Shown here: in pieces, positions 1 through 64,000 of the stretch
Numbering within the stretch: the first letter of the stretch is position 1
Layout: each line of letters opens with the position of its first letter
Source: Clostridiaceae bacterium
GTDB taxonomy: Bacteria > Bacillota > Clostridia > DSM-8532
Direction of reading: 5' to 3'
Length of the DNA: 64,000 nucleotides
NCBI GenBank assembly: GCA_012719545.1
Contig: JAAYAD010000088.1
Span: 1 to 64,000, forward strand
The notes under the pieces: model-generated
Databases searched by the model: none
What the model was told of the DNA's origin: nothing
The model's input: only the letters and a program-made list of their open reading frames with translations
Program-made: the position numbers and the translations under genes

Positions 1-113
1 CAACCTCCTAATTCTCTGTCCATTCTTCTGAATTTCTGCCGACAATTCTTTTCGTTCCTATGTTTCCATAACCATTTAATGCATTTCCAATAATAAACAA
101 TCACTTTAGGCAT
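1..113 (-). CDS. Small phage protein, cut by window edge
   Basis: At least 37 codons run from ATG at 113 leftward to base 1 without a stop. The visible peptide begins MPKVIVYYWKCIKWLWK and is basic and Trp-rich. The start overlaps the stop of the upstream small gene by 8 nt and uses the same ribosome-site-containing junction sequence as its neighbours. A GGAGG near position 5 may be the site for the next gene. No family is recognised; it is probably an accessory phage protein. Confidence 0.5.
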   Translation of the reverse strand, partial: MPKVIVYYWKCIKWLWKHRNEKNCRQKFRRMDRELGG

Positions 114-225
114 CGTGTTTGACCTCGCTTTCCCTCTGTTTCCTTTTTCTCCAGTCACCCATACAGGCTTCTATCATTGAACCATCACAATAATTAACAC
201 ACGGACAATCTTCACAACATGGCAT
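106..225 (-). CDS. 39-aa Cys-rich phage protein
   Basis: Starts at ATG 225, 9 nt after a GGAGG site inside the repeated junction sequence. The N-terminus MPCCEDCPCVNYCDG carries five cysteines, with a sixth further on, which suggests metal binding, but no family is recognised. It ends in RESEVKHDA, the same tail encoded by the junction repeat in neighbouring genes. It overlaps the upstream gene (14 nt) and the downstream gene (8 nt), so translation is probably coupled. Confidence 0.5.
   Translation of the reverse strand: MPCCEDCPCVNYCDGSMIEACMGDWRKRKQRESEVKHDA
111..133 (-). repeat. Gene-junction repeat, copy 1
   Basis: Read on the minus strand, GCGAGGTC(A/G)AACACGATG forms the end of one small gene (tail ESEVKHDA), carries the ribosome site (GAGGT) and ends in the ATG of the next gene. 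Further copies: 223-241, 401-423 and, diverged, 771-794, with a partial one at 546-564. Confidence 0.7.
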
Positions 226-403
226 CGTGTTCGACCTCCTCAAATACCATCCAGTACATTTCATCTTCTGCCATTCCTTGCTGTTTGAGATACTCTCTTG
301 CCGATTCTTCACTGTCAAAAAGCATTTCGTTCCCTTCATCATCAAGCAAATATTCAAGAGGGTTTATCGTTATACCGTTTATATGTCTACCGACTATTAC
401 CAT
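212..403 (-). CDS. 63-aa hypothetical phage protein
   Basis: ATG at 403 follows GAGGTC in the repeated junction. The peptide (MVIVGRHINGITINPLEYLL at its start) is acidic, with a short helical-looking segment (SAREYLKQQG) and the end EEVEHDAML. It looks like a small accessory protein of a phage early region; no function is recognised. It overlaps the preceding 51-aa gene by 17 nt. Confidence 0.55.
   Translation of the reverse strand: MVIVGRHINGITINPLEYLLDDEGNEMLFDSEESAREYLKQQGMAEDEMYWMVFEEVEHDAML
223..241 (-). repeat. Gene-junction repeat, copy 2
   Basis: Minus-strand GAGGAGGTCGAACACGATG, again ending exactly in a start codon (225) while encoding the EEVEHDA tail of the upstream gene. Confidence 0.7.
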
Positions 404-542
404 CGTGTTCGACCTCGCTTTCCTCATAATCTTCACATTCTACCTCTTTATCTCCCATTCTTACTTTCCAGTTGTCCATTCCATTTATGCAATGTCCATC
501 CCAGTTAGCCTTACAGGTTTTGCATTGTTCAGATAGTGTCAC
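387..542 (-). CDS. 51-aa phage protein with Cys/His cluster, GTG start
   Basis: A 51-codon frame starting GTG at 542, preceded by GAGGGGTGA about 7 nt upstream. The N-terminal part contains CKTC...HC, a possible small zinc knuckle; the C-terminus is acidic and reads ESEVEHDGNSR because it runs through the junction repeat. Its position in the tight overlapping chain and its good ribosome site argue it is real. Function unknown. Confidence 0.45.
   Translation of the reverse strand: MTLSEQCKTCKANWDGHCINGMDNWKVRMGDKEVECEDYEESEVEHDGNSR
401..423 (-). repeat. Gene-junction repeat, copy 3
   Basis: Minus-strand GCGAGGTCGAACACGATG preceded by GGAAA, ending in the start codon at 403 and encoding ESEVEHD in the upstream 51-aa gene. 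Nearly identical to copy 1. Confidence 0.7.
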
Positions 543-548
543 CCTTCC

Positions 549-773
549 TCACCCCTCGCTTTCCTTTTTCCATTCATCCCTGCCGACAATGTATAAAATC
601 CCGATAGCATCGTTGCCCCAAAGACGTTCTACACTCTCGCTATCGATTGCAATGGTCACTTCTCCCCATGGGCCTTTGCCATGTCTTGCGCTTTTCATAT
701 TACTTGATAATGGGAATGCTTTTATGTCACCGTTTCGCTGTACTATGTTGTTTAGTTTGAGTAAATCACTCAT
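549..773 (-). CDS. 74-aa hypothetical phage protein
   Basis: ATG at 773 overlaps the upstream stop by 4 nt (ATGA) and sits behind GAGGAAGG. The protein starts MSDLLKLNNIVQRNGDIKAF and ends WKKESEG; the tail is encoded by the junction repeat. A central basic loop (KSARHGKGPWG) precedes a predicted beta-rich segment. No family recognised; part of the small-gene chain. Confidence 0.55.
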   Translation of the reverse strand: MSDLLKLNNIVQRNGDIKAFPLSSNMKSARHGKGPWGEVTIAIDSESVERLWGNDAIGILYIVGRDEWKKESEG

Positions 774-1021
774 CCTTCCTCGACCTCGCTTTCCTGCAAC
801 ATTTTGGTTGCTTCCATTGCGATGGCAATATCTTCATCATTTGCGGCAGATAATTCTTCAGCAATAAAGTTCAGTGAATTAGTCAATGCTTCCGTAACCC
901 GTTCCAGCATTGCCCTGTACGCAAGGGCGGTTTTGGCGGCTTCCTTTGCAAAAACACCTATCAATGTCAACGGCTCCTGCTCCCAAGCCTTAATCTTTTC
1001 CAACTGTTTCTTGTCCAACAT
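770..1021 (-). CDS. 83-aa helical phage protein
   Basis: Starts at ATG 1021 with a strong GGAGGAG site 7-8 nt upstream. The 83-aa product (MLDKKQLEKIKAWEQEPLTL...) is Ala/Leu/Glu-rich and almost certainly helical, ending MLQESEVEEG. It is the first gene of the junction-repeat chain, the only one with a conventional ribosome site of its own. No function recognised. Confidence 0.6.
   Translation of the reverse strand: MLDKKQLEKIKAWEQEPLTLIGVFAKEAAKTALAYRAMLERVTEALTNSLNFIAEELSAANDEDIAIAMEATKMLQESEVEEG
771..794 (-). repeat. Gene-junction repeat, copy 4 (diverged)
   Basis: Minus-strand GGAAAGCGAGGTCGAGGA then AGGATG; same 5' half and same ESEVE tail in the upstream gene, different last bases. 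A fifth, partial copy (GGAAAGCGAGGGGTGAGG) lies at 546-564. Confidence 0.6.
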
Positions 1022-1058
1022 TCTTTATCTCCTCCCAGCGTAATTATTCCGGTATGCG

Positions 1059-1370
1059 TCATTCCTTGTTTTGTACGTTATGCATAGCACCTGTTTTACT
1101 AATGGTTAGCTCTATTAGGGTCATAATCGCATAGTTTGCCAAGTCTTTAAGAGTATCTTCTATGCTTTCATCCCTCACCTGGGCCTCTTGCTTAATTAAA
1201 GCTTTAAAGCGATTCAGCTTGTCCTCTAAACGAATAGCAGCCATAATCATGCCATATTCTTTAAAGGATTTGCCGAAGCTGTCGTTGTAGTCAGCATTCT
1301 TAGCAGCATAAATATTATTAAGTTCATTGCATATATTGCTGTGGTATTCAACTTTATTAGCCAAATTCAT
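1059..1370 (-). CDS. DUF1599 (Nmad1-like) phage protein
   Basis: The ~103-aa product has the DUF1599 pattern: an N-terminal helix, NADYNDSFGKSFKEYG, RLEDKLNRFKAL and the closing VRDESIEDTLKDLANYAIM motif (residues ~73-92). This family is common in phages and has been linked by others to nucleotide-modification gene sets; its biochemical role is not established. ATG 1370 has GAGG 8 nt upstream and is preferred over the in-frame ATG at 1391, which would overlap the replication gene by 4 nt. It follows the replication initiator directly. Confidence 0.7.
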   Translation of the reverse strand: MNLANKVEYHSNICNELNNIYAAKNADYNDSFGKSFKEYGMIMAAIRLEDKLNRFKALIKQEAQVRDESIEDTLKDLANYAIMTLIELTISKTGAMHNVQNKE

Positions 1371-1387
1371 ACCTTCATCCCTCACAT

Positions 1388-2260
1388 TCATTTAATAATT
1401 CCTGAAATCTGGTCAAAAAAGCTATCATCATAATCTCGCTGTATGAAATTATCTCGATGAGGAATACTTTTCTTATTGACTTTGACTTCTGGGCGGCTGT
1501 TCAAATAAGATTCAAACTTTGTGCCAAATAAGGTCTCTGGCCTCAGATAAGGTCTCATATCCTTTTCGCCTGGAGCCGGTTCATGCCCCCAGTCTGCAAC
1601 CTTATTATCGATGACCTTAAAAAAGTCATCCAAGGTAAATCCCTCATTGAAACGTGCTTGAATGAGTCTCCTGCTTGTTTGCGACTTTGACCTGTAATTT
1701 GTACCTGCTTTTTCATTGAGATAAGAGATGATCTCGTCAAAAGGAATATCAGGACTATTTATATTATTTTCTTTATTCTTTATGTTCTTTTGATTCTTAT
1801 ATATAGTTTCTTTTTTGTTTTTCATTTGTTTCTCACTTTCTTGTAATGACAACTCGTCAAAGTCGCATAAATTCTCATGTTTCGGTTTCTCATTTGTTTC
1901 TCTATTTTTTTCAATGGGTATACTATCCCCTTGGTAGACGGAATAATTTTTTACAGTTATTATGGAGTACTTGTGCCCAAACTTTTGGACTGAAATCATG
2001 CCCTCCTGCTCAAATAGCGCTATCAGCCTGTAAATTTTATTCCGGTCTATGTGTAATTGATCTGCCAACTGTGGTCCCCTAAAAAGAAACTGACCTGGTA
2101 AAAGATCAATGAGCCGTCCCAATACCATTTTCTTAGTTGGCTCGAATGCAGCCTTTCCAACTATATATAACCAAAGAAGAAAGGCCTCAGCGTCAGTGGA
2201 AACCCAATGGTCGAAAACAGATCTATGTACCTTAAACCATGAAATAACGCTCACCCCCAA
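1388..2260 (-). CDS. Phage replication initiator with winged helix and phage C-terminal domain
   Basis: The N-terminal ~110 residues look like a winged-helix replisome-organiser (WFKVHRSVFDHWV... LADQLHIDRNKIYRLIALFEQEGMI); a charged, Asn/Lys-rich linker follows (~120-180). The C-terminus (ISYLNEKAGTNYRSKSQTSR ... MRPYLRPETLFGTKFESYLN) is the conserved phage C-terminal domain found in DnaD-like origin-binding proteins. It probably binds the element's origin and recruits helicase loader. The start is uncertain: TTG 2260 has no clear ribosome site, while GGGGGTGA lies just downstream of it. Located between SSB-side genes and the small-gene chain, as in many Firmicutes phages. Confidence 0.8.
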   Translation of the reverse strand: MGVSVISWFKVHRSVFDHWVSTDAEAFLLWLYIVGKAAFEPTKKMVLGRLIDLLPGQFLFRGPQLADQLHIDRNKIYRLIALFEQEGMISVQKFGHKYSIITVKNYSVYQGDSIPIEKNRETNEKPKHENLCDFDELSLQESEKQMKNKKETIYKNQKNIKNKENNINSPDIPFDEIISYLNEKAGTNYRSKSQTSRRLIQARFNEGFTLDDFFKVIDNKVADWGHEPAPGEKDMRPYLRPETLFGTKFESYLNSRPEVKVNKKSIPHRDNFIQRDYDDSFFDQISGIIK

Positions 2261-2285
2261 TATTTAGTTAGAAAAGGGGAATATT

Positions 2286-2738
2286 CTACTCTTTCATAAG
2301 ATTATCCACCTCGCTTTGGAGCTTCTCAATGGCTCTATTAAATATCCGCCTGCATTGTTTAGTCGAATATTTCATGAGTTTTGCTGTTTGTTTCCAATCA
2401 AAATGTTGGAAACAACGATAATCAATTACTGAACGTTCCTCAGAACTTAGAATTTCTGAAAACCATATCTGTTCAAATAATGCTTTGTCGTCCAGAATCT
2501 GATTTATTTTTTGAGTGTAGTATTCTATTTTGTGATCATAGCGGTCAATGATAACTTGTACTGTGTTATAGACAGGATCTGAGAGCCCACTTCCTTTAGG
2601 CATGTCCGTAATAGGCACAGCTTTAAGTGTTGCGTATGATTCATGCTTGTGCCTAATGATTTCATTTAGTTCCTTTTGAAGCCTTAGTATTTCATCATTG
2701 ATAAAAGGATAGTCTCTCAGATAAGCTCGTATATTCAA
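2286..2738 (-). CDS. Phage sigma-70 region 4-like regulator
   Basis: 150 aa. The first ~90 residues are helical and include a Pro/Gly-containing 'TDMPKGSGLSDPV' segment typical of DUF1492-type phage proteins; the C-terminal ~50 residues (ILSSEERSVIDYRCF..WKQTAKLMKYSTKQCRRIF) resemble a sigma-70 region 4 helix-turn-helix. Such proteins (ArpU/RinA-like) activate late phage operons; that role is inferred here. TTG 2738 is chosen because GGGGAGG lies 6-7 nt upstream and no ATG is available. Confidence 0.7.
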   Translation of the reverse strand: MNIRAYLRDYPFINDEILRLQKELNEIIRHKHESYATLKAVPITDMPKGSGLSDPVYNTVQVIIDRYDHKIEYYTQKINQILDDKALFEQIWFSEILSSEERSVIDYRCFQHFDWKQTAKLMKYSTKQCRRIFNRAIEKLQSEVDNLMKE

Positions 2739-2778
2739 GTTATCCTCCCCTTTTTGACACCGCTATAATCTGTTTAAT

Positions 2779-3153
2779 TTAAAAAGGTAAACCTTCGTCA
2801 CTTAGCTGATAATAACTTTCGCTTTGACCTTCAGGAGCACTTTCTTGATTCTCTGCCTTCTTGCTGTCAACAAAATATACCTGGTCAGCTTGGGTGTACT
2901 CATCATATCTTTTCGTGCCGTTATCATCCCACACATGTGTTTTCAGATGGCCTTCAATCAGGATTTTGCTACCTTTCTTGAAATACTTAGAAATGAATTC
3001 TGCAGTTCCTCGCCAGGCCACAATCCGGAAAAATTCTGCTTCCGCTTCCGGCTTATTTATTGCAATTCTAAACCGGCAAACAGGAACATTGTTCTGAGTA
3101 AACCTTAATTCCGGATCTGCAACGAGCCTTCCTAATAAAATGACCTTGTTCAT
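2779..3153 (-). CDS. ssb: Single-stranded DNA-binding protein
   Basis: 124 aa, a single OB-fold: MNKVILLGRLVADPELRFT, then CRFRIAINK, EFFRIVAWRGTAEFISKYFKKGSKILIEGHL and Tyr/Trp strands, closing with the acidic tip DEGLPF, the partner-binding tail of bacterial SSBs. It is shorter than chromosomal SSB (~150-170 aa) because the linker is short, as in phage SSBs. ATG 3153 follows GGAAGGGGAAGAGAG; an upstream in-frame start would overlap the neighbouring gene. It probably coats ssDNA during element replication. Confidence 0.93.
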   Translation of the reverse strand: MNKVILLGRLVADPELRFTQNNVPVCRFRIAINKPEAEAEFFRIVAWRGTAEFISKYFKKGSKILIEGHLKTHVWDDNGTKRYDEYTQADQVYFVDSKKAENQESAPEGQSESYYQLSDEGLPF

Positions 3154-3154
3154 G

Positions 3155-3349
3155 TTATACTCTCTTCCCCTTCCTTGCCGCCATCTTGTGACCCCACCCA
3201 CAATTGAGAGATGCGCCCCTTCGCTTTTTTATCCTTTGTGGTGGACCATATTTTTGCCACTCTTCCTCGGTCATTTTCCTTACTGTGCATTCGCCGGAAT
3301 TTGAAGGATGAGCAGCTTCAATGAATTTATTTCGTATTTCATAATTCAT
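3155..3349 (-). CDS. 64-aa basic phage protein
   Basis: ATG 3349 follows GAGGTGAC. The product (MNYEIRNKFIEAAHPSNSGE...) is strongly basic in its second half (RIKKRRGASLNCGWGHKM..KGKRV). It ends 1 nt before the ssb start codon (TAACATG), so the two are translationally linked. No family recognised. Confidence 0.6.
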   Translation of the reverse strand: MNYEIRNKFIEAAHPSNSGECTVRKMTEEEWQKYGPPQRIKKRRGASLNCGWGHKMAARKGKRV

Positions 3350-3353
3350 ACCG

Positions 3354-3665
3354 TCACCTCGGGCTAAATAAGGCTGCCTGAGCTTGTCCAAAAGCTGTCT
3401 GAACTGATTGCTCATACTCAGGAATTTCACCTTTATACTCCTCAACATTATTAAGGGAAAAAGTTTGTATTGATAAATGTGGATACGGAAGTCGTTTGAA
3501 GTGTACATTTTTGACGAGTAATGCATTTTGAGAGGGATATTTCGTACATGCAAGAATCCGCACGTAATATACTGGTGACGGATACCCTCTGAATCCGACT
3601 ATTTCTCCAATATATTCTCCATAACCTTCATCAACTGCTTTTACTATGCTATGTAATTTAAGCAT
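3354..3665 (-). CDS. 103-aa hypothetical phage protein
   Basis: ATG 3665 is preceded by GGGGTG. The N-terminus (MLKLHSIVKAVDEGYGEYIG) reads as a beta-barrel-like fold with several Tyr and Gly residues. It is the first gene of the ssb operon (4 nt before the next start). Upstream, 3666-3860 holds no gene that can be supported. Confidence 0.6.
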   Translation of the reverse strand: MLKLHSIVKAVDEGYGEYIGEIVGFRGYPSPVYYVRILACTKYPSQNALLVKNVHFKRLPYPHLSIQTFSLNNVEEYKGEIPEYEQSVQTAFGQAQAALFSPR

Positions 3666-3860
3666 ATGTACACCCCATAATTAAAACTTAAGGTCTTTAT
3701 GCTTAAACACTGCTGCGGGGCTATGTTGACGCCTAAAGATGATGTAATGTATAATAATTATTGAAGGATTTTTGATTTGGCTTGGTTTTGACCAATGCCT
3801 ATTTTTTTATCTTTTTTTCTGAAAATAATACCTTTGTTGAATGTTTGAATTGGGATTATG

Positions 3861-4097
3861 TCATATAACCTGAGGTAAGCCATTTGCTGCTCTTCTGGCA
3901 TTGAAATTAATTCCCGAACAGTTATCTGCGGCATTTGATATCCTCCTTCCCATGTTCATTATTTGGTCTTCTGAATAATCGCATAAGATATTAATCATGT
4001 CCTTTTGAAAATCAACCAGTGAACCATCGGAGCTGTTCCAGCAGAAAGCAATCTTTGCCGCATTAATCGCAGCTTCAAAACTTATTAATTTTTCCAT
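3861..4097 (-). CDS. 78-aa hypothetical phage protein
   Basis: Product MEKLISFEAAINAAKIAFCW... ; alpha-helical, Ala/Asn-rich, no recognised motif. It lies 10 nt after the XRE gene and in the same direction, so it is probably cotranscribed. The ribosome site is weak (GATGAGC), consistent with coupling to the upstream gene. Confidence 0.5.
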   Translation of the reverse strand: MEKLISFEAAINAAKIAFCWNSSDGSLVDFQKDMINILCDYSEDQIMNMGRRISNAADNCSGINFNARRAANGLPQVI

Positions 4098-4106
4098 TGT
4101 TTCAGC

Positions 4107-4541
4107 TCATCTCGCGAATACTACAGATAAGCCAGCGCCTACCATTTCCAGGAGTTCCTTTTCAATGTCCTGCCATGTCTTCTGCTCATGCTCTTCAATG
4201 GTTCCATCACAAGCAACATCTACTATTTCCGGATGAATGTCTGTGACATCTTTGACTTCTTTTTGCAATCGCAGAACCGATCTTGGCAAATCCATGATGT
4301 GCAAATCAGGCAAAAACCTCCGGCCAACTTCAGTTGAATTTTTTAGATGCAGGTAAGCCAAGTATTTTGCCTTATAAATTTCCACCATTCGGCATACCAC
4401 ATCATCCGGGGGCGTTGTTCTCCCTGATTCATACTCTGTCAAGCTTCTAACGGATATGAATAGCTGTTCTGCTGCCTCCTCTTGTGTCAAACCCGCATTT
4501 TTTCTGGCACTTTTGTATATGTTTGTGTATTCATGTTGCAT
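4107..4541 (-). CDS. XRE-family regulator of the early region
   Basis: 144 aa. Residues ~5-60 form a Cro/C1 helix-turn-helix (YKSARKNAGLTQEEAAEQLF ISVRSLTEYESGRTTP). The remaining ~80 residues are helical and end in a hydrophobic tail. GAAAGGGTGAGAG precedes ATG 4541. It sits downstream of the Cro-like gene on the early minus-strand transcript, where phages often carry secondary regulators. Target unknown. Confidence 0.8.
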   Translation of the reverse strand: MQHEYTNIYKSARKNAGLTQEEAAEQLFISVRSLTEYESGRTTPPDDVVCRMVEIYKAKYLAYLHLKNSTEVGRRFLPDLHIMDLPRSVLRLQKEVKDVTDIHPEIVDVACDGTIEEHEQKTWQDIEKELLEMVGAGLSVVFAR

Positions 4542-4592
4542 TCTCTCTCACCCTTTCTTATGTTTATAATTAACTTATAAAGAAGCAGATAA

Positions 4593-4754
4593 TTAATTTG
4601 AGTCTTTGGTTGAACTTGAATCTGTATGGACCAATTTAGCACGCTTATTTTTCTCATGTGTTTTATACACGTTCAAAAATAGGCGAGCTGCATCCTGCTG
4701 TTTTTGCTTTATTTCATTTTCAGATAGATTGGGGTTGATATTAACTATCTTCAT
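4593..4754 (-). CDS. 53-aa small phage protein
   Basis: A 53-codon frame from ATG 4754, with AGGGTGA 5-6 nt upstream, ending TAA at 4593. The product (MKIVNINPNLSENEIKQKQQ...) has the MKI.NINPNLSE start seen in many short Firmicutes phage proteins next to Cro-like genes. It is helical and charged. Function unknown. Confidence 0.6.
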   Translation of the reverse strand: MKIVNINPNLSENEIKQKQQDAARLFLNVYKTHEKNKRAKLVHTDSSSTKDSN

Positions 4755-4802
4755 CACATTCACCCTGAAATAAAATAAAGGGACTGATATATACTATGGG
4801 AT

Positions 4803-5021
4803 TTAGGGCCTGTCTGGTTTTTCTTCCTGCGTATCTGGTTCAAAGAAGCGTGTCCAAGGAAAACCGAGTACATTGGCTATGGCTTGGGCAGTTTCGACAG
4901 ATGGGGTTCGATTTCCGTTTTCTATAAAGCTATACTGTTGTTGGGTTATCCCAATTTTAGTTGCTACTTCGGATTGAGATAACGCCATTTTCTGCCTCAG
5001 GTCTTTCAACCACTGTCTCAT
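4803..5021 (-). CDS. Cro-like XRE regulator
   Basis: 72 aa, essentially one helix-turn-helix: MRQWLKDLRQKMALSQSEVA then TKIGITQQQYSFIENGNRTP. ATG 5021 has GGAGGTGAAATG upstream; longer reading frames into the operator region lack a ribosome site. It is the first gene right of the divergent promoter, in the position of cro relative to the repressor, and should set the lytic/excision direction. Role inferred from layout. Confidence 0.85.
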   Translation of the reverse strand: MRQWLKDLRQKMALSQSEVATKIGITQQQYSFIENGNRTPSVETAQAIANVLGFPWTRFFEPDTQEEKPDRP

Positions 5022-5039
5022 GCATTTCACCTCCGAACA

Positions 5040-5054
5040 ACAACATTTTGTTGT
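5040..5054. promoter_or_regulatory. Switch operator O1
   Basis: ACAACATTTTGTTGT, an imperfect 15-bp palindrome with half-sites ACAAC/GTTGT. It lies between the minus promoter and the Cro-like gene. Confidence 0.8.
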
Positions 5055-5058
5055 CATC

Positions 5059-5087
5059 ATGATATAACAACATTTTGTTGTTGTCAA
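5059..5087 (-). promoter_or_regulatory. Early (Cro-direction) promoter
   Basis: Minus-strand -35 TTGACA (5087-5082), 17-bp spacer, -10 TATCAT (5064-5059). A consensus -35 with operator O2 inside the spacer. It drives the leftward early operon. Confidence 0.8.
5067..5081. promoter_or_regulatory. Switch operator O2
   Basis: A second, identical ACAACATTTTGTTGT exactly 27 bp after O1; it occupies the spacer of the minus-strand promoter, so repressor bound here would block that promoter. Confidence 0.8.
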
Positions 5088-5096
5088 TATATTTTT

Positions 5097-5111
5097 AGCA
5101 AATTTTGTTGT
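5097..5111. promoter_or_regulatory. Switch operator O3 (half-site)
   Basis: AGCAAATTTTGTTGT; the right half matches the consensus, the left half is degenerate. Probably a weak site. Confidence 0.5.
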
Positions 5112-5125
5112 GATAATTTAATTGG

Positions 5126-5140
5126 ACAACTTAATGTTGT
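5126..5140. promoter_or_regulatory. Switch operator O4 and repressor promoter
   Basis: ACAACTTAATGTTGT, perfect ACAAC-N5-GTTGT half-sites. It abuts a plus-strand -10 TATAAT at 5140-5145, so binding here could autoregulate the repressor gene. No good -35 is seen. Confidence 0.7.
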
Positions 5141-5167
5141 ATAATGGACAAAAAAGGAGCATCTGGA

Positions 5168-5497
5168 ATGTTCACTGAAAGGCTCAAATTACTTAGAACT
5201 GAAAAACGAATATCCCAATCATTGCTCGCTACTCATTTGGGAGTTACTCAACAGGCTATTGCCCGTTGGGAAAAAGGGGAGACAGAGCCTGATATTAGTA
5301 CTATACAAAATCTTGCATCATTTTTTGGTGTTTCCACAGATTACCTCCTCGGCCGCACAGATGAGCGTAACCCAGGAAGTTCAACTGATGATTGGCCTCC
5401 AGAGGCAAAGGTTTTATTCAGAGATGTTAAAAAACTTACTCCAGAACAATTGGAGCTTGTTACAAAGTTGGTTAAAGAGTTCATTAATGAAGATTGA
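5168..5497 (+). CDS. cI/ImmR-like XRE repressor
   Basis: 109 aa. N-terminal helix-turn-helix (MFTERLKLLRTEKRISQSLL ... VTQQAIARWEKGETEPDIST), then FFGVSTDYLLGRTDERNP typical of ImmR/cI-like repressors, then a helical C-terminus for dimerisation. ATG 5168 is preferred over ATG 5144: GGAG lies 9 nt upstream of it and ATG 5144 overlaps the -10 box. It should maintain the integrated state by binding the ACAAC/GTTGT operators. An ImmA-type protease at 10.5 kb is its likely inactivator. Confidence 0.87.
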   Translation: MFTERLKLLRTEKRISQSLLATHLGVTQQAIARWEKGETEPDISTIQNLASFFGVSTDYLLGRTDERNPGSSTDDWPPEAKVLFRDVKKLTPEQLELVTKLVKEFINED

Positions 5498-5619
5498 ATA
5501 AAATTATAATATAAAATTATTATTAAAAGTAAGGAGCTAGAAAAATTTGATGCGCTGTAATTGGCATTATAAGCGCTTTTTAATAAAATTATAAAATAAA
5601 ATTTTCAAAGGTGTTATTT

Positions 5620-5757
5620 ATGGCAAGAAAACGACGTTCACGTATTCCTGGAGTTTCTTTTAGTTGGAAACGCGCACTGGGAGTGACAAAAGCAAAACGT
5701 AAAATTGCTAAAATAACCGGTATACCACAACAAAAGCAGGAAGGCGAAGAAAACTAG
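5620..5757 (+). CDS. 45-aa basic protein of mobile elements
   Basis: From ATG 5620 (AAAGGTG upstream) to TAG 5757. The product MARKRRSRIPGVSFSWKRAL... is rich in Arg/Lys with a conserved-looking GVSFSWKRALGVTKAK core and a second IAKITGIP motif; similar short proteins recur next to repressors in Firmicutes elements as I remember them. Function unknown; nucleic-acid binding is plausible from the charge. Confidence 0.6.
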   Translation: MARKRRSRIPGVSFSWKRALGVTKAKRKIAKITGIPQQKQEGEEN

Positions 5758-5762
5758 CAAGA

Positions 5763-5840
5763 ATGTTAACCGGCGGTTGTCTTTTACCAATATTAACTGC
5801 GTTACTTATAATCACATTGTTTATTATTATTTTATTCTAA
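5763..5840 (+). CDS. Possible 25-aa hydrophobic peptide
   Basis: An ATG-TAA frame starting 5 nt after the previous stop, encoding MLTGGCLLPILTALLIITLF plus five more residues: one potential membrane span. It has only a weak ribosome site and could rely on coupling. It could be a chance frame, a membrane peptide or a type I toxin-like peptide. Confidence 0.3.
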   Translation: MLTGGCLLPILTALLIITLFIIILF

Positions 5841-5850
5841 TTAATGTTAA

Positions 5851-5906
5851 TTGCAGCTTAGGCTACTTCTTAAGTCAAGACATAATAAATATGGTCTTGG
5901 CTTTTT
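5851..5906 (+). repeat. Cargo hairpin repeat, copy A
   Basis: TTGCAGCTTAGGCTACTTCT, then a CAAGAC...GTCTTG hairpin and GGCTTTTT. The shape is a terminator (hairpin plus U-tract). Related copies B (7089-7142) and C (8706-8763) share the 5' part and the hairpin. This copy follows the repressor/45-aa genes. Confidence 0.7.
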
Positions 5907-6030
5907 AAATTAAGGGGCATTTGTTTCGTTAGGTGATATAAAAAAAGGGCCTATTACGTAAAAGGTAATGCCTTGTAATAATTATGAAATTTGCTTAACT
6001 TAAGTGAACGCAACGAATATTGAAAAATCA

Positions 6031-6060
6031 TTGCTGCGCTCATATAAATTAGGTTATAAT
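6031..6060 (+). promoter_or_regulatory. Probable promoter of DUF6414-like unit
   Basis: TTGCTG (6031-6036), 18-bp spacer, TATAAT (6055-6060), about 35 nt before the next start codon. Confidence 0.5.
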
Positions 6061-6094
6061 TACTATGTATACCTACTAGAAAGGAGCGCAGGCA

Positions 6095-6244
6095 ATGTTA
6101 AACTTTGTAAAGAATCTTATAAACGAAGTAAATAAAGATATTAAAAAAGCCGAAGACACAAAAAAACAGAAAAAAGCTTCTTTTGAAAAGGAGTTTAACA
6201 GATGGGGAAAATTGAAAACGGAAAGTCCAAAATTCCTGCGTTAA
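6095..6244 (+). CDS. 49-aa Lys-rich protein
   Basis: ATG 6095 follows AAAGGAG. The product MLNFVKNLINEVNKDIKKAE... is a charged, probably coiled helix. It overlaps the start of the next gene by 43 nt in another frame, which suggests tight coupling. No function recognised. Confidence 0.5.
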   Translation: MLNFVKNLINEVNKDIKKAEDTKKQKKASFEKEFNRWGKLKTESPKFLR

Positions 6245-7044
6245 TTGATTTCTTGTACCGCGATACAAGTATCATTGATTCTTTGTATGCTCAATTATTT
6301 AGCGGAAATATTAAGCAAGTCCAATCAGAAATGAGTTCCACAGTCGAAACTGAACATTCAATTGAAGGTTCTCTGCCTTTCATGAAAGCTGTAAAAGGCG
6401 ACCATGATATCTCTTTAGAAAAGACTACTTCGCAGATTGATCCACATGATGCCAAAATAATTGAATTGTTTGACACAATCGGTATATCTGTTAACGAAAA
6501 ACCGCTACATGATTGCGTTAATGGTGAAATTGTCCTAATAACGGGCGATATTTTACTTAGGAACATAAATACCATAAAATCGTGTTTACCTTTACTTTCA
6601 TCACTTGGTATGTTAACTAGTGCAGAGAAATCATTTAATCAATCTTTAGGTACCGCAGGAGTAAAAACAATTTCAACTGTATTAAATACGCGTAATTTTG
6701 CAAACACTTTAGAAAAAATGTTTGATATGCTTAATTTCCCTTTACATATAGAAATACAGACAAACACCTACGAGAATGCAATGTGTCCTCTGAATGAGCA
6801 GTATCTCAGTATTAGTTCAAAAGACTTGCTATCAATATATGGGCCTTCTTTACCCGGCCAATGGTCAGTTATTGGTATATTGTCACATGTAGAACAGGCT
6901 AAGCCATATACAATAACAAATCCTAATAATTTAAGGCAGATAGCTGATTTCATTCAAAATGAACTTAGAAAATTTGCGAATGATGGTGCTCCAAAGTATA
7001 TTATTAAACCCATAGTAATTTATCAAAAGCTTATCTTTGCTTGA
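6202..7044 (+). CDS. DUF6414-like cargo protein
   Basis: 280 aa; ATG 6202 follows AAAAGGAG. The N-terminus IPALIDFLYRDTSIIDSLYA QLFSG and the following beta-rich region resemble the DUF6414 family, whose members are ~250-300 aa, of unknown function and often on mobile elements. A middle segment (ISLEKTTSQIDPHDAKIIEL) and a hydrophobic LRNINTIKSCLPLLSSLGML stretch precede a C-terminal helical domain. No catalytic motif is evident. It is followed by hairpin repeat B. A phage-defence role is possible from location only. Confidence 0.6.
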   Translation: MGKIENGKSKIPALIDFLYRDTSIIDSLYAQLFSGNIKQVQSEMSSTVETEHSIEGSLPFMKAVKGDHDISLEKTTSQIDPHDAKIIELFDTIGISVNEKPLHDCVNGEIVLITGDILLRNINTIKSCLPLLSSLGMLTSAEKSFNQSLGTAGVKTISTVLNTRNFANTLEKMFDMLNFPLHIEIQTNTYENAMCPLNEQYLSISSKDLLSIYGPSLPGQWSVIGILSHVEQAKPYTITNPNNLRQIADFIQNELRKFANDGAPKYIIKPIVIYQKLIFA

Positions 7045-7088
7045 CATCGATTGTTATTGAGATACGTAAATGCAACTTTACAGATAGA

Positions 7089-7142
7089 TTGCAGCTTTGG
7101 CTACTTCTTAGGTCAAGACATAATTAATGTCTTGGCTTTTTT
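7089..7142 (+). repeat. Cargo hairpin repeat, copy B
   Basis: TTGCAGCTTTGGCTACTTCT, TAGGT, then CAAGACAT-AATTA-ATGTCTTG and GGCTTTTTT. It lies only ~30 nt before the start of the following gene, so it is in that gene's leader if transcription comes from upstream. Confidence 0.75.
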
Positions 7143-7172
7143 ATTTAAAAATAAGAATCTTGAGGTTTAAAG

Positions 7173-7697
7173 ATGGCAATCTACGAGCAATTATCATTTG
7201 ATAATATTGAGGTATCGGAACCAAAGCCCGAAATTAAACTTTTCCAAAAAATTTATAGCTTTATAAAAGAAAAATATGATGATGCTGAAAGTGTGACTTT
7301 AAAAGTTAATAAATCCTATTTATCCATATGCTTTTTTAGGGTTCCAAAGTTGCGAATCAAAAAAGTTAAGAATGAAGTATTTCTTGAAATACCTGAGCAT
7401 TTTAAGGATGAGCTTAATAGGCATAACATTGAAAACACTGTTACAGCGGATCATTACTATAGAGTTAAAGTACCTGGTTTTATCTCAAATAATCTTCGGG
7501 CGCTTATTTCAGATATCTATGAATATTGTTATAGAAAATATTCTGATGAGCGTTTTGATTGCTGTTCCAGATATTTAGAGTGCTCGGATAATAAAATGTG
7601 CTGCTATGAAGGTCAAAAGTTTTCAAGAGCATGCAGTTATCATTATAAGTTAAAAGATGGAATTATCTTTTTTGGTAAAAACAGAACTATTAAATAA
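7173..7697 (+). CDS. Cargo protein with C-terminal Cys cluster
   Basis: 174 aa; ATG 7173 follows GAGGTTTAAAG. The N-terminal ~120 residues are mixed alpha/beta with no recognised motif. The C-terminus carries FDCCSRYLECSDNKMCCYEG then ...RACSYHYKLKDGIIFFGKN: seven clustered cysteines, consistent with a zinc or Fe-S site, and a GIIFFGKN end that I recall from other small phage/host proteins. It is 21 nt before the TerB-BRCT gene and likely cotranscribed with it. Confidence 0.6.
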   Translation: MAIYEQLSFDNIEVSEPKPEIKLFQKIYSFIKEKYDDAESVTLKVNKSYLSICFFRVPKLRIKKVKNEVFLEIPEHFKDELNRHNIENTVTADHYYRVKVPGFISNNLRALISDIYEYCYRKYSDERFDCCSRYLECSDNKMCCYEGQKFSRACSYHYKLKDGIIFFGKNRTIK

Positions 7698-7718
7698 GTT
7701 GATGTTATGGGTGAAATT

Positions 7719-8690
7719 ATGAGCGCGAAATCAATTGAGCATTATGAAGATTTATCATTTAAGAAATATATGAGCAAAGCTCAGCGTGATAAAGCAATTA
7801 TGACTTTAGAAGGGATACTAAGAGGCATTTCATTAGACGGAAAAATAAAAAGTAAAGAAGTAGAAGAGCTCGCTTTTTGGTGTAATTTAAACAGGCAATA
7901 CATAAATAAAAGTTTTTTCAAAGAGGTTATCCCAGTAATTGATGAAGCATTAAGAGATTATACCCTCACCCGTGAAGAAATTGAGGATATTCTTTGGGTG
8001 TGCGAACATTATGTAAATCCAATGAAATATTATTCTGGATTAACTGTCAAAACACAGCGACTTCATGGGATACTACATGGTATTCTTGCTGACAATGAAA
8101 TTACTGATGAAGAAATAATCGCATTAAAAGAATGGATAGATAGAAACACAAGCCTTATGGGTTCTTATCCTTATGAAGAGATTAAAAGCCTTTTACTCTC
8201 TATTCTAGAAGATGGCGTTATAAGTGAGGAAGAGCGGAATATTCTTAAACTCTTCTTTAGTGAGTTTGTGGATCTGAGCCAGTCACTAAATCTTAATGCA
8301 TTAGAAATTGAAAAGTTACAGAATGAGATCACCATACATGGTATCTGTATGAATAACCCTGAAATAACTTTTAAGGATAAGCTTTTTTGCTTTACTGGGG
8401 TATCGTCCAGAGCCAAAAGGGGAGATATAGCGAGGCTAATTGAAGAACGCGGTGGGAAGTACAATGACAATGTAACTGGAAAAACAGATTACCTCATCGT
8501 GGGAAATGAAGGTAATCCATGTTGGGCTTTTTCATGTTACGGCCGGAAAGTGGAAAAAGCAATGAATATGCGCAAAGAAGGAAAGCAGATATGTATAGTA
8601 AATGAAATAGATTTTTGGGGTGCAGTGCAATCAGCATCATCAAAACCGGAACAGTTTAGTATCGTATTAAAGTTGGAAAAAAATCAATAA
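7719..8690 (+). CDS. TerB-like/BRCT fusion protein
   Basis: 323 aa. Residues ~20-200 contain two or three helical repeats with acidic loops (GILRGISLDGKIKSKEVEEL; GILADNEITDEEIIAL; ILEDGVISEEERNILKLFF) in the TerB/tellurite-resistance style, which bind metal in relatives. The C-terminal ~90 residues are a BRCT domain (FKDKLFCFTGVSSRAKRGDI, ERGGKYNDNVTGKTDYLIVG), as in NAD-dependent DNA ligase or PolIII-epsilon relatives. ATG 7719 has GGGTGA upstream and is preferred over ATG 7707. It suggests a DNA-end or damage sensor; function unproven. Confidence 0.75.
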   Translation: MSAKSIEHYEDLSFKKYMSKAQRDKAIMTLEGILRGISLDGKIKSKEVEELAFWCNLNRQYINKSFFKEVIPVIDEALRDYTLTREEIEDILWVCEHYVNPMKYYSGLTVKTQRLHGILHGILADNEITDEEIIALKEWIDRNTSLMGSYPYEEIKSLLLSILEDGVISEEERNILKLFFSEFVDLSQSLNLNALEIEKLQNEITIHGICMNNPEITFKDKLFCFTGVSSRAKRGDIARLIEERGGKYNDNVTGKTDYLIVGNEGNPCWAFSCYGRKVEKAMNMRKEGKQICIVNEIDFWGAVQSASSKPEQFSIVLKLEKNQ

Positions 8691-8705
8691 ACCAAAAATT
8701 AAGAT

Positions 8706-8763
8706 TTCGACAGCTAAGGCTATATCCAAAGGCTAAGACACGATTGTTGACTTGGCTTTTTTT
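8706..8763 (+). repeat. Cargo hairpin repeat, copy C
   Basis: CGACAGCTAAGGCTATATCC, then GGCTAAGACA...TGACTTGGC and a 7-8 T run. More diverged than A and B, but the same layout, ending ~28 nt before the DUF4365 start codon. Confidence 0.65.
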
Positions 8764-8791
8764 CGAATTTAAAAATTCTAGGAGCTTAAAT

Positions 8792-9313
8792 ATGTTGCCT
8801 ATTAATAAGATTAAAGAAGAAATTAGTAGAGCTTTTGTTAGTTTGATAACAGCTAGATCAGGATACGTGGTCGAGTATTTAGGGCATGATTTTGGGATTG
8901 ATGGTACAATAAGAGAGCTAATAAAACTACCTAACGGTGATGTACGCCCTGGATATGGACCAAGTATTGATTTTCAACTAAAATCAACAGAAAATTACAT
9001 AATAGAAAATGACAATATTGTTTATGATCTGGAAGCAAAAAACTACAACGATTTAGTGGTAAACTCAGCAAATCCTAGAATTTTAATTCTATACTTGTTA
9101 CCTAGGGAACAGGATAGATGGGTAAAAATCCTTGGAAAAGATGCTAATACTTTCACATTAATGATGCATAGTGCATGGTGGCATTCCTTAAGAAACGAGG
9201 AACCTACTCATAATACAAGTAAAGTTAGAATTAGAATTCCTCTATCTCAAAGATTCGAATTGAATACAATAAGAAATATGTTTTATAATATTAATCAAGG
9301 TAACGCGTTATGA
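8792..9313 (+). CDS. DUF4365 PD-(D/E)XK nuclease-like protein
   Basis: 173 aa; ATG 8792 follows AGGAG. The N-terminal helix with EE (residues 9-10), GHDFGIDGTI (D37) and IDFQLKST (Q62-x-K64) match the DUF4365 family, a PD-(D/E)XK nuclease-fold group seen in defence islands. In this family the D...Q/E-x-K set forms the metal-dependent active site. Its stop overlaps the next start by 4 nt (ATGA), so the pair is co-translated. Target unknown. Confidence 0.78.
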   Translation: MLPINKIKEEISRAFVSLITARSGYVVEYLGHDFGIDGTIRELIKLPNGDVRPGYGPSIDFQLKSTENYIIENDNIVYDLEAKNYNDLVVNSANPRILILYLLPREQDRWVKILGKDANTFTLMMHSAWWHSLRNEEPTHNTSKVRIRIPLSQRFELNTIRNMFYNINQGNAL

Positions 9314-10452
9314 GAATGTTATTTAGTAATCTACAAGAATTAAACAATTCTAACATTATAAATTATCTTAAACGTAATGATTGGGTTCTGTTAGATGACT
9401 ACCCCAATAAGAACTTTTTATGCTTTATAAACGATGAATATGGTAAAATATTTATTCCATCAAACGAATCTTTTGCAGATTATTATCTGAGGATTCGCGA
9501 AGCCATCCTATTTTTATCAGAAATATACAAAACCTCAACAGATGAAATCATTAATGATATTATCAATCCCCTTATAGATTATTTTTCGATAAGAATCATA
9601 TCTAGTGGAATTAAAGATGGTAAAATCCCTCTAGATGTAGCTACTAATTACTTAATTGGGCTTAAAGAGCTAGTAATTTCATCGGCCGCTAATGAGGAAA
9701 ATCCTAGACCATATGTGTTGAGAGCTTCAAAAAATGATAGTCAATATGCCAATCTTTTTAAGTTTGCACAGACTAAGGTCGGAAGTTATATCATGACAAT
9801 AGAAACAAATCCTATGGATGAAATATCATGGACCCAAATAGTTATGGATGAAAATCAATGTGGTTTTATTGATTCGCAGGAAGAAATTCAATTCCCACGT
9901 AGAATAATGAATCGAATTTCTACTGCATTCAAGCAGTTACAAGAATTCGATCTGGAAGACATGGAAACTTTTTTAGAAAGCGCATATATAGAGGGATTAA
10001 ATGCAAATATGTGTGATGCTATTTCAAAGTTTTATGAGAACGATTTACCAGATTTTAATATAGAAGTAAACTTTGGAACGACAGAATCACATAAAAAAAA
10101 TAATAGTTTATTTAAGTATAGGTACAATAAAGAATCACAATATGCGGTTAAAATAATAAGCGAGGAATATAAGAAAAAAAATGTTACTCAAGAAGTTCAG
10201 ATTTGTGGTAAGGTCGAGGGTTTAAAGGCACTGCATGGAATAGTAAATAAAGAAGAGCTTAGTGGATTTGCTACTATAATTGGGGAAGTCGATGGTCAGA
10301 CAAAGAAAGTTCGTGTTTTTTTAGAAGGTAAAGATTTTAGGTTAGCTTGTGATGTTCTCAAAAGAGGTAAGAGCTTGAAAGTTAAGGGAGAAATGTCTCG
10401 TGTAGGTAAATTTTTTACTATTGAATGTCCAACGATAATAGAAGAGATATAA
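9310..10452 (+). CDS. Partner of DUF4365 protein with C-terminal OB-like domain
   Basis: 380 aa. The first ~280 residues are mostly helical without recognised motifs (IFIPSNESFADYYLRIREAI... is its best-defined stretch). Residues ~290-380 (QICGKVEGLKAL, GFATIIGEVDGQTKKVRVFL, LKVKGEMSRVGKFFTIECP) have the strand pattern of an OB-fold, suggesting nucleic-acid or protein binding. Gene overlap with the DUF4365 gene implies a complex. Probably the sensor or effector half of a two-gene system; inferred. Confidence 0.65.
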   Translation: MRMLFSNLQELNNSNIINYLKRNDWVLLDDYPNKNFLCFINDEYGKIFIPSNESFADYYLRIREAILFLSEIYKTSTDEIINDIINPLIDYFSIRIISSGIKDGKIPLDVATNYLIGLKELVISSAANEENPRPYVLRASKNDSQYANLFKFAQTKVGSYIMTIETNPMDEISWTQIVMDENQCGFIDSQEEIQFPRRIMNRISTAFKQLQEFDLEDMETFLESAYIEGLNANMCDAISKFYENDLPDFNIEVNFGTTESHKKNNSLFKYRYNKESQYAVKIISEEYKKKNVTQEVQICGKVEGLKALHGIVNKEELSGFATIIGEVDGQTKKVRVFLEGKDFRLACDVLKRGKSLKVKGEMSRVGKFFTIECPTIIEEI

Positions 10453-10521
10453 CAGAACATATGTTCTTGAAACGAAGATAAGATTACTATATAATTAAGG
10501 CATACCAAAGGAGGGTATGTC

Positions 10522-11133
10522 TTGATTATTTCTGAGGATGAAATTCGTCAGATAGCTGTAAATCTCTTGAAGGTACATAATATTGACACTTCTTCGGCAA
10601 TTGACATCAAGGAATTAATCAAACTGTCAGGCAAAAAAATATCATGGATGGTTGCCGACCTTAAGGGTATCAATGGGTTCACTTGCTATAACACCAATAA
10701 AGACAGTTACCGAATGTTCTTTGATGAATCTCTTATCAATAACTGCCCTGCACGCTTAAACTTTACTATGGCTCATGAATTCGGGCATATTATGCTAAAT
10801 CATTTTTCAGACTTGGATAATTCAATACTCATGCATTACGAAAAGGAAAGAGCAGCTAATATTTTTGTAGATGAGCTACTTATGCCAACGGTGCAGGTAA
10901 TGAAGTATAAGCTTAATGCTTGGGAAATTTCTGAAACATACAATGTTTCCTTAACCGCAGCATATAACAAAATAAGATATATGAAGCAGAACTCTTTATA
11001 TAAGAAAGAAAGGGCAATAGCGACGGCTCTTAATATAATCAACAGGCATCATGTTCCTGTTTATAGCTTTGATTTTAAATTGGTTGAGGCACTTCGTGAC
11101 CATTGGCTTGACCCAGATTATTCGGTGCTGTAA
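10522..11133 (+). CDS. ImmA/IrrE-type metalloprotease
   Basis: 203 aa with the zinc motif FTMAHEFGHIMLNH (HExxH at ~residue 89) and downstream Glu (EKERAANIFVDELLMP), the ImmA/IrrE signature. In ICEBs1 and related elements such proteases cleave the ImmR repressor after DNA damage or quorum signals. TTG 10522 is chosen because AAAGGAGGG precedes it. In this element ~4.9 kb of cargo separates it from the repressor at 5.2 kb, although the two normally lie side by side. Confidence 0.9.
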   Translation: MIISEDEIRQIAVNLLKVHNIDTSSAIDIKELIKLSGKKISWMVADLKGINGFTCYNTNKDSYRMFFDESLINNCPARLNFTMAHEFGHIMLNHFSDLDNSILMHYEKERAANIFVDELLMPTVQVMKYKLNAWEISETYNVSLTAAYNKIRYMKQNSLYKKERAIATALNIINRHHVPVYSFDFKLVEALRDHWLDPDYSVL

Positions 11134-11169
11134 GATATTAGGGTACAAACCAATAATTGAGGTTAAATC

Positions 11170-12633
11170 ATGTATGCCATTTATGCCAGACAGTCAATTG
11201 AAAAGTCTGACAGTATCAGCATTGAAACTCAGATAAATCTTTGCAGCTCATTTGCAAAAGGAGAATTCCTAGTATATAAAGATGCCGGCTATTCAGGATC
11301 GTCCACTGACAGGCCAGATTTCCAACGCCTGCTTTCAGATATCGAAGCCGGTAAAATTAGTGCTGTAATTTGTTATAGGTTGGACAGAATCAGCAGAAGT
11401 CTTACAGACTTTGCAAAGCTTATTGAGTTCTTTGAGAAATATAAAGTTCAGTTTATTAGTGCTACAGAGCAATTTGATACCTCATCCCCCATTGGTCGTG
11501 CCATGGTATATATCATCATGGTTTTTGCTCAATTGGAGAGAGAAACAATTGTGGAGCGTATAAAGGATAATTATTTTTCCCGAGCCAAAAAAGGGATGTT
11601 CCTGGGTGGACGGTGTCCTTTTGGTTACAAAAGCAAGCAGATAATACTTGATGGAAAGAAATGCTCCGTTCTTGAAATTGACCCGGATGAAGCAAGCATA
11701 CTTAAAGAGATATTCAGAAGATATACAGAGGAAAATGAATCTTTATATAATATAGCAATATCTCTTCCGGGCTCCTGGACTTCTAATAAGGTATCCAGAA
11801 TACTTAAGAATCCCGCTCCTGTCAAAAATTCAATAGATTTGTATGAGTATTTTAAAAATAACGGATATCAAATTGCCAACCAAATAGATGATTTTAACGG
11901 AGAGAATGGCTGTCTGCTTGTCGGAAAAGAAAAAGGAAAGAAAAACCGTGTATATTGCCCGACATCAGAACAGACATTGGTGATAGGTTTACATAGTCCC
12001 ATTATTGATGCGCGCACCTATATTGCTGCCCAGGCAAGGCTTCAAAAAAATAAAGCATCTAAACGCCTTGGAACTGGTCATTTGTCTTGGTTAACTGGTC
12101 TTCTTAGGTGCGGCCTATGCGGATATTCTGTTACATCAAAAGTTGTGAAGGGATATAAATACTTCTGCTGCAGAGGAAGAAGCAATTATGGTCCTGATAA
12201 ATGCAGCGTTAAAAAGCTTTTTGTTGCAGGAGAAATTGAAAAGGCTGTAGAAGCAGAGCTGTTGAAACGTTGCAGGGATACAAAGTTATTATTAGCTCCA
12301 TCTACTGATACCCCCCACGATATGGCTATTAAAGCTCAGATTATCAAAATAGATGAGCAGATAGATAATTTATTGTCTCAAATGGCAGAAGGTGTTGTAG
12401 GAGAATATATCGCCAAAAAAATAGAATCATTGGATGCTAAAAAGAAAGAATTGCAGGCTCAAATCAAGACCAAGGAGCCGGCAATTGACCCAGAGAAAAT
12501 AGAAGAAATGCGCAACATAGTTCTTAATGAATGGCAGGATCTTGACATAAAGCTTAAGCACTCTATTGCTGAGTTTTTCATTAATAAAATCTATATTTCT
12601 GAGGATGAAATGCGCATAGAATGGGCTTTTTAA
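11170..12633 (+). CDS. Large serine recombinase (integrase)
   Basis: 487 aa. The catalytic domain begins MYAIYARQSIEKSDSISIET with nucleophile Ser9, followed by YSGSSTDRPDFQRLL, YRLDRISRSLTDF and the RAMVYIIMVFAQLERE helix. A recombinase domain (GGRCPFGYK...) and a zinc ribbon (LLRCGLCGYSV..CCRG..C) precede a C-terminal coiled coil (~370-440). These enzymes integrate and excise phages and ICEs at attP/attB. It is the last element gene on this side, so an att site is expected just to the right. Confidence 0.95.
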   Translation: MYAIYARQSIEKSDSISIETQINLCSSFAKGEFLVYKDAGYSGSSTDRPDFQRLLSDIEAGKISAVICYRLDRISRSLTDFAKLIEFFEKYKVQFISATEQFDTSSPIGRAMVYIIMVFAQLERETIVERIKDNYFSRAKKGMFLGGRCPFGYKSKQIILDGKKCSVLEIDPDEASILKEIFRRYTEENESLYNIAISLPGSWTSNKVSRILKNPAPVKNSIDLYEYFKNNGYQIANQIDDFNGENGCLLVGKEKGKKNRVYCPTSEQTLVIGLHSPIIDARTYIAAQARLQKNKASKRLGTGHLSWLTGLLRCGLCGYSVTSKVVKGYKYFCCRGRSNYGPDKCSVKKLFVAGEIEKAVEAELLKRCRDTKLLLAPSTDTPHDMAIKAQIIKIDEQIDNLLSQMAEGVVGEYIAKKIESLDAKKKELQAQIKTKEPAIDPEKIEEMRNIVLNEWQDLDIKLKHSIAEFFINKIYISEDEMRIEWAF

Positions 12634-12646
12634 TAATTAAAACAAC

Positions 12647-12668
12647 AACTGGGGTAAACGCCCCAGTT
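12647..12668 (+). terminator. Terminator of recombinase
   Basis: AACTGGGG-TAAACG-CCCCAGTT followed by TT/ATTTT. The convergent secreted-protein gene ends right beside it, so the hairpin may serve both strands. Confidence 0.8.
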
Positions 12669-13058
12669 TTATTTTGAACAATAATTTTCAGTCGCTTCAC
12701 GTTTCTCTATAATGACTATACCATCAAGATAATAATTGTTCTGCTGTTCACTCTTTTGCAAGTTATATTTGTTTGCAATTTCTTCTAATACCTTTTCATC
12801 TACAGTGTTATCTTGTTCCTTAGATTTGCTTAATTCATCATACTCTTTGATAGTATCTTCGATAAATGACTGTACTTCATCCAGGCCATTATCTTTTAAA
12901 TACTTCAATATATCAGGATGGTCTTGTAATTCATCCAGACGATAGAATTCTAATCTACCAGGTTTATCTGCCTGTTTGTATGCAGATATTCCAAATGAAT
13001 TAGTTATCATCAAAGCTATTATGAAGAAAAATGCTAATATCTTTTTAACTTTTAGCAT
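12669..13058 (-). CDS. Small secreted protein
   Basis: 129 aa. An N-terminal signal peptide (MLKVKKILAFFFIIALMITN, cleavage likely after ...GISA) is followed by a ~100-aa hydrophilic, acidic, helical domain (RLDELQDHPDILKYLKDNGL). No cysteine pair or known motif except one C-terminal Cys. It lies between the recombinase and the truncated peroxiredoxin, so it could be the element's last cargo gene or a host gene. Confidence 0.6.
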   Translation of the reverse strand: MLKVKKILAFFFIIALMITNSFGISAYKQADKPGRLEFYRLDELQDHPDILKYLKDNGLDEVQSFIEDTIKEYDELSKSKEQDNTVDEKVLEEIANKYNLQKSEQQNNYYLDGIVIIEKREATENYCSK

Positions 13059-13194
13059 GGTTTATCCCTTGACCTATATAAAATGGCATCTGTATTGTAT
13101 AATACTAAATTTCTGCTGTCAATATATCCTATCAATAGAAAATTATATATAATACTTTAACTAAAAGTATTTCATACTTTCAACAAATGTGATA

Positions 13195-13392
13195 TTATAA
13201 ATGCTGAAATGCAATCAAATCTAAGCTTTCAGAATTTTGCCTTTCTGTAACAGGGGATAAATCGCCCGGATGTGAGAATAATATCAGCCATTTTCCTTTA
13301 TAGTCAGAAAGTGAAACCGGTCCGAATGTCGATACAGCCTTAAAATCAGGAGCCTTTTGCCCAAGCCTCAAACAGAAACCACAGCTATCCAT
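13195..13392 (-). pseudogene. Truncated peroxiredoxin (AhpC/TSA family)
   Basis: 65 codons start MDSCGFCLRLGQKAPDFKAV and continue with SLSDYKGKWLILFSHPGDLS PV, the N-terminal third of a Prx6/AhpC-type peroxiredoxin. In the family the next residue is the peroxidatic Cys (PVCTTE); here PV is followed by TERQNSES and a stop 15 residues later, so the catalytic Cys and the rest are missing. GAGGT lies upstream of the start. Likely a disrupted gene; the break may mark the right end of the mobile element. Confidence 0.75.
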
Positions 13393-13447
13393 CTTGATAC
13401 CTCATACCATCTTGTCCCTCTACATCATATGCCTTGTACAAAAAATT

Positions 13448-13467
13448 GGACAATGGTAGGCTTGTCC
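13448..13467 (+). terminator. Hairpin with T-run
   Basis: GGACAATGGTAGGCTTGTCC followed by TTTTTT on the plus strand (and a shorter T-run on the other). It lies in the leader of the peroxiredoxin fragment; no plus-strand gene needs it. Confidence 0.45.
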
Positions 13468-13484
13468 TTTTTTAAAAATTAAAA

Positions 13485-13508
13485 AAGTTCTTCCCGTGGG
13501 AAGAACTT
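13485..13508 (-). terminator. Terminator of rlmB operon
   Basis: AAGTTCTTCCC-ACG-GGAAGAACTT then T-run on the minus strand, 19 nt after the rlmB stop. Confidence 0.9.
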
Positions 13509-13526
13509 TCTACGCTCTTAGGATAA

Positions 13527-14513
13527 TCATTTGCTTCTCTGCTTGGATATTTCAAACATTACAAGGGCGGCTGCCACTCCTGCATTGAGGGATGAAATTG
13601 TACCTTTCATGGGAATTCTCACAATAAGGTCACATTCACTCTTTACAAGCCTTGACATACCCTCTCCCTCGCTTCCTATTACAAGAGCGCAGGGACCTTT
13701 AAGGTCTGCTTCGTAATATACGCTTTCTCCATCCATATCGGTGCCGATAATCCATAAACCTTCATTCTTAAGGGAACGAAGTGTTTGAACCAGATTCGTA
13801 ACTCTTGCAACGGGCACATACTCCAGGGCACCTGCCGCCACCTTTGCAACTGTTGCATTCAATGATGCAGAGCGGCGCTTAGGAATTATTATGCCATGAA
13901 CTCCCGCACATTCGGCACTTCTTATTATTGAACCAAAATTATTGGTATCTGTTATCTCATCAAGAACAAGTATGAAAGGATCTTCTCCTTTCTCTTTAGC
14001 TATTGCAAGTATATCATCAACCTCAACATATTCCCTTGCTGCCGTTTCTAAAATTACGCCCTGATGTGCACGGGTAAGGGACATTGAATCAAGCTTTTTC
14101 CTGTCTACATACTGGATGGGTATTTCCTTTTCCCTTGCCATGGCGATAATTCTTAAAAGGAATGAATCCTGGGAGTCCTTCTCCACATACAGCTTATTGG
14201 CAGGGCGTGATGACCTGATTGCCTCAAACACAGGGTTTTTACCCTCTACCCTGTCTTCCCTGTCCTGTTCTTCATTAACTGACTCAAATTTCAGGGCAAA
14301 CTCATCCCTGCTCTTTTCATATACATCCTTTTTATTGCCTGCTGGCTTACCAAAGGCTTTTGTGCCCTGTAAGTCCCTTCCATTACCTTTTTTACGTGAA
14401 CGTTTATCCTCAAAATTAGGTGCTTCTTCACGGAAGGCGCCTCTTCTGCTCCTTGCAGCACCTGCTGTTTTCTTATCATTATCTTTTCTTGATTTACCGG
14501 TTGTTCTTCTCAT
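13527..14513 (-). CDS. rlmB: 23S rRNA 2'-O-methyltransferase, RlmB/TrmH family
   Basis: SPOUT-class SAM-dependent methyltransferase that modifies a ribose in 23S rRNA (G2251 in E. coli). After a ~90-aa basic, low-complexity N-terminal extension (RRTTGKSRKDNDKKTAGAAR...), the substrate-binding domain starts at VEGKNPVFEAIRS; the knot motifs are LDEITDTNNFGSIIRSAECA, ALVIGSEGEGMSRLV and VRIPMKGTISSLNAGVAAAL. It overlaps mrnC by 20 nt; ATG 14513 has AAAGG upstream. The extension is unusual and may be RNA-binding. Confidence 0.92.
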   Translation of the reverse strand: MRRTTGKSRKDNDKKTAGAARSRRGAFREEAPNFEDKRSRKKGNGRDLQGTKAFGKPAGNKKDVYEKSRDEFALKFESVNEEQDREDRVEGKNPVFEAIRSSRPANKLYVEKDSQDSFLLRIIAMAREKEIPIQYVDRKKLDSMSLTRAHQGVILETAAREYVEVDDILAIAKEKGEDPFILVLDEITDTNNFGSIIRSAECAGVHGIIIPKRRSASLNATVAKVAAGALEYVPVARVTNLVQTLRSLKNEGLWIIGTDMDGESVYYEADLKGPCALVIGSEGEGMSRLVKSECDLIVRIPMKGTISSLNAGVAAALVMFEISKQRSK

Positions 14514-14925
14514 CTTCTTCAAGCCTTTCATTTGATTCAATAATTAAAGCTGCTTGTTCCATAATGTAGTTTAGCCTGTCGTGTCTTCCTGCCAGGTACA
14601 GAAAGCCAAGAACCGCCTCAAAGGCAGTGGCATATTTATAATCCCCAACATCTGCATGTTTAGGTATGGTAGTCGATTTGGCATTCCTTCCTCTCCTGAA
14701 AATGTATGCCTCATCCTCAGTGAAACTTCCCATCAAGGCTTTTGATATAATTGCCTGGGATGATGCCTTTACATAATCAGTTGAAAAAATATGAAGATTG
14801 TGGGATGTTCCTTTCTTGGTCCTTATTAGTCTTTCCCTTATAAAAAGGTTAAATACCGCATCGCCCATAAAGGCAAGAACTGCCGGCTGCATTTGTCTTA
14901 ATTCATCAACATTTTCAATGCCCAA
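14494..14925 (-). CDS. mrnC: Mini-ribonuclease III
   Basis: 143 aa, a lone RNase III catalytic domain without the dsRNA-binding domain: LAFMGDAVFNLFIRERL (catalytic Asp), SHNLHIFSTDYVKASSQA, KSTTIPKHADVGDYKYATAF EAVLGFLYLAGR (second acidic cluster). It matures 23S rRNA 3'/5' ends in Bacillus. TTG 14925 is chosen for the GGAGG 7 nt upstream. It overlaps rlmB, the usual neighbour. Confidence 0.92.
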   Translation of the reverse strand: MGIENVDELRQMQPAVLAFMGDAVFNLFIRERLIRTKKGTSHNLHIFSTDYVKASSQAIISKALMGSFTEDEAYIFRRGRNAKSTTIPKHADVGDYKYATAFEAVLGFLYLAGRHDRLNYIMEQAALIIESNERLEEDEKNNR

Positions 14926-15007
14926 AGCAAATCCTCCAATTAACCGAAAATAATGCCATGTGCCCTTACACATAGCATTTGCGTTGATTAATTTTTTATA
15001 TTCGTGG

Positions 15008-15394
15008 CTAAATAAAATCCCACAAGGAAGGTATCTTAATAAACGGCAAAATATCTCTCCAGCCTACGAAGAATGATAAGCAGAGATGGAGAAGCACTAA
15101 AAAAAGAACTGCCAGAACCAAATACTTAATGGTCTGGTCGCTTTTCATTTTCAAGGCCAATGGTGGAAGTACAGCTACCAGAATTATGGGAAAAGCATAG
15201 CAAAGATACTCGGGAAGCTTAAGAAGCTCACCATAACGTAAGATTATGAAACTGCCATATACGGCAATCATGCCTATAATGTTTATACTAAAGGATTTTG
15301 CCTTGTATTGGGTACCCATTGCCAGCCTTACGGTACATAAAAAAGTCAGGTATGTAACGGCGGCCAGAATTAAGAACCGTAATGCATAATCCAT
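15008..15394 (-). CDS. Four-helix membrane protein
   Basis: 128 aa; ATG 15394 follows AAGGAGG. Four hydrophobic stretches (LRFLILAAVTYLTFLC, INIIGMIAVYGSFIIL, LCYAFPIILVAVLPPLAL, YLVLAVLFLVLLHLCLSFFV) suggest an integral membrane protein of unknown family. It lies between leuS and mrnC on the same strand. Confidence 0.6.
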   Translation of the reverse strand: MDYALRFLILAAVTYLTFLCTVRLAMGTQYKAKSFSINIIGMIAVYGSFIILRYGELLKLPEYLCYAFPIILVAVLPPLALKMKSDQTIKYLVLAVLFLVLLHLCLSFFVGWRDILPFIKIPSLWDFI

Positions 15395-15457
15395 AATACT
15401 TTTCCTCCTTGCGGCCCCCAAATGATTCCTCGCTGGAAAAGCCCTTGTATCTCAATG

Positions 15458-15486
15458 AAATTGAGGGGATTACCCCCCCTCAATTT
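15458..15486 (-). terminator. Hairpin after leuS
   Basis: AAATTGAGGGG...CCCCTCAATTT stem overlapping the leuS stop codon; the T-run after it is short, so termination may be partial. Confidence 0.6.
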
Positions 15487-17923
15487 ATTTAACCACAATA
15501 TTGATGAGCCTTCCTTTTACCACTATTACCTTGACAATGTTCTTGCCTTCAATATAGGGTTTTGAGCGTTCATCGCCGAGGACTATTTCCTCAATTGCCT
15601 TATTGTCGGCACTTGTAGGAACATTGATCTTATACCTGATTTGTCCGTTAAACTGGACAGCTATCTCCACTTCATCCCTTACTATTGCCTTTTCGTCATA
15701 CTCAGGCCATTTCTCATTAAATATAAACGAACTATGTCCAAGCATTTCCCACATTTCTTCGGCAAAGTGGGGAGCAAAGGGTGAAATAAGCTTGATTAAG
15801 TCTTTTATTGTTGCCTCAAGGATGCTTCTGTTCTTGTTCTCCAGTGCGTCATACTTATATATGGCATTTACAAGCTCCATTATCCTTGCAACTGCTGTAT
15901 TGAACTGGAACTGATCGGTATCCTGGGTTACACTCTTAATGGTGCTGTGTCTTACAAACTGCAGCTCTTTTTCATTTTCGCCTATATTATCGGTTGAAGG
16001 CGCGTTCTTCTCGGCAACAAATTTTTCAACCAATCTTTCAACACGGCCTATAAAACGGTCTATTGCCTTAATTCCGTCCTCGTTCCATGGACCGCCTTCA
16101 ACATATGAGAAGCCAAAGGCAAGATACATTCTGAATACGTCAGAGCCGTATCTTTGGATGTACTCATCGGGCAGCACGGTATTGCCTCTGGACTTGGACA
16201 TCTTCTGGCCATCCGCCCCAAGTATGGTTCCCTGATGCACAAGAGACAGGAATGGCTCGTCAAAGTTAAGATATCCCATATCCCTGAGAGCCTTGGTAAT
16301 GAAGCGTGCGTACAGAAGGTGCATTGCCGCATGCTCTGCGCCGCCAACATACTTGTCAACAGGAAGGATCTTATTTATCCATTCGCTGTTAAAGGGTTCC
16401 TTATCGTTTTTATTGTCTGGATACCTTAAGAAGTACCAGCTTGAGCAAACAAAGGTATCCAGGGTATCGGAATCCCTCTTAGCAGGACCGCCGCAGCACG
16501 GACATGTGGTATTTATGAATTCCTCACATTTTGCCAGAGGAGATTCTCCATCGGGAGTAAACACAACATTGTATGGCAGTTCAACAGGAAGCTGATCCTC
16601 AGGCACCGGTACAATTCCGCACTTGTCACAATAGATTATGGGAATTGGGGCACCCCAGTAACGCTGCCTTGAAACAAGCCAGTCACGGAGGCGGTAAGTT
16701 ATCTTGAATTGGCCTTTGCCTTCCTTTTCAAGCTTCTTAACAATTAATGAACGAGCCTCTTCGGAAGTTACACCGTCAAACTCGCCGCTGTTGGTAAGTA
16801 CGCCGTATTCACAGAAAGGAAGTGCTTCATCCCCATTTGGCCCATTTATTACACGGACTATTCCAAGATTGTACTTGGTGGCAAACTCATAGTCGCGCTC
16901 ATCATGGGCAGGAACAGCCATTACGCATCCTGTGCCGTAGCCTGCCAATACATAATCGGCTATCCAAATGGGCACTCTGGCCTTTGTCAGAGGATGGATG
17001 GCATATGCTCCGGTAAACACGCCGGTTTTCTCACGAACCGTGGACATACGGTCAATTTCGGAAATTTTCTTAACCTGTTCTCTGTACTCTTCAACCTTAT
17101 CCTTGTATTCAGGAGGAGTAATTAAATCCACCAATTCATTTTCAGGAGCAAGCACTACATAAGTAACACCATACAGGGTATCTGCACGGGTTGTGAAGAC
17201 CCTGAAGGTCAGATCCTTTCCTTCTACTTCAAACTCTATTTCAGCTCCTTCGGAACGGCCTATCCAGTTGGTCTGGATTTTCTTTGTCTTTTCAGGCCAG
17301 TCCAAAGAAGGAAGACAATCCAAAAGCTCCTGGGCATAGTCTGTTATCTTAAAGAACCACTGGGTAAGATTCTTCTTGGTAACTTCGGTATTGCAGCGCT
17401 CACAGGCACCGTCAATTACCTGCTCATTGGCTAAAACTGTCTGGCAGCTGGGGCACCAGTTAACAGGAGCGTTTTTCCTGTAGGCAAGCCCCTTTTTATA
17501 AAGCTGAAGGAAAATCCACTGAGTCCATTTATAGTATTCAGGAACGCAGGTAATTACCTCATAATCCCAGTCAAAGGTTGCCCCCATCTCCTTGAGCTGT
17601 TTCTCCATGGTTTCAATATTGCTCATTGTGGAGTCCTTGGGGTGGATTCCTGTCTTAATGGCATAATTTTCTGCAGGAAGACCAAAAGCATCAAATCCCT
17701 GGGGATGGAAAACATTATATCCCTGCATTCTCTTCATGCGTGCCCAGGAATCAGTAAGACCGTAATTGTACCAGTGACCCACATGGAGCTTTGCTCCTGA
17801 GGGGTATGAGAACATTTCAAGGCAATAAAGCTTTTTATCAAGATTATTACGGTCAAACTTGTAGATATTGCTTTCTTCCCATCTTTTCTGCCATTTTCTA
17901 TCAACTTGTGTTGAATAACTCAT
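15485..17923 (-). CDS. leuS: Leucyl-tRNA synthetase
   Basis: 812 aa class I synthetase charging tRNA-Leu. HIGH box as HVGHWYNYG (~residue 47), zinc-like CPSC...CERC (~160-180), the CP1 editing domain with TRADTLYG (~245) and [20 protein letters not shown] (~330), KMSKS box GQKMSKSRG (~575), then an anticodon-binding and C-terminal domain. Length is normal. It follows rsfS by 45 nt and ends at a hairpin; no T-box is visible in the short gap, so expression probably comes from rsfS. Confidence 0.98.
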
Positions 17924-17967
17924 AATTTATCCTCCAACTTATAAAGGCTTAAATTTTCTATTCCAAG

Positions 17968-18342
17968 TCATGGACGAATATTTGCAACATCATTTTCCGA
18001 ATTAAGAACTATCTCTTTGCCATCCTGCCACAGTCGTTCAAGTCCGTAGTACTCTCTGTCCTCTTCATGGAAGATATGAACCACAACATCGTTGTAATCC
18101 ATAAGAATCCATCGTGCATTATTGTATCCTTCTATATGAAGCGGCCTGATGCCCTCTTCAATGAGCTTTTCCTCAACATTATCAGCAAGGCTTTTTATGT
18201 GGGTCACGGATGTTCCGCTGGCAATTATAAAGTAACTTGCAATGGTGGTCAACTCGCGAATATCTATGGCTTTAATGTTTTTTGCCTTTTTATCTTCCAG
18301 GGTCTTTACTACAATGTCAAATATTTTTTTGCTGTTTTCCAT
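17968..18342 (-). CDS. rsfS: Ribosomal silencing factor RsfS
   Basis: 124 aa. RsfS binds L14 and stops subunit joining in starvation. The signature runs IDIRELTTIASYFIIASGTS, then HIEGYNNARWILMDYNDVVV HIFHEEDREYYGLERLWQD. Complete and of normal length; ends with a short acidic tail. Directly upstream of leuS, a common pairing in Firmicutes. Confidence 0.95.
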   Translation of the reverse strand: MENSKKIFDIVVKTLEDKKAKNIKAIDIRELTTIASYFIIASGTSVTHIKSLADNVEEKLIEEGIRPLHIEGYNNARWILMDYNDVVVHIFHEEDREYYGLERLWQDGKEIVLNSENDVANIRP

Positions 18343-18526
18343 TCTTGTTTACATCCTTCCTTTCATATCAAATCCCCATTATGTACAGGAGATTAATAAG
18401 AAAGACTCCATATAAATCTATGTGAGTCATTATAACATGAAAAAATTGTATCTTCCACTGTCTTGCCAAAACTTTGACAAGCTCCCAAGTCTTTCTTTTA
18501 AAGCAGCAGACTGTTTTAATAACAGT

Positions 18527-19387
18527 CTATTCCTCCCAGCGTGAATAGGAACCGCATGGAAGAATAATTTTTGTTCCTGCCACGGGTATGCCCACCTCTC
18601 CGCAGGTAACCCGTCCACCGTACTTTGCGGCAATTGTCATCTCCAGCATATTTGCCGAAACCTGGGGCGAAAATCCTGTTGTATAGGAGTTTAAAAGGAA
18701 GAACAACGGATTATCGCTCATGACATCCTTTAAGGTGTCCACTAGTCCGAAAAGCTCGTCTTCCAGCTTCCACAATTCACCGTTAGGGCCCCTTCCGTAA
18801 GAAGGAGGGTCCATAATAACGGCATCATATTTTCTTCCTCTTCTTATCTCTCTGCGGACAAATTTCATGCAATCGTCAACAATATAACGTACGGGCCTGT
18901 CAGAAAGTCCTGATAAAGCAACATTCTCCTTGGCCCATGCAACCATTCCCTTGGAAGCATCCACATGGCATACCGATGCGCCTGCAGCCAGACATGCACA
19001 GGTGGCGCCGCCCGTATATGCAAAAAGATTCAGGACAGCTATGGGCCTGTTTGCCTGTCGTATTTTTTCTGTCATCCAGTCCCAGTTAACCGCCTGTTCA
19101 GGAAATAGTCCTGTATGCTTAAATCCCGTAGGTTCTATTTTAAATGTAAGATTTTTATATTTTAACGTCCAGGACTCGGGAATTTTCTTCTTAAATTCCC
19201 ACCGTCCGCCGCCTTCCCTGCTTCTGTGGTACTGAGCATCCACTTTGTCTTTAACATTTGGCTTGGTCCATGGCCAGATTGCCTGAGGATCAGGCCTTCT
19301 TAAAATTGTACCATTCCAGTTTTCAACCTTTTCTCCTTCCCCTGCATCAAGTAACTTGTAGTCTACCCATTTGTCTGCAATAAGCAT
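18527..19387 (-). CDS. Class I SAM-dependent methyltransferase
   Basis: 286 aa. Rossmann motif I is LNLFAYTGGATCACLAAGA (~residue 118), motif II VCHVDASKGMVAWAKENV, and motif IV VIMDPPSYGRG, which with the DPPSYG pattern resembles the RlmI/RlmK-type 23S rRNA m5C or m2G enzymes, but no PUA domain is seen. The N-terminus (DKWVDYKLLDAGEGEKVENW) matches the small-family members in PF10672. rRNA or other RNA is the likely substrate. It stands alone, 185 nt from rsfS. Confidence 0.8.
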   Translation of the reverse strand: MLIADKWVDYKLLDAGEGEKVENWNGTILRRPDPQAIWPWTKPNVKDKVDAQYHRSREGGGRWEFKKKIPESWTLKYKNLTFKIEPTGFKHTGLFPEQAVNWDWMTEKIRQANRPIAVLNLFAYTGGATCACLAAGASVCHVDASKGMVAWAKENVALSGLSDRPVRYIVDDCMKFVRREIRRGRKYDAVIMDPPSYGRGPNGELWKLEDELFGLVDTLKDVMSDNPLFFLLNSYTTGFSPQVSANMLEMTIAAKYGGRVTCGEVGIPVAGTKIILPCGSYSRWEE

Positions 19388-19474
19388 ATGTCAAGTATCC
19401 CGCCTTATTAAACCGAATTAGTGTCTTAAAACTTTATTATATTATAGCCTTAATAAACGCTTATAAATCCAGTA

Positions 19475-20515
19475 TCAGTTCAAGTTCAGTTCAAATATTT
19501 TCAATATTTTTTGGCCCAAATCATTATTCATAAGAGTTAAGCCAAGTGAAACATATACAATAATAATTATCAGAAGTCCGGGTATTCCTGCAAGCAATCC
19601 CTTGGCAGAACCTTTTATCTCCTCGGTTTTATCAACCGTTGACTTGGTCATTGATCTTAAAACAGTAAGAAGTCCCATTATTACCAAAAGGCAAAATATA
19701 AACAGGATGAAAAACACGCCTGACATTAAGCCAAGCAATTGATTTAAAGACATTCCTGCCTGATTGGCAAGATCCATAAGCTCTTGGGTAGCAAAGGGGT
19801 CTGTAACAACTTCGCCGGTAGAAGCTCCGGTACCCATAACCAGATTTACCAAAAGCGTTACAAGCCCGTTATTCATAAAATGAAGTATCATACCGTTAAA
19901 GATTGAACCGGTGCGATACACCACATAAGCCGATAAGAGCCCCACAAGGGTTTGGGCGGCAAGCCTTTGAAAATCAAAATGGAACAGTCCGAACAATATG
20001 CCGCTTAAGAATATTCCCCAGCCGGCACCCAATCTTTCCAGGCCTCTCTGGATCATTCCCCTGAAGAGGAACTCCTCGCAAACCGCGGGAACAACAGCCA
20101 CCAGGAACAAGGACACAAACAGATTGTGGGCCATAAATGTGTTTATTTCACCTGCAAGATAAACACGGCCAAAGGCTGCCCTTACTGCCACCAAAGCAGT
20201 CATTCCGGCACAGAAACCTGCAATTATCATAAACGGGCTGATTCCAAGCATAAGAAGTACTTCCAGAGGTTTTGGCGCTTTGAGTCTGAAAGTAGTTTTA
20301 ATGTCATAGCCTCTGATTAAGGCAAGAAGCAAAGGAGGAAGAGCGAGGAAAATGATCTCAGAAACCACCAGAATTATCTCTCCCCTTATATTAGCAATAA
20401 GTTGAGATCCAAAAATGTAATAGAGGGCGACGATTGAATACAAAATGGCCGAGTCAAAGGTTTTCGGAAGCTTTTTGCTTACCTGGACATTATTTTCAGC
20501 AGAAAAGATATCCAT
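19475..20515 (-). CDS. CPBP-family intramembrane metalloprotease
   Basis: ~346 aa with eight or so membrane segments. The CPBP (CAAX protease/bacteriocin-processing) motifs are AVCEEFLFRGMIQRG (EExxxR, ~residue 145) and LFGLFHFDFQR (FxxxH, ~residue 180). It may cleave membrane peptides; substrates are unknown. ATG 20515 has GTGAGGATG upstream. Followed on the same strand by the methyltransferase gene. Confidence 0.85.
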   Translation of the reverse strand: MDIFSAENNVQVSKKLPKTFDSAILYSIVALYYIFGSQLIANIRGEIILVVSEIIFLALPPLLLALIRGYDIKTTFRLKAPKPLEVLLMLGISPFMIIAGFCAGMTALVAVRAAFGRVYLAGEINTFMAHNLFVSLFLVAVVPAVCEEFLFRGMIQRGLERLGAGWGIFLSGILFGLFHFDFQRLAAQTLVGLLSAYVVYRTGSIFNGMILHFMNNGLVTLLVNLVMGTGASTGEVVTDPFATQELMDLANQAGMSLNQLLGLMSGVFFILFIFCLLVIMGLLTVLRSMTKSTVDKTEEIKGSAKGLLAGIPGLLIIIIVYVSLGLTLMNNDLGQKILKIFELNLN

Positions 20516-20599
20516 AAGAAACATCCTCACAATTATTTAATTTTTCACGGCAGATAATTCCATTATAGCACTATTTTTAAGCATCATGCAAAGATTAGG

Positions 20600-21400
20600 T
20601 CACCCCAAAGCTTCATGTGCCTCTTTTACCACTTTAGCGGCATTTATCTCTGTTTTAATCTCAGAATCGCCATTTAAAAGATATATCAGATACTCAATAT
20701 TCCCTTCAGGCCCGGTAATAGGAGAGAAAGAAAGGCCGCCTACGGAAAAGCCCAGGTTCTCTGCCACATTAATGACATTATTAATTACTTCCTCATGAAC
20801 CGCAGGATCCCGCACAACGCCCTTCTTGCCCACTTTTTCCCGTCCTGCTTCAAATTGGGGTTTTATGAGGCACACGGCCCGTCCATCCTGCTTTAACAGC
20901 TCTTTTAATGGCGGCAGAATAAGCTTGAGCGAAATAAAGGAAACGTCTGCTGCGCCGAAATCAAGTGGCTCACTAATCTGCTCCCTTGTTACATAGCGGA
21001 AGTTTGTACGTTCCATGCATACAACGCGCGGATCATTTCTAAGCTCCCAGGCAAGCTGACCGTATCCTACATCCACAGCATAGACCTTTTTAGCACCGTT
21101 CTTGAGCATAACATCGGTAAAGCCGCCTGTTGAAGCGCCCACATCCACACATACGAAATCCTTAAGGTTCAGGTTAAATTCATTAATGGCCTTTTCAAGC
21201 TTAAGGCCTCCCCGGCTTACGTACGGATTAACCTTGCCCTTGATTTCAATCTCGCATTCCTCTTCAAACTTGGCCCCGGGCTTGTCACAGCGTTCACCGT
21301 TTATAAATACCAGCCCGGCCATTATGGCTCCCCGGGCTTTTTCTCTGCTTTCAAAAAGCCCTTTTGAAACAAGTATGACATCAAGTCTTTCCTTGGACAT
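20600..21400 (-). CDS. tlyA: TlyA-family rRNA 2'-O-methyltransferase
   Basis: 266 aa: an N-terminal S4 RNA-binding domain (RLDVILVSKGLFESREKARG) joined to an FtsJ-like methyltransferase with VDVGASTGGFTDVMLKNGA and the KDKE-type residues (K79-ish, VSFISLKLILPPLKELL, CLIKPQFEAGREKVGKKGVV). TlyA ribose-methylates 16S and/or 23S rRNA. It follows dxs by 9 nt, the usual order in Clostridia. Confidence 0.93.
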   Translation of the reverse strand: MSKERLDVILVSKGLFESREKARGAIMAGLVFINGERCDKPGAKFEEECEIEIKGKVNPYVSRGGLKLEKAINEFNLNLKDFVCVDVGASTGGFTDVMLKNGAKKVYAVDVGYGQLAWELRNDPRVVCMERTNFRYVTREQISEPLDFGAADVSFISLKLILPPLKELLKQDGRAVCLIKPQFEAGREKVGKKGVVRDPAVHEEVINNVINVAENLGFSVGGLSFSPITGPEGNIEYLIYLLNGDSEIKTEINAAKVVKEAHEALG

Positions 21401-21409
21401 TGCAACCTC

Positions 21410-23293
21410 TCACTTAAACATTTCCTTTATACTCTTTTTAATACCAGCGGCATCCAGTCCGTACTTCCTTAATACCAGACTTTTTTCCCCGTGTTCAATG
21501 CCTTTGTCGGGTAAGCCCAGTACAAGGCAACGGGCATTTAGTTCTTTATTACTGATAAGTTCTGTTGCATAGGAGCCGAAGCCTCCGTTTTTGATGGCAT
21601 CCTGTATAACAACTACTTTACCTGTCTTTCTGGCAGATTCCAAAATAAGGTCATCATCTGCGGGTCTTAAGAATCTGGGATTAATAATCTCACAGGAGAT
21701 TCCTTCACTTTCAAGAAGTTCGGCAGCCTCACAAGCTATATTAAGCATGTATCCTATACCAATCAGGGTTACATCCTTGCCTTCCTTTACGACTACTCCC
21801 TTTCCGAATTCCAGCGGGGTATGGCTTCCCGGAATCTCATGGCCGGAACCTCTGGGATAACGTATGGCAATTGGGCCCTGGTGCTTAAGCACGGCATATT
21901 CAAGCATTTCCTCAAGTTCATTTGGTGTTGCAGGCGATAATATGGCAAGATTGGGGATGGTGTAAAGATATGAAATATCATATATACCCTGATGGGTCTC
22001 CCCATCATCTCCCACTATACCGCACCGGTCAATGGCAAAAACCACTTTAAGCTTCTGGAGGGCAACATCGTGGAGAATCTGGTCGTAAGCCCTTTGAAGA
22101 AAAGTGGAATATATTGCTACAACAGGTTTTACTCCGCCCATTGCAAGGCCGGCCGCCAAGGTTACCGCATGCTGCTCGGCAATACCCACATCAAAAAAGC
22201 GCTTTGAAAATGCTTCCTTAAAGGGTCTTAAACCTGTCCCGTCCGTCATGGCGGCTGTAATTGCCACAATATCATTATCTTTCTGGGCAAGCTCGCAGAG
22301 CTTATTTCCAAAAACCGAGGAATAGTTCAGGCTTCCAGGCTTAAGTACCTGTCCGGTTTCAATTTCAAAGGGCGCAATCCCATGGAAGATATCAGGTTTG
22401 TCCTCTGCAAAACTGTATCCCTTTCCTTTTACTGTTTTGACATGGACAAGAACAGGCCCTTTCATGGTCTTTGCCTGCTCCAAAACCGACACCATTTCTT
22501 TTATGTTATGACCGTCAATGGGTCCAAAATAGCGGAATCCCAGCTCCTCAAAGAACATTGACGGGATAAGCATACTCTTCATGGCACCTTTTATTTTATG
22601 AATTAACTTCCTCACCCTTTTTCCAGTCCTGGGTAAGGAATCAATAAATGCCTGCATGCTTTCCCTGGTTCGATAATACAGGGGCCTTACCCTTACCCTG
22701 TTTAAATAGCGGGAAAGTCCCCCGACATTGGGAGCAATGGACATACCGTTATCGTTAAGAATAATCAGAAGCTTTGTACGTGACATTCCCGCATCATTGA
22801 GGGCCTCAAATGCCATACCACCTGTCAGCGCTCCGTCACCTATGACTGCTGCCACCGTATAAGTTTCGCCTTTTAAGTCTCTTGCTCTTGCCATTCCAAG
22901 GGCTGCTGAAATGGAGGTACTGCTGTGGCCTGTGTTGAATGCGTCATAGGGGCTTTCATCGGTTCTTGGAAAACCTGAAATGCCGTTAAGCTGGCGCAAT
23001 GTGCCAAAGACATCTTTTCTGCCGGTTATAATTTTATGAACATAGGTCTGATGTCCAACATCCCAGATAATCTTGTCCCTGGGAGCATTAAGAACCTTAT
23101 GAAGAGCAAGGGTAAGCTCTACAACCCCCAAGTTTGATGCAATATGTCCCCCTGTTTTTGATACAGTCTCCAACAAAAACTTTCGGATTTCTTCCGACAA
23201 CTGATTTAATTCTGTATAGTTCAGTTTCTTTATATCATCGGGACTGTTAACTTTTTCAAGCAGTTCTCCGTGTCTGTATACTTTATCACTCAA
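21410..23293 (-). CDS. dxs: 1-deoxy-D-xylulose-5-phosphate synthase
   Basis: 627 aa thiamine-diphosphate enzyme opening the MEP isoprenoid pathway from pyruvate and glyceraldehyde 3-phosphate. The TPP fold shows GDGALTGGMAFEALNDAGM; the pyrimidine domain has GIAEQHAVTLAAGLAMGG and YSTFLQRAYDQILHDVAL. Length is standard. It lies after oapA and before tlyA; with ispA at 25-26 kb it places two isoprenoid genes around the OLE RNA. Confidence 0.97.
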   Translation of the reverse strand: MSDKVYRHGELLEKVNSPDDIKKLNYTELNQLSEEIRKFLLETVSKTGGHIASNLGVVELTLALHKVLNAPRDKIIWDVGHQTYVHKIITGRKDVFGTLRQLNGISGFPRTDESPYDAFNTGHSSTSISAALGMARARDLKGETYTVAAVIGDGALTGGMAFEALNDAGMSRTKLLIILNDNGMSIAPNVGGLSRYLNRVRVRPLYYRTRESMQAFIDSLPRTGKRVRKLIHKIKGAMKSMLIPSMFFEELGFRYFGPIDGHNIKEMVSVLEQAKTMKGPVLVHVKTVKGKGYSFAEDKPDIFHGIAPFEIETGQVLKPGSLNYSSVFGNKLCELAQKDNDIVAITAAMTDGTGLRPFKEAFSKRFFDVGIAEQHAVTLAAGLAMGGVKPVVAIYSTFLQRAYDQILHDVALQKLKVVFAIDRCGIVGDDGETHQGIYDISYLYTIPNLAILSPATPNELEEMLEYAVLKHQGPIAIRYPRGSGHEIPGSHTPLEFGKGVVVKEGKDVTLIGIGYMLNIACEAAELLESEGISCEIINPRFLRPADDDLILESARKTGKVVVIQDAIKNGGFGSYATELISNKELNARCLVLGLPDKGIEHGEKSLVLRKYGLDAAGIKKSIKEMFK

Positions 23294-23315
23294 CTACGAT
23301 TACACCTCATATCAG

Positions 23316-24011
23316 TTAATGGTTGTTTGATTTCTGTTTCCCATTACCATTACCATTTCCATTTTTTCTGCACTTCTTTGATTTTTTTCCGTTCTTGCCT
23401 ATGGGAAGAACAGAAAGCATGCGTCCTGCAATATATACGATATAGTCTGCATTATTCATTCCTATATTCTTTGTAAAGCCCTTTCCACCTACAGTAACTG
23501 CTGCAATAAAAGCGCCTACCAGAACCTCGATAACAGAAACATTGGCACTGTCGGCAAAAACCCTGTACACAATTGCTGTTCCCGCTGCACCGCTTACAAC
23601 ACCGCAGATATCACCCACAACGTCGTTGCAGAAGCTGGAAACACGCGATGCATTTCTAAGAAGCATTATGGACTGACGTGCTCCCTTTATTTTTTTTGAT
23701 GCCATTGAATGAAAAGGTGTTTCGTCGGCGGCTGTTACTGCTATTCCAACTATATCAAACATTATACCTATAAGAATGATTCCAAGAACCACCAAAGCGG
23801 CCATGGGCGCCGAAATTACCCTGAAAATGCTTGTAGAAGCAAAGAGAATAAGAATTGAAAGTGAAAAGGACACCAATGTAATAAAAAAACCCCAGAGGAT
23901 ATGTTTTTTTTCTATCCCAGAGCTTCTTTTAACCGGAATGCTTTCTTTTGTTAATCTCCTGTATTTGTCAAGGAGCTTAAAATACCTTTTTTCCGATTTA
24001 TCCTTGTCCAA
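23316..24011 (-). CDS. oapA: OLE-associated protein OapA
   Basis: 231 aa. Four membrane segments: HILWGFFITLVSFSLSILIL, SAPMAALVVLGIILIGIMFD, then FCNDVVGDICGVVSGAAGTA and SVIEVLVGAFIAAVTVGG. Between helices 2 and 3 is the conserved-type stretch DETPFHSMASKKIKGARQSI. OapA proteins bind OLE RNA and hold it at the membrane; loss affects alcohol, cold and Mg tolerance in Bacillus halodurans. TTG 24011 is chosen because AGGA lies 6 nt upstream and no in-frame ATG precedes it. The C-terminus is a basic NGNGNGNG tail, unusual in simple sequence. Confidence 0.85.
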   Translation of the reverse strand: MDKDKSEKRYFKLLDKYRRLTKESIPVKRSSGIEKKHILWGFFITLVSFSLSILILFASTSIFRVISAPMAALVVLGIILIGIMFDIVGIAVTAADETPFHSMASKKIKGARQSIMLLRNASRVSSFCNDVVGDICGVVSGAAGTAIVYRVFADSANVSVIEVLVGAFIAAVTVGGKGFTKNIGMNNADYIVYIAGRMLSVLPIGKNGKKSKKCRKNGNGNGNGKQKSNNH

Positions 24012-24029
24012 GTATGATCCTGCTTTCAA

Positions 24030-24705
24030 AAATAAGTAGTTTAAAAATATACAATTATCGTCAACAGGATGGCAACAACCCGAGTAAATTTTGCGTCTTA
24101 GGTCAGGCAGGTTTTCCCCGTATCGTACCGGAACGTCACCATTCCGGCGGTTTCCCTTTAAACAATACGTTGAGAGGTTGCCCTCGTCAAAGCCTGATCG
24201 CCACTTAGTCCACACTGCAATCCCCGGATTGCCTAATGGAATTAACAGCCTAGGGGTTTTCCCCTTAAGTCTTACCTAACTTCTAGCCTCTTTTGCACCA
24301 TTGGTTTCATACGGCAATATTGCTCATGTACCGGCCAGTACATAAACACCTGATCCGTAATCCTCCAATCAGCACTCAAGGCAGGCTACACTGTCCACAG
24401 CATCAAAAGTGATACCGCATGACAGGTTCACTCCCTCCTCGTAGTCAAGATTTGTGTCGCTTGCGCGAGGCAATCTGTCTCCCACGAAAGAGGGTCTCCG
24501 CGGTAGAGGGGTCAACTCCCGCATGCCATTGCGGGCTGCCCCTAAACCTTAACTCCCAGCATCAGCCCATCACTGGGCGTAACAAGCCGACACAAGGAAC
24601 TTCATCGATGTGCCCTTTTACGGATTTTTAGGCCCGTCCTCGAAGTAGGCAGTACTGACTAGGATACTGCACCATCCCATTGACTTTTCATTGGAAGATA
24701 ATTAT
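24030..24705 (-). ncRNA. ole: OLE RNA (ornate, large, extremophilic)
   Basis: About 680 nt of GC-richer, non-coding minus-strand sequence between the DUF212 gene and oapA, in the canonical OLE setting (xseA-xseB-ispA upstream, oapA-dxs-tlyA downstream). Stable helices are visible: CCGGAA...TTCCGG (24128-24147), GTACTGGCCGGTAC (24328-24341) and CCCGC..GCGGG nested in a GGGGC/GACCCC pairing (24518-24535). Size fits OLE RNAs (~600-700 nt). Ends are approximate. Identification is from context, size, structure and the adjacent oapA, not from an alignment. Confidence 0.85.
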
Positions 24706-24721
24706 ACAATAAAACTGCAAT

Positions 24722-25159
24722 TTATGCAAACAAGACGGCTACCAGCACGCCCAGAACGGCTCCCAGAATGACTTGTATGGGGGTATGGCCCAGAAGCACC
24801 TTAAGCTCTTTTTCAACCTTGATTTCCTTAGAAAAGTATATCAGCTTGTTAAGAACCTCGGCCTGCTTTCCTGCGGCGCGTCTTACGCCGGTAGCATCGG
24901 CCATGACAATAAAGGCAAGAACCGTAGCAATAGCAAAGTATCCAGAATTAAACCCATAATGGATGCCAAGAACAGTTGCAAGGCATATTGAAATGGCAGT
25001 ATGTGAGCTTGGCATTCCGCCGGAAGCTACAAATTTCGTAAAGTCAACCTTACGGTGCTGTATAAGATAAGTGGCAAACTTTATAAACTGGGCAAGAAAC
25101 CATGAAAATATGGGCAATATTATGGCTTTATTTGATGCAATCTCCGCTAAAACAGTCAA
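24722..25159 (-). CDS. DUF212/YuiD-type PAP2-like membrane protein
   Basis: 145 aa. GGMPSSHTAISICLATVLG, then FIVMADATGVRRAAGKQAEV LN and LLGHTPIQVILGA: this is the divergent PAP2 (DUF212) family, with a phosphatase-like His-containing motif set and four membrane helices. It may act on polyprenyl or phospholipid phosphates; unproven. TTG start follows GGGGAGA. It lies between ispA and OLE RNA. Confidence 0.85.
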   Translation of the reverse strand: MTVLAEIASNKAIILPIFSWFLAQFIKFATYLIQHRKVDFTKFVASGGMPSSHTAISICLATVLGIHYGFNSGYFAIATVLAFIVMADATGVRRAAGKQAEVLNKLIYFSKEIKVEKELKVLLGHTPIQVILGAVLGVLVAVLFA

Positions 25160-25184
25160 ACTGTATCTCCCCTAATAAATCTGG

Positions 25185-26075
25185 CTATTTATTTCTTTCT
25201 GCAATCCAGCAAGCCATCTCGGTTAAAAATCCCGAATTGTCTATATTTTTAAGGGAATCGGCGGCCCGCTGCGTTGACTCCTTAAGAAGAGCCTTTGCTT
25301 TATTTAGTCCAAGCAATGTTACAAAAGTACTTTTATCATTTTTCTCATCTGTTCCGACAGGCTTTCCGACAATCTGGCTGTTTCCTTCAACATCCAGAAT
25401 ATCGTCCTTTATCTGAAAGGCAAGACCTAAGCTTTCAGCATAAATTTCCAGCGATTCAGTGATTTCATCAGGAACGTTAAAGAGCCTGGCAGGCATAAGT
25501 ATACTTGCTTTAATTAATGCGCCTGTTTTCTTTTTATGCATCTGGCATAGTTCATCATAAGTTATTTTCTTTCCCACTGCCTCAATGTCTATAACCTGTC
25601 CGCCTATCATTCCCTTTGTACCAGATGCATCGGCAATAAGTTTTGCAGCTCTGGCACAATAAAGGCTGTTGTTTTCTTCCTTAATTGATTCATTCAGCAT
25701 AATTTCAAAAGCCAGGTTCAGTAATCCGTCGCCGGCAAGAACCGCCATAGCCTCTCCAAAAACTTTATGATTAGTTGGTTTTCCACGTCTAAAATCCGAA
25801 TTGTCCATGCATGGCAAGTCATCATGGATAAGGGAATAGGTATGGATAAGCTCAATGGCGCATGCAAAGGGCAGCACCTTTTCTTCGTCCAAATTCAGCA
25901 TGTCGCATACGGCCAGAGAAAGCACTGGTCTTAATCTTTTGCCCCCTGCGGTCAGGCTGTATTTCATTGACTCGTAAACTGTCCTTTCAAGGCAATTTAA
26001 GTCAAATTGCAGATTGTCCTGCAGCCATTTTTCTACCTTATCAGAATATTGCTGAAATTTAACCAAAAAATCCAT
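25185..26075 (-). CDS. ispA: Farnesyl/geranyl diphosphate synthase
   Basis: 296 aa trans-prenyltransferase making C15 diphosphate for undecaprenyl and quinone lipids. First Asp-rich motif LIHDDLPCMDNSDFRRGKPT, second QIKDDILDVEG, plus GGKRLRPVL substrate motif. ATG 26075 with GAGGG upstream is 1 nt past the xseB stop, so the longer frame starting in xseB is rejected. Second isoprenoid gene of the OLE neighbourhood. Confidence 0.95.
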   Translation of the reverse strand: MDFLVKFQQYSDKVEKWLQDNLQFDLNCLERTVYESMKYSLTAGGKRLRPVLSLAVCDMLNLDEEKVLPFACAIELIHTYSLIHDDLPCMDNSDFRRGKPTNHKVFGEAMAVLAGDGLLNLAFEIMLNESIKEENNSLYCARAAKLIADASGTKGMIGGQVIDIEAVGKKITYDELCQMHKKKTGALIKASILMPARLFNVPDEITESLEIYAESLGLAFQIKDDILDVEGNSQIVGKPVGTDEKNDKSTFVTLLGLNKAKALLKESTQRAADSLKNIDNSGFLTEMACWIAERNK

Positions 26076-26076
26076 G

Positions 26077-26322
26077 TTATAATCCCTCTGGGTCAAAGTC
26101 CTTTTCCGTCTCGCTGTCTTTTCCCTCAATAATCAGTGTTATGCGCTTTTCAATATCGTCAAGCTTCTTATTGCACAGGCGAACCAGACTTACTCCCCGC
26201 TCAAACATTTTAATTGATTCATCCAGAGTCAAATCTCCGCTTTCAAGAAGATTTACCACACTTTCCAATTCCGCCATGGCCTGCTCGTATGGCATATCAT
26301 TTCTATCATCTAATTTTTCCAT
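26077..26322 (-). CDS. xseB: Exodeoxyribonuclease VII small subunit
   Basis: 81 aa with the family pattern PYEQAMAELESVVNLLESGD LTLDESIKMFERGVSLVRLC. Several copies coat the large subunit in ExoVII, which degrades ssDNA. Lies between xseA and ispA; the stop codon is 1 nt from the ispA start. Confidence 0.95.
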   Translation of the reverse strand: MEKLDDRNDMPYEQAMAELESVVNLLESGDLTLDESIKMFERGVSLVRLCNKKLDDIEKRITLIIEGKDSETEKDFDPEGL

Positions 26323-26342
26323 TTTGAACTCCCCTCATAATT

Positions 26343-27539
26343 CTATACTTTTTTATCATACACTGCTTTGAATTTTCCGTCGGAAACCGTTACAACAAAT
26401 TCATCCCCATGCTTCATATCATCGACGGAGCGCACAACTGCCCCGCTGTTTTTTTGAACAACCGCATATCCCCTGCTTAATACGGTAAGGGGACTTAAGG
26501 CATCCAATTTCCCTGACAGTACCATTAAGGCATTCTTATGTTCCTGGCTTCTTAGCCTGCATACCTTAATGAGATCCCGCTCCAGTTCGTCAAGGTACTG
26601 TCTTTTCTGGTTAACAAGGTCATAGGGTCTTTTAAGGCTTACCGATTCGCTAATTCTTTCAAACCGTATTTTTTCTTGTTTTACGCGATTTAAAAGGGAA
26701 GCTGTAATTCTCTTCTCAATTACTTTCAGATTTTCCTTAAGAGCTCTCTTTTCGGGCATCACCAGCTCTGCCGCGGCAGATGGAGTCGGAGCCCTTAAAT
26801 CCGCTACAAAATCTGAAATGGAATAATCCGTTTCATGTCCAACTGCCGAAATAATGGGAATTTCAGATTGGAGTATGGCCTCAGCCAGGCCTTCATCATT
26901 AAATGGCCATAGATCCTCCAGGGAACCTCCTCCCCTTGCCAGAATAATCGTATCCACATTCTTCTTTCTGTTGAAATATTGAATTCCCTTTATCAGTTGT
27001 GCTGGAGCTTCCGGCCCCTGTACCTGGGAGCCATACACAATTATTCTGCAGTTTGGATATCTTCTGTTAAGTACGTGTATTATATCCCGGATAACCGCAC
27101 CGGTAGGCGAGGTAATTACCCCTATTGCACAGGGGAGCACAGGAATAGGCTTTTTACGCTTCTCATCAAAATATCCCTTCTGCTGAAGCTTATTTTTAAG
27201 CTGTTCAAAGGCAAGGTATAACGCTCCTGTCCCGTCAGGCTGCATCTCATCAACATAAATCTGGTAAGTGCCTCCTGCGGGGTAAACTGAAACATACCCT
27301 CTTAATACAACCTTCATGCCATTGTCAGGCTTAAATTTCATACGGCTAATCTGAGAGCGGAACATGACACATTTTATTACAGCACCTTCGTCCTTAAGAG
27401 AGAAATACATATGACCTGATGTATGAAGCTTGAAATTGGAAATTTCTCCGGACACCCAGACATGAGAAAGCAGCATGTCGTTGTCAACAAGCTGCTTAAT
27501 GTATTCTGTTAATTCAGATACTGTAAGTGTTCTTAACAT
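26343..27539 (-). CDS. xseA: Exodeoxyribonuclease VII large subunit
   Basis: ~398 aa. N-terminal OB domain (TVSELTEYIKQLVDNDMLLS HVWVSGEISNF), catalytic core (PVLPCAIGVITSPTGAVIRDI; IILARGGGSLEDLWPFNDEG LAEAI; SAVGHETDYSISDFVADLRA PTPSAAAELV), C-terminal coiled coil. ATG 27539 with GTGAGGAG upstream replaces a longer frame. 17 nt after nusB. Confidence 0.96.
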   Translation of the reverse strand: MLRTLTVSELTEYIKQLVDNDMLLSHVWVSGEISNFKLHTSGHMYFSLKDEGAVIKCVMFRSQISRMKFKPDNGMKVVLRGYVSVYPAGGTYQIYVDEMQPDGTGALYLAFEQLKNKLQQKGYFDEKRKKPIPVLPCAIGVITSPTGAVIRDIIHVLNRRYPNCRIIVYGSQVQGPEAPAQLIKGIQYFNRKKNVDTIILARGGGSLEDLWPFNDEGLAEAILQSEIPIISAVGHETDYSISDFVADLRAPTPSAAAELVMPEKRALKENLKVIEKRITASLLNRVKQEKIRFERISESVSLKRPYDLVNQKRQYLDELERDLIKVCRLRSQEHKNALMVLSGKLDALSPLTVLSRGYAVVQKNSGAVVRSVDDMKHGDEFVVTVSDGKFKAVYDKKV

Positions 27540-27556
27540 TGTTCTCCTCACTTAAA

Positions 27557-27973
27557 TTAATAGCCGTTTTGCTGAAGCTCAACGTAAATTTTGCCCAGAA
27601 CTCCGTTTACAAAGGTTTTTGAGTCCTCCCCGCTGTATTTTTTTGTAAGCTCTACCGCCTCGTTTATGGATACGTTTGCGGGTATATCATCCCTGTATTT
27701 CATCTCATAGCAGGAAAGCCTTATAATGGCAAGGTCAACCTTAGGTATTCTTCTGATTGTCCAGCCCTTCAAATGCTTGGATATAAGATTATCCAGCTCA
27801 GGCTCATGCTCAATTACACCCTTAACAACATCAAGCATATATTCTCTGTCGGACTCTTCCGAAACGTTATGCTCCTGAATAAAGCGATCTATCTGTTCAT
27901 CAATATCGTCTTTCTGAATTTGGACCTGATAAAGCAGCTTCATTGCCTTTTCTCTTGTCTCTCTTCTGCCCAA
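27557..27973 (-). CDS. nusB: Transcription antitermination factor NusB
   Basis: 138 aa, all-helical: MGRRETREKAMKLLYQVQIQ, then VDLAIIRLSCYEMKYRDDIP and VSINEAVELTKKYSGEDSKTFVNG. With NusE it binds boxA of rRNA operons. It begins the nusB-xseA-xseB-ispA run that leads into the OLE locus. Confidence 0.96.
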   Translation of the reverse strand: MGRRETREKAMKLLYQVQIQKDDIDEQIDRFIQEHNVSEESDREYMLDVVKGVIEHEPELDNLISKHLKGWTIRRIPKVDLAIIRLSCYEMKYRDDIPANVSINEAVELTKKYSGEDSKTFVNGVLGKIYVELQQNGY

Positions 27974-28052
27974 TAATAGTCCCTCCGAATTCTTGTTAAA
28001 AAAATACCAGAAATAACAATGCTATTTTTCGTATATTCAGATTATAACCATG

Positions 28053-28793
28053 CTAGGCTTTCCGCGCAATATAAAAAATACGTTCCTCCTTGGGCGATGG
28101 GGCTTTGAAGGTAAGTTCCCCATAGCATCCAACAAGCTCAAGCCCCGCATATTCAATTGCTTTTTTTATTTCACTCTTTGTAAATGCCCTCTCTTTATGA
28201 GTTTCGTCAAACCGCTCATAAAGTCCGTCCTTGTTTTTAACAAAGAAGGTCAGGTCAAAGGTAGCATATCTTTTTTTACTGTTGTATGTATTATTCCAAA
28301 TCCACGATATGTCATCATCCAGCTCAAAGAATACGTTGTTTCCTAAAACCTTGGACAGCTTGTAGGGCGAGTTAACATCAAAAATGAAAAGCCCCGAAGG
28401 ATTAAGATAGTTGTTAACAAGTTTAAATACTTTCTTTAAATCTGTTAATGACGTTAAATAATTAAGTGAATCAAGAAGACATATTACTGCATCGACAGTA
28501 CCATAGAGTTCAAAATTCCTCATATCCTGGTTTATAAACAATATATCAAGATTATTTTCCTTTGACTTTTCATAGGCCTTTGCCAGCATGTCAGAAGACT
28601 TGTCAAGGGCGATTATGTCATACCCTCGTTTTTTAAGCTCAATAGCCATGCTTCCTGTGCCGCAGCCAAGCTCCAGAATCAGATTGGGATTCTGGTTAAA
28701 TTTAAGAAAGGCTGATTGCAAATAATCAGCCCACTTAGTATAAGGGATATCGTGCGTCAGTCGATCGTAAACGTCTGCAAATCTTGTGTACAT
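28053..28793 (-). CDS. SAM-dependent methyltransferase, YqeM-like
   Basis: 246 aa. MYTRFADVYDRLTHDIPYTKW, motif I LILELGCGTGSMAIELKKRG, motif II DIIALDKSSDMLAKA, motif IV GTVDAVICLLDSLNYL. This resembles the YqeM/small-molecule methyltransferase group; substrate unknown. ATG 28793 has AAAGG 8 nt upstream and starts 17 nt after the spore-protein gene, so a longer frame overlapping that gene is rejected. Confidence 0.85.
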   Translation of the reverse strand: MYTRFADVYDRLTHDIPYTKWADYLQSAFLKFNQNPNLILELGCGTGSMAIELKKRGYDIIALDKSSDMLAKAYEKSKENNLDILFINQDMRNFELYGTVDAVICLLDSLNYLTSLTDLKKVFKLVNNYLNPSGLFIFDVNSPYKLSKVLGNNVFFELDDDISWIWNNTYNSKKRYATFDLTFFVKNKDGLYERFDETHKERAFTKSEIKKAIEYAGLELVGCYGELTFKAPSPKEERIFYIARKA

Positions 28794-28809
28794 TACATTA
28801 CCACAGCCT

Positions 28810-28968
28810 TTATACAATTTTTGATTTTCTCTTCCTGGAAAGCAGTCCTCCAATTCGGCCGGTTTCCTTAGAGGTTAAGCTCTTCCATCCTCCCTGCTGA
28901 ATTTTTTCTAGCAAGCCTAATTCTTTAGCTATCTCAAGTTTCAGAAGCTCATCCTTTTTCTTCTGCAT
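28810..28968 (-). CDS. Alpha/beta-type small acid-soluble spore protein
   Basis: 52 aa, ATG 28968 with GGGTGAT upstream. Sequence LKLEIAKELGLLEKIQQGGW KSLTSKETGRIGGLLSRKRK matches the clostridial Ssp4/SspF-type SASP pattern (EIA.ELG...GGW..LT..ETGRIGG). These proteins saturate and protect spore DNA; the ETGRIGG motif is a DNA-binding/GPR-linked region. Very basic C-terminus. It supports a spore-forming host. Confidence 0.88.
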   Translation of the reverse strand: MQKKKDELLKLEIAKELGLLEKIQQGGWKSLTSKETGRIGGLLSRKRKSKIV

Positions 28969-29025
28969 TCTCAATCACCCCATGGCGTATTATTGCCATA
29001 ACTATCCATGGGTATTCGATAATAA

Positions 29026-30288
29026 TTAATTTATTTTCTTCATAACTTCCTGGATTGCTACTTTAAGCTGAGCATCCTTGTCATGCGGTATGTCCTCAAT
29101 GGACATTGTTGACATCTCCTGATCCAGGTGCACTTCAATATCCGGCATTACACCCTCGCCATGAATGCATTTCCCTGAGGGAGTGAAGTAGCGGGCAATG
29201 GTATATTTAAATCCACCTCCGTTTTCAAAGCCGGTATCAATTGCCTGAACAAGACCTTTTCCAAAAGTCTTGGTACCTACCAGCACCCCTTTTCCATAAT
29301 CCTGAATGCAGGCGGCAAGAATTTCTGAGGCACTTGCACTGTAACCGTTAATCAGAATACTCAGAGGCATATTCAGTTCCCTTGCGTCAGAATACTCTTC
29401 ATCCCTGACCTTATTACGATCCTCAGTATATACAATAAGTCCCTTGGGTACAATTCTGTCGCAAATTCTCACAACCTGGCTGTAATCACCGCCCAGATTA
29501 TCACGGATATCTATTACAAGCCCCTTCATTCCCTGCTTAATCAGAGCATTCAGATGTTTTTCAAAATCGGCTGCTATATCGTCATCAAATTGCTTGATGC
29601 GTATATAGCCAATACTGTTTTCAAGCATTTCGCTGGAGATATAGGAAATATTGATGGGGCGCCTCTCAAGTTCCAATTCTATATAGTCCCTTATTTGAGG
29701 CCTGTATATTGTTATCTTGACCTTTGTTCCGGCCTCGCCCCTGATTTTCTCAACAATAAGATCGGCGTCACCCACTGTAGTTACGTCTTCGTTATTTACC
29801 TTAACAATTCTGTCGTTCTTTTGAATTCCTGCTTCCTTGGCAGGTGAGTTGGGGAAGACATCAGCTACAGTAAGCAAGTCGTTTTCATCCATGTGTACCG
29901 AAACACCTATACCCACGTATTTTCCGGAGGTGTTTTCCATAAACTCTTTCATTTCTTCAGGAGTATAGTAAACGGTATAAGGATCTCCAAGACCCATGGA
30001 AAGGCCCTTAATAGCCATGCTGAAAGCCTTGTTTACGTCCACGTCCTCATAATAGCGGGTATTAAGAATATTTTTTACCCTGCTAAAGGCATAAATATTT
30101 TCTATGTCCACCTCATCCTTGTCGAAAAACAAAGCATTCTGAGGTTTGAACCATTCAACGGGTGCTTTGGAAATAAAAACATTCCAGGACACCATTCTGA
30201 TGACCGAGCAAAAATACCCCAATAAAAAAGTAACAACCATACATAATGAAATAAGAGTAATTAATAAAATTTTACTTCGGTTTCTCAT
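29026..30288 (-). CDS. S41-family C-terminal processing protease
   Basis: 420 aa. N-terminal membrane anchor (ILLITLISLCMVVTFLLGYF), PDZ domain (YVGIGVSVHMDENDLLTVAD, PAKEAGIQKNDRIVKVNNED), then the S41 peptidase with GLVIDIRDNLGG and the Ser/Lys dyad SASASE...TFGKGLVQ. Such proteases (CtpA/CtpB) cut extracytoplasmic or sporulation targets such as SpoIVFA. A promoter TTGAAA-N17-TAAAAT lies upstream. Confidence 0.93.
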   Translation of the reverse strand: MRNRSKILLITLISLCMVVTFLLGYFCSVIRMVSWNVFISKAPVEWFKPQNALFFDKDEVDIENIYAFSRVKNILNTRYYEDVDVNKAFSMAIKGLSMGLGDPYTVYYTPEEMKEFMENTSGKYVGIGVSVHMDENDLLTVADVFPNSPAKEAGIQKNDRIVKVNNEDVTTVGDADLIVEKIRGEAGTKVKITIYRPQIRDYIELELERRPINISYISSEMLENSIGYIRIKQFDDDIAADFEKHLNALIKQGMKGLVIDIRDNLGGDYSQVVRICDRIVPKGLIVYTEDRNKVRDEEYSDARELNMPLSILINGYSASASEILAACIQDYGKGVLVGTKTFGKGLVQAIDTGFENGGGFKYTIARYFTPSGKCIHGEGVMPDIEVHLDQEMSTMSIEDIPHDKDAQLKVAIQEVMKKIN

Positions 30289-30577
30289 CTTTGCAACCCT
30301 TCTTAATACAATCCTTTTGGCATATCTATTTTACATTCTATTCTTGTTTTTTTCAAACAATGTCACCATACAAGCCCCACCCTAATATAATATCAATTTA
30401 AGAGCCTTTTAATCAAAACAGATGTTCCGTATAAGGCATTTGATTATCATGGCACTTGCTCTGTCTAGAGCCTTAACATTTTACGCCCCGTGTTTAACGA
30501 TAAGTATGCACCATTGCCAAATAGCATTATTTAATGGCAAGATTCATACACTTACGTATTTATAGTCAAATAAACAA
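30289..30577. other. Non-coding gap upstream of ctpA
   Basis: Holds a minus-strand promoter TTGAAA (30356-30351), 17-bp spacer, TAAAAT (30333-30328) for the S41 protease gene. An inverted repeat TTGCCA...TGGCAA lies at about 30517-30543. No gene supported. Confidence 0.5.
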
Positions 30578-30603
30578 AAAGGATGCAAAAACTTACATCC
30601 TTT
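30578..30603 (-). terminator. Terminator of M23 gene
   Basis: AAAGGATG..CATCCTTT stem with a T-run (TTTTTG) on the minus strand, 38 nt after the M23 stop. Confidence 0.8.
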
Positions 30604-30640
30604 CTGCAATTAACTTAATATGTACTTACATATGACATTT

Positions 30641-31789
30641 TTACTTTTTATTTGATACGTAATTCAAAGGATTCTTGCGTTCACCGTTCACACGAACCTC
30701 AAAGTGAAGATGTGGTCCTGTGGATAATCCGGTACTTCCAACCTTTGCAATGGTCTGCCCTGCTTTTACTGTTTGTCCTTCCTTAACAAGGAGTCCTCCT
30801 GACTTAATGTGGAGATAAAGGGTTGTAATACCGCCACCATGGTCGATAATTATGGTATTTCCTGAGCCTCCGCTTCTCCATCCTGACCAGATTACTTTGC
30901 CGGAAGCCGCAGCAACTATATTTGCGCTCATTGGAGCGTTTATATCAATACCGCCATGGAACTTCTTAACTTTGAGAATTGGGTGAATACGGTCGCCAAA
31001 GGGTGAAGAGATTCCATAATATCCGGGAGTAGGCCACACCATTGTACCGCCGGTGTATGCTGTTCCCGAAGAAGATGCTCTTTTAATTATTGCAGCAAGC
31101 TCCTGGGATTCTTTTTCAAGTTCTCTCTCAGCCTTTTCCCAATAAGCAACACTTTTTTCACTCTTGGATATTCTTTCCTCAGCAGCCGCGCGGGATGCCT
31201 CAAGGTTCTTTATTTCTGCAAGGCTTCTTTCAAGCTCCTGACGGGCATTTTGCTCTTCCTGCTCCCTAAGGGTCTTAAGCTGGCTTATTTCAGCTTCTTT
31301 TGCCTTGATACTGTCCATCAGATCCTGATCGAATTTTGAGATAAGCTGCATCATATGTACTTTTTTAAACATTTCATCGAAATTGGAGCTTTGCAGTATC
31401 TCATCCATATGTGCGTTGGTTCTGGATTGAACGTAGAGGACAACCAGTCTTTCCTGGAAGAGCTTCAACTGTTCGTCATACTCTTTCTGAGCCTGTGCAA
31501 TTGCTTCATCCAAGGTTTTGATTGCTTCTTCTATATCTTTGATTCTTGCTTCAATCTGGCTTTTTTCATAGCCTTTTTGCTGAAGCTCGTTAATAATTTG
31601 CTCACGAACTTTTTTATCATTTAAAAGGGTTTTTTGCGCTGCCTTCTTTTGGGCTGCAGCGGCTTGCTTCTCCTTCTGTGTTTGTTGTAATTCTTTTTGC
31701 AGATCCTGTACGCTTACTGCAAAGGAAGAAAATGTCATACTTATCAACAGCAGAAATAGTACAACTGTTGACAGGATTCTCTTTATCAT
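30641..31789 (-). CDS. Secreted M23 peptidase with coiled coil (FtsEX-linked)
   Basis: 382 aa. Signal peptide (MIKRILSTVVLFLLLISMTF), ~200-aa coiled coil rich in Gln/Glu/Lys/Ala (QKEKQAAAAQKKAAQKTLLN), then a LytM/M23 domain with HPILKVKKFHGGIDINAPM and TGPHLHFEVRVNG (H..D..HxH zinc ligands). EnvC/PcsB-type proteins of this build are controlled by FtsEX; here the gene follows ftsX on the same strand. It probably trims septal peptidoglycan. Confidence 0.9.
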   Translation of the reverse strand: MIKRILSTVVLFLLLISMTFSSFAVSVQDLQKELQQTQKEKQAAAAQKKAAQKTLLNDKKVREQIINELQQKGYEKSQIEARIKDIEEAIKTLDEAIAQAQKEYDEQLKLFQERLVVLYVQSRTNAHMDEILQSSNFDEMFKKVHMMQLISKFDQDLMDSIKAKEAEISQLKTLREQEEQNARQELERSLAEIKNLEASRAAAEERISKSEKSVAYWEKAERELEKESQELAAIIKRASSSGTAYTGGTMVWPTPGYYGISSPFGDRIHPILKVKKFHGGIDINAPMSANIVAAASGKVIWSGWRSGGSGNTIIIDHGGGITTLYLHIKSGGLLVKEGQTVKAGQTIAKVGSTGLSTGPHLHFEVRVNGERKNPLNYVSNKK

Positions 31790-31904
31790 ATGTAAAAGGC
31801 CCCCATTCTTTTATAATGGTCGCTGTATATATTGCTGAATTTACGGCGTTTTTTATTACGATTTTGTTACATTTTAGCTCTTTTCCTATTATATCCTCTA
31901 TTAA

Positions 31905-32819
31905 TCACACATTCAAGTGCTTTCTAACCGAAAGAATGCTGCCGACTCCGCCAATCATCACACCAAATATAGCGTAAATAGCAAAAATATGTAGTGCAAC
32001 CGGGGAAAATTCAATTATTCTTAAAGTGGAAAGTCCCATGCTGCTTAAGATTGAATTAAGCACATTCTGCAGCCAGGTATATGCCTGAGATGTAGCAAAA
32101 AATGAAGCCAGCGCTCCTACAAAGCCGATTAAAATACCTTCAACAATAAACGGCCAACGTATAAAACTGTCAAGAGCACCGACATATTTCATGATTTCAA
32201 TCTCACGGCGTCTTGCGTAAACTGTAAGACGTATGGTATTGGATATAAGAAATACGGCTATAACCATTAAAATTACCAGGATAACCATAACAATATAGTT
32301 AAAGACCTTCAGTATTTTTTCAAGTCTTTCAAGACCGCTCTTGTTATAGCCTATACCGTACTCAGTGTTTACACCGGTAAACTTGGTAAGCTGAACTATT
32401 ACCTCATCACTGTAGGCAGGATCAGTAAGCTTTATGTAAAATGATTCAGGAAGATTTTCAGCTGAGAGTCCCTTTAAAAGTGCCTCGTTCTTAAGCTCGC
32501 TTTTAATATTCTCATATGCCTGTTCTTTTGTTTCCATACGGTATTGGGAAATAACTCCCGCTTCTTTTTCTCTTTCAATGTATGCAATTACCTCTTCTCT
32601 TTCAAAATCAGATGCATCAACTTTCAAAAATACCGTAATGTCAAGATCACGCTTCATAGCCTCAATATTGGAAGTAATATTGACAGCTATCAGAAGCACA
32701 ATCCCTAAAAAGAACAGGGCAGCTACAACCGTCATAATTGACGCCAGGGACATAAGCTTATTTTTATATAAGTTATTTGTACCTTCTTTTGCAAGTAGAC
32801 GTAAAGTTCTAATTTTCAT
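31905..32819 (-). CDS. ftsX: Cell-division protein FtsX
   Basis: 304 aa. Four helices: first near the N-terminus (MSLASIMTVVAALFFLGIVL), a large extracellular loop (~residues 55-165) that binds the peptidoglycan hydrolase, then three C-terminal helices (FNYIVMVILVILMVIAVFLI). Overlaps ftsE by 11 nt, so coupled translation is likely. Confidence 0.95.
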   Translation of the reverse strand: MKIRTLRLLAKEGTNNLYKNKLMSLASIMTVVAALFFLGIVLLIAVNITSNIEAMKRDLDITVFLKVDASDFEREEVIAYIEREKEAGVISQYRMETKEQAYENIKSELKNEALLKGLSAENLPESFYIKLTDPAYSDEVIVQLTKFTGVNTEYGIGYNKSGLERLEKILKVFNYIVMVILVILMVIAVFLISNTIRLTVYARRREIEIMKYVGALDSFIRWPFIVEGILIGFVGALASFFATSQAYTWLQNVLNSILSSMGLSTLRIIEFSPVALHIFAIYAIFGVMIGGVGSILSVRKHLNV

Positions 32820-33495
32820 TTAAATATAGACCTTTCTGCTCGTCACGTATTATTTCACCACGATCAAGCACAATAACGCGCTTTTTCAGGGTGTCCACAA
32901 TATCTTTCTCATGGGTGGCAACAACCACAGTGGTTCCTCTCTGGTTGATTTCCTCCAATAGATTAATAATCTCCCACGATGTTTTTGGATCGAGATTACC
33001 TGTAGGCTCATCCGCAATAAGCACTGAAGGGTTATTGACCAATGCCCGGGCCAGAGCTATTCTCTGCTGCTCTCCGCCTGACATCTGATTTGGATATGCC
33101 TTTGCTTTCTTGCTTAAGCCCACAAGCGCAAGAGCAAGAGGCACCTGCCTTCTTATTTCACGGGGAGATGCCTCAACAATCTGCATTGCAAAAGCAACGT
33201 TTTCATATGCTGTTTTATTTGGTAGAAGTCTGAAGTCCTGGAATACCACACCCAGGCTGCGTCTTAAATATGGGATCTCCGAACGGGGCATGTTATGTAT
33301 GCTGTATCCGTTAACATAAACTTCGCCTTCCGTCGGTGCTTCTTCGTGCATGATTAGCTTTAGAAAAGTTGATTTGCCAGAACCGCTGGCTCCTATGACA
33401 AAAACAAATTCGCCTTTTTCAATATTAACAGTAACATTTTTTAAACCGACCACACCATTGGAATAAACCTTAGTGGTGTCTACAAATCTAATCAT
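32809..33495 (-). CDS. ftsE: Cell-division ATP-binding protein FtsE
   Basis: 228 aa ABC ATPase: Walker A VIGASGSGKSTFL, Q-loop VVFQDFRLLPN, signature MSGGEQQRIALARALV, Walker B VLIADEPTGNLDP, H-loop VVATHEK. It powers FtsX to open the coiled-coil M23 hydrolase. Order ftsE-ftsX-M23 gives a self-contained septal wall module. Confidence 0.97.
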   Translation of the reverse strand: MIRFVDTTKVYSNGVVGLKNVTVNIEKGEFVFVIGASGSGKSTFLKLIMHEEAPTEGEVYVNGYSIHNMPRSEIPYLRRSLGVVFQDFRLLPNKTAYENVAFAMQIVEASPREIRRQVPLALALVGLSKKAKAYPNQMSGGEQQRIALARALVNNPSVLIADEPTGNLDPKTSWEIINLLEEINQRGTTVVVATHEKDIVDTLKKRVIVLDRGEIIRDEQKGLYLNEN

Positions 33496-33523
33496 TTTGC
33501 CCCCCTTTATTCAGTGAGGAAAA

Positions 33524-34603
33524 TTATTTTGACACCTCGTCAAGGTAACGTTTTACCATCATTGCAACCTTGAAGTATATGGCATCATCAAATTTTCTCA
33601 AATCCATTCCCGTTAATTTCTGTATCTTATCCAAACGATAGACCAGAGTGTTACGGTGAATAAACAACTGACGGGATGTTTCACTGACATTGAGGTTGTT
33701 TTCGAAAAATTTCTGTATTGTAATCATGGCTTCGGAATCAATGGTTTCAAAGACGCCTTCCTTGAACACCTCATTTAAGAACAGACGGCAAAGGGTGGTA
33801 GGAAGCTGATAAATAAGCCTTCCTATACCCAAATGGTTATAATCTACTATATTCTTTTCAGATTCAAATATCTGACCAATTTTTAATGCTGTCTGGGCAT
33901 CCTTGTAGGAACGCGCAACATCCCTTAAGCTCTGAGCTTCTGTACCAATGCCAATGCTGGCCTTAATCATAAGCTCACTGCTTAAGGTATCAATGATAAT
34001 TCTTGCTTTCTTGTAAATTTCTTCGTTGTCCTCATTATCTTTAAGTTCCTTGACAAGAACGGTGTTCTGATCATCAAGAAGGATAATGTAGTCCTTGTTG
34101 TTGTTGGGGAAAAGACTTTGGATTATGTTGTAGGCATAAAGCTCACGGGTTTTTTCTGTTCTTATAAGGTATACAATTCTGCGGCTTTCACTTTTTACTC
34201 TTAATTCCTTCGCCCTGATGGTAATATCACCGGGTAGAATGTTGCCAAGAAGGACATTCTTCATAAAGTTGTTCCGGTCATATTTCTCATCATAATAAAG
34301 CTTGGCATTTTCTAAACTTATAGAAATAAGCTCGGCATATTTCTTTCTGTCCGGATTGTCGCTTGTAAGATACAATACGAAATCAAGCCGTCCGTTGATT
34401 TCAATCTTTTTCAGCAGTATATCAGGTTTTTCTGTATACATTGCGTTAGACAGCAAAAATTCAGCACAAGCTTCATGGATTGTGCCGATTTCTTCTTCCT
34501 TTGTACTGGCAATTACAGTACCTGTACTGTCAGTAATGCCGAAATCTATTCCTATTGCTTCACGAATACGCGAAACTACTGATTGGAAAACTTTAAATGC
34601 CAA
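33524..34603 (-). CDS. CdaR/PucR-type transcriptional regulator
   Basis: 359 aa from TTG 34603 (GGAGG 8 nt upstream); the ~40 extra N-terminal residues of a longer frame look non-coding. An N-terminal sugar-diacid-like sensor region (SVVSRIREAIGIDFGITDST GTVI) precedes a GGDEF-like middle and the C-terminal PucR helix-turn-helix (NLNVSETSRQLFIHRNTLVY RLDKIQKLTG). Such regulators respond to small acids or amides. Neighbours ftsEX and ytxC give no hint of targets. Confidence 0.8.
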   Translation of the reverse strand: MAFKVFQSVVSRIREAIGIDFGITDSTGTVIASTKEEEIGTIHEACAEFLLSNAMYTEKPDILLKKIEINGRLDFVLYLTSDNPDRKKYAELISISLENAKLYYDEKYDRNNFMKNVLLGNILPGDITIRAKELRVKSESRRIVYLIRTEKTRELYAYNIIQSLFPNNNKDYIILLDDQNTVLVKELKDNEDNEEIYKKARIIIDTLSSELMIKASIGIGTEAQSLRDVARSYKDAQTALKIGQIFESEKNIVDYNHLGIGRLIYQLPTTLCRLFLNEVFKEGVFETIDSEAMITIQKFFENNLNVSETSRQLFIHRNTLVYRLDKIQKLTGMDLRKFDDAIYFKVAMMVKRYLDEVSK

Positions 34604-34788
34604 GCAAATAACCTCCAATGCAACAAATCCCTTTTTATTCTTTTTTATTATACACAAATATTTTATTTGATACAACTTTTTTGCCTTATCTAATATTTCA
34701 TCTAATATTTCGGCAGATAAAGACAATAACTTGAATTTGTGCCGGTAATTTACCTGGCATGATCTGGATGTGGCAAAAAAGAAACGCT

Positions 34789-35625
34789 TCAGTTAATAAG
34801 CACACATTCCGAAAATACTATTCTTATAGTATTTAAAAGCTCCTTATTTCGAAATGAAGAAGCGTTATGGATGAATATTTTTACAGGTGCGCAGGTCAAA
34901 AGGAATCCAATCATAAAATCATCATTTTCAATAATTGGCTCGCCTTCATTAATGCCAAAGCCGTCGGTAACATCTTTGGGTATGTCAAAAGGGCTTTTGC
35001 CCTGAACCTTATAACATCCATTGTCCAGAACAAACACATGAAGTTCAGGTACCTTCGGAGCCTGCATTCTTACAAAGGTTGTCAGAAGGCTTATATATTC
35101 CTCATATTGGCGTTCAATAATATATTGCCGTATAGACTGATCCACTTCATTTTCCAGCTTTCTCACATACTCGCCAAGCCTGAAGGTGACAAATCCGTCT
35201 AAGGTCAGCACCTCGCTGCTTTCCAGGTATTCTTTTATTTTAGGGACAATAAGCCTTTTTCTTGCTTCAATTGCATCACCTTTTCCCAAAGGCTCCGAAT
35301 ACAGCCTTGAGCAAGCAATGCGGTAAATTTCATCCCTGCCGGTTTTAGGCAGGCTCTGACAGACACGGTTTATAATTTTTTCTACAATGCTGTTTTCATA
35401 TGATTTAAGAATATATTCTGCAAGTATTTCGGACAAAATATTAATGGCTTTGCGGTGCTTTCTGCCATTTTTGATGCATCCGTCCATAGTTATGGTAAGA
35501 CAGGATTCATCTTCACTTACACGAAAGTGAAACGAACTGTGTTCACCACTTTCAAACCGTTTACGCAGATAATCGGCCAATCCTTTAATGTCTTTCACGT
35601 AGTCTACCCTTAAGGATGGCATCAT
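34789..35625 (-). CDS. ytxC: YtxC-like sporulation protein
   Basis: 278 aa. The family core is DGFVTFRLGEYVRKLENEVD QSIRQYIIERQYEEYISLL with downstream VHELHV-like strand PKVPELHVFV. YtxC proteins are conserved in endospore formers, of unknown molecular role. Starts 43 nt after DUF6873-type gene on the same strand. Confidence 0.85.
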   Translation of the reverse strand: MMPSLRVDYVKDIKGLADYLRKRFESGEHSSFHFRVSEDESCLTITMDGCIKNGRKHRKAINILSEILAEYILKSYENSIVEKIINRVCQSLPKTGRDEIYRIACSRLYSEPLGKGDAIEARKRLIVPKIKEYLESSEVLTLDGFVTFRLGEYVRKLENEVDQSIRQYIIERQYEEYISLLTTFVRMQAPKVPELHVFVLDNGCYKVQGKSPFDIPKDVTDGFGINEGEPIIENDDFMIGFLLTCAPVKIFIHNASSFRNKELLNTIRIVFSECVLIN

Positions 35626-35668
35626 ATCACATCCTTTCAGGTGTAGTATATGTCAATCTCATTGTCCG

Positions 35669-36427
35669 TTATACGGAAGATAAAGGAATCAAGCCGCCTA
35701 CATCCGCAACCCTTTCATTTGACAGTGATACAGGTACAATGCCATGTTTTTCCATGAACAATAACATGGTTTCTTTCTGCTCCAATTTATTGAAATCCCC
35801 TGAAAAAGCAAGCTCATGGTCAGAGATAAGGCCTGTGGCCCCGCCTATGAATCCATAATCGTAGCCCTTTAAAATAATTCCTTTTTGAGGCGGAATTAAT
35901 AAAGAATCGATTCCATTTTGAAGTGCCGCATTGTGAATGGTTTTATCAGCAGTTATAATGGCATGGTCATTTAACACGCAGGTTGAACATTTTGCGTATC
36001 CCTGTTTTACAGCAACGGGCTTTATACCGCATTTATTTATAAGTTCCAGAAGTTTAGGGTCAGTAAACTTAAGGTTTAAAAAAGCAACTTTTCCCACAAT
36101 TGCACAGTTATAAGCTATGTCATAGGGGTAAGTATCCCCTGGCACAGTCTTACCTTCAATGAGTTCAAAACCTGAATCCTTCAGTTTTTTTAGTACGCTG
36201 GGGGAAGCTCCCGGAGTATGGACAATAACACCGCTTGCCACATTGACAAATTGCATATCGGCATGACTTGAAAGGTATGGAGGCATGCCTTCAACAGGCT
36301 CTGCTGTAATAATCTCTATACCTTTAGATATGAGGCTTTTAATTACAGTTTCAGGTGTATCACAGCCAAGAAGCATTAAAGATACGGCTCCTGAAGGAAT
36401 ATAAGGAACCGCAAGTGGTTTTTGCAT
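35669..36427 (-). CDS. DUF6873-type clostridial protein
   Basis: 252 aa. Conserved-looking motifs KCSTCVLNDHAIITADKTIH, GFIGGATGLI and LSNERVADVGGLIPL recall a five-bladed amidinotransferase (pentein) fold; I recall this family as DUF6873 in Clostridia. Its catalytic role, if any, is unknown. Sits upstream of ytxC. Confidence 0.65.
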   Translation of the reverse strand: MQKPLAVPYIPSGAVSLMLLGCDTPETVIKSLISKGIEIITAEPVEGMPPYLSSHADMQFVNVASGVIVHTPGASPSVLKKLKDSGFELIEGKTVPGDTYPYDIAYNCAIVGKVAFLNLKFTDPKLLELINKCGIKPVAVKQGYAKCSTCVLNDHAIITADKTIHNAALQNGIDSLLIPPQKGIILKGYDYGFIGGATGLISDHELAFSGDFNKLEQKETMLLFMEKHGIVPVSLSNERVADVGGLIPLSSV

Positions 36428-36519
36428 CTCTTAATCACATCTTTGGTTGTAAAAGCATATCTTATTAACATCCGCACCAAATGTTCTGGCCATATGGCGG
36501 AATGTGCGGTTCTGATATG

Positions 36520-36548
36520 CCGCACCCGTAAATTTATTACGGGTGCGG
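36520..36548. terminator. Strong hairpin after PC4 gene
   Basis: CCGCACCCGTAA-ATTTA-TTACGGGTGCGG, a 12-bp perfect stem 15 nt past the PC4 stop, without a clear U-tract. Terminator or RNA-stability element. Confidence 0.45.
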
Positions 36549-36562
36549 TTGAAGTTTATATC

Positions 36563-36790
36563 CTATTCTTCTACGTTCTCTAAAATTGACAGAAGTTCAC
36601 CAACAAATTCCATAGGAATGGCAACGCCCTTTTGGCTGGGCCTGTATTCATCACTTTTGCTGTCAAACCAGAATGTACGAATATCTACGTAAGCCTTAGA
36701 ATTCTTTGTCACTTTTTTTACTTGAATTTCTTCACGGCTGTTTTTTACAAATTTGCCGAGAAGCTCTTCGGAATCCCAAAAATCTGCCAT
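36563..36790 (-). CDS. PC4/YdbC-family ssDNA-binding protein
   Basis: 75 aa. KFVKNSREEIQVKKVTKNSK AYVDIRTFWFD..EYRPSQKGVAIP is the PC4 (p15) transcriptional-coactivator fold in YdbC-type bacterial proteins, which bind ssDNA as dimers. Complete, followed by a hairpin. Confidence 0.85.
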   Translation of the reverse strand: MADFWDSEELLGKFVKNSREEIQVKKVTKNSKAYVDIRTFWFDSKSDEYRPSQKGVAIPMEFVGELLSILENVEE

Positions 36791-36918
36791 TATAAATTCC
36801 TCCGCTTAATTGTCCAAATTTTTCTGTTTAAGCTTTATTATTATATCACATAAATATTCATCCATTTCAACGAAAAAGGAATTAATTTTTTAAAATCGTC
36901 CATAATAAACACTTGAAA

Positions 36919-36933
36919 GCGGATAATTTCCGC
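36919..36933. promoter_or_regulatory. GCGGA palindrome upstream of DUF378 gene
   Basis: GCGGATAATTTCCGC, a perfect 5-bp inverted repeat with a 5-bp centre, preceded by TTGAAA. A possible operator or small hairpin; no regulator can be named. Confidence 0.35.
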
Positions 36934-36960
36934 ATAAAAAAAGTAAAGGAGTCAGGGAGT

Positions 36961-37167
36961 ATGAGAACACCGTTTGACAGAATTGCACTTTTACTTGTAA
37001 TCATAGGTGCTCTGAACTGGCTGCTAGTAGGCCTTTTTCAATACGACCTTGTAGCAGGCATATTCGGTGTGGCAACTATTGCTACCCGAATCGTATATTC
37101 ACTGGTAGGAATTGCAGGGCTCTACTGCATAAGTCTTTTATTCAGAGATGCACCAGTTGTTGATTGA
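36961..37167 (+). CDS. DUF378 small membrane protein
   Basis: 68 aa; ATG 36961 follows AAGGAG..GGGAG. Two helices: IALLLVIIGALNWLLVGLF and IATRIVYSLVGIAGLYCISL, the NWLLVGL / GIAGLYC pattern of DUF378 (YuzA-like). Function unknown. Monocistronic with its own terminator. Confidence 0.85.
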   Translation: MRTPFDRIALLLVIIGALNWLLVGLFQYDLVAGIFGVATIATRIVYSLVGIAGLYCISLLFRDAPVVD

Positions 37168-37189
37168 TGAAAATCAACCCTTAAAACTG

Positions 37190-37211
37190 GCTGTCTCTTA
37201 AAGGAGACAGC
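37190..37211 (+). terminator. Terminator of DUF378 gene
   Basis: GCTGTCTC-TTAAAG-GAGACAGC then TATGTTTTT, 23 nt after the stop. Confidence 0.8.
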
Positions 37212-37232
37212 TATGTTTTTATATGTATTCTT

Positions 37233-37406
37233 TTATGACGCCCAGAACATCAGGACACCTTCGTCCGACACCATTTCGACAACTACCGAGAACCCATTTT
37301 CATCATTAAAACGTAAATCTGAAACCACAAGACCGTATTTACGGAGCACCTCATTAAAATCCTTTTCCAGGCGGTTTCTGGCAATATCACTAAGGATGGT
37401 TTCCAT
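37233..37406 (-). CDS. 57-aa hypothetical protein
   Basis: ATG 37406 follows AGAGGTG. Product METILSDIARNRLEKDFNEV..., alternating helix and strand, ends WAS. A good ribosome site supports it; no family recognised. It lies convergent with the DUF378 gene. Confidence 0.5.
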   Translation of the reverse strand: METILSDIARNRLEKDFNEVLRKYGLVVSDLRFNDENGFSVVVEMVSDEGVLMFWAS

Positions 37407-37519
37407 ATTACACCTCTGCATAAATGAATTTCATTATACAGAATAACCGGAAACCCTGCACATAAAAAATAGCAGTGCCCGGCACTGCTATATTATATCT
37501 TATTTCCCTTTTGAATTTT

Positions 37520-38290
37520 TTACTTCATAATTTTGATTTCAATCCTGCGGTTCTGTTGGCGACCTTCCGGTGTTTTGTTGTCTCCTACGGGTCTGAACTC
37601 ACCATTGCCTGTAGCTGTAAACTTAGCCGGATTTAATTTCCCAACATCAACCAGGTATTTTACCACATTGGTTGCACGTGCTGTTGAAAGCTCCCAGTTT
37701 GAACTGTATTTTGAATTGCTTATTGGTACATTATCGGTATGGCCTGAAACATAAATCTCGTTTTCAAGACCCCTTAACGTTTCAGCCAATTCTGTCAGAA
37801 GTTTTTTACCTTCAGGACGAATTTCGGCGCTTCCCGAATCAAAGAAAATTTCCGAATCCAATCTTACAAGCAGAAATTCCTTTTCTTCGGTTACCTGAAC
37901 CTTGTCTGACAAACCTTCTTCTTCAATGGTCCCCTTTATGCCCTGCTTTGCGGCATCTATATTTTGCTCTGTAATTTGCTTTCCGGCATTTACCAGCATT
38001 TCTTCCGCCGATTCTATATATTTCTCCTTGATTTTACCCTTGTCATCCTTAAGGCGTGAAAAATCAACCGTAATAACGCTGTTGCCGCTGTTTTCAAGAA
38101 TAGATGTACCTGCATTCAAATTAATAAACGAATTGGCAAGACTAGCAGCTACCTCTGTAAAAATGTTCTTGTCAACGGTGGACATTGCAAAAAGCATTAT
38201 AAAGAAGCAAAGCAGCAGCGTCACCAAATCGCTGTAGGTTGTCATCCATTCAGGTGCACCAGAGGATGATTGTTCCTTTCTTCTTGCCAT
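37520..38290 (-). CDS. motB: Flagellar stator protein MotB
   Basis: 256 aa. TTYSDLVTLLLCFFIMLFAM carries the proton/sodium-binding Asp (D21) in the single helix; a linker/plug follows, then an OmpA-like peptidoglycan-binding domain (FDSGSAEIRPEGKKLLTELA, VSGHTDNVPISNSKYSSNWE LSTARA). Partners MotA, 19 nt upstream. Confidence 0.95.
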   Translation of the reverse strand: MARRKEQSSSGAPEWMTTYSDLVTLLLCFFIMLFAMSTVDKNIFTEVAASLANSFINLNAGTSILENSGNSVITVDFSRLKDDKGKIKEKYIESAEEMLVNAGKQITEQNIDAAKQGIKGTIEEEGLSDKVQVTEEKEFLLVRLDSEIFFDSGSAEIRPEGKKLLTELAETLRGLENEIYVSGHTDNVPISNSKYSSNWELSTARATNVVKYLVDVGKLNPAKFTATGNGEFRPVGDNKTPEGRQQNRRIEIKIMK

Positions 38291-38309
38291 TTTCTCACCT
38301 TTTCCTTAT

Positions 38310-39116
38310 TTATGCGCTTGCTACCTCTGGTCTGTCACTTTCTCTCCTGGTCAGAGCCTCATACTCCAGCTGCTGAGCAGGTGAAAGGAAAGTCTTAAGC
38401 TTAGCTTCCATAAGTCTTGGGTTCTCACCGGCCTGTATTGACAGAACACCTTCCATCATCATTTCACGCAGCCTGATTTCTTCGGCGCTGTTGTACGCAA
38501 GCTTTTCTGCAATGGGATTGCATATATAGTTTGCCAAAATACTGCCGTAGAAGGTAGTTACAATAGCAAGAGACATTGCAGGACCTATAGTAGATGGATC
38601 GTCCATTGTTCTTAAAAGGTTTATAAGACCCATAAGTGTACCAATCATACCCCATGCCGGAAACTGGGAAGCCATAGTCTTAAAATATGCCTGACCATTT
38701 TGATGTCTTACGGCCATACTGTCAATATCAAGCTGCATGGTGGTTTTTATAATCTCTGCCTCAATACCGTCTACAACAAGCTCAATAGCTTTTTTAAGGA
38801 AGTCCTCCTTGATCTCGCTCTGGGCCGACTCAAGTGCCAAAAGCCCTTCTCTTCGTGCCTTTTGAGATAAGCCTACCAAAGTTTGAATGGTCTCAATTGC
38901 TGATGATTTGGGCGCTCTGAAGATTAAGGGAATAAGCTTAAAAGCCCTGATGGTATCAGCAAGCGGGTAGCTTAATATTGTACAGCACAAGCCGCCACCC
39001 ATTGTTACTATTATTGACGATATGTCAATGTAACTACTTAATTCGCCACCACTAAGCATACCGTAAAGTACAACTGCCACACCGCCAATTAATCCAATTA
39101 TGGAGCCTATTTCCAT
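38310..39116 (-). CDS. motA: Flagellar stator protein MotA
   Basis: 268 aa, four helices. GSIIGLIGGVAVVLYGMLSG, the cytoplasmic loop, and the PDP-like DDPSTIGPAMSLAIVTTFYG SILANYICNP. Drives flagellar rotation with MotB. A sigma-D type promoter lies upstream (39182-39209); no other flagellar gene is in the window. Confidence 0.95.
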   Translation of the reverse strand: MEIGSIIGLIGGVAVVLYGMLSGGELSSYIDISSIIVTMGGGLCCTILSYPLADTIRAFKLIPLIFRAPKSSAIETIQTLVGLSQKARREGLLALESAQSEIKEDFLKKAIELVVDGIEAEIIKTTMQLDIDSMAVRHQNGQAYFKTMASQFPAWGMIGTLMGLINLLRTMDDPSTIGPAMSLAIVTTFYGSILANYICNPIAEKLAYNSAEEIRLREMMMEGVLSIQAGENPRLMEAKLKTFLSPAQQLEYEALTRRESDRPEVASA

Positions 39117-39181
39117 AGCTTCACCTTCTGTGTCTTACTTATATATTATCATTGTAAAAGTAATATAATCTAACACTGCTT

Positions 39182-39209
39182 ATATCGGCATAAATTAATC
39201 CTTGGTTTA
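39182..39209 (-). promoter_or_regulatory. Sigma-D (sigma-28) promoter of motAB
   Basis: Minus strand TAAA (39209-39206), 16-bp spacer, GCCGATAT (39189-39182), one base off the consensus GCCGATAA; about 65 nt upstream of the motA ATG. Confidence 0.75.
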
Positions 39210-39341
39210 ATCCTTATCCATTCACTCTTAATGACAATTCTGTGTATTACCGCAAAACATAGATACTTAAGGATTTGCCGGATTGTTGTATTTTACCGAT
39301 ATTAACTTTATCAATAATCAAATTTATCATAAAATTAATTA

Positions 39342-39370
39342 TTGAATTTTTATGCACTCAGATGTATAAT
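39342..39370 (+). promoter_or_regulatory. argF promoter with overlapping ARG box
   Basis: TTGAAT (39342-39347), 17-bp spacer, TATAAT (39365-39370). TGAATTTTTATGCA at 39343-39356 matches the ArgR box (TGAATWWWWATTCA) with one mismatch and covers the -35, so ArgR plus arginine should repress it. Confidence 0.75.
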
Positions 39371-39402
39371 CATACATAATTAATTTATAAGTGGTGATTA
39401 AT

Positions 39403-40323
39403 ATGAAGCATTTACTTTGCCTTAGCGAATGGTCTGGTAATGAAATTATTGAAACCATCAAACTTGCAGAACAATTAAAATTTGAGAACAAAAACGGCAT
39501 CCGCCATAATCATTTACTTAAGGGCAAAACCCTGGGGCTTATATTCGCAAAAGCTTCCACCAGAACAAGGGTATCCTTTGAGGTTGCAATGTATCAGTTG
39601 GGAGGATATTCACTCTTCTTAAGCTCAAGCGATATTCAGCTTGGCAGGGGAGAAACCGTATCTGATACAGCAAAGACTCTTTCAAGATATATAGATGGCA
39701 TCATGATAAGAACCTTCAAGCAAAGCGATGTTGTTGAGCTTGCCAAACAAGGCTCAATTCCCGTAATTAACGGCCTTACCGACAGCCAGCATCCCTGCCA
39801 GATCCTTGCCGACCTTCAGACCATCAAGGAACACAAGGGCAAGCTTGAAAGCCTGAAACTAGCCTATGTCGGAGATGGAAACAATGTTGCCAACTCCCTT
39901 TTGATTGGCTGTGCAAAGGTTGGCATGAATATTTCTGTTGCAACTCCTCAGGGATATGAATGTGAAGAATACTCAATAAATGTTGCAAAAGAAGCTGCAG
40001 CCCTCACAGGCGCAACTGTTACTATAACCAATGATCCTTATGAGGCTGTTAAAGATGCAGATATAGTGTATACTGATACCTGGGTGAGCATGGGTATGGA
40101 AGCCGAAAAGGAAAAGCGCGCCAAAATTTTTATGCCTTATCAGGTAAACAATAGGCTTATGGAAGCTGCAAAGGCCGATGCTATATTTATGCATTGCCTT
40201 CCTGCTTACAGAGGTTTTGAGGTAACCGAAGATGTCATTGACGGGCCACAGTCTGTGGTCTTTGACGAGGCAGAAAACAGGCTCCATGCTCAAAAGGCTG
40301 TACTTGTAAAGCTTCTAGGGTGA
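39403..40323 (+). CDS. argF: Ornithine carbamoyltransferase
   Basis: 306 aa. Carbamoyl-phosphate site ASTRTRVSFE, ornithine/loop motifs IMIRTF, DSQHPCQILADLQTI, and the C-terminal HCLPAYRGFEV (Cys/His) motif. Makes citrulline in arginine synthesis. ATG 39403 is preferred over GTG 39391 because GGTGAT precedes it and the family begins MKHLL. Cotranscribed with a GNAT gene 4 nt downstream. Confidence 0.96.
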   Translation: MKHLLCLSEWSGNEIIETIKLAEQLKFENKNGIRHNHLLKGKTLGLIFAKASTRTRVSFEVAMYQLGGYSLFLSSSDIQLGRGETVSDTAKTLSRYIDGIMIRTFKQSDVVELAKQGSIPVINGLTDSQHPCQILADLQTIKEHKGKLESLKLAYVGDGNNVANSLLIGCAKVGMNISVATPQGYECEEYSINVAKEAAALTGATVTITNDPYEAVKDADIVYTDTWVSMGMEAEKEKRAKIFMPYQVNNRLMEAAKADAIFMHCLPAYRGFEVTEDVIDGPQSVVFDEAENRLHAQKAVLVKLLG

Positions 40324-40327
40324 TAAT

Positions 40328-40798
40328 ATGCTTTATTCATTTATTATCCGGCAAGCCGCAGAGGAAGATGCCGAATCCATTTATTCCATCCTGCAGGATG
40401 CGTTTAAGGAATACAGCCTGATTACAGGTGTTGATAAGCTTGATGCCCTTTCTGAAACTGCGGATGAGATAAGAAAAGATATTAAAAATAAGATGGTCTA
40501 CGTTGCAGTAATTGATGACAAAATTGTAGGCACCTTAAGGCTTGAAATTAAGGGCAATGAAGCTTACTTGAGCCGATTTGCCGTAGACCCTGAAAGCCGC
40601 AACATTGGAATTGGAAAATCCTTAATGAGTGTGGTGGATAAGTACCTTAAAGAGAAGGGCGTAAGTAAGGTTACACTCCATACAGCCTCCCGCCATGGTG
40701 AATTAATGAGATTCTATTATGGGCAAGGCTTTTATGTGGAAGCCATCGAAACAGACAGGGGATATTTAAGAGCACGGTTGGTCAAGGAAATATCGTAA
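40328..40798 (+). CDS. GNAT acetyltransferase in arginine operon
   Basis: 156 aa. Acetyl-CoA site RFAVDPESRNIGIGKSLMSV (R/QxxGxG/A), N-terminal IIRQAAEEDAESIYSILQDA, C-terminal FYYGQGFYVEA. ATG 40328 follows GGGTGAT, 4 nt after argF, so it shares the ARG-box promoter. Size is close to short-form N-acetylglutamate synthases, but substrate cannot be read from sequence. Confidence 0.8.
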   Translation: MLYSFIIRQAAEEDAESIYSILQDAFKEYSLITGVDKLDALSETADEIRKDIKNKMVYVAVIDDKIVGTLRLEIKGNEAYLSRFAVDPESRNIGIGKSLMSVVDKYLKEKGVSKVTLHTASRHGELMRFYYGQGFYVEAIETDRGYLRARLVKEIS

Positions 40799-40882
40799 CC
40801 ATATGTACCAAGCCTATTGCAGACACCAAATGAACTTTCTCCTTTTCAAAATCATTGTTCCACCGAAAAAACTTATAAAATA

Positions 40883-40922
40883 AATCCTTTGTATACCTTG
40901 CATTATGCCGGTTACAAAGGAT
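40883..40922 (+). terminator. Terminator of argF operon
   Basis: AATCCTTTGTA...TACAAAGGATT stem then TTTTTTA, 85 nt after the GNAT stop. Confidence 0.85.
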
Positions 40923-40980
40923 TTTTTATTTCTTCATTTCTTACCTCTCTTCCAGTAGTTTCACAATATAAAATTTTATA

Positions 40981-41382
40981 TTATCCTAAGTCCTGAATAT
41001 TCATTTTATCCAATTCGGCACGCAGTTTCAATTTCTCTCTGCATGCAATATATATTGCCAAAAATATTAAGGTCGGAATATTTAATAAAATAAAAATAGG
41101 CAGGACAGACGCAAACATTGGGAGTATACCAGGTTTTTCAGGTTGTGAAACAGTTTTTTCAATTATTTGAGTACCATTTTCAGTCACCGAAGAAATGGTT
41201 GTAAAAGTATACATTGGCCACGAAAGAACAGCAACTAAAGAAAACATAAAACATATGAAAGGTATAATTAACCCCAGCCATTTATTCTGCTTTTTTGAAA
41301 GAAAGATTTGCAGCCAAATGATGCCTGCGAGAAATGCAAGAAAAATAAGCATAAATAATATAACCCTCGTTGCGTACAGCAT
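40981..41382 (-). CDS. Membrane protein paired with DUF2089 regulator
   Basis: 133 aa. Three helices: VILFMLIFLAFLAGIIWLQI, LGLIIPFICFMFSLVAVLSW, LPMFASVLPIFILLNIPTLI. A short extracytoplasmic loop lies between helices 2 and 3. Abuts the regulator gene (start 41382 follows its stop 41383), a common regulator/membrane-partner layout. Family unknown. Confidence 0.65.
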   Translation of the reverse strand: MLYATRVILFMLIFLAFLAGIIWLQIFLSKKQNKWLGLIIPFICFMFSLVAVLSWPMYTFTTISSVTENGTQIIEKTVSQPEKPGILPMFASVLPIFILLNIPTLIFLAIYIACREKLKLRAELDKMNIQDLG

Positions 41383-41685
41383 CTATTTAACCTCCTTTTG
41401 AGTTTTTTTGAACTCGTTTATTAAAATCTTAGCGGTTTCAAAATCTATTTTTTCATTTACTGCAAGACGCTTGATTAACGCAATATATGGCTCATTCGCA
41501 GTATCTTCACTGATTTGAATCTTCTGGATTATTCTGTCCAGTCTTAATCGTACAGTTGGATAAGTAACACCATACTGGTTGGCAATTTCTTTAAGAGAAC
41601 CAGATGCTAATATAAATTTTTTAATGAACGTTACATCTTCATCATCAAGATTTGTCATCCATTCAGGTACAATTTCTATAGCCAA
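41383..41685 (-). CDS. DUF2089-type regulator
   Basis: ~100 aa with VPEWMTNLDDEDVTFIKKFI LASGSLKEIANQYGVTYPTVRLRLD, the sigma-region-4-like helix-turn-helix of DUF2089 proteins, then a C-terminal helix pair. TTG 41685 is preferred for its GGGGG spacing; a GTG 9 nt upstream is the alternative. Its promoter is flanked by two TTTAATA palindromes, suggesting autoregulation. Confidence 0.75.
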   Translation of the reverse strand: MAIEIVPEWMTNLDDEDVTFIKKFILASGSLKEIANQYGVTYPTVRLRLDRIIQKIQISEDTANEPYIALIKRLAVNEKIDFETAKILINEFKKTQKEVK

Positions 41686-41698
41686 GTTAACCACCCCC

Positions 41699-41740
41699 TT
41701 TAATATTATTAAATATACACTTTAATAATATTAAAGTCAA
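41699..41740 (-). promoter_or_regulatory. Promoter with twin operators
   Basis: -35 TTGACT (41740-41735), 17-bp spacer, -10 TATATT (41717-41712). TTTAATAATATTAAA (41721-41735) and its inverse TTTAATATTATTAAA (41699-41713) are centred 22 bp apart, touching both promoter boxes. Confidence 0.7.
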
Positions 41741-41897
41741 TAGTAAATTGTTACTTTAAAAAAATAATGGTCATTATAAAAATAATGACCATCACATAGA
41801 ATTATATTATTTTTGTTTCCATTGGCTTTTAATGTATAGCGCTTTTTTCTACTTTCCACCATACTGCTCTGCGTTTTTGTCATGGATTCCTAAAGAA

Positions 41898-42473
41898 TTA
41901 CCTAAGTTTATGGGTATACCTATACAGAATCCCGCCATTAAATTCAAGAGTAAAGCCCTCTTTGATAGCATCATAATTTTTTATTTCTATGCCAAAACTA
42001 AATTTTGAAATGGGGCCAAACCCTTTCTGCCCTACATCTATTTTATTGCTGTTTTTATCGTATACATTATATGCATCCGCAAGAAAATAACTTGTAGCAG
42101 CGCCATCCTCGTTAAATTCATAATGATATAAAAACTCACCATCATGAAAGCTTATAAATGGTTTGGCATTAAAGCTAAAGTATATGTCATTTCCCCGATG
42201 CATGACATTTTCCAATATAATTTCTACTCTGCCTGCTTTGCCAATTTCCTTATTCAATTCAATAACTTCATTTTCATTTTCCGGAATCCAGTCAGGTTCT
42301 ATAAACGCCGTAAAAGAAATTGGTTTCTGTATCTCATAGATATTATAGCTTCTGCCATTCAAAACGTTATCAAATATTCCCTCTTCACTTATGCAGTTTC
42401 TGTAAACCACAAAAGATGCTGCTATGATAATTAAAATGGTGAGAATAATTATAGTCCTTTTACTTCTTAACAT
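41898..42473 (-). CDS. Membrane-anchored hypothetical protein
   Basis: 191 aa. N-terminal anchor (SKRTIIILTILIIIAASFVVY) then a ~160-aa extracytoplasmic, beta-rich domain (SFTAFIEPDWIPENENEVIE). ATG 42473 follows AAGGAAGG. No family recognised. Confidence 0.6.
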   Translation of the reverse strand: MLRSKRTIIILTILIIIAASFVVYRNCISEEGIFDNVLNGRSYNIYEIQKPISFTAFIEPDWIPENENEVIELNKEIGKAGRVEIILENVMHRGNDIYFSFNAKPFISFHDGEFLYHYEFNEDGAATSYFLADAYNVYDKNSNKIDVGQKGFGPISKFSFGIEIKNYDAIKEGFTLEFNGGILYRYTHKLR

Positions 42474-42531
42474 AAATACCTTCCTTTTTAGAAGAATCTT
42501 TGATTTTACTCTTACCAACTTATGGAACCCA

Positions 42532-43007
42532 TTATAAATCCAGATACATTTTCCTGCTCAATTCTTTAAACCCCTTGTTCGAGTAAAATCCGGCTGCACC
42601 TTCATTGAAGGAAAAAACATTTAATTCAACTCTGCTGATTTTCTTTTGCTTGGCCCATTCAATTACCTTTTTCAATAGTTCCGAACCTGCATGACAGTTT
42701 TTGTACTCGGCTTTTACTGCGAGGCTGCCCAACTGCACCCTTTCCTTTTTTTAAAGATGGGAAAATCGGGCGAAGTTTGAATACGGCATTCAGCCAATCC
42801 AATGACCTTCGAATTTATTTCTGCAACAAAAAGTGCCATATTTTCATTATTAATGAGCTCGGATATATATTCCGGTGTCCTTGGGATATTTTCGGGCTTA
42901 ACATAAAGATCGGGAAGATTTATTCTATGTAATTCATCAATCTCCGAAAATATCTCGCTTAAATCATTATAATCAGCTATTGATGCTTCCCTTATAGTTA
43001 TTTTCAT
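42532..43007 (-). pseudogene. Frameshifted GNAT acetyltransferase
   Basis: Two frames make one GNAT: MKITIREASIADYNDLSEIF... ending FKKRKGCSWAASQ (stop), and QLGSLAVKAEYKNCHAGSEL LKKVIEWAKQKK...FYSNKGF in another frame. The switch lies at a run of seven A (minus strand, ~42745-42751); reading one base back after it restores a continuous ~155-aa GNAT including the acetyl-CoA loop. Pseudogene, sequencing error or slippage. Confidence 0.8.
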
Positions 43008-43279
43008 ATAAATACCCTCTGAAATTCTATTGAACAAATGTGTGGTCTAACCACTTAACTATAATATATACCTATATTTTACACTATTCCTCTCATAAAG
43101 GTAATTTTTCTGCAGTAAATTAAGAAGATGTTCAAAATCAATATGATATTGTATGGAGTCGTTCAATTGAGACAATTATCCGTGGCCATAACCAATTGAA
43201 ATTGTAAGGTCTCGGATGACTACAAGCATAAATTGGCACTGGATAAGTACAGCATGAGTTGTAAAGGACGATATACAGA
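43008..43279. other. Non-coding gap
   Basis: About 270 nt, no supported gene; an AT-rich stretch follows the GNAT start and leads to the transketolase terminator at 43280-43320. Nothing recognised. Confidence 0.4.
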
Positions 43280-43320
43280 AAATCCTTCGCGGCCTGCTTT
43301 ATCGCAGGAAGCGAAGGATT
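43280..43320 (-). terminator. Terminator of transketolase operon
   Basis: AATCCTTCGC...GCGAAGGATT, a 10-bp stem with T-runs on both sides (TTTTC minus, TTTTA plus), 55 nt after the operon stop. Confidence 0.8.
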
Positions 43321-43374
43321 TTACACACTTTATTATTCAAATAACTTAAACTGAGAGTTTAAACCAACTTAATC

Positions 43375-44316
43375 TTACGCCTTTTTTCTTTCCAGCACCA
43401 ACTTAGCCTTTTCAATGACCTTTTCAGCTGTCAGGCTATATTTTTCAACCAGGTCGGCAGGCTTACCGGATTTACCGAAGGAATCCTCAACACCCACCAT
43501 TTCCATGGGAACAGGGAAGTTCTTAACAACCACTTCTGCCACAGCGCTTCCCAGGCCACCCAGGACATTGTGCTCCTCACAGGTTACAATTGCGCCGGTT
43601 TCTTTGGCAGCTTTAATTATAATTTCTTCATCAAGAGGTTTAATTGTATGAATATCTATTACCCTTGCGGATATACCGCTCTCCTTCAATGCTTCAGCCG
43701 CAGCTAAAGCTTTCTCTACCATAAATCCGGTAGCAATAAGGGTAACATCTGTTCCTTCTTTCAGGCATACGCCCTTGCCAATTTCAAACTCTGCATCCTC
43801 AGGATAGATAACGTGCACATCAAGTCTACCAAGTCTTAAGTATACTGGCCCATACATTTCAGCTGCCTTCTTAACAAGTGCCTTGGTGGATACAGCATCG
43901 GCAGGTGAAATAACTGTCATTCCGGGTATTGAGCGCATCAGCGCAATATCCTCAATAGCCTGGTGGGATGCCCCGTCTTCACCAACGGTAATACCTGCAT
44001 GAGTTGCGCCAATTTTAACATTCAGGTGAGGATAACCAATAGAGTTTCTTACCTGGTCAAAGGCTCTTCCGGCAGCAAACATGGCAAAGGTGCTTGCAAA
44101 TACTGTCTTGCCGCAGGTTGCAAGGCCTGCCGCAACAGCCATCATATTAGCTTCGGCAATACCCATGTTAATATGTCTTTCAGGGTATTTTTTCTTAAAA
44201 AGATCTGTTCTTGTAGACTTTGAAAGGTCTGCATCAAGAACTACTATATTTTCATTATGGCCAATCTCCGCAAGGGCGGTTCCATAGGCCACACGGGTTG
44301 CTATTTTTTCAGACAT
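43375..44316 (-). CDS. Transketolase, C-terminal subunit
   Basis: 313 aa: pyrimidine-binding and C-terminal domains of a two-gene transketolase (GIAEANMMAVAAGLATCGKT VFASTF, RLGRLDVHVIYPEDAEFEIG). With the N-terminal half upstream it makes the TPP enzyme of the non-oxidative pentose phosphate pathway. Split transketolases are common in anaerobes. Confidence 0.93.
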   Translation of the reverse strand: MSEKIATRVAYGTALAEIGHNENIVVLDADLSKSTRTDLFKKKYPERHINMGIAEANMMAVAAGLATCGKTVFASTFAMFAAGRAFDQVRNSIGYPHLNVKIGATHAGITVGEDGASHQAIEDIALMRSIPGMTVISPADAVSTKALVKKAAEMYGPVYLRLGRLDVHVIYPEDAEFEIGKGVCLKEGTDVTLIATGFMVEKALAAAEALKESGISARVIDIHTIKPLDEEIIIKAAKETGAIVTCEEHNVLGGLGSAVAEVVVKNFPVPMEMVGVEDSFGKSGKPADLVEKYSLTAEKVIEKAKLVLERKKA

Positions 44317-44362
44317 GGCAATTCCTCCGTCATTCTAAATTAACTTAATAAACACATGAATA

Positions 44363-45205
44363 TTAACCATTCAGGCTTTCAATATAAGCATCCAGCTCGG
44401 CTAATGCCTGATCTGCCTGTTCCTTCTTAGGCGCACTGCCGTGCCAGGAAGCCTGATTCTCCATGAAGGAAACACCCTTGCCCTTAATTGAATGAGCAAT
44501 TATTGCTGTTGGCTTGCCTTTATTCGCCTTCGCCTTTTCAACTGCCTTCTCTATCTCGTCAAAATCATGAGCGTCAATTGAAATGACATCCCAGCCAAAA
44601 GCGAGGAACTTATCTGCAATTGGTTCGGGATTCATGACTTCGGTAATATTACCGTCAATCTGAAGCCTGTTGTAGTCTACAAAAGCTGTAAGATTGTCAA
44701 GCTTGTAATGAGCAGCCGCCATAGCAGCTTCCCAAACCTGTCCTTCCTCAAGCTCACCGTCACCCAGCATTGCATATACACGATAGCTCTTATTATCAAG
44801 CTTTCCTGCCAGAGCCATTCCCACTGCGGCAGAAATTCCCTGTCCCAGTGAACCTGTGGACATATCTACGCCCGGCACATAGTTCATATTGGGGTGACCT
44901 TCAAGATAGCTGGAAACCTGTCTGAATCCTTTCAGGTCCTCAACAGGGAAAAATCCTCTGTGGGCAAGAGTAGAATAAAGGCCCGGAGTACAATGTCCCT
45001 TTGAGAGAACAAACCTGTCCCTGTCCGGATTCTTTGGATTCTTGGGGTCTATGTTCATTTCCCTGAAGTACAGGTAGGTTAAAATGTCTGCAGCTGAAAG
45101 AGAACCGCCGGGATGGCCGCTTCCTGCAGTTGCCACTGCAGTGATTATTCCCTTTCTAATCATGGCTGCTGTTTTCATAAGATCCAATTTTACTTTCGCA
45201 TCCAT
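44363..45205 (-). CDS. Transketolase, N-terminal subunit
   Basis: 280 aa TPP-domain half: AVATAGSGHPGGSLSAADIL TYLYFREM, GDGELEEGQVWEAAMAAAHY, VDYNRLQIDG. 46 nt before the C-terminal subunit gene; the pair reconstitutes the ~600-aa enzyme. Confidence 0.94.
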   Translation of the reverse strand: MDAKVKLDLMKTAAMIRKGIITAVATAGSGHPGGSLSAADILTYLYFREMNIDPKNPKNPDRDRFVLSKGHCTPGLYSTLAHRGFFPVEDLKGFRQVSSYLEGHPNMNYVPGVDMSTGSLGQGISAAVGMALAGKLDNKSYRVYAMLGDGELEEGQVWEAAMAAAHYKLDNLTAFVDYNRLQIDGNITEVMNPEPIADKFLAFGWDVISIDAHDFDEIEKAVEKAKANKGKPTAIIAHSIKGKGVSFMENQASWHGSAPKKEQADQALAELDAYIESLNG

Positions 45206-45356
45206 ACCGATTACCTTCCTGTTGCATATTTATTCAATTTCTTCAGCATAAGTATAACACTAAATTCAAATTAAAGTAAATGCAATCCATAAAATACTTT
45301 TTATAAAGCCGCTTCAAATCTTTCAGCTTTTAGTCTTTCAGATTTATAAATAAATC

Positions 45357-46274
45357 TCATGAGTGTTCTTCATGGCTTGTAAGGGGCAGGAAGCCTTCAC
45401 CCAGGACTTCCCTTACATCTATTAAGAGTACAAAGGCATTGGAATCACAATCTTTTACTATTCCCTTAACCATTGGAATTTCTTCACGCTTAACCACACA
45501 TAAAAGAACAGTTTTATCTCGGCCGCTGTACATTCCCATTCCTTTTAAGCCGGTAACCCCGCGATCAACATCATAAAGAAGCCTTCTTGCAATTTCATCC
45601 GACTTGTCGGAAATGATAAGAAGGCTTTTGGCAAAGTTCAAGCCCTCAAGGTATGTGTCTATGGTTTTGGATGAAATATATAGGCTTATTGCAGCGTACA
45701 GACCAAGCTTTACGCTTCTGAATGCTATCATGGCAAATAAAAGGACAAGTCCGTCCAGGAACATAAGATACTGTCCGAAAGAAAATCTCGGGGATAACTT
45801 TTTGAGAATTGCCGCAGCAAGGTCAGTTCCGCCTGTTGTGGCATTCTCTTTCAAAATTATACCAAGTCCGAAGCCCATGATAAGGCCGCCCACAATACCA
45901 TTAAGCAATAAATCAGGAACAGCCATGGACTCGTCAAACATAATCAAATATTCGTTTATGAGACGCTGAAAGAAGTGATATGTTCCATCTACCATTAAAG
46001 AAAGCAAAACAGCACCATACAGGGAACGGATAAAAAATGCCCTTCCCCTGCTTTTATACCCTGAAAGGAAAAGAGGTATGTTAAATATGAGCATTAACGT
46101 ACCAACTGGAATTTTACCGTTTGTCACATAGTAAATTACAGTTGCAAGTCCAGAAATTCCTCCGGGGGCAAGCTTATATGGAATCAGGAAAAGATTCATG
46201 GAGATGGCAACAACCAAGCAGCCCAGCGCAATTACTCCATAAGAACGCCAGACCCCCTTAAAAGCTTTTGTCAT
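45357..46274 (-). CDS. YitT-family membrane protein
   Basis: 305 aa. About six helices with FLIPYKLAPGGISGLATVIY and GFGLGIILKENATTGGTDLA, then a C-terminal DUF2179 domain (TGLKGMGMYSGRDKTVLLCV VKREEIP). Widespread in Firmicutes; function uncertain. Confidence 0.9.
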   Translation of the reverse strand: MTKAFKGVWRSYGVIALGCLVVAISMNLFLIPYKLAPGGISGLATVIYYVTNGKIPVGTLMLIFNIPLFLSGYKSRGRAFFIRSLYGAVLLSLMVDGTYHFFQRLINEYLIMFDESMAVPDLLLNGIVGGLIMGFGLGIILKENATTGGTDLAAAILKKLSPRFSFGQYLMFLDGLVLLFAMIAFRSVKLGLYAAISLYISSKTIDTYLEGLNFAKSLLIISDKSDEIARRLLYDVDRGVTGLKGMGMYSGRDKTVLLCVVKREEIPMVKGIVKDCDSNAFVLLIDVREVLGEGFLPLTSHEEHS

Positions 46275-46328
46275 ATTTTCTACCCCTTGTTTCCAATATA
46301 TATATTATATATTATTTTCTCAAAAAAA

Positions 46329-46347
46329 AACCGGGCATACCCCGGTT
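46329..46347 (-). terminator. Terminator after rpmE
   Basis: AACCGGGG-TATG-CCCGGTT-like stem (CCGGGcatacCCCGG on the plus strand) with a long T-run on the minus strand. Confidence 0.85.
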
Positions 46348-46435
46348 CAGTTACTGTTGATTATAATGATCTTTTGATTATGGCGTTTCAGGCTTGTCAA
46401 GGATTATTCCAACCTGACCAAGCCTAAAACATCAA

Positions 46436-46636
46436 TTATTTTAAACCATACTTTTTCTTAAACTTATCAACACGACCACCGGAATCAACAAGCTTCTGTT
46501 TGCCCGTAAAGAAAGGATGGCACTGTGAACAAATTTCTACATGCAGAGCCTGCTTTGTAGAACCTGTTTCAAATGATGCACCACATGCGCAGCGAACAAC
46601 AGCTTTACCGTAGTTTGGATGGATACCTTCCTGCAT
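46436..46636 (-). CDS. rpmE: Ribosomal protein L31, zinc form
   Basis: 66 aa with [20 protein letters not shown] and [24 protein letters not shown]; four Cys (CxC...CxxC) bind zinc. ATG 46636 has GAGGTGAAAACC upstream. It follows rho, the standard order. Confidence 0.97.
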
Positions 46637-46749
46637 GGTTTTCACCTCGCTTAAAATGCATATTACTTTTTATAAGAATAACTTGCTCTCATTACTTAAA
46701 AAGCGCCGAATGGTATTGTACCACATCAGGGTTTATTATGCAAGCAAAA

Positions 46750-48786
46750 CTACTTGTATATTGTATCATAACCATTCTTGTCACGCTGCAGGAATGCCGT
46801 ATTTATGCCGTTTACAAACTCCTCGTTGGTTTTTGTATTCATAAGCCTGTTTATAATCATTTCTGTTACATCGGCTGTTCCCACATTGCTCATTGCCTTG
46901 CGTATAGCCCATATTCCATCCAGCTCTTTCTGGCTCAACAACAGTTCCTCTCTTCTTGTTCCGGAACGGTTTATGTCTATGGCAGGGAAAATACGCTTTT
47001 CTGACAGTTTTCTGTCAAGATGCAGCTCCATATTACCTGTTCCCTTGAATTCTTCATAGATAACGTCGTCCATACGGCTTCCGGTATCTATAAGAGCGGT
47101 TGCTATAATGGTTAAGCTTCCTCCGTTTTCAATATTTCTTGCAGAACCGAAGAAGCGCTTGGGCTTATGAAGAGCTCCGGGATCCAGACCACCGGAAAGA
47201 GTTCTTCCTGTCGGAGGAATAGTAAGGTTGTAGGCACGTGCAAGACGGGTTATACTGTCTAAAAGAATAACCACGTCCTTCTTGTGCTCAACAAGGCGCT
47301 GAGCTCTTTCCAATACCATTTCCGCCACTTTTATATGGTGTTCAGGAACCTCATCAAAGGTTGAATATACAACATCGCCCTTGATGGAACGCTGCATATC
47401 GGTAACTTCCTCAGGTCTTTCATCAATGAGGAGGACTATTACCTCAATCTCCGGATACTTGGTAGTAATAGAGTTTGCAATTTTCTTAAGCAGAATTGTT
47501 TTACCAGCCTTTGGCGGCGAAACAATAAGTCCGCGCTGGCCCTTGCCTATGGGAGCAATAAGATCTATCAAACGGGTGGACAGTTCTTTGCTATCCAACT
47601 CCAAAGTAATACGCTCATTGGGGAAAATAGGTGTCAGTTGATCAAATGAGCTTCTTTTTAAAGCTACCTCGGGTGGATCGCCGTTGACAGACGAAACATA
47701 AAGAAGAGCCTGGAATTTTTCGCCTTCTTTTTGAATCCTGCCCTTGCCAACGATTTTATCGCCTGTTTTTAGGTTGAATCTCCTTATCTGAGATGGTGAA
47801 ACATATATGTCCCTGGGCCCTGAAAGATAATTATGTCCCCTTAAAAATCCATAACCATCTGGAAGGACTTCAAGAATTCCCGAAACAGGATTATCGCTTT
47901 CAAGGCGTGAAAGATCCCTTATTCTGGATGGCTTATTCCTTGCATCTCCTTCTGCCAAATCAGCCGGCTTATCAGAGATACCTGCCTCACTGGTTTGAGT
48001 CTTTTGTTCTTCGGGTTTTAATTCCTTATCAGCTGCTTCTAATACGGAAGCATCTGGGATGGCTGCAGCGTCCGGCTTCTCCTCAACGACATTTAAATCT
48101 GCCGCAGCTTCAGGTTGTTCTACTAAAACTTCATCCTTCTGTTCTTCCTTCTTAGTCTCAGCTTCATATTCTCCGGCTTCCTCAGCTGCTTTAGAAGTAT
48201 CGGTTTTTGCTGCTTTATCTGATTTTTTTGTTCTGGTTTCTTTTGATTTTGATACTGTTTTTTTACCAGCAGCTTCAGCTTCTTTATCCGCTTCAGCTTT
48301 ATTTTCTGATTCTGATTCCTTTTTGCCTTCAGCTTCCTTTTCAGCTTCGGCTTTCTTTTTGGGACGACCGCGGCTTGTCTTCTTTACAGGCTGCTCCGAA
48401 TCTGCGCTTTCTTCTTTAGCGCCGGCCTCGTTCACAGGTACAGCAGCCTCCTTATTATCGGATTCATCACTTTTTTCAGACTTTGCCTCTGAGGCTTTAG
48501 GTCTTCCTCTTCTTTTCTTTTCAGGTTTCGACTCTTCAATGGCTGCTTCAACTTTTGAATCCGATTCCTCGGCTTTAGTCTCGTTTACGACCTCATTAAC
48601 AGCCTCACCTGAGACAGATGGCTCGTCTATTTTTTCAGGAACAACTGCGGGAACATCGCCGCTTTTTGCAATCAGTTCTATAAGCTCACTTTTTTTAAGT
48701 CTCGAAATGTTTTTAATGCCCAGCATTTTTGCAATATACCTGAGATCTGCCAGCGATTTCCCCTCAAGAATAGACTTATCTTCCAT
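46750..48786 (-). CDS. rho: Transcription termination factor Rho with long insert
   Basis: 678 aa, far above the ~420-aa norm. N-terminal Rho/SAP domain ([20 protein letters not shown]), then residues ~45-285 of Glu/Lys/Ala/Ser-rich low complexity with GRPK-like AT-hook motifs ([23 protein letters not shown]), the RNA-binding cold-shock domain ([20 protein letters not shown]), and the hexameric ATPase ([52 protein letters not shown]). A promoter lies ~360 nt upstream. Confidence 0.96.
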
Positions 48787-49144
48787 AATACACCGCCTTG
48801 CGAACTATATATGTTTTATGTTTATTGGTGATGAAAACTAATCTTCTAATTTTAATACTGTTTCAAAATTCTGAAGAATGTTTCTCTTAAAAAATTATTA
48901 TTTTTTAGACTCAGGGGGTTAATATAAACAGGCAAGGGCATAAGCCTTCAAGCAAATTCCCCTCCCACGCCTGCTTAAGGCATAAATAAGATTCATATCT
49001 ATAATATATTACATGGCGCGGTAAATTTCCAAAATCTCGCCGTTCCCGCTTTGTTTCAGATAAAATAATACCATAATTATTCTTTTTCCATAATGTTAAT
49101 TATTTATGGGAAATATCACAGATATGAACACCACTAACTGATTT
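48787..49144 (-). other. Long 5' leader of rho
   Basis: About 350 nt of untranslated sequence between the predicted promoter and rho. It can form a GCAGGC...GCCTG helix around 48935-48985. No ORF with a ribosome site. Could contain rut sites for autoregulation; inferred. Confidence 0.5.
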
Positions 49145-49174
49145 AATATAACAAGTAATTTTATAGTTTGTCAA
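49145..49174 (-). promoter_or_regulatory. rho promoter
   Basis: TTGACA (49174-49169), 18-bp spacer, TATATT (49150-49145) on the minus strand. Confidence 0.7.
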
Positions 49175-49210
49175 GTATTTAACATTATAAGTTTATTTAT
49201 TTTTGGAATT

Positions 49211-50902
49211 CTAATCTTCTACCTTCAATTCTATGCCGTTTTCTGACGCAAAAGTTTTGAGTTTTTCCAACACCTGATCCTGTTCTGACTCCTGGGTAAT
49301 ATTTTTTTCGGACTCTACAATTTTAATATTGACATCCATGCCCGTAACTTTGCTGAAGGCTTCCCTGATTGCTTCAATACTGTCGTTGCGGCTAAGTACG
49401 GCTTTTTTAAGTCCTCCCTCACCGGGTACAACTACGAGAGCCGTCTCCTTATCCTTTATAATACACTCAGTATCCAGCAAATATGCATATACCTTCATTT
49501 TGCCCAATGTTCTCACGCATTCAATAACATTAGGCCAATGTTCAAATCTGGTACCGGCAGCAATATTGCCTGTTGCCTTTTTGCTTGCTTTATGTTCTCC
49601 ACCTTCTGGCTGGCTATTATTTTCCGGATTAATTGTTGTTATGCTTTCGGTTGCTTTTTCTGTCTTAGCGCGGGCACTGTATTTGACAGTACCTGAATTT
49701 ATTCCTGACTCAAGGCTGCTTAGCCTTGCTTCAAGCTCCTGAACTCTTTTTTCCAGCCGGGAAACAACGTCTAAAGAGGCAGCGTTCAATGAAGCACCGT
49801 CTGAACCCTCAGATAAATTTGCGGAGCACAGCTTAACCAGAGTAACCTCAAATGCAATCCTCTGGTTTTCAGACCATTTTAAGCGGCCTTCGGTTTCAGA
49901 AAGTTCCTTAATTACAGCCACAATTCTGTCCAGGGACAAAGCTTCTGCCTTTTTAGTTAAGGAACCTAATTCCTCCTCATCCATATCAATGAGGTTTATG
50001 GCATCTCCCCCTATTTTTACAAGCATCAGCGTTCTGAACCACTCAATGGTCTGGGAGCATAAGGGCACAAGGTCACGTCCCTCATTCATAGCCTCCTTAA
50101 TGTATCCTAGAGCATTTCTGGCATCTCTTTCTACAATTGCAGTTGCCAGTTTATCAACTGTATCCGATGCTGCAACACCCGAAATTTCAACCACATCACT
50201 GCGGGTTACGGTATCTTTGCCTACGGATACGCACTGATCAAGAAGGCTTATGGCATCCCTCATTCCACCTTCTGAAAGGCGGGCTATAAGCTTTATCGCA
50301 CCGTCATCAAAATTGACGCCCGTATCCTTTGCAATAGTCTTTAAACGTGACGCAATGCCGTCCAGCGAAATTCTCTTAAAATCGAAACGCTGGCAGCGGG
50401 ATAAAATAGTGGCAGGAATTTTATGTGGCTCCGTTGTGGCAAGAATAAATACGACATTTTCCGGGGGTTCCTCCAAAGTCTTTAAAAGAGCGTTGAAAGC
50501 TCCGGTTGAAAGCATGTGAACTTCATCTATAATATAAACTTTGTATTTTGTTACGGCAGGAACGTACATGACAGCTTCTCTGATTTCACGGACATCATCG
50601 ACACCGTTGTTGGAAGCTGCGTCAATCTCAACCACATCAATTATGGATCCGTCCAGAATTCCTTTGCAGTTGGAACATGTATTGCAGGGATTGCCGTCAA
50701 TGGGATTAAGGCAGTTAACAGCCCTGGAAAATATCTTTGCAAGGGTTGTTTTTCCCGTACCCCTGGTGCCGCAAAAAAGGTATGCGTGACCAATGGTGTT
50801 GTTTTTTACGCAGTTTTTAAGAGTAGTGACAATATGACTCTGCTCCACAACATCATCAAAAGTCAATGGTCTCCATTTTCGATAGAGCGCTACATGTGCC
50901 AT
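49211..50902 (-). CDS. dnaX: DNA polymerase III subunits gamma/tau
   Basis: 563 aa. FCGTRGTGKTTLAKIFSRAV (Walker A), zinc module CLNPIDGNPCNTCSNCKG, IIDEVHMLSTGAFNALLKTL EEPP (Walker B), sensor IFILATTEPHKIPATILSRC. Long Ser/Glu-rich C-terminal tau part. Start ATG 50902 (MAHVALYRKWRPLTFDDVV). Follows SRP RNA, as in B. subtilis (scr-dnaX). Confidence 0.96.
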   Translation of the reverse strand: MAHVALYRKWRPLTFDDVVEQSHIVTTLKNCVKNNTIGHAYLFCGTRGTGKTTLAKIFSRAVNCLNPIDGNPCNTCSNCKGILDGSIIDVVEIDAASNNGVDDVREIREAVMYVPAVTKYKVYIIDEVHMLSTGAFNALLKTLEEPPENVVFILATTEPHKIPATILSRCQRFDFKRISLDGIASRLKTIAKDTGVNFDDGAIKLIARLSEGGMRDAISLLDQCVSVGKDTVTRSDVVEISGVAASDTVDKLATAIVERDARNALGYIKEAMNEGRDLVPLCSQTIEWFRTLMLVKIGGDAINLIDMDEEELGSLTKKAEALSLDRIVAVIKELSETEGRLKWSENQRIAFEVTLVKLCSANLSEGSDGASLNAASLDVVSRLEKRVQELEARLSSLESGINSGTVKYSARAKTEKATESITTINPENNSQPEGGEHKASKKATGNIAAGTRFEHWPNVIECVRTLGKMKVYAYLLDTECIIKDKETALVVVPGEGGLKKAVLSRNDSIEAIREAFSKVTGMDVNIKIVESEKNITQESEQDQVLEKLKTFASENGIELKVED

Positions 50903-51034
50903 AGCAGTTACATTCCTTCCAGTGGCTGAACTAAAATAACTTAATACCGTTTATGCTGAAAAGTTTAGCAACCATGTTGCAATTAATCAAGACTTTAATA
51001 ATTAAGACTAATACATTCAAAAAGTATGCAAAAA

Positions 51035-51053
51035 AACGAGGGATAACCTCGTT
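51035..51053 (-). terminator. Terminator of SRP RNA
   Basis: AACGAGG-TTAT-CCCTCGTT with a T-run of seven on the minus strand, just after the SRP RNA 3' end. Confidence 0.85.
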
Positions 51054-51069
51054 TTTCCCACAATTATAA

Positions 51070-51336
51070 ACCGTGCACCTGCCTTCGACAGACAAGTACA
51101 AACGTACCATGCGCCAACGCACTCAAACCAGGCATACTTGCGGCACACCTGGAGTGACGCTTACCGCTGCTTCCTCCCGGACCTGACGGGGTTCACGTTT
51201 CCAAGTTGCGCAAGACCCAATTCTCATCGCACCTCGACGCATAACTGCTTTACACTTGAAAGCCTCGGGCAGGCATTCAACCCTGCTACAGCGGATTGCA
51301 GGTACAGGGCACCGCTACCTCCCCGTTTAGCACGGC
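51070..51336 (-). ncRNA. ffs: Signal recognition particle RNA, long Gram-positive form
   Basis: ~267 nt; the conserved domain-IV tip is GTCAGGTCCGGGAGGAAGCA followed by GCGGTAAGC, the Ffh-binding asymmetric loop. Ends pair (GCCGTGC with GCACGG), as expected for the 7S-like RNA with an Alu domain. Promoter at 51343-51371, terminator at 51035-51053. Confidence 0.96.
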
Positions 51337-51342
51337 AAACCT

Positions 51343-51371
51343 ATTATATAGTATTTTACGGCCGCTTGCAA
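51343..51371 (-). promoter_or_regulatory. SRP RNA promoter
   Basis: TTGCAA (51371-51366), 17-bp spacer, TATAAT (51348-51343), start predicted at 51336. Confidence 0.8.
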
Positions 51372-51419
51372 CCAAAATAAACTTGTAACATTTGGCTAAT
51401 GCCATATTTATATATTTTA

Positions 51420-53075
51420 TTATTTTCTGTCCCTGGCGCGTATTTCGGTACGGCGTATTTTTCCGCTTATAGTCTTTGGAAGCTCGTCAACAAATTCAAT
51501 AATACGCGGATATTTGTAGGGTGCAGTATGGGATTTTACATATTCCTGAATTTCTTTTTTCAGCTCCTCAGAGGGGTTATACCCTTTAGCCAGTACAATG
51601 GTAGCCTTTACAATATTTCCGCGTATGGGATCGGGTACTCCGGTAACTGCGCACTCCAGAACAGATTTATGTTCCATAATAACGCTCTCAACTTCAAAAG
51701 GCCCGATTCTGTATCCCGAGGATTTAATAATGTCATCGGTTCTTCCCACATACCAGAAGTAGCCGTCTTCATCACGCCATGCGGTATCACCGGTATGATA
51801 CAGGCCATCATGCCTTGCCTGGTTTGTCCTTTCCTCGTCCCTGTAATACCCGATCATTAAGCCCACGGGCATTTCCTCTCCGTAGCGCACCACTATTTCG
51901 CCAACTTCACCGGGCTCAACACTGTTGCCGTCCTCGTCAACAAGATCTATGTCATAGTGGGGTGATGGTTTTCCCATTGCTCCGGGCTTGGGCTCCATCC
52001 AGTAAGGAGTCATCAGGCATGCTGTGGTCTCGGTCTGGCCGAAGGCTTCCATGATTCTTATTCCTGTCATTTCCCTGAATTTATTGAACACTTCAGGATT
52101 TAATGCCTCTCCTGCCGTTGTGCAGTATTTGAGAGATGAAAGATCGAATCCCGAAAGATCCTCTTTAATAAGGAATCTATATATGGTTGGGGGTGCGCAG
52201 AAGGTAGTAACCTTATATTTTTCAATGCGCTTTAAAAGTTCCAGGGGGTTGAACCTGTCAAAATCAAAGGTAAATACTGTGGCCTCTGCAAGCCACTGGC
52301 CATATAATTTTCCCCACACAGCCTTACCCCATCCTGTTTCCGAAACAGTGAAATGGAGTCCGTCCTGAGCCACATTGTGCCAGTAAACGGCAGTTGGGAT
52401 ATGCCCCAGTGGATAATAATAATTATGGGCAACCATCTTAGGCATTCCTGTTGTGCCTGATGAAAAATACATGAGCATTATTTCGTCTGCTTTTGGCCTT
52501 GCTTCGCCTGTTGGAGGAACAAACGGGGGAGCATTTTTAACTCCTTCCTCATAGCTTATCCAGCCTTCCTTGACACCTCTTACAATTATTTTCACCTTCA
52601 GGGTTTCGGTCATGGCCTGGGCTTCATCCACAAGGTCGGATATATTTCCGTCAGAGGTGCATACAACAGCCTTGATACTGGCGGCATTCACCCTGTATTC
52701 TATATCCTTTGTCATAAGCTGGTTGGTGGCGGGAATAGCTATGGCACCAATCTTGTGGAGGGCAATCATGAAATACCACCATTCATAGTGGCGCTTCAAT
52801 ATCAGCATGACAGGGTCGCCCTTTTTTATTCCCAGACTTAAAAGCCATGAGGCAATTCTGTCGCTGTTTTCCTTAACGTCCGAAAAAGTTATGTATTTTT
52901 CATCTCCGGCTTCATTGCACCAAACCATTGCAAGTTTGTCGGGCTTCTCAACAGCAAGCCTGTCCACAACATCATATGCAAAATTAAAGTAAGGATCTTT
53001 TTTAAAACTGACCTTGGTCACATGACCTTTTTCATTTAATTCTTCAATGACAAATTCTTTATACAGTCTTGACAT
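51420..53075 (-). CDS. AMP-forming acyl-CoA synthetase (MACS-like)
   Basis: 551 aa adenylate-forming enzyme: FSSGTTGMPKMVAHNYYYP (P-loop), GEALNPEVFNKFREMTGIRI MEAFGQTETT, YHTGDTAWRDEDGYFWYVGR, and C-terminal SSGYRIGPFEVESVI...KTISGKIRR with the catalytic Lys. The ~550-aa size and the motif set resemble medium/branched-chain acyl-CoA synthetases. TGATG overlap with the regulator gene; both sit behind a T-box that reads as Ile-specific, so 2-methylbutyrate or another branched acid is a candidate substrate (inference). Confidence 0.9.
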   Translation of the reverse strand: MSRLYKEFVIEELNEKGHVTKVSFKKDPYFNFAYDVVDRLAVEKPDKLAMVWCNEAGDEKYITFSDVKENSDRIASWLLSLGIKKGDPVMLILKRHYEWWYFMIALHKIGAIAIPATNQLMTKDIEYRVNAASIKAVVCTSDGNISDLVDEAQAMTETLKVKIIVRGVKEGWISYEEGVKNAPPFVPPTGEARPKADEIMLMYFSSGTTGMPKMVAHNYYYPLGHIPTAVYWHNVAQDGLHFTVSETGWGKAVWGKLYGQWLAEATVFTFDFDRFNPLELLKRIEKYKVTTFCAPPTIYRFLIKEDLSGFDLSSLKYCTTAGEALNPEVFNKFREMTGIRIMEAFGQTETTACLMTPYWMEPKPGAMGKPSPHYDIDLVDEDGNSVEPGEVGEIVVRYGEEMPVGLMIGYYRDEERTNQARHDGLYHTGDTAWRDEDGYFWYVGRTDDIIKSSGYRIGPFEVESVIMEHKSVLECAVTGVPDPIRGNIVKATIVLAKGYNPSEELKKEIQEYVKSHTAPYKYPRIIEFVDELPKTISGKIRRTEIRARDRK

Positions 53076-53659
53076 CAGCTCATCCTCCCGTCATTATCTC
53101 TTATTACAACTGCCAGAAATACGCATGGTTCGCCGCCTGCGGCTACCATTCCGTGTCTGTGGGAGGCATCGTAATATACCGAATCCCCTTCTCTCATGAT
53201 GAACTCATGATCATCAATTTTCATCCTTAAGGAGCCCTTTAGAATATAATCAAACTCCTGGCCTTCATGGCTTCTCTGCATAATCTCGCCTTTTTCTGCG
53301 GCTTCATCATAGGGCGCCTCAACCAAAAAGGGCTCAGCATTTCTGTTTTTGAAAAGATAGGCAAGGCTCTGGTACTTAAGCCCCTTTCTTCTCTCAATGC
53401 GTAAGCCCTTTCCCTTTTTTACATGGGTGTAAACCGAAAGAGTGGGACCGCTTCCCGTTATTAGCTCGCTGATATCAACTCCAAGACGCTGCGAAACCTT
53501 GTAAAGAAAGGTAAAGGAAAAGTCGTGCTTGCCCTCCTCGCATTCAAGGTATTCTTCCTCAGTCATTTCCACAAGTTTAGCCATTTCAGATGCAGAGATT
53601 CCAAGATCTGCCCTAAGGCCCCGGATCCGCTCCGCAATTTCAAGAATCTTGTCTCCCAT
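53075..53659 (-). CDS. XRE-cupin transcriptional regulator
   Basis: 194 aa. N-terminal XRE helix-turn-helix (ILEIAERIRGLRADLGISAS EMAKLVEMTEEEYLECEEGK), C-terminal cupin (HEGQEFDYILKGSLRMKID, REGDSVYYDASHRHGMVAAG). These sense small ligands and often sit before acyl-CoA or amino-acid metabolism genes. ATG 53659 follows AAGGAGG. First gene after the T-box. Confidence 0.9.
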   Translation of the reverse strand: MGDKILEIAERIRGLRADLGISASEMAKLVEMTEEEYLECEEGKHDFSFTFLYKVSQRLGVDISELITGSGPTLSVYTHVKKGKGLRIERRKGLKYQSLAYLFKNRNAEPFLVEAPYDEAAEKGEIMQRSHEGQEFDYILKGSLRMKIDDHEFIMREGDSVYYDASHRHGMVAAGGEPCVFLAVVIRDNDGRMS

Positions 53660-53716
53660 TAGAAAAACCTCCTTGTCAATGGTATTGGATATCAATGAAT
53701 AATATAGCCGTATAAT

Positions 53717-54004
53717 CAAAAAAGCTCGTCCCGCAAAGCTATAGCCTTGCTGGGACGAGCTTGTATGCCCGTGGTACCACCCATTTTCTGCTTAAAAAAA
53801 GCACTCAATTTCAGGTTCTGACAAACCCTAGCCTGTAACGCGGCAAACGCGGCACCTTACATTCAATTTTCAGATGCCGGACTCCGGAAAGATGCCCATA
53901 ATATCCATCCTGCCTGCTCACACCAAACGCAGGCTCTCTGAAAGGACTTACCGATATTACAGAGGTTCCTTCATTGTCTTTAATATGTATTTTAAAACAA
54001 TATT
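53717..54004 (-). promoter_or_regulatory. T-box leader, tRNA-Ile type
   Basis: Minus-strand leader with Stem I motifs CAGAGAGCC...GTTTGGTGTGAGC, specifier ATC (53893-53891) followed by TTTCCGGAG, T-box sequence GGGTGGTACCACGGGC (around 53767-53783) and a terminator hairpin AAGCTCGTCCC...GGGACGAGCTTTTTT (53762-53717). The bulge TGGT (53779-53776) pairs with a tRNA end ...ACCA, i.e. discriminator A, which fits Ile (not Gly or His). Uncharged tRNA-Ile should switch on the cupin regulator and acyl-CoA synthetase. Confidence 0.87.
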
Positions 54005-54010
54005 GTTTTT

Positions 54011-54039
54011 ATAATATCCGGTCTTCCTGTATATGTCAA
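54011..54039 (-). promoter_or_regulatory. Promoter of T-box operon
   Basis: TTGACA (54039-54034), 17-bp spacer, TATTAT (54016-54011). Confidence 0.75.
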
Positions 54040-54065
54040 TAGTATAATCTTGACCCATAAAAAAA

Positions 54066-54094
54066 TGCCTGAACATATAAAACCAAGTCAGGCA
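54066..54094 (-). terminator. Terminator of ATPase operon
   Basis: TGCCTGA...TCAGGCA stem with a seven-T run on the minus strand, 87 nt after the subunit D stop. Confidence 0.85.
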
Positions 54095-54180
54095 CCTTAA
54101 AAAGCTGTGTATAATTAACCTAAATTAAAACAGGTAAAATATATGCAATAAATGATTTTGGGCACATGTAAAAATTAAAG

Positions 54181-54801
54181 TTAAGACTTTTCCTTTACCT
54201 TTTTAATAACCTTTAGGCGAGAGAATTCCTCCCTGTCCTTTTCTTCAAGGACCCCTGCAATATGGGCAGTAAGTTCTTCATATTTGGGTATGAGAATATT
54301 CTTTAATGCATTGGTCCTTTTTACCGTACGGCGAATGTTTGTTGCAAGACGGTATACTGCATTTTCTATTTCAGCAAGCTCTGCAGAAAGAATTTTTGCT
54401 TCTTCAAATTTCATACGGGCAATGTCCAGGGCAGAATTGGTCATACGAAAACCATACCGTGGCTGCATTCTGGGGCTGTTAACTGTCACCTCGGGAATTT
54501 CAACACCCATGACGCTTTTCATTCGCACATGCACACTTGTGTCCTCGGGTATTGCAAGGCCAATCTGGTCAATAAGGGAGATGCCAAGGCTCACATTGGC
54601 ATCCTGCAAAGCCTTGTATGCCTCTTCAAAGACAACAAGTATCCTGTCCTGAATCTTTCTTGCCTTTTCCACCAGATTCATCATTTCCCGCACAAGAATG
54701 TTTCTTTTTTTGTCAAGAAGCTCATATCCCTGACGGGAAAGTGCGAGGGTATTTTTGGCTATGATTAAATTGCCCTTGGTTGGAAATAGGGTTGTATCCA
54801 T
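54181..54801 (-). CDS. V/A-type ATPase subunit D
   Basis: 206 aa central-stalk subunit: FPTKGNLIIAKNTLALSRQG YELLDKKRNIL (N-terminal helix) and NIRRTVKRTNALKNILIPKY (C-terminal helix), the two-helix rotor that turns inside A3B3. Last gene of the operon, 3 nt after subunit B. Confidence 0.95.
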   Translation of the reverse strand: MDTTLFPTKGNLIIAKNTLALSRQGYELLDKKRNILVREMMNLVEKARKIQDRILVVFEEAYKALQDANVSLGISLIDQIGLAIPEDTSVHVRMKSVMGVEIPEVTVNSPRMQPRYGFRMTNSALDIARMKFEEAKILSAELAEIENAVYRLATNIRRTVKRTNALKNILIPKYEELTAHIAGVLEEKDREEFSRLKVIKKVKEKS

Positions 54802-54804
54802 TTA

Positions 54805-56199
54805 TTATACCTGCCTTCCTTCATTTTCAGGAGAGACATAATACTTTTCAAGGGTTTTTGGAGAAATTCTGTCAAGTTCTTCTTTTGGCAGGTGGCCTAA
54901 GAGCATCCATGCCAGATCCAGGGTCTGAGTTATATCCCTTTCTTCATGGAAATTCTGGGTTATAAACATTTCCTCGAAGGCACGGCCAAAATTCATATAC
55001 TTTTTATCCAGCTCGCTTAATTCCTCTTCACCAATAACTGACGCCAGTGCGCGCACTTCCTGAACCTTTGCATAGGATGCAAAAAGCTGGTTGGCCACTT
55101 CAGGATGGTCCTCCCTTGTGTATCCCTCACCTATTCCGTCCTTCATAAGACGCGACAGGGAAGGAAGCACATTTACAGGAGGATATACGCCTCTAAGAGC
55201 CAGATCCTTGTCAAGAACTATCTGTCCTTCGGTAATATATCCGGTCAGGTCGGGTATAGGGTGTGTAATATCGTCATTGGGCATTGTAAGTATGGGAATC
55301 TGAGTTACGGAACCCTTGCCTCCCTTTATTATTCCCGCTCTTTCATAAATTGAAGCCAAATCACTGTAAAGATATCCGGGATATCCCTTTCTGGAGGGAA
55401 TCTCACCCTTGGATGACGATATTTCGCGCAATGCTTCTGCATATGACGTCATATCGGTCAGTATTACAAGAACGTGCATGTCTTTTTCATAGGCCAGGTA
55501 CTCTGCCGCAGTAAGAGCGCATCTTGGTGTGACAATTCTCTCAACCACAGGATCATTGGCAAGGTTTAAAAACATTACAACGCGATCCAGAACCCCGCCT
55601 TTTCTGAAACTCTCCTTAAAATACTCGGCAACGTCATATTTAACACCCATGGCCGCAAAGACAATGGCAAAATTTTCCTCGTTGGCATCCTGGATTTTTG
55701 CCTGGCGTACAATCTGCACGGCAAGCTGGTTGTGGGGAAGTCCATTTCCCGAAAAAACGGGAAGCTTCTGTCCCCTTATAAGGGTCATAAGGCCATCAAT
55801 GCTTGATATGCCTGTCTGTATAAAATTTCTGGGATATTCTCTCTTAACAGGATTTATGGGTTCGCCGTTAATATCCATGTACTTTTCAGGGAATATTTCT
55901 CCCAGTCCGTCTACGGGGCGCCCCATGCCGTCCAGGATTCTGCCCAGTATTTCTTTGGACAGCGGCATTTTCAAGGGTTTTCCTTTCAGCCTTGTACGTG
56001 TGTTGGCAAGGGATATTCCCTGTGTCCCTTCAAATACCTGAACAACACAGGTCTCCCCTTCTATCTGGATTATACGCCCCAGGCGCAATTCCTTTCCTAC
56101 ATGAATCTCAACCATTTCTTCAAAGGAAGCGTCTTTGACTCCATCAATTACAACCAGCGGACCGGATATTTCCTTAAGCCCGATATATTCCAAATTCAT
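54805..56199 (-). CDS. V/A-type ATPase subunit B
   Basis: 464 aa regulatory (non-catalytic) subunit: [57 protein letters not shown] (degenerate P-loop), [20 protein letters not shown]. Overlaps the end of subunit A by one nt. Confidence 0.97.
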
Positions 56200-57989
56200 C
56201 AGTCATTCTTCCTTTCAGCATCCTTGTAATCTGCTTCAATTTCATCCAGAACCTTGTTCAGATTTTCGTTAAGGGTGTCAAAGGCACCCAGATCATCGTT
56301 CCGGATGGTATATTTCATACGGATGACATCTTCAAAGACACCTGCATTTCTGAAAACAGAGACTGGAATCCCCAGAGGAATAAGCTTCTGAAGCCTGTCA
56401 TAAAGCTTTAAAATGGTATCCATCATAAGATACTGCTTTTGAAGCGGAACATAAGTATCCTGTTCATTATAGGCATTCTGCTGCAAAAAGCCCTGACGTA
56501 TAACTCTTGATATTTCTATGACCAATTTCTGTTCTTCAGGCAGAATATCGCTTCCTATAAGCTTTACAATGTCAAGTAACTTTGTCTCCTCCTGAAGGAT
56601 GCGGCTTAATCTTGTACGCTTATCCATGAAATCCGGCTTGATATTTTCCTTATACCAGTCAGTCAGATCTTCAATATATTCACTGTAGCTGCTGGTCCAG
56701 TTGATGGCAGGATAATGGCGAGTATAAGCAAGGGATTTGTCCAAAGCCCAGAAACAGCGGATAAAGCGTTTTGTATTCTGGGTAACAGGCTCTGAAAAGT
56801 CTCCGCCCTGTGGGGATACTGCACCAATTATTGTGACAGAGCCAAAAGTGCCATTTAAGTTTTCTACCCTGCCCGCTCTTTCATAGAATTCTGAAAGCCT
56901 GGAAGGAAGATATGCCGGGAAACCTTCTTCCGCGGGCATTTCTTCAAGACGCCCTGAAATTTCTCTTAAAGCCTCTGCCCAGCGGGATGTTGAGTCAGCC
57001 ATTATAGCCACATCATAACCCATGTCGCGATAGTATTCGGCTATGGTTATTCCGGTGTAAATGGATGCCTCACGTGCCGCCACCGGCATGTTTGATGTAT
57101 TTGCAATAAGAACGGTTCTGTTCATAAGGGGTTTTCCGTTCCTTGGATCTATCAGGTTAGGAAAATCCTCAAGGACTTCGGTAATCTCGTTTCCACGCTC
57201 ACCGCAGCCTACGTATACGATAATGTCCGCATTGGACCATTTTGCAAACTGGTGCTGGGTAAGAGTCTTTCCGGTGCCGAAACCGCCGGGAATCGCAGCA
57301 GTACCGCCCTTTGCAATGGGGAACATTGTATCAATTACACGCTGTCCGGTTATAAGCGGAATATCCAGATGCTTTCTTTCCTTGTGAGGTCTGGGCTGAC
57401 GGACGGGCCAATCCTGAACAAGGGTAAGGCTATGTATGGTTTTACCCTCCTTAACCTTGACTATGACCTGATTTATATTGTAGCTGCCGTCATTTAATGC
57501 TTCTATGACCTCTCCCTCAACATAAGGAGGCACCATAATCCTGTGTACAACAGAATCTGTCTCATCAACCTCGGCAATAATATCCCCGGGCTTTACCGTA
57601 TCTCCCTGCTTAACCTTGATTCTGACATCCCAAAGCTTGTCAGTATCCAGGTTATCCATGGAGCTTCCGCGCTTTATAAATGCCCCGGTTTCTTCGGCAA
57701 TGCGGGTTAAAGGCCTTTCAATACCATCAAAGATATTGCCTATTATTCCAGGACCGAGCTTAATTGTAAGGGGCTTACCGGTAGGAGTAACAGTTTCCCC
57801 AGCCTTAAGGCCGGTTGTATTTTCATATACCTGAACAATGGTCTCAGTCTCAAGGACCCTTATGACTTCACCAATGAGCTTTTCATTGCCCACAAGTACC
57901 ATTTCATACATTTTAAACGGGTAGTTTCCCCTTACTTTTATTACAGGACCATTAATTCCATAAATAATACCATGTGATGTTTCCGACAT
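56199..57989 (-). CDS. V/A-type ATPase catalytic subunit A
   Basis: 596 aa. Walker [21 protein letters not shown], then [63 protein letters not shown] 57989 (GAAGGTGAAAAG upstream) replaces a longer frame. Hydrolyses or makes ATP with subunit B. Confidence 0.97.
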
Positions 57990-58017
57990 CTTTTCACCTT
58001 CTGATTTTCCGACTCTG

Positions 58018-58614
58018 CTATTCAATGCTCAATCCAAAGTTTTCAAGGAAATTCTCACGCTCATAATCGAGCTTGCTCTTAAAGGAATAATCCAATAAAA
58101 TTCCTTTTGATCTGTTAACTATGACTAAGCCTCCCAAAAGTTTATCATCGCTCTCCAGAACATCAAATGACAGATTGTTTTTTTGCTTTATTTCTTCGAG
58201 AAGAGCCAGATCGTCGCTATCGGCATATATCTGGACATCCCCCTGGCCAATAGTATTAAGGCCATTTTTCACCATATCCTCAATATAGCTTTTATAGCCT
58301 TCTTCTCTTTTGAACTGGCTAATCTTAGTCTTAACATTAAGGAAAATCAAATCAATCATTTCTTCACGTCGTTTAAAGAGTGCGTGTTTGCTTTCCAGAA
58401 GAGCCTTTGATACTTTCTCATTCATTTCCTTATCGATGACACGGATTGCTTCCTGAATGCGTTCATAAGCCTTCTTTAAGGATTGTATTTCCTCTTTGTC
58501 TATCAGTTCTCTGTTTTCTCTTTCAGCCTCTGATATAATCTCTTTCTTTTTCTCATCGGCTTCTTTCATTACCATAAAAGAAAATTTTCTCAGCTTTTCA
58601 CTTACAGTACTCAT
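58018..58614 (-). CDS. V/A-type ATPase subunit E
   Basis: 198 aa peripheral-stalk protein: long N-terminal coiled coil (FSFMVMKEADEKKKEIISEA ERENREL) and C-terminal globular domain. ATG 58614 follows GGGGGTG. Pairs with subunit H (first gene of the operon) to hold A3B3. Confidence 0.9.
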   Translation of the reverse strand: MSTVSEKLRKFSFMVMKEADEKKKEIISEAERENRELIDKEEIQSLKKAYERIQEAIRVIDKEMNEKVSKALLESKHALFKRREEMIDLIFLNVKTKISQFKREEGYKSYIEDMVKNGLNTIGQGDVQIYADSDDLALLEEIKQKNNLSFDVLESDDKLLGGLVIVNRSKGILLDYSFKSKLDYERENFLENFGLSIE

Positions 58615-58670
58615 ATGCTTCACCCCCAGAAGGCTGTCAACCTTATTTCGGTGTTATATAGATTTAAACC

Positions 58671-58979
58671 TTACATTTTAATTCCAATGGCCTCATTCAC
58701 ATAGCGCATAATGTAATCGCGGGGACGCCTTGTGCCATGACGGTCAGGTATTTCCACAACAAGGGGTCTGGTTCTGTTAAGCTTTAAATCTGCAATTACA
58801 TCAGGTATCTGCTCAACAAGAAGCTCTGTAATGAAAATTATGCCTATGCTGCTGTCTTTAAGGGCCTGGTTCAGCGCAGCCAGTGTCTCTTCACGGCCGT
58901 GAACCACCACCCCATCGACTCCTGCAAGTCTCATTCCTGTTTTTGTATCAACATTGTCGCTTAATAAAAACATTCTCAC
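58671..58979 (-). CDS. V/A-type ATPase subunit F
   Basis: ~102 aa, Rossmann-like: MFLLSDNVDTKTGMRLAGVD, IGIIFITELLVEQIPDVI. GTG 58979 is the preferred start (AAAGGG 8 nt upstream; family proteins start here). Couples to subunit D in the rotor. Confidence 0.9.
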   Translation of the reverse strand: MRMFLLSDNVDTKTGMRLAGVDGVVVHGREETLAALNQALKDSSIGIIFITELLVEQIPDVIADLKLNRTRPLVVEIPDRHGTRRPRDYIMRYVNEAIGIKM

Positions 58980-58991
58980 AAATATCACCCT

Positions 58992-59420
58992 TTATGCGTT
59001 AAGGATGAGTATGGATATGATAAGACCGTAAATTGCTATACCTTCTGCAAGACCAACAAATACGAAGGCCTTACCGAAGATTCCGGGATCTTCGCTCAAC
59101 GCTCCAAGGGCAGCGGCACTGCTTGATGCAACGGCAATACCTGAACCTATAGCGGATAAGCCTATGGCAAGAGCTGCACCGATGTACTTAAGTCCGTCGG
59201 ATGCTGCCGCAGCTGCCTGGGCATTATCTGCTGCAGAAGCTGTAATACCGCCTGATAAAAGCAGAATGGTTGCAACAATGATAGTGCCGAAAAGAGCCGT
59301 AACATTCATACCCAAAAGCTTCTTTGCATCCTTGCCTTTCACCTTTTTGTTAGTTAAAGCAAGTCCTAAACCGATAGTACTCATAACCAAAGTAATAGCA
59401 ATCATTAAAACAAATTCCAT
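58992..59420 (-). CDS. V/A-type ATPase rotor subunit K
   Basis: 142 aa proteolipid with four helices (two hairpins). ATG 59420 with GGAGG upstream. The ion-binding Glu is E126 in the fourth helix (FVGLAEGIAIYG); the first hairpin (LFGTIIVATILLL) has no acidic residue, so one carboxylate serves two hairpins, as in Enterococcus NtpK. Na+ or H+ specificity cannot be told here. Confidence 0.9.
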   Translation of the reverse strand: MEFVLMIAITLVMSTIGLGLALTNKKVKGKDAKKLLGMNVTALFGTIIVATILLLSGGITASAADNAQAAAAASDGLKYIGAALAIGLSAIGSGIAVASSSAAALGALSEDPGIFGKAFVFVGLAEGIAIYGLIISILILNA

Positions 59421-59496
59421 AGTAGTGACCTCCAAGTTAAGTAATGTATAAATAAATTATTAAAATTTAATCACTTACTTATATTCAGGACTTTTG

Positions 59497-61422
59497 TTAC
59501 TCATCAGTAATATGGGCAGGCGAAAATGCTCTTCCGTCGCCATTATAGAAACGGCCAAACAGTTCATAATATTCAAGGCGCATACACTGAATGGCAACAA
59601 TAAGCCCCTCAAGCCCTATAGTCAGAAGATTTCCAATTATGACTACGATAATTCCGCCAACACCCTCCATCATGTGATAGAGAGTCCATACTGCCAGTGA
59701 AAGTCCGGCATGGTTAAGGGCAAAGGCTCCAACCCTGGCAAAGGAAACAGTACCCGAGAAGAATGACAAAATAGCCTCAAACAGCTCAAAGCTTGCTTCA
59801 ACAAAATACATTCCCTTCTCCTTGGGGAAAAGGTGATTCTTCCTTAAAATCAGATTCTCCAGAGGCTCTCTCAAAAGAATCATGAGGGCAGGAATCACAC
59901 ATACAATCACTATTGCCACAGCATTTAATACAAGATTTCCGGTTTTCAAAGAAATTAAGATTATAATTGCAAGTCCACCGTAGAACATAAGACCTGCAAG
60001 ACCGTTCTTGTCAAACAGGAGCTTACCCCAGCGCCTCATGCGGATATTGTTGATTATGTTTGCTATCATTGTAACAATGATTATGACGGCACCATATCCA
60101 ACAGCTCCATAAAGGAGAGTATTTATGGTATCACTGCCGTGTAGGGGGCTTGCCCAGAGAGGATTTATAATCTCCTCATTGCCAAATACACTTCCATATA
60201 CAAAGCCAAACAGAGTTGAAGAAATTCCCACATACATCATGATGCCGCCCAGGGCAGACTTTTTCCATTTGTAAAGGAACAGTCCAAATAATGCGATTAC
60301 CGCTCCCTGTCCCACATCACCAAACATAAACCCAAACATTAGAATATAGGTAATGGTGGTTAAAGGCGTAGGATCCAGTTCCTTGGCAGAAGGAAGCCCG
60401 TACATTGACACCAATGCTTCAAAGGGCTTGAAGATTCCCCTGTTTTTAAGTATTGTAGGCGGCTTGGAATTTACAACATCATCAGGATCCTCACCGGAAA
60501 GAATAATATGGTCCAGACTTTCAATCTCTTTTTCCAGCTTCTTATAATCCTTATATGGCATCCAGCCCACAAGATAGAAAGTATTCTGGGTATGGCATGA
60601 CAGCTTCTTAATGTCGTTTACCTTTGAAAGGTAAAGTACCCTGTGATAATAAAGGTCAAACTTGGCCTTATTTTTGTTTACCAGCTCGCTGAAAGCAGCC
60701 TGATCCCTGGCCATGGCCATTTTAATTTCCTCAATTTCTTTTTTAAGCCTGACCATGACATTCTTAGGCTTACCTTTGACCTGTTCTGAAATCCACACAC
60801 GGGTAAAGCCTATTGCAGAAAAAACGTTGTCAATAACAGGAGCTGCCGACGAGGGCGCAAAATATGACAGCCATACATTTTCGTCGTCTTCGGAAACAGG
60901 AACCACAATTACATCCAATTCCTCAATGTACTGTTTCTGCTTCTGGTAATTATCTTTTGGCACAACTCCAAATCGAATCTTCAAAAATGCAAAGTGGAAC
61001 ATTTCATCAATTTCTATATTAAGCTTTTCAAAAGGCTGGAGCTGCTTTATAATAAGCTCTTTTTCCTTAATCTGGGTGGAATATGTTTCAATTTTTTTCT
61101 GATACTCAGAAAAGCTGGCCTCCAGCTCATCAACATAATCCTCAATTTCAGAAATGTCCACAGGCTCTCCAAAAACTTCATCAAGTTTGTCAATATCATA
61201 TTCCTTTATATTGACACCAACATTCTCATTGAGGATTTTCATCCGTTTTTTAAGGCCTGTAAGAGCCGTGTTGTCCTCAAATGGAATCAGCCCCGAGATA
61301 TCGAGAGAACTGTATGAAGGCTCAAGATGGATATTTCTGTTGACAATATGCTTGAGCACAAAATCATCAAACATATCCATGGGACCCATTATATTCACAT
61401 ATTCCATCCGCTCAACGGCCAT
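59497..61422 (-). CDS. V/A-type ATPase subunit I
   Basis: 641 aa: N-terminal cytoplasmic coiled half (LEASFSEYQKKIETYSTQIK EKELI), C-terminal membrane half with ~7-8 helices (ALNHAGLSLAVWTLYHMMEG includes the conserved region near the essential Arg: FARVGAFALNHAG). Starts at ATG 61422 after GGTTGTGG. Forms the ion path with K. Confidence 0.93.
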   Translation of the reverse strand: MAVERMEYVNIMGPMDMFDDFVLKHIVNRNIHLEPSYSSLDISGLIPFEDNTALTGLKKRMKILNENVGVNIKEYDIDKLDEVFGEPVDISEIEDYVDELEASFSEYQKKIETYSTQIKEKELIIKQLQPFEKLNIEIDEMFHFAFLKIRFGVVPKDNYQKQKQYIEELDVIVVPVSEDDENVWLSYFAPSSAAPVIDNVFSAIGFTRVWISEQVKGKPKNVMVRLKKEIEEIKMAMARDQAAFSELVNKNKAKFDLYYHRVLYLSKVNDIKKLSCHTQNTFYLVGWMPYKDYKKLEKEIESLDHIILSGEDPDDVVNSKPPTILKNRGIFKPFEALVSMYGLPSAKELDPTPLTTITYILMFGFMFGDVGQGAVIALFGLFLYKWKKSALGGIMMYVGISSTLFGFVYGSVFGNEEIINPLWASPLHGSDTINTLLYGAVGYGAVIIIVTMIANIINNIRMRRWGKLLFDKNGLAGLMFYGGLAIIILISLKTGNLVLNAVAIVIVCVIPALMILLREPLENLILRKNHLFPKEKGMYFVEASFELFEAILSFFSGTVSFARVGAFALNHAGLSLAVWTLYHMMEGVGGIIVVIIGNLLTIGLEGLIVAIQCMRLEYYELFGRFYNGDGRAFSPAHITDE

Positions 61423-61446
61423 GACCACCACAACCTTTCAATGCTG

Positions 61447-62493
61447 TCAGCTTTTCATCCCTATTATATAATTTTTTATATTATCTTCTGATAGTTTATA
61501 TCGTACGCCTTCAATAATTGATATAATGTTGGACAATTCGACCTCTTTAAGCCTTAAATACGAAACCACACAGGCTATTGAAAAGGGATTTGTCCGAAAG
61601 CGCTTTCTGTGTATTTGGTACATAAATTCCGAATAGCTTTGCTCAAAGAACTTATTTCCCTTATCAAAGAGAAAAGCATAAGGAGTTGCTTTTACAGCAC
61701 TTATAAACTCATCAAAATTTCTGGCTTTAATCATTGCGTCTATTGCTGCCTTGTTAAGCTTATATATCAAAGGCAGAGTATAGCTTTTGATTACTTCGTT
61801 GTCCATATTGTAAAAGGTCTTGCTTCTGTAAATCCAGAAAATATTAAAGATATCACTTTCAAGACCTGCATATTCCCTTATTAACTTACGATCATTGGAA
61901 TCTTTCAGCTTTTTGTATTCGTCATGGACAGTTCTGAGATAGAAAAGATCAAGGGCCATTTCCATGCTGAAAAGGCGTGTTTCATTATCTTCATGGGCAA
62001 AGGGTCTAAGGACGTTATAATATTCGGTTCCCTTAAGCTCATTTATGAACTGTTCAAGATCCTTTGCCATGGCAAGCTTTGACAAGTCAAGGTTGTCGTA
62101 TTTGATATTGAGAATACGGGAATCTCCTAAAACCAAACCGGCGTTACCGCCGGCCTCAAATATTCTGAATATGATTTTTAAGCTCTCTATTTCAACCTTG
62201 GTGAACATTAGATGAATGAACTTTTTGATTTGTCCATTAGTGAATTTGGCAAGTTTTATATAGTCGTTGACCAGATCCTGCTTTAAGATGTTCTCAAGAC
62301 TTCCTCTATGGATTTCATTTTCATCCACGTCAGAAAGTACAGCTTTAAAATGGGTATTATGCTTAAGATAAGACACAATATCACTGACTGTCTTTTTATG
62401 TATTAATTCCCTATAATCATCCATATCAAGGAGCCTGCCGTACATGGCTCTTGTCTTGCTTGAAACGGCTCCGTATTTTATAACGTTAAGCAT
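61447..62493 (-). CDS. V/A-type ATPase subunit C (AC39)
   Basis: 348 aa, all helical: MLNVIKYGAVSSKTRAMYGRLL, SLENILKQDLVNDYIKLAKF, IHLMFTKVEIESLKIIFRI. ATG 62493 follows GGGCGGTGACATA, replacing a longer frame that overlaps subunit H. Joins the rotor stalk to the K ring. Confidence 0.93.
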   Translation of the reverse strand: MLNVIKYGAVSSKTRAMYGRLLDMDDYRELIHKKTVSDIVSYLKHNTHFKAVLSDVDENEIHRGSLENILKQDLVNDYIKLAKFTNGQIKKFIHLMFTKVEIESLKIIFRIFEAGGNAGLVLGDSRILNIKYDNLDLSKLAMAKDLEQFINELKGTEYYNVLRPFAHEDNETRLFSMEMALDLFYLRTVHDEYKKLKDSNDRKLIREYAGLESDIFNIFWIYRSKTFYNMDNEVIKSYTLPLIYKLNKAAIDAMIKARNFDEFISAVKATPYAFLFDKGNKFFEQSYSEFMYQIHRKRFRTNPFSIACVVSYLRLKEVELSNIISIIEGVRYKLSEDNIKNYIIGMKS

Positions 62494-62497
62494 TATG

Positions 62498-62809
62498 TCA
62501 CCGCCCAATAATCCGGGTGAATATCTGGTTTTCCCACTGCTCACGGTTTTTATTGTATGTTTCTTCAAGCATCTTCAATTTCTGAGTTCTGCTTTCGTTA
62601 ATCTGGTTTATCTTCTCCTCTGCATCCCTTTCGTTTCTTAGCCTTAATTCCTCTATCTTGTGCTCCGACATCTCCAAAATATTTGATTTTAAGTTCTCTA
62701 TTTCATTGCGGGTTGCCTTATACATATTTTCTTTTTCAGCAATGCCTTCAGCAACAAGGCTTTGGGCCTGATGCTCAATTTCTATGATTTTTTTGAGCAA
62801 TTCTTCCAT
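62498..62809 (-). CDS. V/A-type ATPase subunit H (peripheral-stalk coiled coil)
   Basis: 103 aa, almost entirely coiled coil (MEELLKKIIEIEHQAQSLVA EGIAEKENMYKATRNEIENL). ATG 62809 follows GGCGGTGATAGA. The H/G-type partner of subunit E. First gene of the operon; next gene 4 nt away. Confidence 0.85.
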   Translation of the reverse strand: MEELLKKIIEIEHQAQSLVAEGIAEKENMYKATRNEIENLKSNILEMSEHKIEELRLRNERDAEEKINQINESRTQKLKMLEETYNKNREQWENQIFTRIIGR

Positions 62810-62870
62810 TCTATCACCGCCCGTGGTAAGATGCATATGCGGGGTATTTGAAAAATGAATCATAAAATTA

Positions 62871-62899
62871 GTTATATACCAAGCAAAAAATTATTTCAA
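62871..62899 (-). promoter_or_regulatory. ATPase operon promoter
   Basis: TTGAAA (62899-62894), 17-bp spacer, TATAAC (62876-62871), ~60 nt before subunit H. The 63.0-kb argD promoter is divergent. Confidence 0.7.
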
Positions 62900-63000
62900 C
62901 AACTATATTTTTCAATTTAGAGGCGTTTTATAAAATTTTTTTAGATAAAACATATAAATACGCTGACTTATACGAGCAAACTAATAAATGCTGATTATTA

Positions 63001-63029
63001 TTGCATAATTATGCAAACAAGTGTATAAT
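63001..63029 (+). promoter_or_regulatory. argD promoter with palindromic ARG box
   Basis: TTGCATAATTATGCAA (63001-63016) is a perfect 16-bp palindrome matching ArgR boxes (TGCATAATTATGCA); its first six bases are the -35 (TTGCAT), 17 bp before TATAAT (63024-63029). Confidence 0.85.
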
Positions 63030-63052
63030 TATTAAGCCAGGAGGTGTTTATT

Positions 63053-64000
63053 ATGACTCTTAACGATATCATTGCATTGGATAAGAAATATTTTATGAAT
63101 ACCTTTGGGGACAGGCTGCCTGTATGCTTTGTCAGAGGCAAAGGCATGAAGCTTTGGGATACAAACGGGAAGGAATACAACGACTTCCTGGCAGGAATTG
63201 CGGTAAGTGCTTTGGGACATTCCCACCCGGCTCTGGTCAATGCCATAGTTGAGCAGGCACAGAAATTTATCCACTGCTCTAACTATTATTATATTGAATC
63301 CCAGGCAAAGCTCGCTCAGCTGATTGTTGAAAACTCATGCTGTGACAGGGTGTTTTTTGCAAACAGCGGGGCTGAGGCAAATGAAGGAGCAATTAAGCTT
63401 GCACGTCTTTATTTCAGGAAGAAAGGCCAACCTGAGAAATTTGAAATAATTACTCTTGAAAAGTCTTTCCATGGAAGAACCTTAGCCACATTGGCTGCAA
63501 CCGGCCAGGACAAATACCAGAAAAACTACAGTCCTCTCACACCTAAATTTTTAAGTGTTCCAAATAATGATATAAAGGCCCTTGAAGAGGCTATAAGCGA
63601 ATATACCTGCGCTGTAATGCTTGAGCCCATTCAGGGAGAAAGCGGAGTCAACCCCACAAATGTTGACTATATCAGGCAGGTTCGCGAATTGTGCAACAGA
63701 AAAGGCATCCTCCTGATTTTTGATGAAGTACAGTGCGGTCTTGGAAGGACTGGCAAGTTATTTGCCTATGAGCATTATGGCGTCGAACCTGATATTTTCA
63801 CCCTTGCAAAGGCTCTTGGAGGCGGCTTCCCAATCGGCGCCCTGTGCGCAAAGGAACCCTATGCAAGTGCTTTTGCTCCGGGAGATCACGGTTCAACCTT
63901 CGGCGGAAATCCACTGGCTTGTAATACGGCTTTTGCTGTACTTTCAACAATCATCAATGACAACTTGAGCAAAAACTCCGCTGTAATGGGCGATTATTTC
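63053..64000 (+). CDS. argD: Acetylornithine aminotransferase, cut by window end
   Basis: 316 codons visible, open at the right edge. MTLNDIIALDKKYFMNTFGD, RVFFANSGAEANEGAIKLAR, ILLIFDEVQCGLGRTGKLFA, and the PLP Lys in TLAKALGGGFPIGA. Makes N-acetylornithine. ATG 63053 follows AGGAGGTG. Shares ARG-box control with argF. Confidence 0.96.
   Translation, partial: MTLNDIIALDKKYFMNTFGDRLPVCFVRGKGMKLWDTNGKEYNDFLAGIAVSALGHSHPALVNAIVEQAQKFIHCSNYYYIESQAKLAQLIVENSCCDRVFFANSGAEANEGAIKLARLYFRKKGQPEKFEIITLEKSFHGRTLATLAATGQDKYQKNYSPLTPKFLSVPNNDIKALEEAISEYTCAVMLEPIQGESGVNPTNVDYIRQVRELCNRKGILLIFDEVQCGLGRTGKLFAYEHYGVEPDIFTLAKALGGGFPIGALCAKEPYASAFAPGDHGSTFGGNPLACNTAFAVLSTIINDNLSKNSAVMGDYF

Follow-up and report, generated by a model that had tools for sequence, protein, structure and literature searches.

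Among bacterial RNAs that lack an assigned biochemical function, OLE RNAs are, to our knowledge, some of the largest and best conserved, and the class remains poorly understood. Halalkalibacterium halodurans requires the OLE particle to cope with cold, alcohol, high levels of magnesium and poor carbon sources. MpfA-type transporters generally anticorrelate with OLE. Cryo-EM structures of OLE revealed a dimer contact in which the GGCC of the P9 loop engages in a self-kissing loop-loop interaction (PMC12286853). A further dimer contact has been described between the P5 and P6 loops (PMC12265935), and the binding site of OapB has been assigned to P12.2/P13 (PMC9723947).

Here, we analyzed a 64,000-nucleotide stretch of an anaerobic Bacillota genome (the window), whose host shares its GTDB family with Thermoclostridium caenicola DSM 19027; our literature search found no paper combining OLE RNA and Thermoclostridium. 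We conclude, with a probability of about 98%, that the locus comprises a full-length OLE RNA gene (ole) and its partner gene, oapA. Like the OLE RNAs (RF01071) of H. halodurans and Clostridium species, the RNA matches the full-length model, shows the helices and dimer loops, is directly followed by oapA and resides in an isoprenoid-gene neighbourhood. It is thus a clean, ordinary example of a known RNA class, whose partner and neighbourhood were already known. The window copy by itself adds little; more informative are comparisons across genomes, which brought up a conserved putative promoter, loss of ole-oapA, duplication of ole with one copy lacking oapA, and a published anti-Shine-Dalgarno mimic that is missing from a broad set of OLE RNAs.

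The ole gene and its neighbourhood

Scanning the whole window against Rfam 15 with cmscan yielded a minus-strand match to the OLE model (RF01071; gathering threshold 50 bits) with a score of 524.4 bits and an E-value of 6.1e-151. The match is not truncated and covers positions 1–616 of the 616-position model. A single OLE copy was detected with this model in the host assembly (2.95 Mb), and none of 14 control genomes gave a match. Together with covariation far above shuffled and slid controls (see below), the absence of matches in the controls and the E-value of 6e-151 exclude a chance match. A preliminary description, made from the letters of the window, had proposed OLE RNA as a structured non-coding region of about 680 nt before oapA; the model search bore out both the presence and the identity of this RNA, while its actual length is 639 nt (Table 1).

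The RNA is of the full-length type rather than one of the P7–P9-reduced variants 1 and 2, as P7, P8 and P9 are all present. Indeed, its 524 bits exceed the published line of 390 bits between full-length and variant OLE, which was drawn with the authors' own, similar but different model (PMC11332333). With an insertion of 18 nt, the P7 loop is the sole place at which the RNA departs widely from the Rfam consensus.

On the minus strand, the genes are arranged in the order nusB-xseA-xseB-ispA-DUF212-ole-oapA-dxs-tlyA, which is the known OLE setting. The previously suggested position between ispA and dxs/tlyA thus holds, with the refinement that an additional gene, encoding a DUF212 (divergent PAP2) membrane protein, separates ispA from ole. 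In 79 of 80 independent loci, fetched by OapA alone, OapA is immediately preceded by OLE, and the remaining locus is truncated by a contig end; OapA is less than 250 nt from a contig end in L126, which lacks a recognizable upstream OLE, and in L147, which contains an OLE fragment only.

As the RNA directly precedes oapA, ending 42 nt from its start codon, it could be viewed as a long structured 5' leader, i.e. a riboswitch-like element regulating oapA, instead of a free-standing RNA. We consider this highly improbable, given that the OLE model is matched end to end, that Clostridium senegalense bears a full ole copy before dxs with no adjoining oapA, and that experiments in H. halodurans have shown OLE to be a free RNA bound to the membrane (PMC12265935). 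We therefore retain the assignment as an independent OLE RNA gene.

Table 1. Positions of ole, its sequence elements and neighbouring genes in the window.
Feature	Coordinates	Strand	Evidence or remark
ispA, polyprenyl synthetase	25185..26129	-	Pfam PF00348, E 3.2e-59
DUF212 (divergent PAP2) membrane protein gene	24722..25159	-	directly upstream of ole; Pfam PF02681, E 7.8e-48
Predicted ole promoter, TTTGCA - 18 nt - TATAAT	24701..24730	-	consensus scan; about 10 nt before OLE 5' end
OLE RNA gene (ole), 639 nt, RF01071	24053..24691	-	cmscan 524.4 bits; two-sided changes in 124/159 pairs
P5 loop, ACGCCCAGU	24572..24580	-	dimer contact with P6 loop
GGCC palindrome, apical P9 loop	24333..24336	-	in 48/51 OLE RNAs, AGCT in one more
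P13 hairpin, CCGGAAUGGUGACGUUCCGG	24128..24147	-	OapB-site region; present and pairing in Rfam alignment
oapA, 231 aa, TTG start, four predicted membrane helices	23316..24011	-	translation, start context, alignment, motif, AlphaFold2
dxs, DXP synthase	21410..23293	-	Pfam PF13292, E 1e-125
tlyA, S4-FtsJ methyltransferase	20600..21400	-	Pfam PF01728 and PF01479

Two other structured RNAs were found on the minus strand of the window, a large bacterial SRP RNA (RF01854; 51071-51335; 202.3 bits) and a T-box leader (RF00230; 53748-53983; 114.9 bits), the latter upstream of an open reading frame at 53075-53719. A phage origin was also considered and rejected, as no match was found in phage records.

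Conservation of OLE structure and dimer-contact loops

We aligned 51 OLE RNAs with MAFFT, without structural information and hence without fitting to the model, and transferred the Rfam structure of the window OLE to this alignment. The window OLE forms standard pairs at 148 of the 159 pairs of the model, and across the 51 RNAs 124 pairs show two-sided (compensatory) changes. In this alignment, 87.4% of the cells are paired, compared to 71.7% after shuffling and no more than 45.9% when partners were slid, a level that none of 500 shuffles and none of the slid controls reached; the covariation score is 0.489 (0.199 shuffled, at most 0.129 slid). Support is poor for the outer pairs of P6 (columns 170/212 and 171/211), which are mostly unpaired in relatives. 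This weakness agrees with published revisions of P6 and alternative kink-turn structures (PMC12286853, PMC9723947) and is no defect of the window copy.

All dimer-contact loops, P4, P5/P6 and P9, are kept in the window OLE, including the A-rich P4 loop, CCUAAAAAUCCG. The complementary P5/P6 loop motifs, GCCCAG and GGCAUG, are both present in 50 of the 51 sequences, and the P9 palindrome is similarly widespread (Table 1).

Unlike in H. halodurans OLE, P6 of the window OLE lacks the CCUCCU anti-Shine-Dalgarno mimic that has been discussed with respect to bS21 (PMC12054373). The hexamer did not occur in the 3' strand of P6 (alignment columns 203-217) in any of the 51 aligned RNAs, and the shorter form, CCUCC, was found in six. 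The mimic published for H. halodurans is therefore not conserved across this broad OLE set. Mutants M1–M3, in which the mimic is altered while pairing is kept, still bound bS21 (PMC12054373).

Some irregularities among the relatives trace to their assemblies. Fragmented OLE RNAs in G003 and G013 are located at contig ends, and what look like insertions in the OLE RNA and OapA of G002 are stretches of N that mark assembly gaps. On one contig of a metagenome-assembled genome (L128), OLE occurs twice in inverted orientation with identical scores (1315-1984 and 7257-7926); the second copy is probably an assembly palindrome.

OapA and the other partner proteins

The oapA gene begins 42 nt downstream of ole, with a TTG start codon at 24011 that is preceded by AAAGCAGGA, a context common to close relatives. 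A longer, GTG-initiated reading frame (23316-24215) enters the RNA by chance and was rejected, since the open frames at this location are clearly shorter in most relatives, an in-frame stop interrupting several of them. The window protein is 37–79% identical to 33 other OapA proteins, with 18 invariant columns in the alignment of all 34. It bears the OapA-specific DxxxD motif as DVVGD (residues 130–134), and a motif scan found DV[VI]GD in 34 of 34 OapA proteins. The earlier assignment as an OapA-like membrane protein is thus upheld, the protein aligning to OapA proteins that adjoin OLE in 79 of 80 loci. Its four predicted membrane helices, its DVVGD motif and the location of its gene directly after ole are all as known for OapA; nothing notable differs, the window protein having a TTG start and an Asn/Gly/Lys-rich C-terminal tail.

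In Pfam searches, OapA gave a sub-threshold match to the CNNM domain (PF01595; E 0.00064; 19.9 bits, cut-off 28.4 bits), behaviour that has been reported for OapA (PMC11332333). An AlphaFold2 model (pLDDT 80.5, pTM 0.63) predicts helices at residues 35–65, 68–94, 121–152 and 158–186. In structural comparison, its closest matches were transmembrane domains of two CNNM proteins, MtCorB and TpCorC (Z 10–12 over 123–133 residues; for 7m1t, Z 12.0 over 129 residues). The ranking is headed by four CNNM entries, well apart from the best unrelated chain (Z 6.3). Helical bundles call for care in such comparisons, although the sequence hint to CNNM agrees. Foldseek alone returned a marginal CNNM match (E 1.9e-3), and a PDB sequence search with an OapA profile gave nothing up to E 1. 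The modeled fold of OapA thus resembles the CNNM transmembrane domain, and, with CNNM proteins as top structural matches and a Pfam score below the cut-off, OapA is CNNM-like in its predicted fold without belonging to the CNNM family.

The weak Pfam match and the similarity to MtCorB and TpCorC could alternatively point to a degenerate magnesium transporter of the CNNM/MpfA type. There is very little room for this explanation, however, since the score falls short of the Pfam cut-off, a CBS pair or CorC_HlyC domain is absent from the 231 residues (as is any other Pfam match), and the protein carries DxxxD, which CNNM domains lack (PMC11332333). Moreover, the host genome encodes one full MpfA-type protein elsewhere. 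We therefore maintain that the protein is OapA.

The host also encodes the other two partners. OapB is a KOW protein whose gene lies between map and infA; its top hit in the PDB is 7k9b ("OLE-associated protein B", E 1.8e-8). A gene for OapC/YbxF is located just upstream of rpsL. Among the 32 genomes of the GTDB family, OLE is present in 29, OapA in 30, OapB in 31 and OapC in all 32. Of the 29 OLE-positive genomes, 14 encode one or more full-length CNNM proteins that score above the Pfam cut-off, so that OLE and MpfA coexist freely in the family. As the host carries an MpfA-type transporter as well, a simple model in which OLE and MpfA replace each other fails here.

Predicted promoter, proposed role, and loss and duplication of ole

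A general promoter scan of the ole region gave nothing above chance, yet a perfect TATAAT occurs at most 75 nt upstream of the conserved OLE 5' motif in all 24 family loci. Among 69 OLE loci on contigs of other genomes (close relatives included), a perfect TATAAT is found within the same 75 nt upstream of OLE in 47, compared to 3.8% of random windows, and the extended form, TGnTATAAT, in 29 (0.7% of random windows). Conservation of TATAAT in place upstream of OLE suggests, at the level of sequence, a dedicated ole promoter, which would fit the reported high abundance of OLE. On transcription, a review states only that the cluster of H. halodurans is polycistronic (PMC12265935).

In three loci of one genus (g6; L017, L020 and L021), the distance from TATAAT to the conserved OLE 5' motif is about 66 nt. 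An inverted repeat of varying sequence occupies the interval between TATAAT and OLE, about 20–60 nt upstream, suggesting an extra leader hairpin.

Beyond the directly supported identity of the RNA, conservation of its structure and dimer loops, the OapA fold and the presence of OapB and OapC, we infer how the particle would be expressed, assembled and employed. OLE RNA would probably be produced from its own sigma-70-type promoter (Table 1) and by read-through from the ispA operon. It would be expected to take the known OLE fold and to dimerize via the P4, P5/P6 and P9 loops. Based on the literature on other species, two OapA molecules would hold the RNA at the membrane; OapB would occupy P13, and OapC the kink turn adjacent to P5. 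Dimerization, membrane anchoring and a role in stress tolerance would thus apply to the window OLE by analogy with what has been published for other species. Again drawn from the literature, the most plausible unifying theme would be a function at the membrane that is connected with magnesium or manganese and that OLE has in common with MpfA, a transporter of the CNNM type.

One genome of the family, G026, assembled as a single 2.97-Mb contig, is missing ole and oapA. Its ispA, DUF212, dxs and tlyA genes are in order, and 177 nt alone separate DUF212 from dxs (L171:8212-8390); no OLE remnant was detected in this genome at E 0.1, and OapA is also absent. The genome keeps OapB, OapC and one MpfA-type gene, and its three congeners are all OLE-positive. 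G026 is thus a clean loss of ole and oapA, and as a natural knockout it could separate OLE-dependent from OLE-independent roles of OapB and OapC.

This loss in a relative, and the MpfA-type protein in the host, might be taken to mean that the window ole is likewise a decayed, non-functional copy. We regard decay as exceedingly unlikely, considering the 148 standard pairs among 159, the retention of the dimer loops and of the conserved nucleotides of the Rfam alignment, and the presence of the predicted promoter, OapA, OapB and OapC. An intact full-length ole gene remains our preferred reading.

We consider it likely that, across Bacillota, OLE is transcribed from its own strong, conserved sigma-A promoter, often with an extended -10 box (TGnTATAAT), independently of the isoprenoid operon, that its linkage to oapA is dispensable, and that the ole-less relative is a natural knockout. 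Clostridium senegalense JC122 possesses two ole genes that are 85% identical (L159:5859-6467 and L160:5349-5952). One occupies the canonical xseA-ispA-dxs-tlyA place without oapA; the other, located by transporter genes, is accompanied by oapA. The other six genomes searched in this genus have one ole or none.
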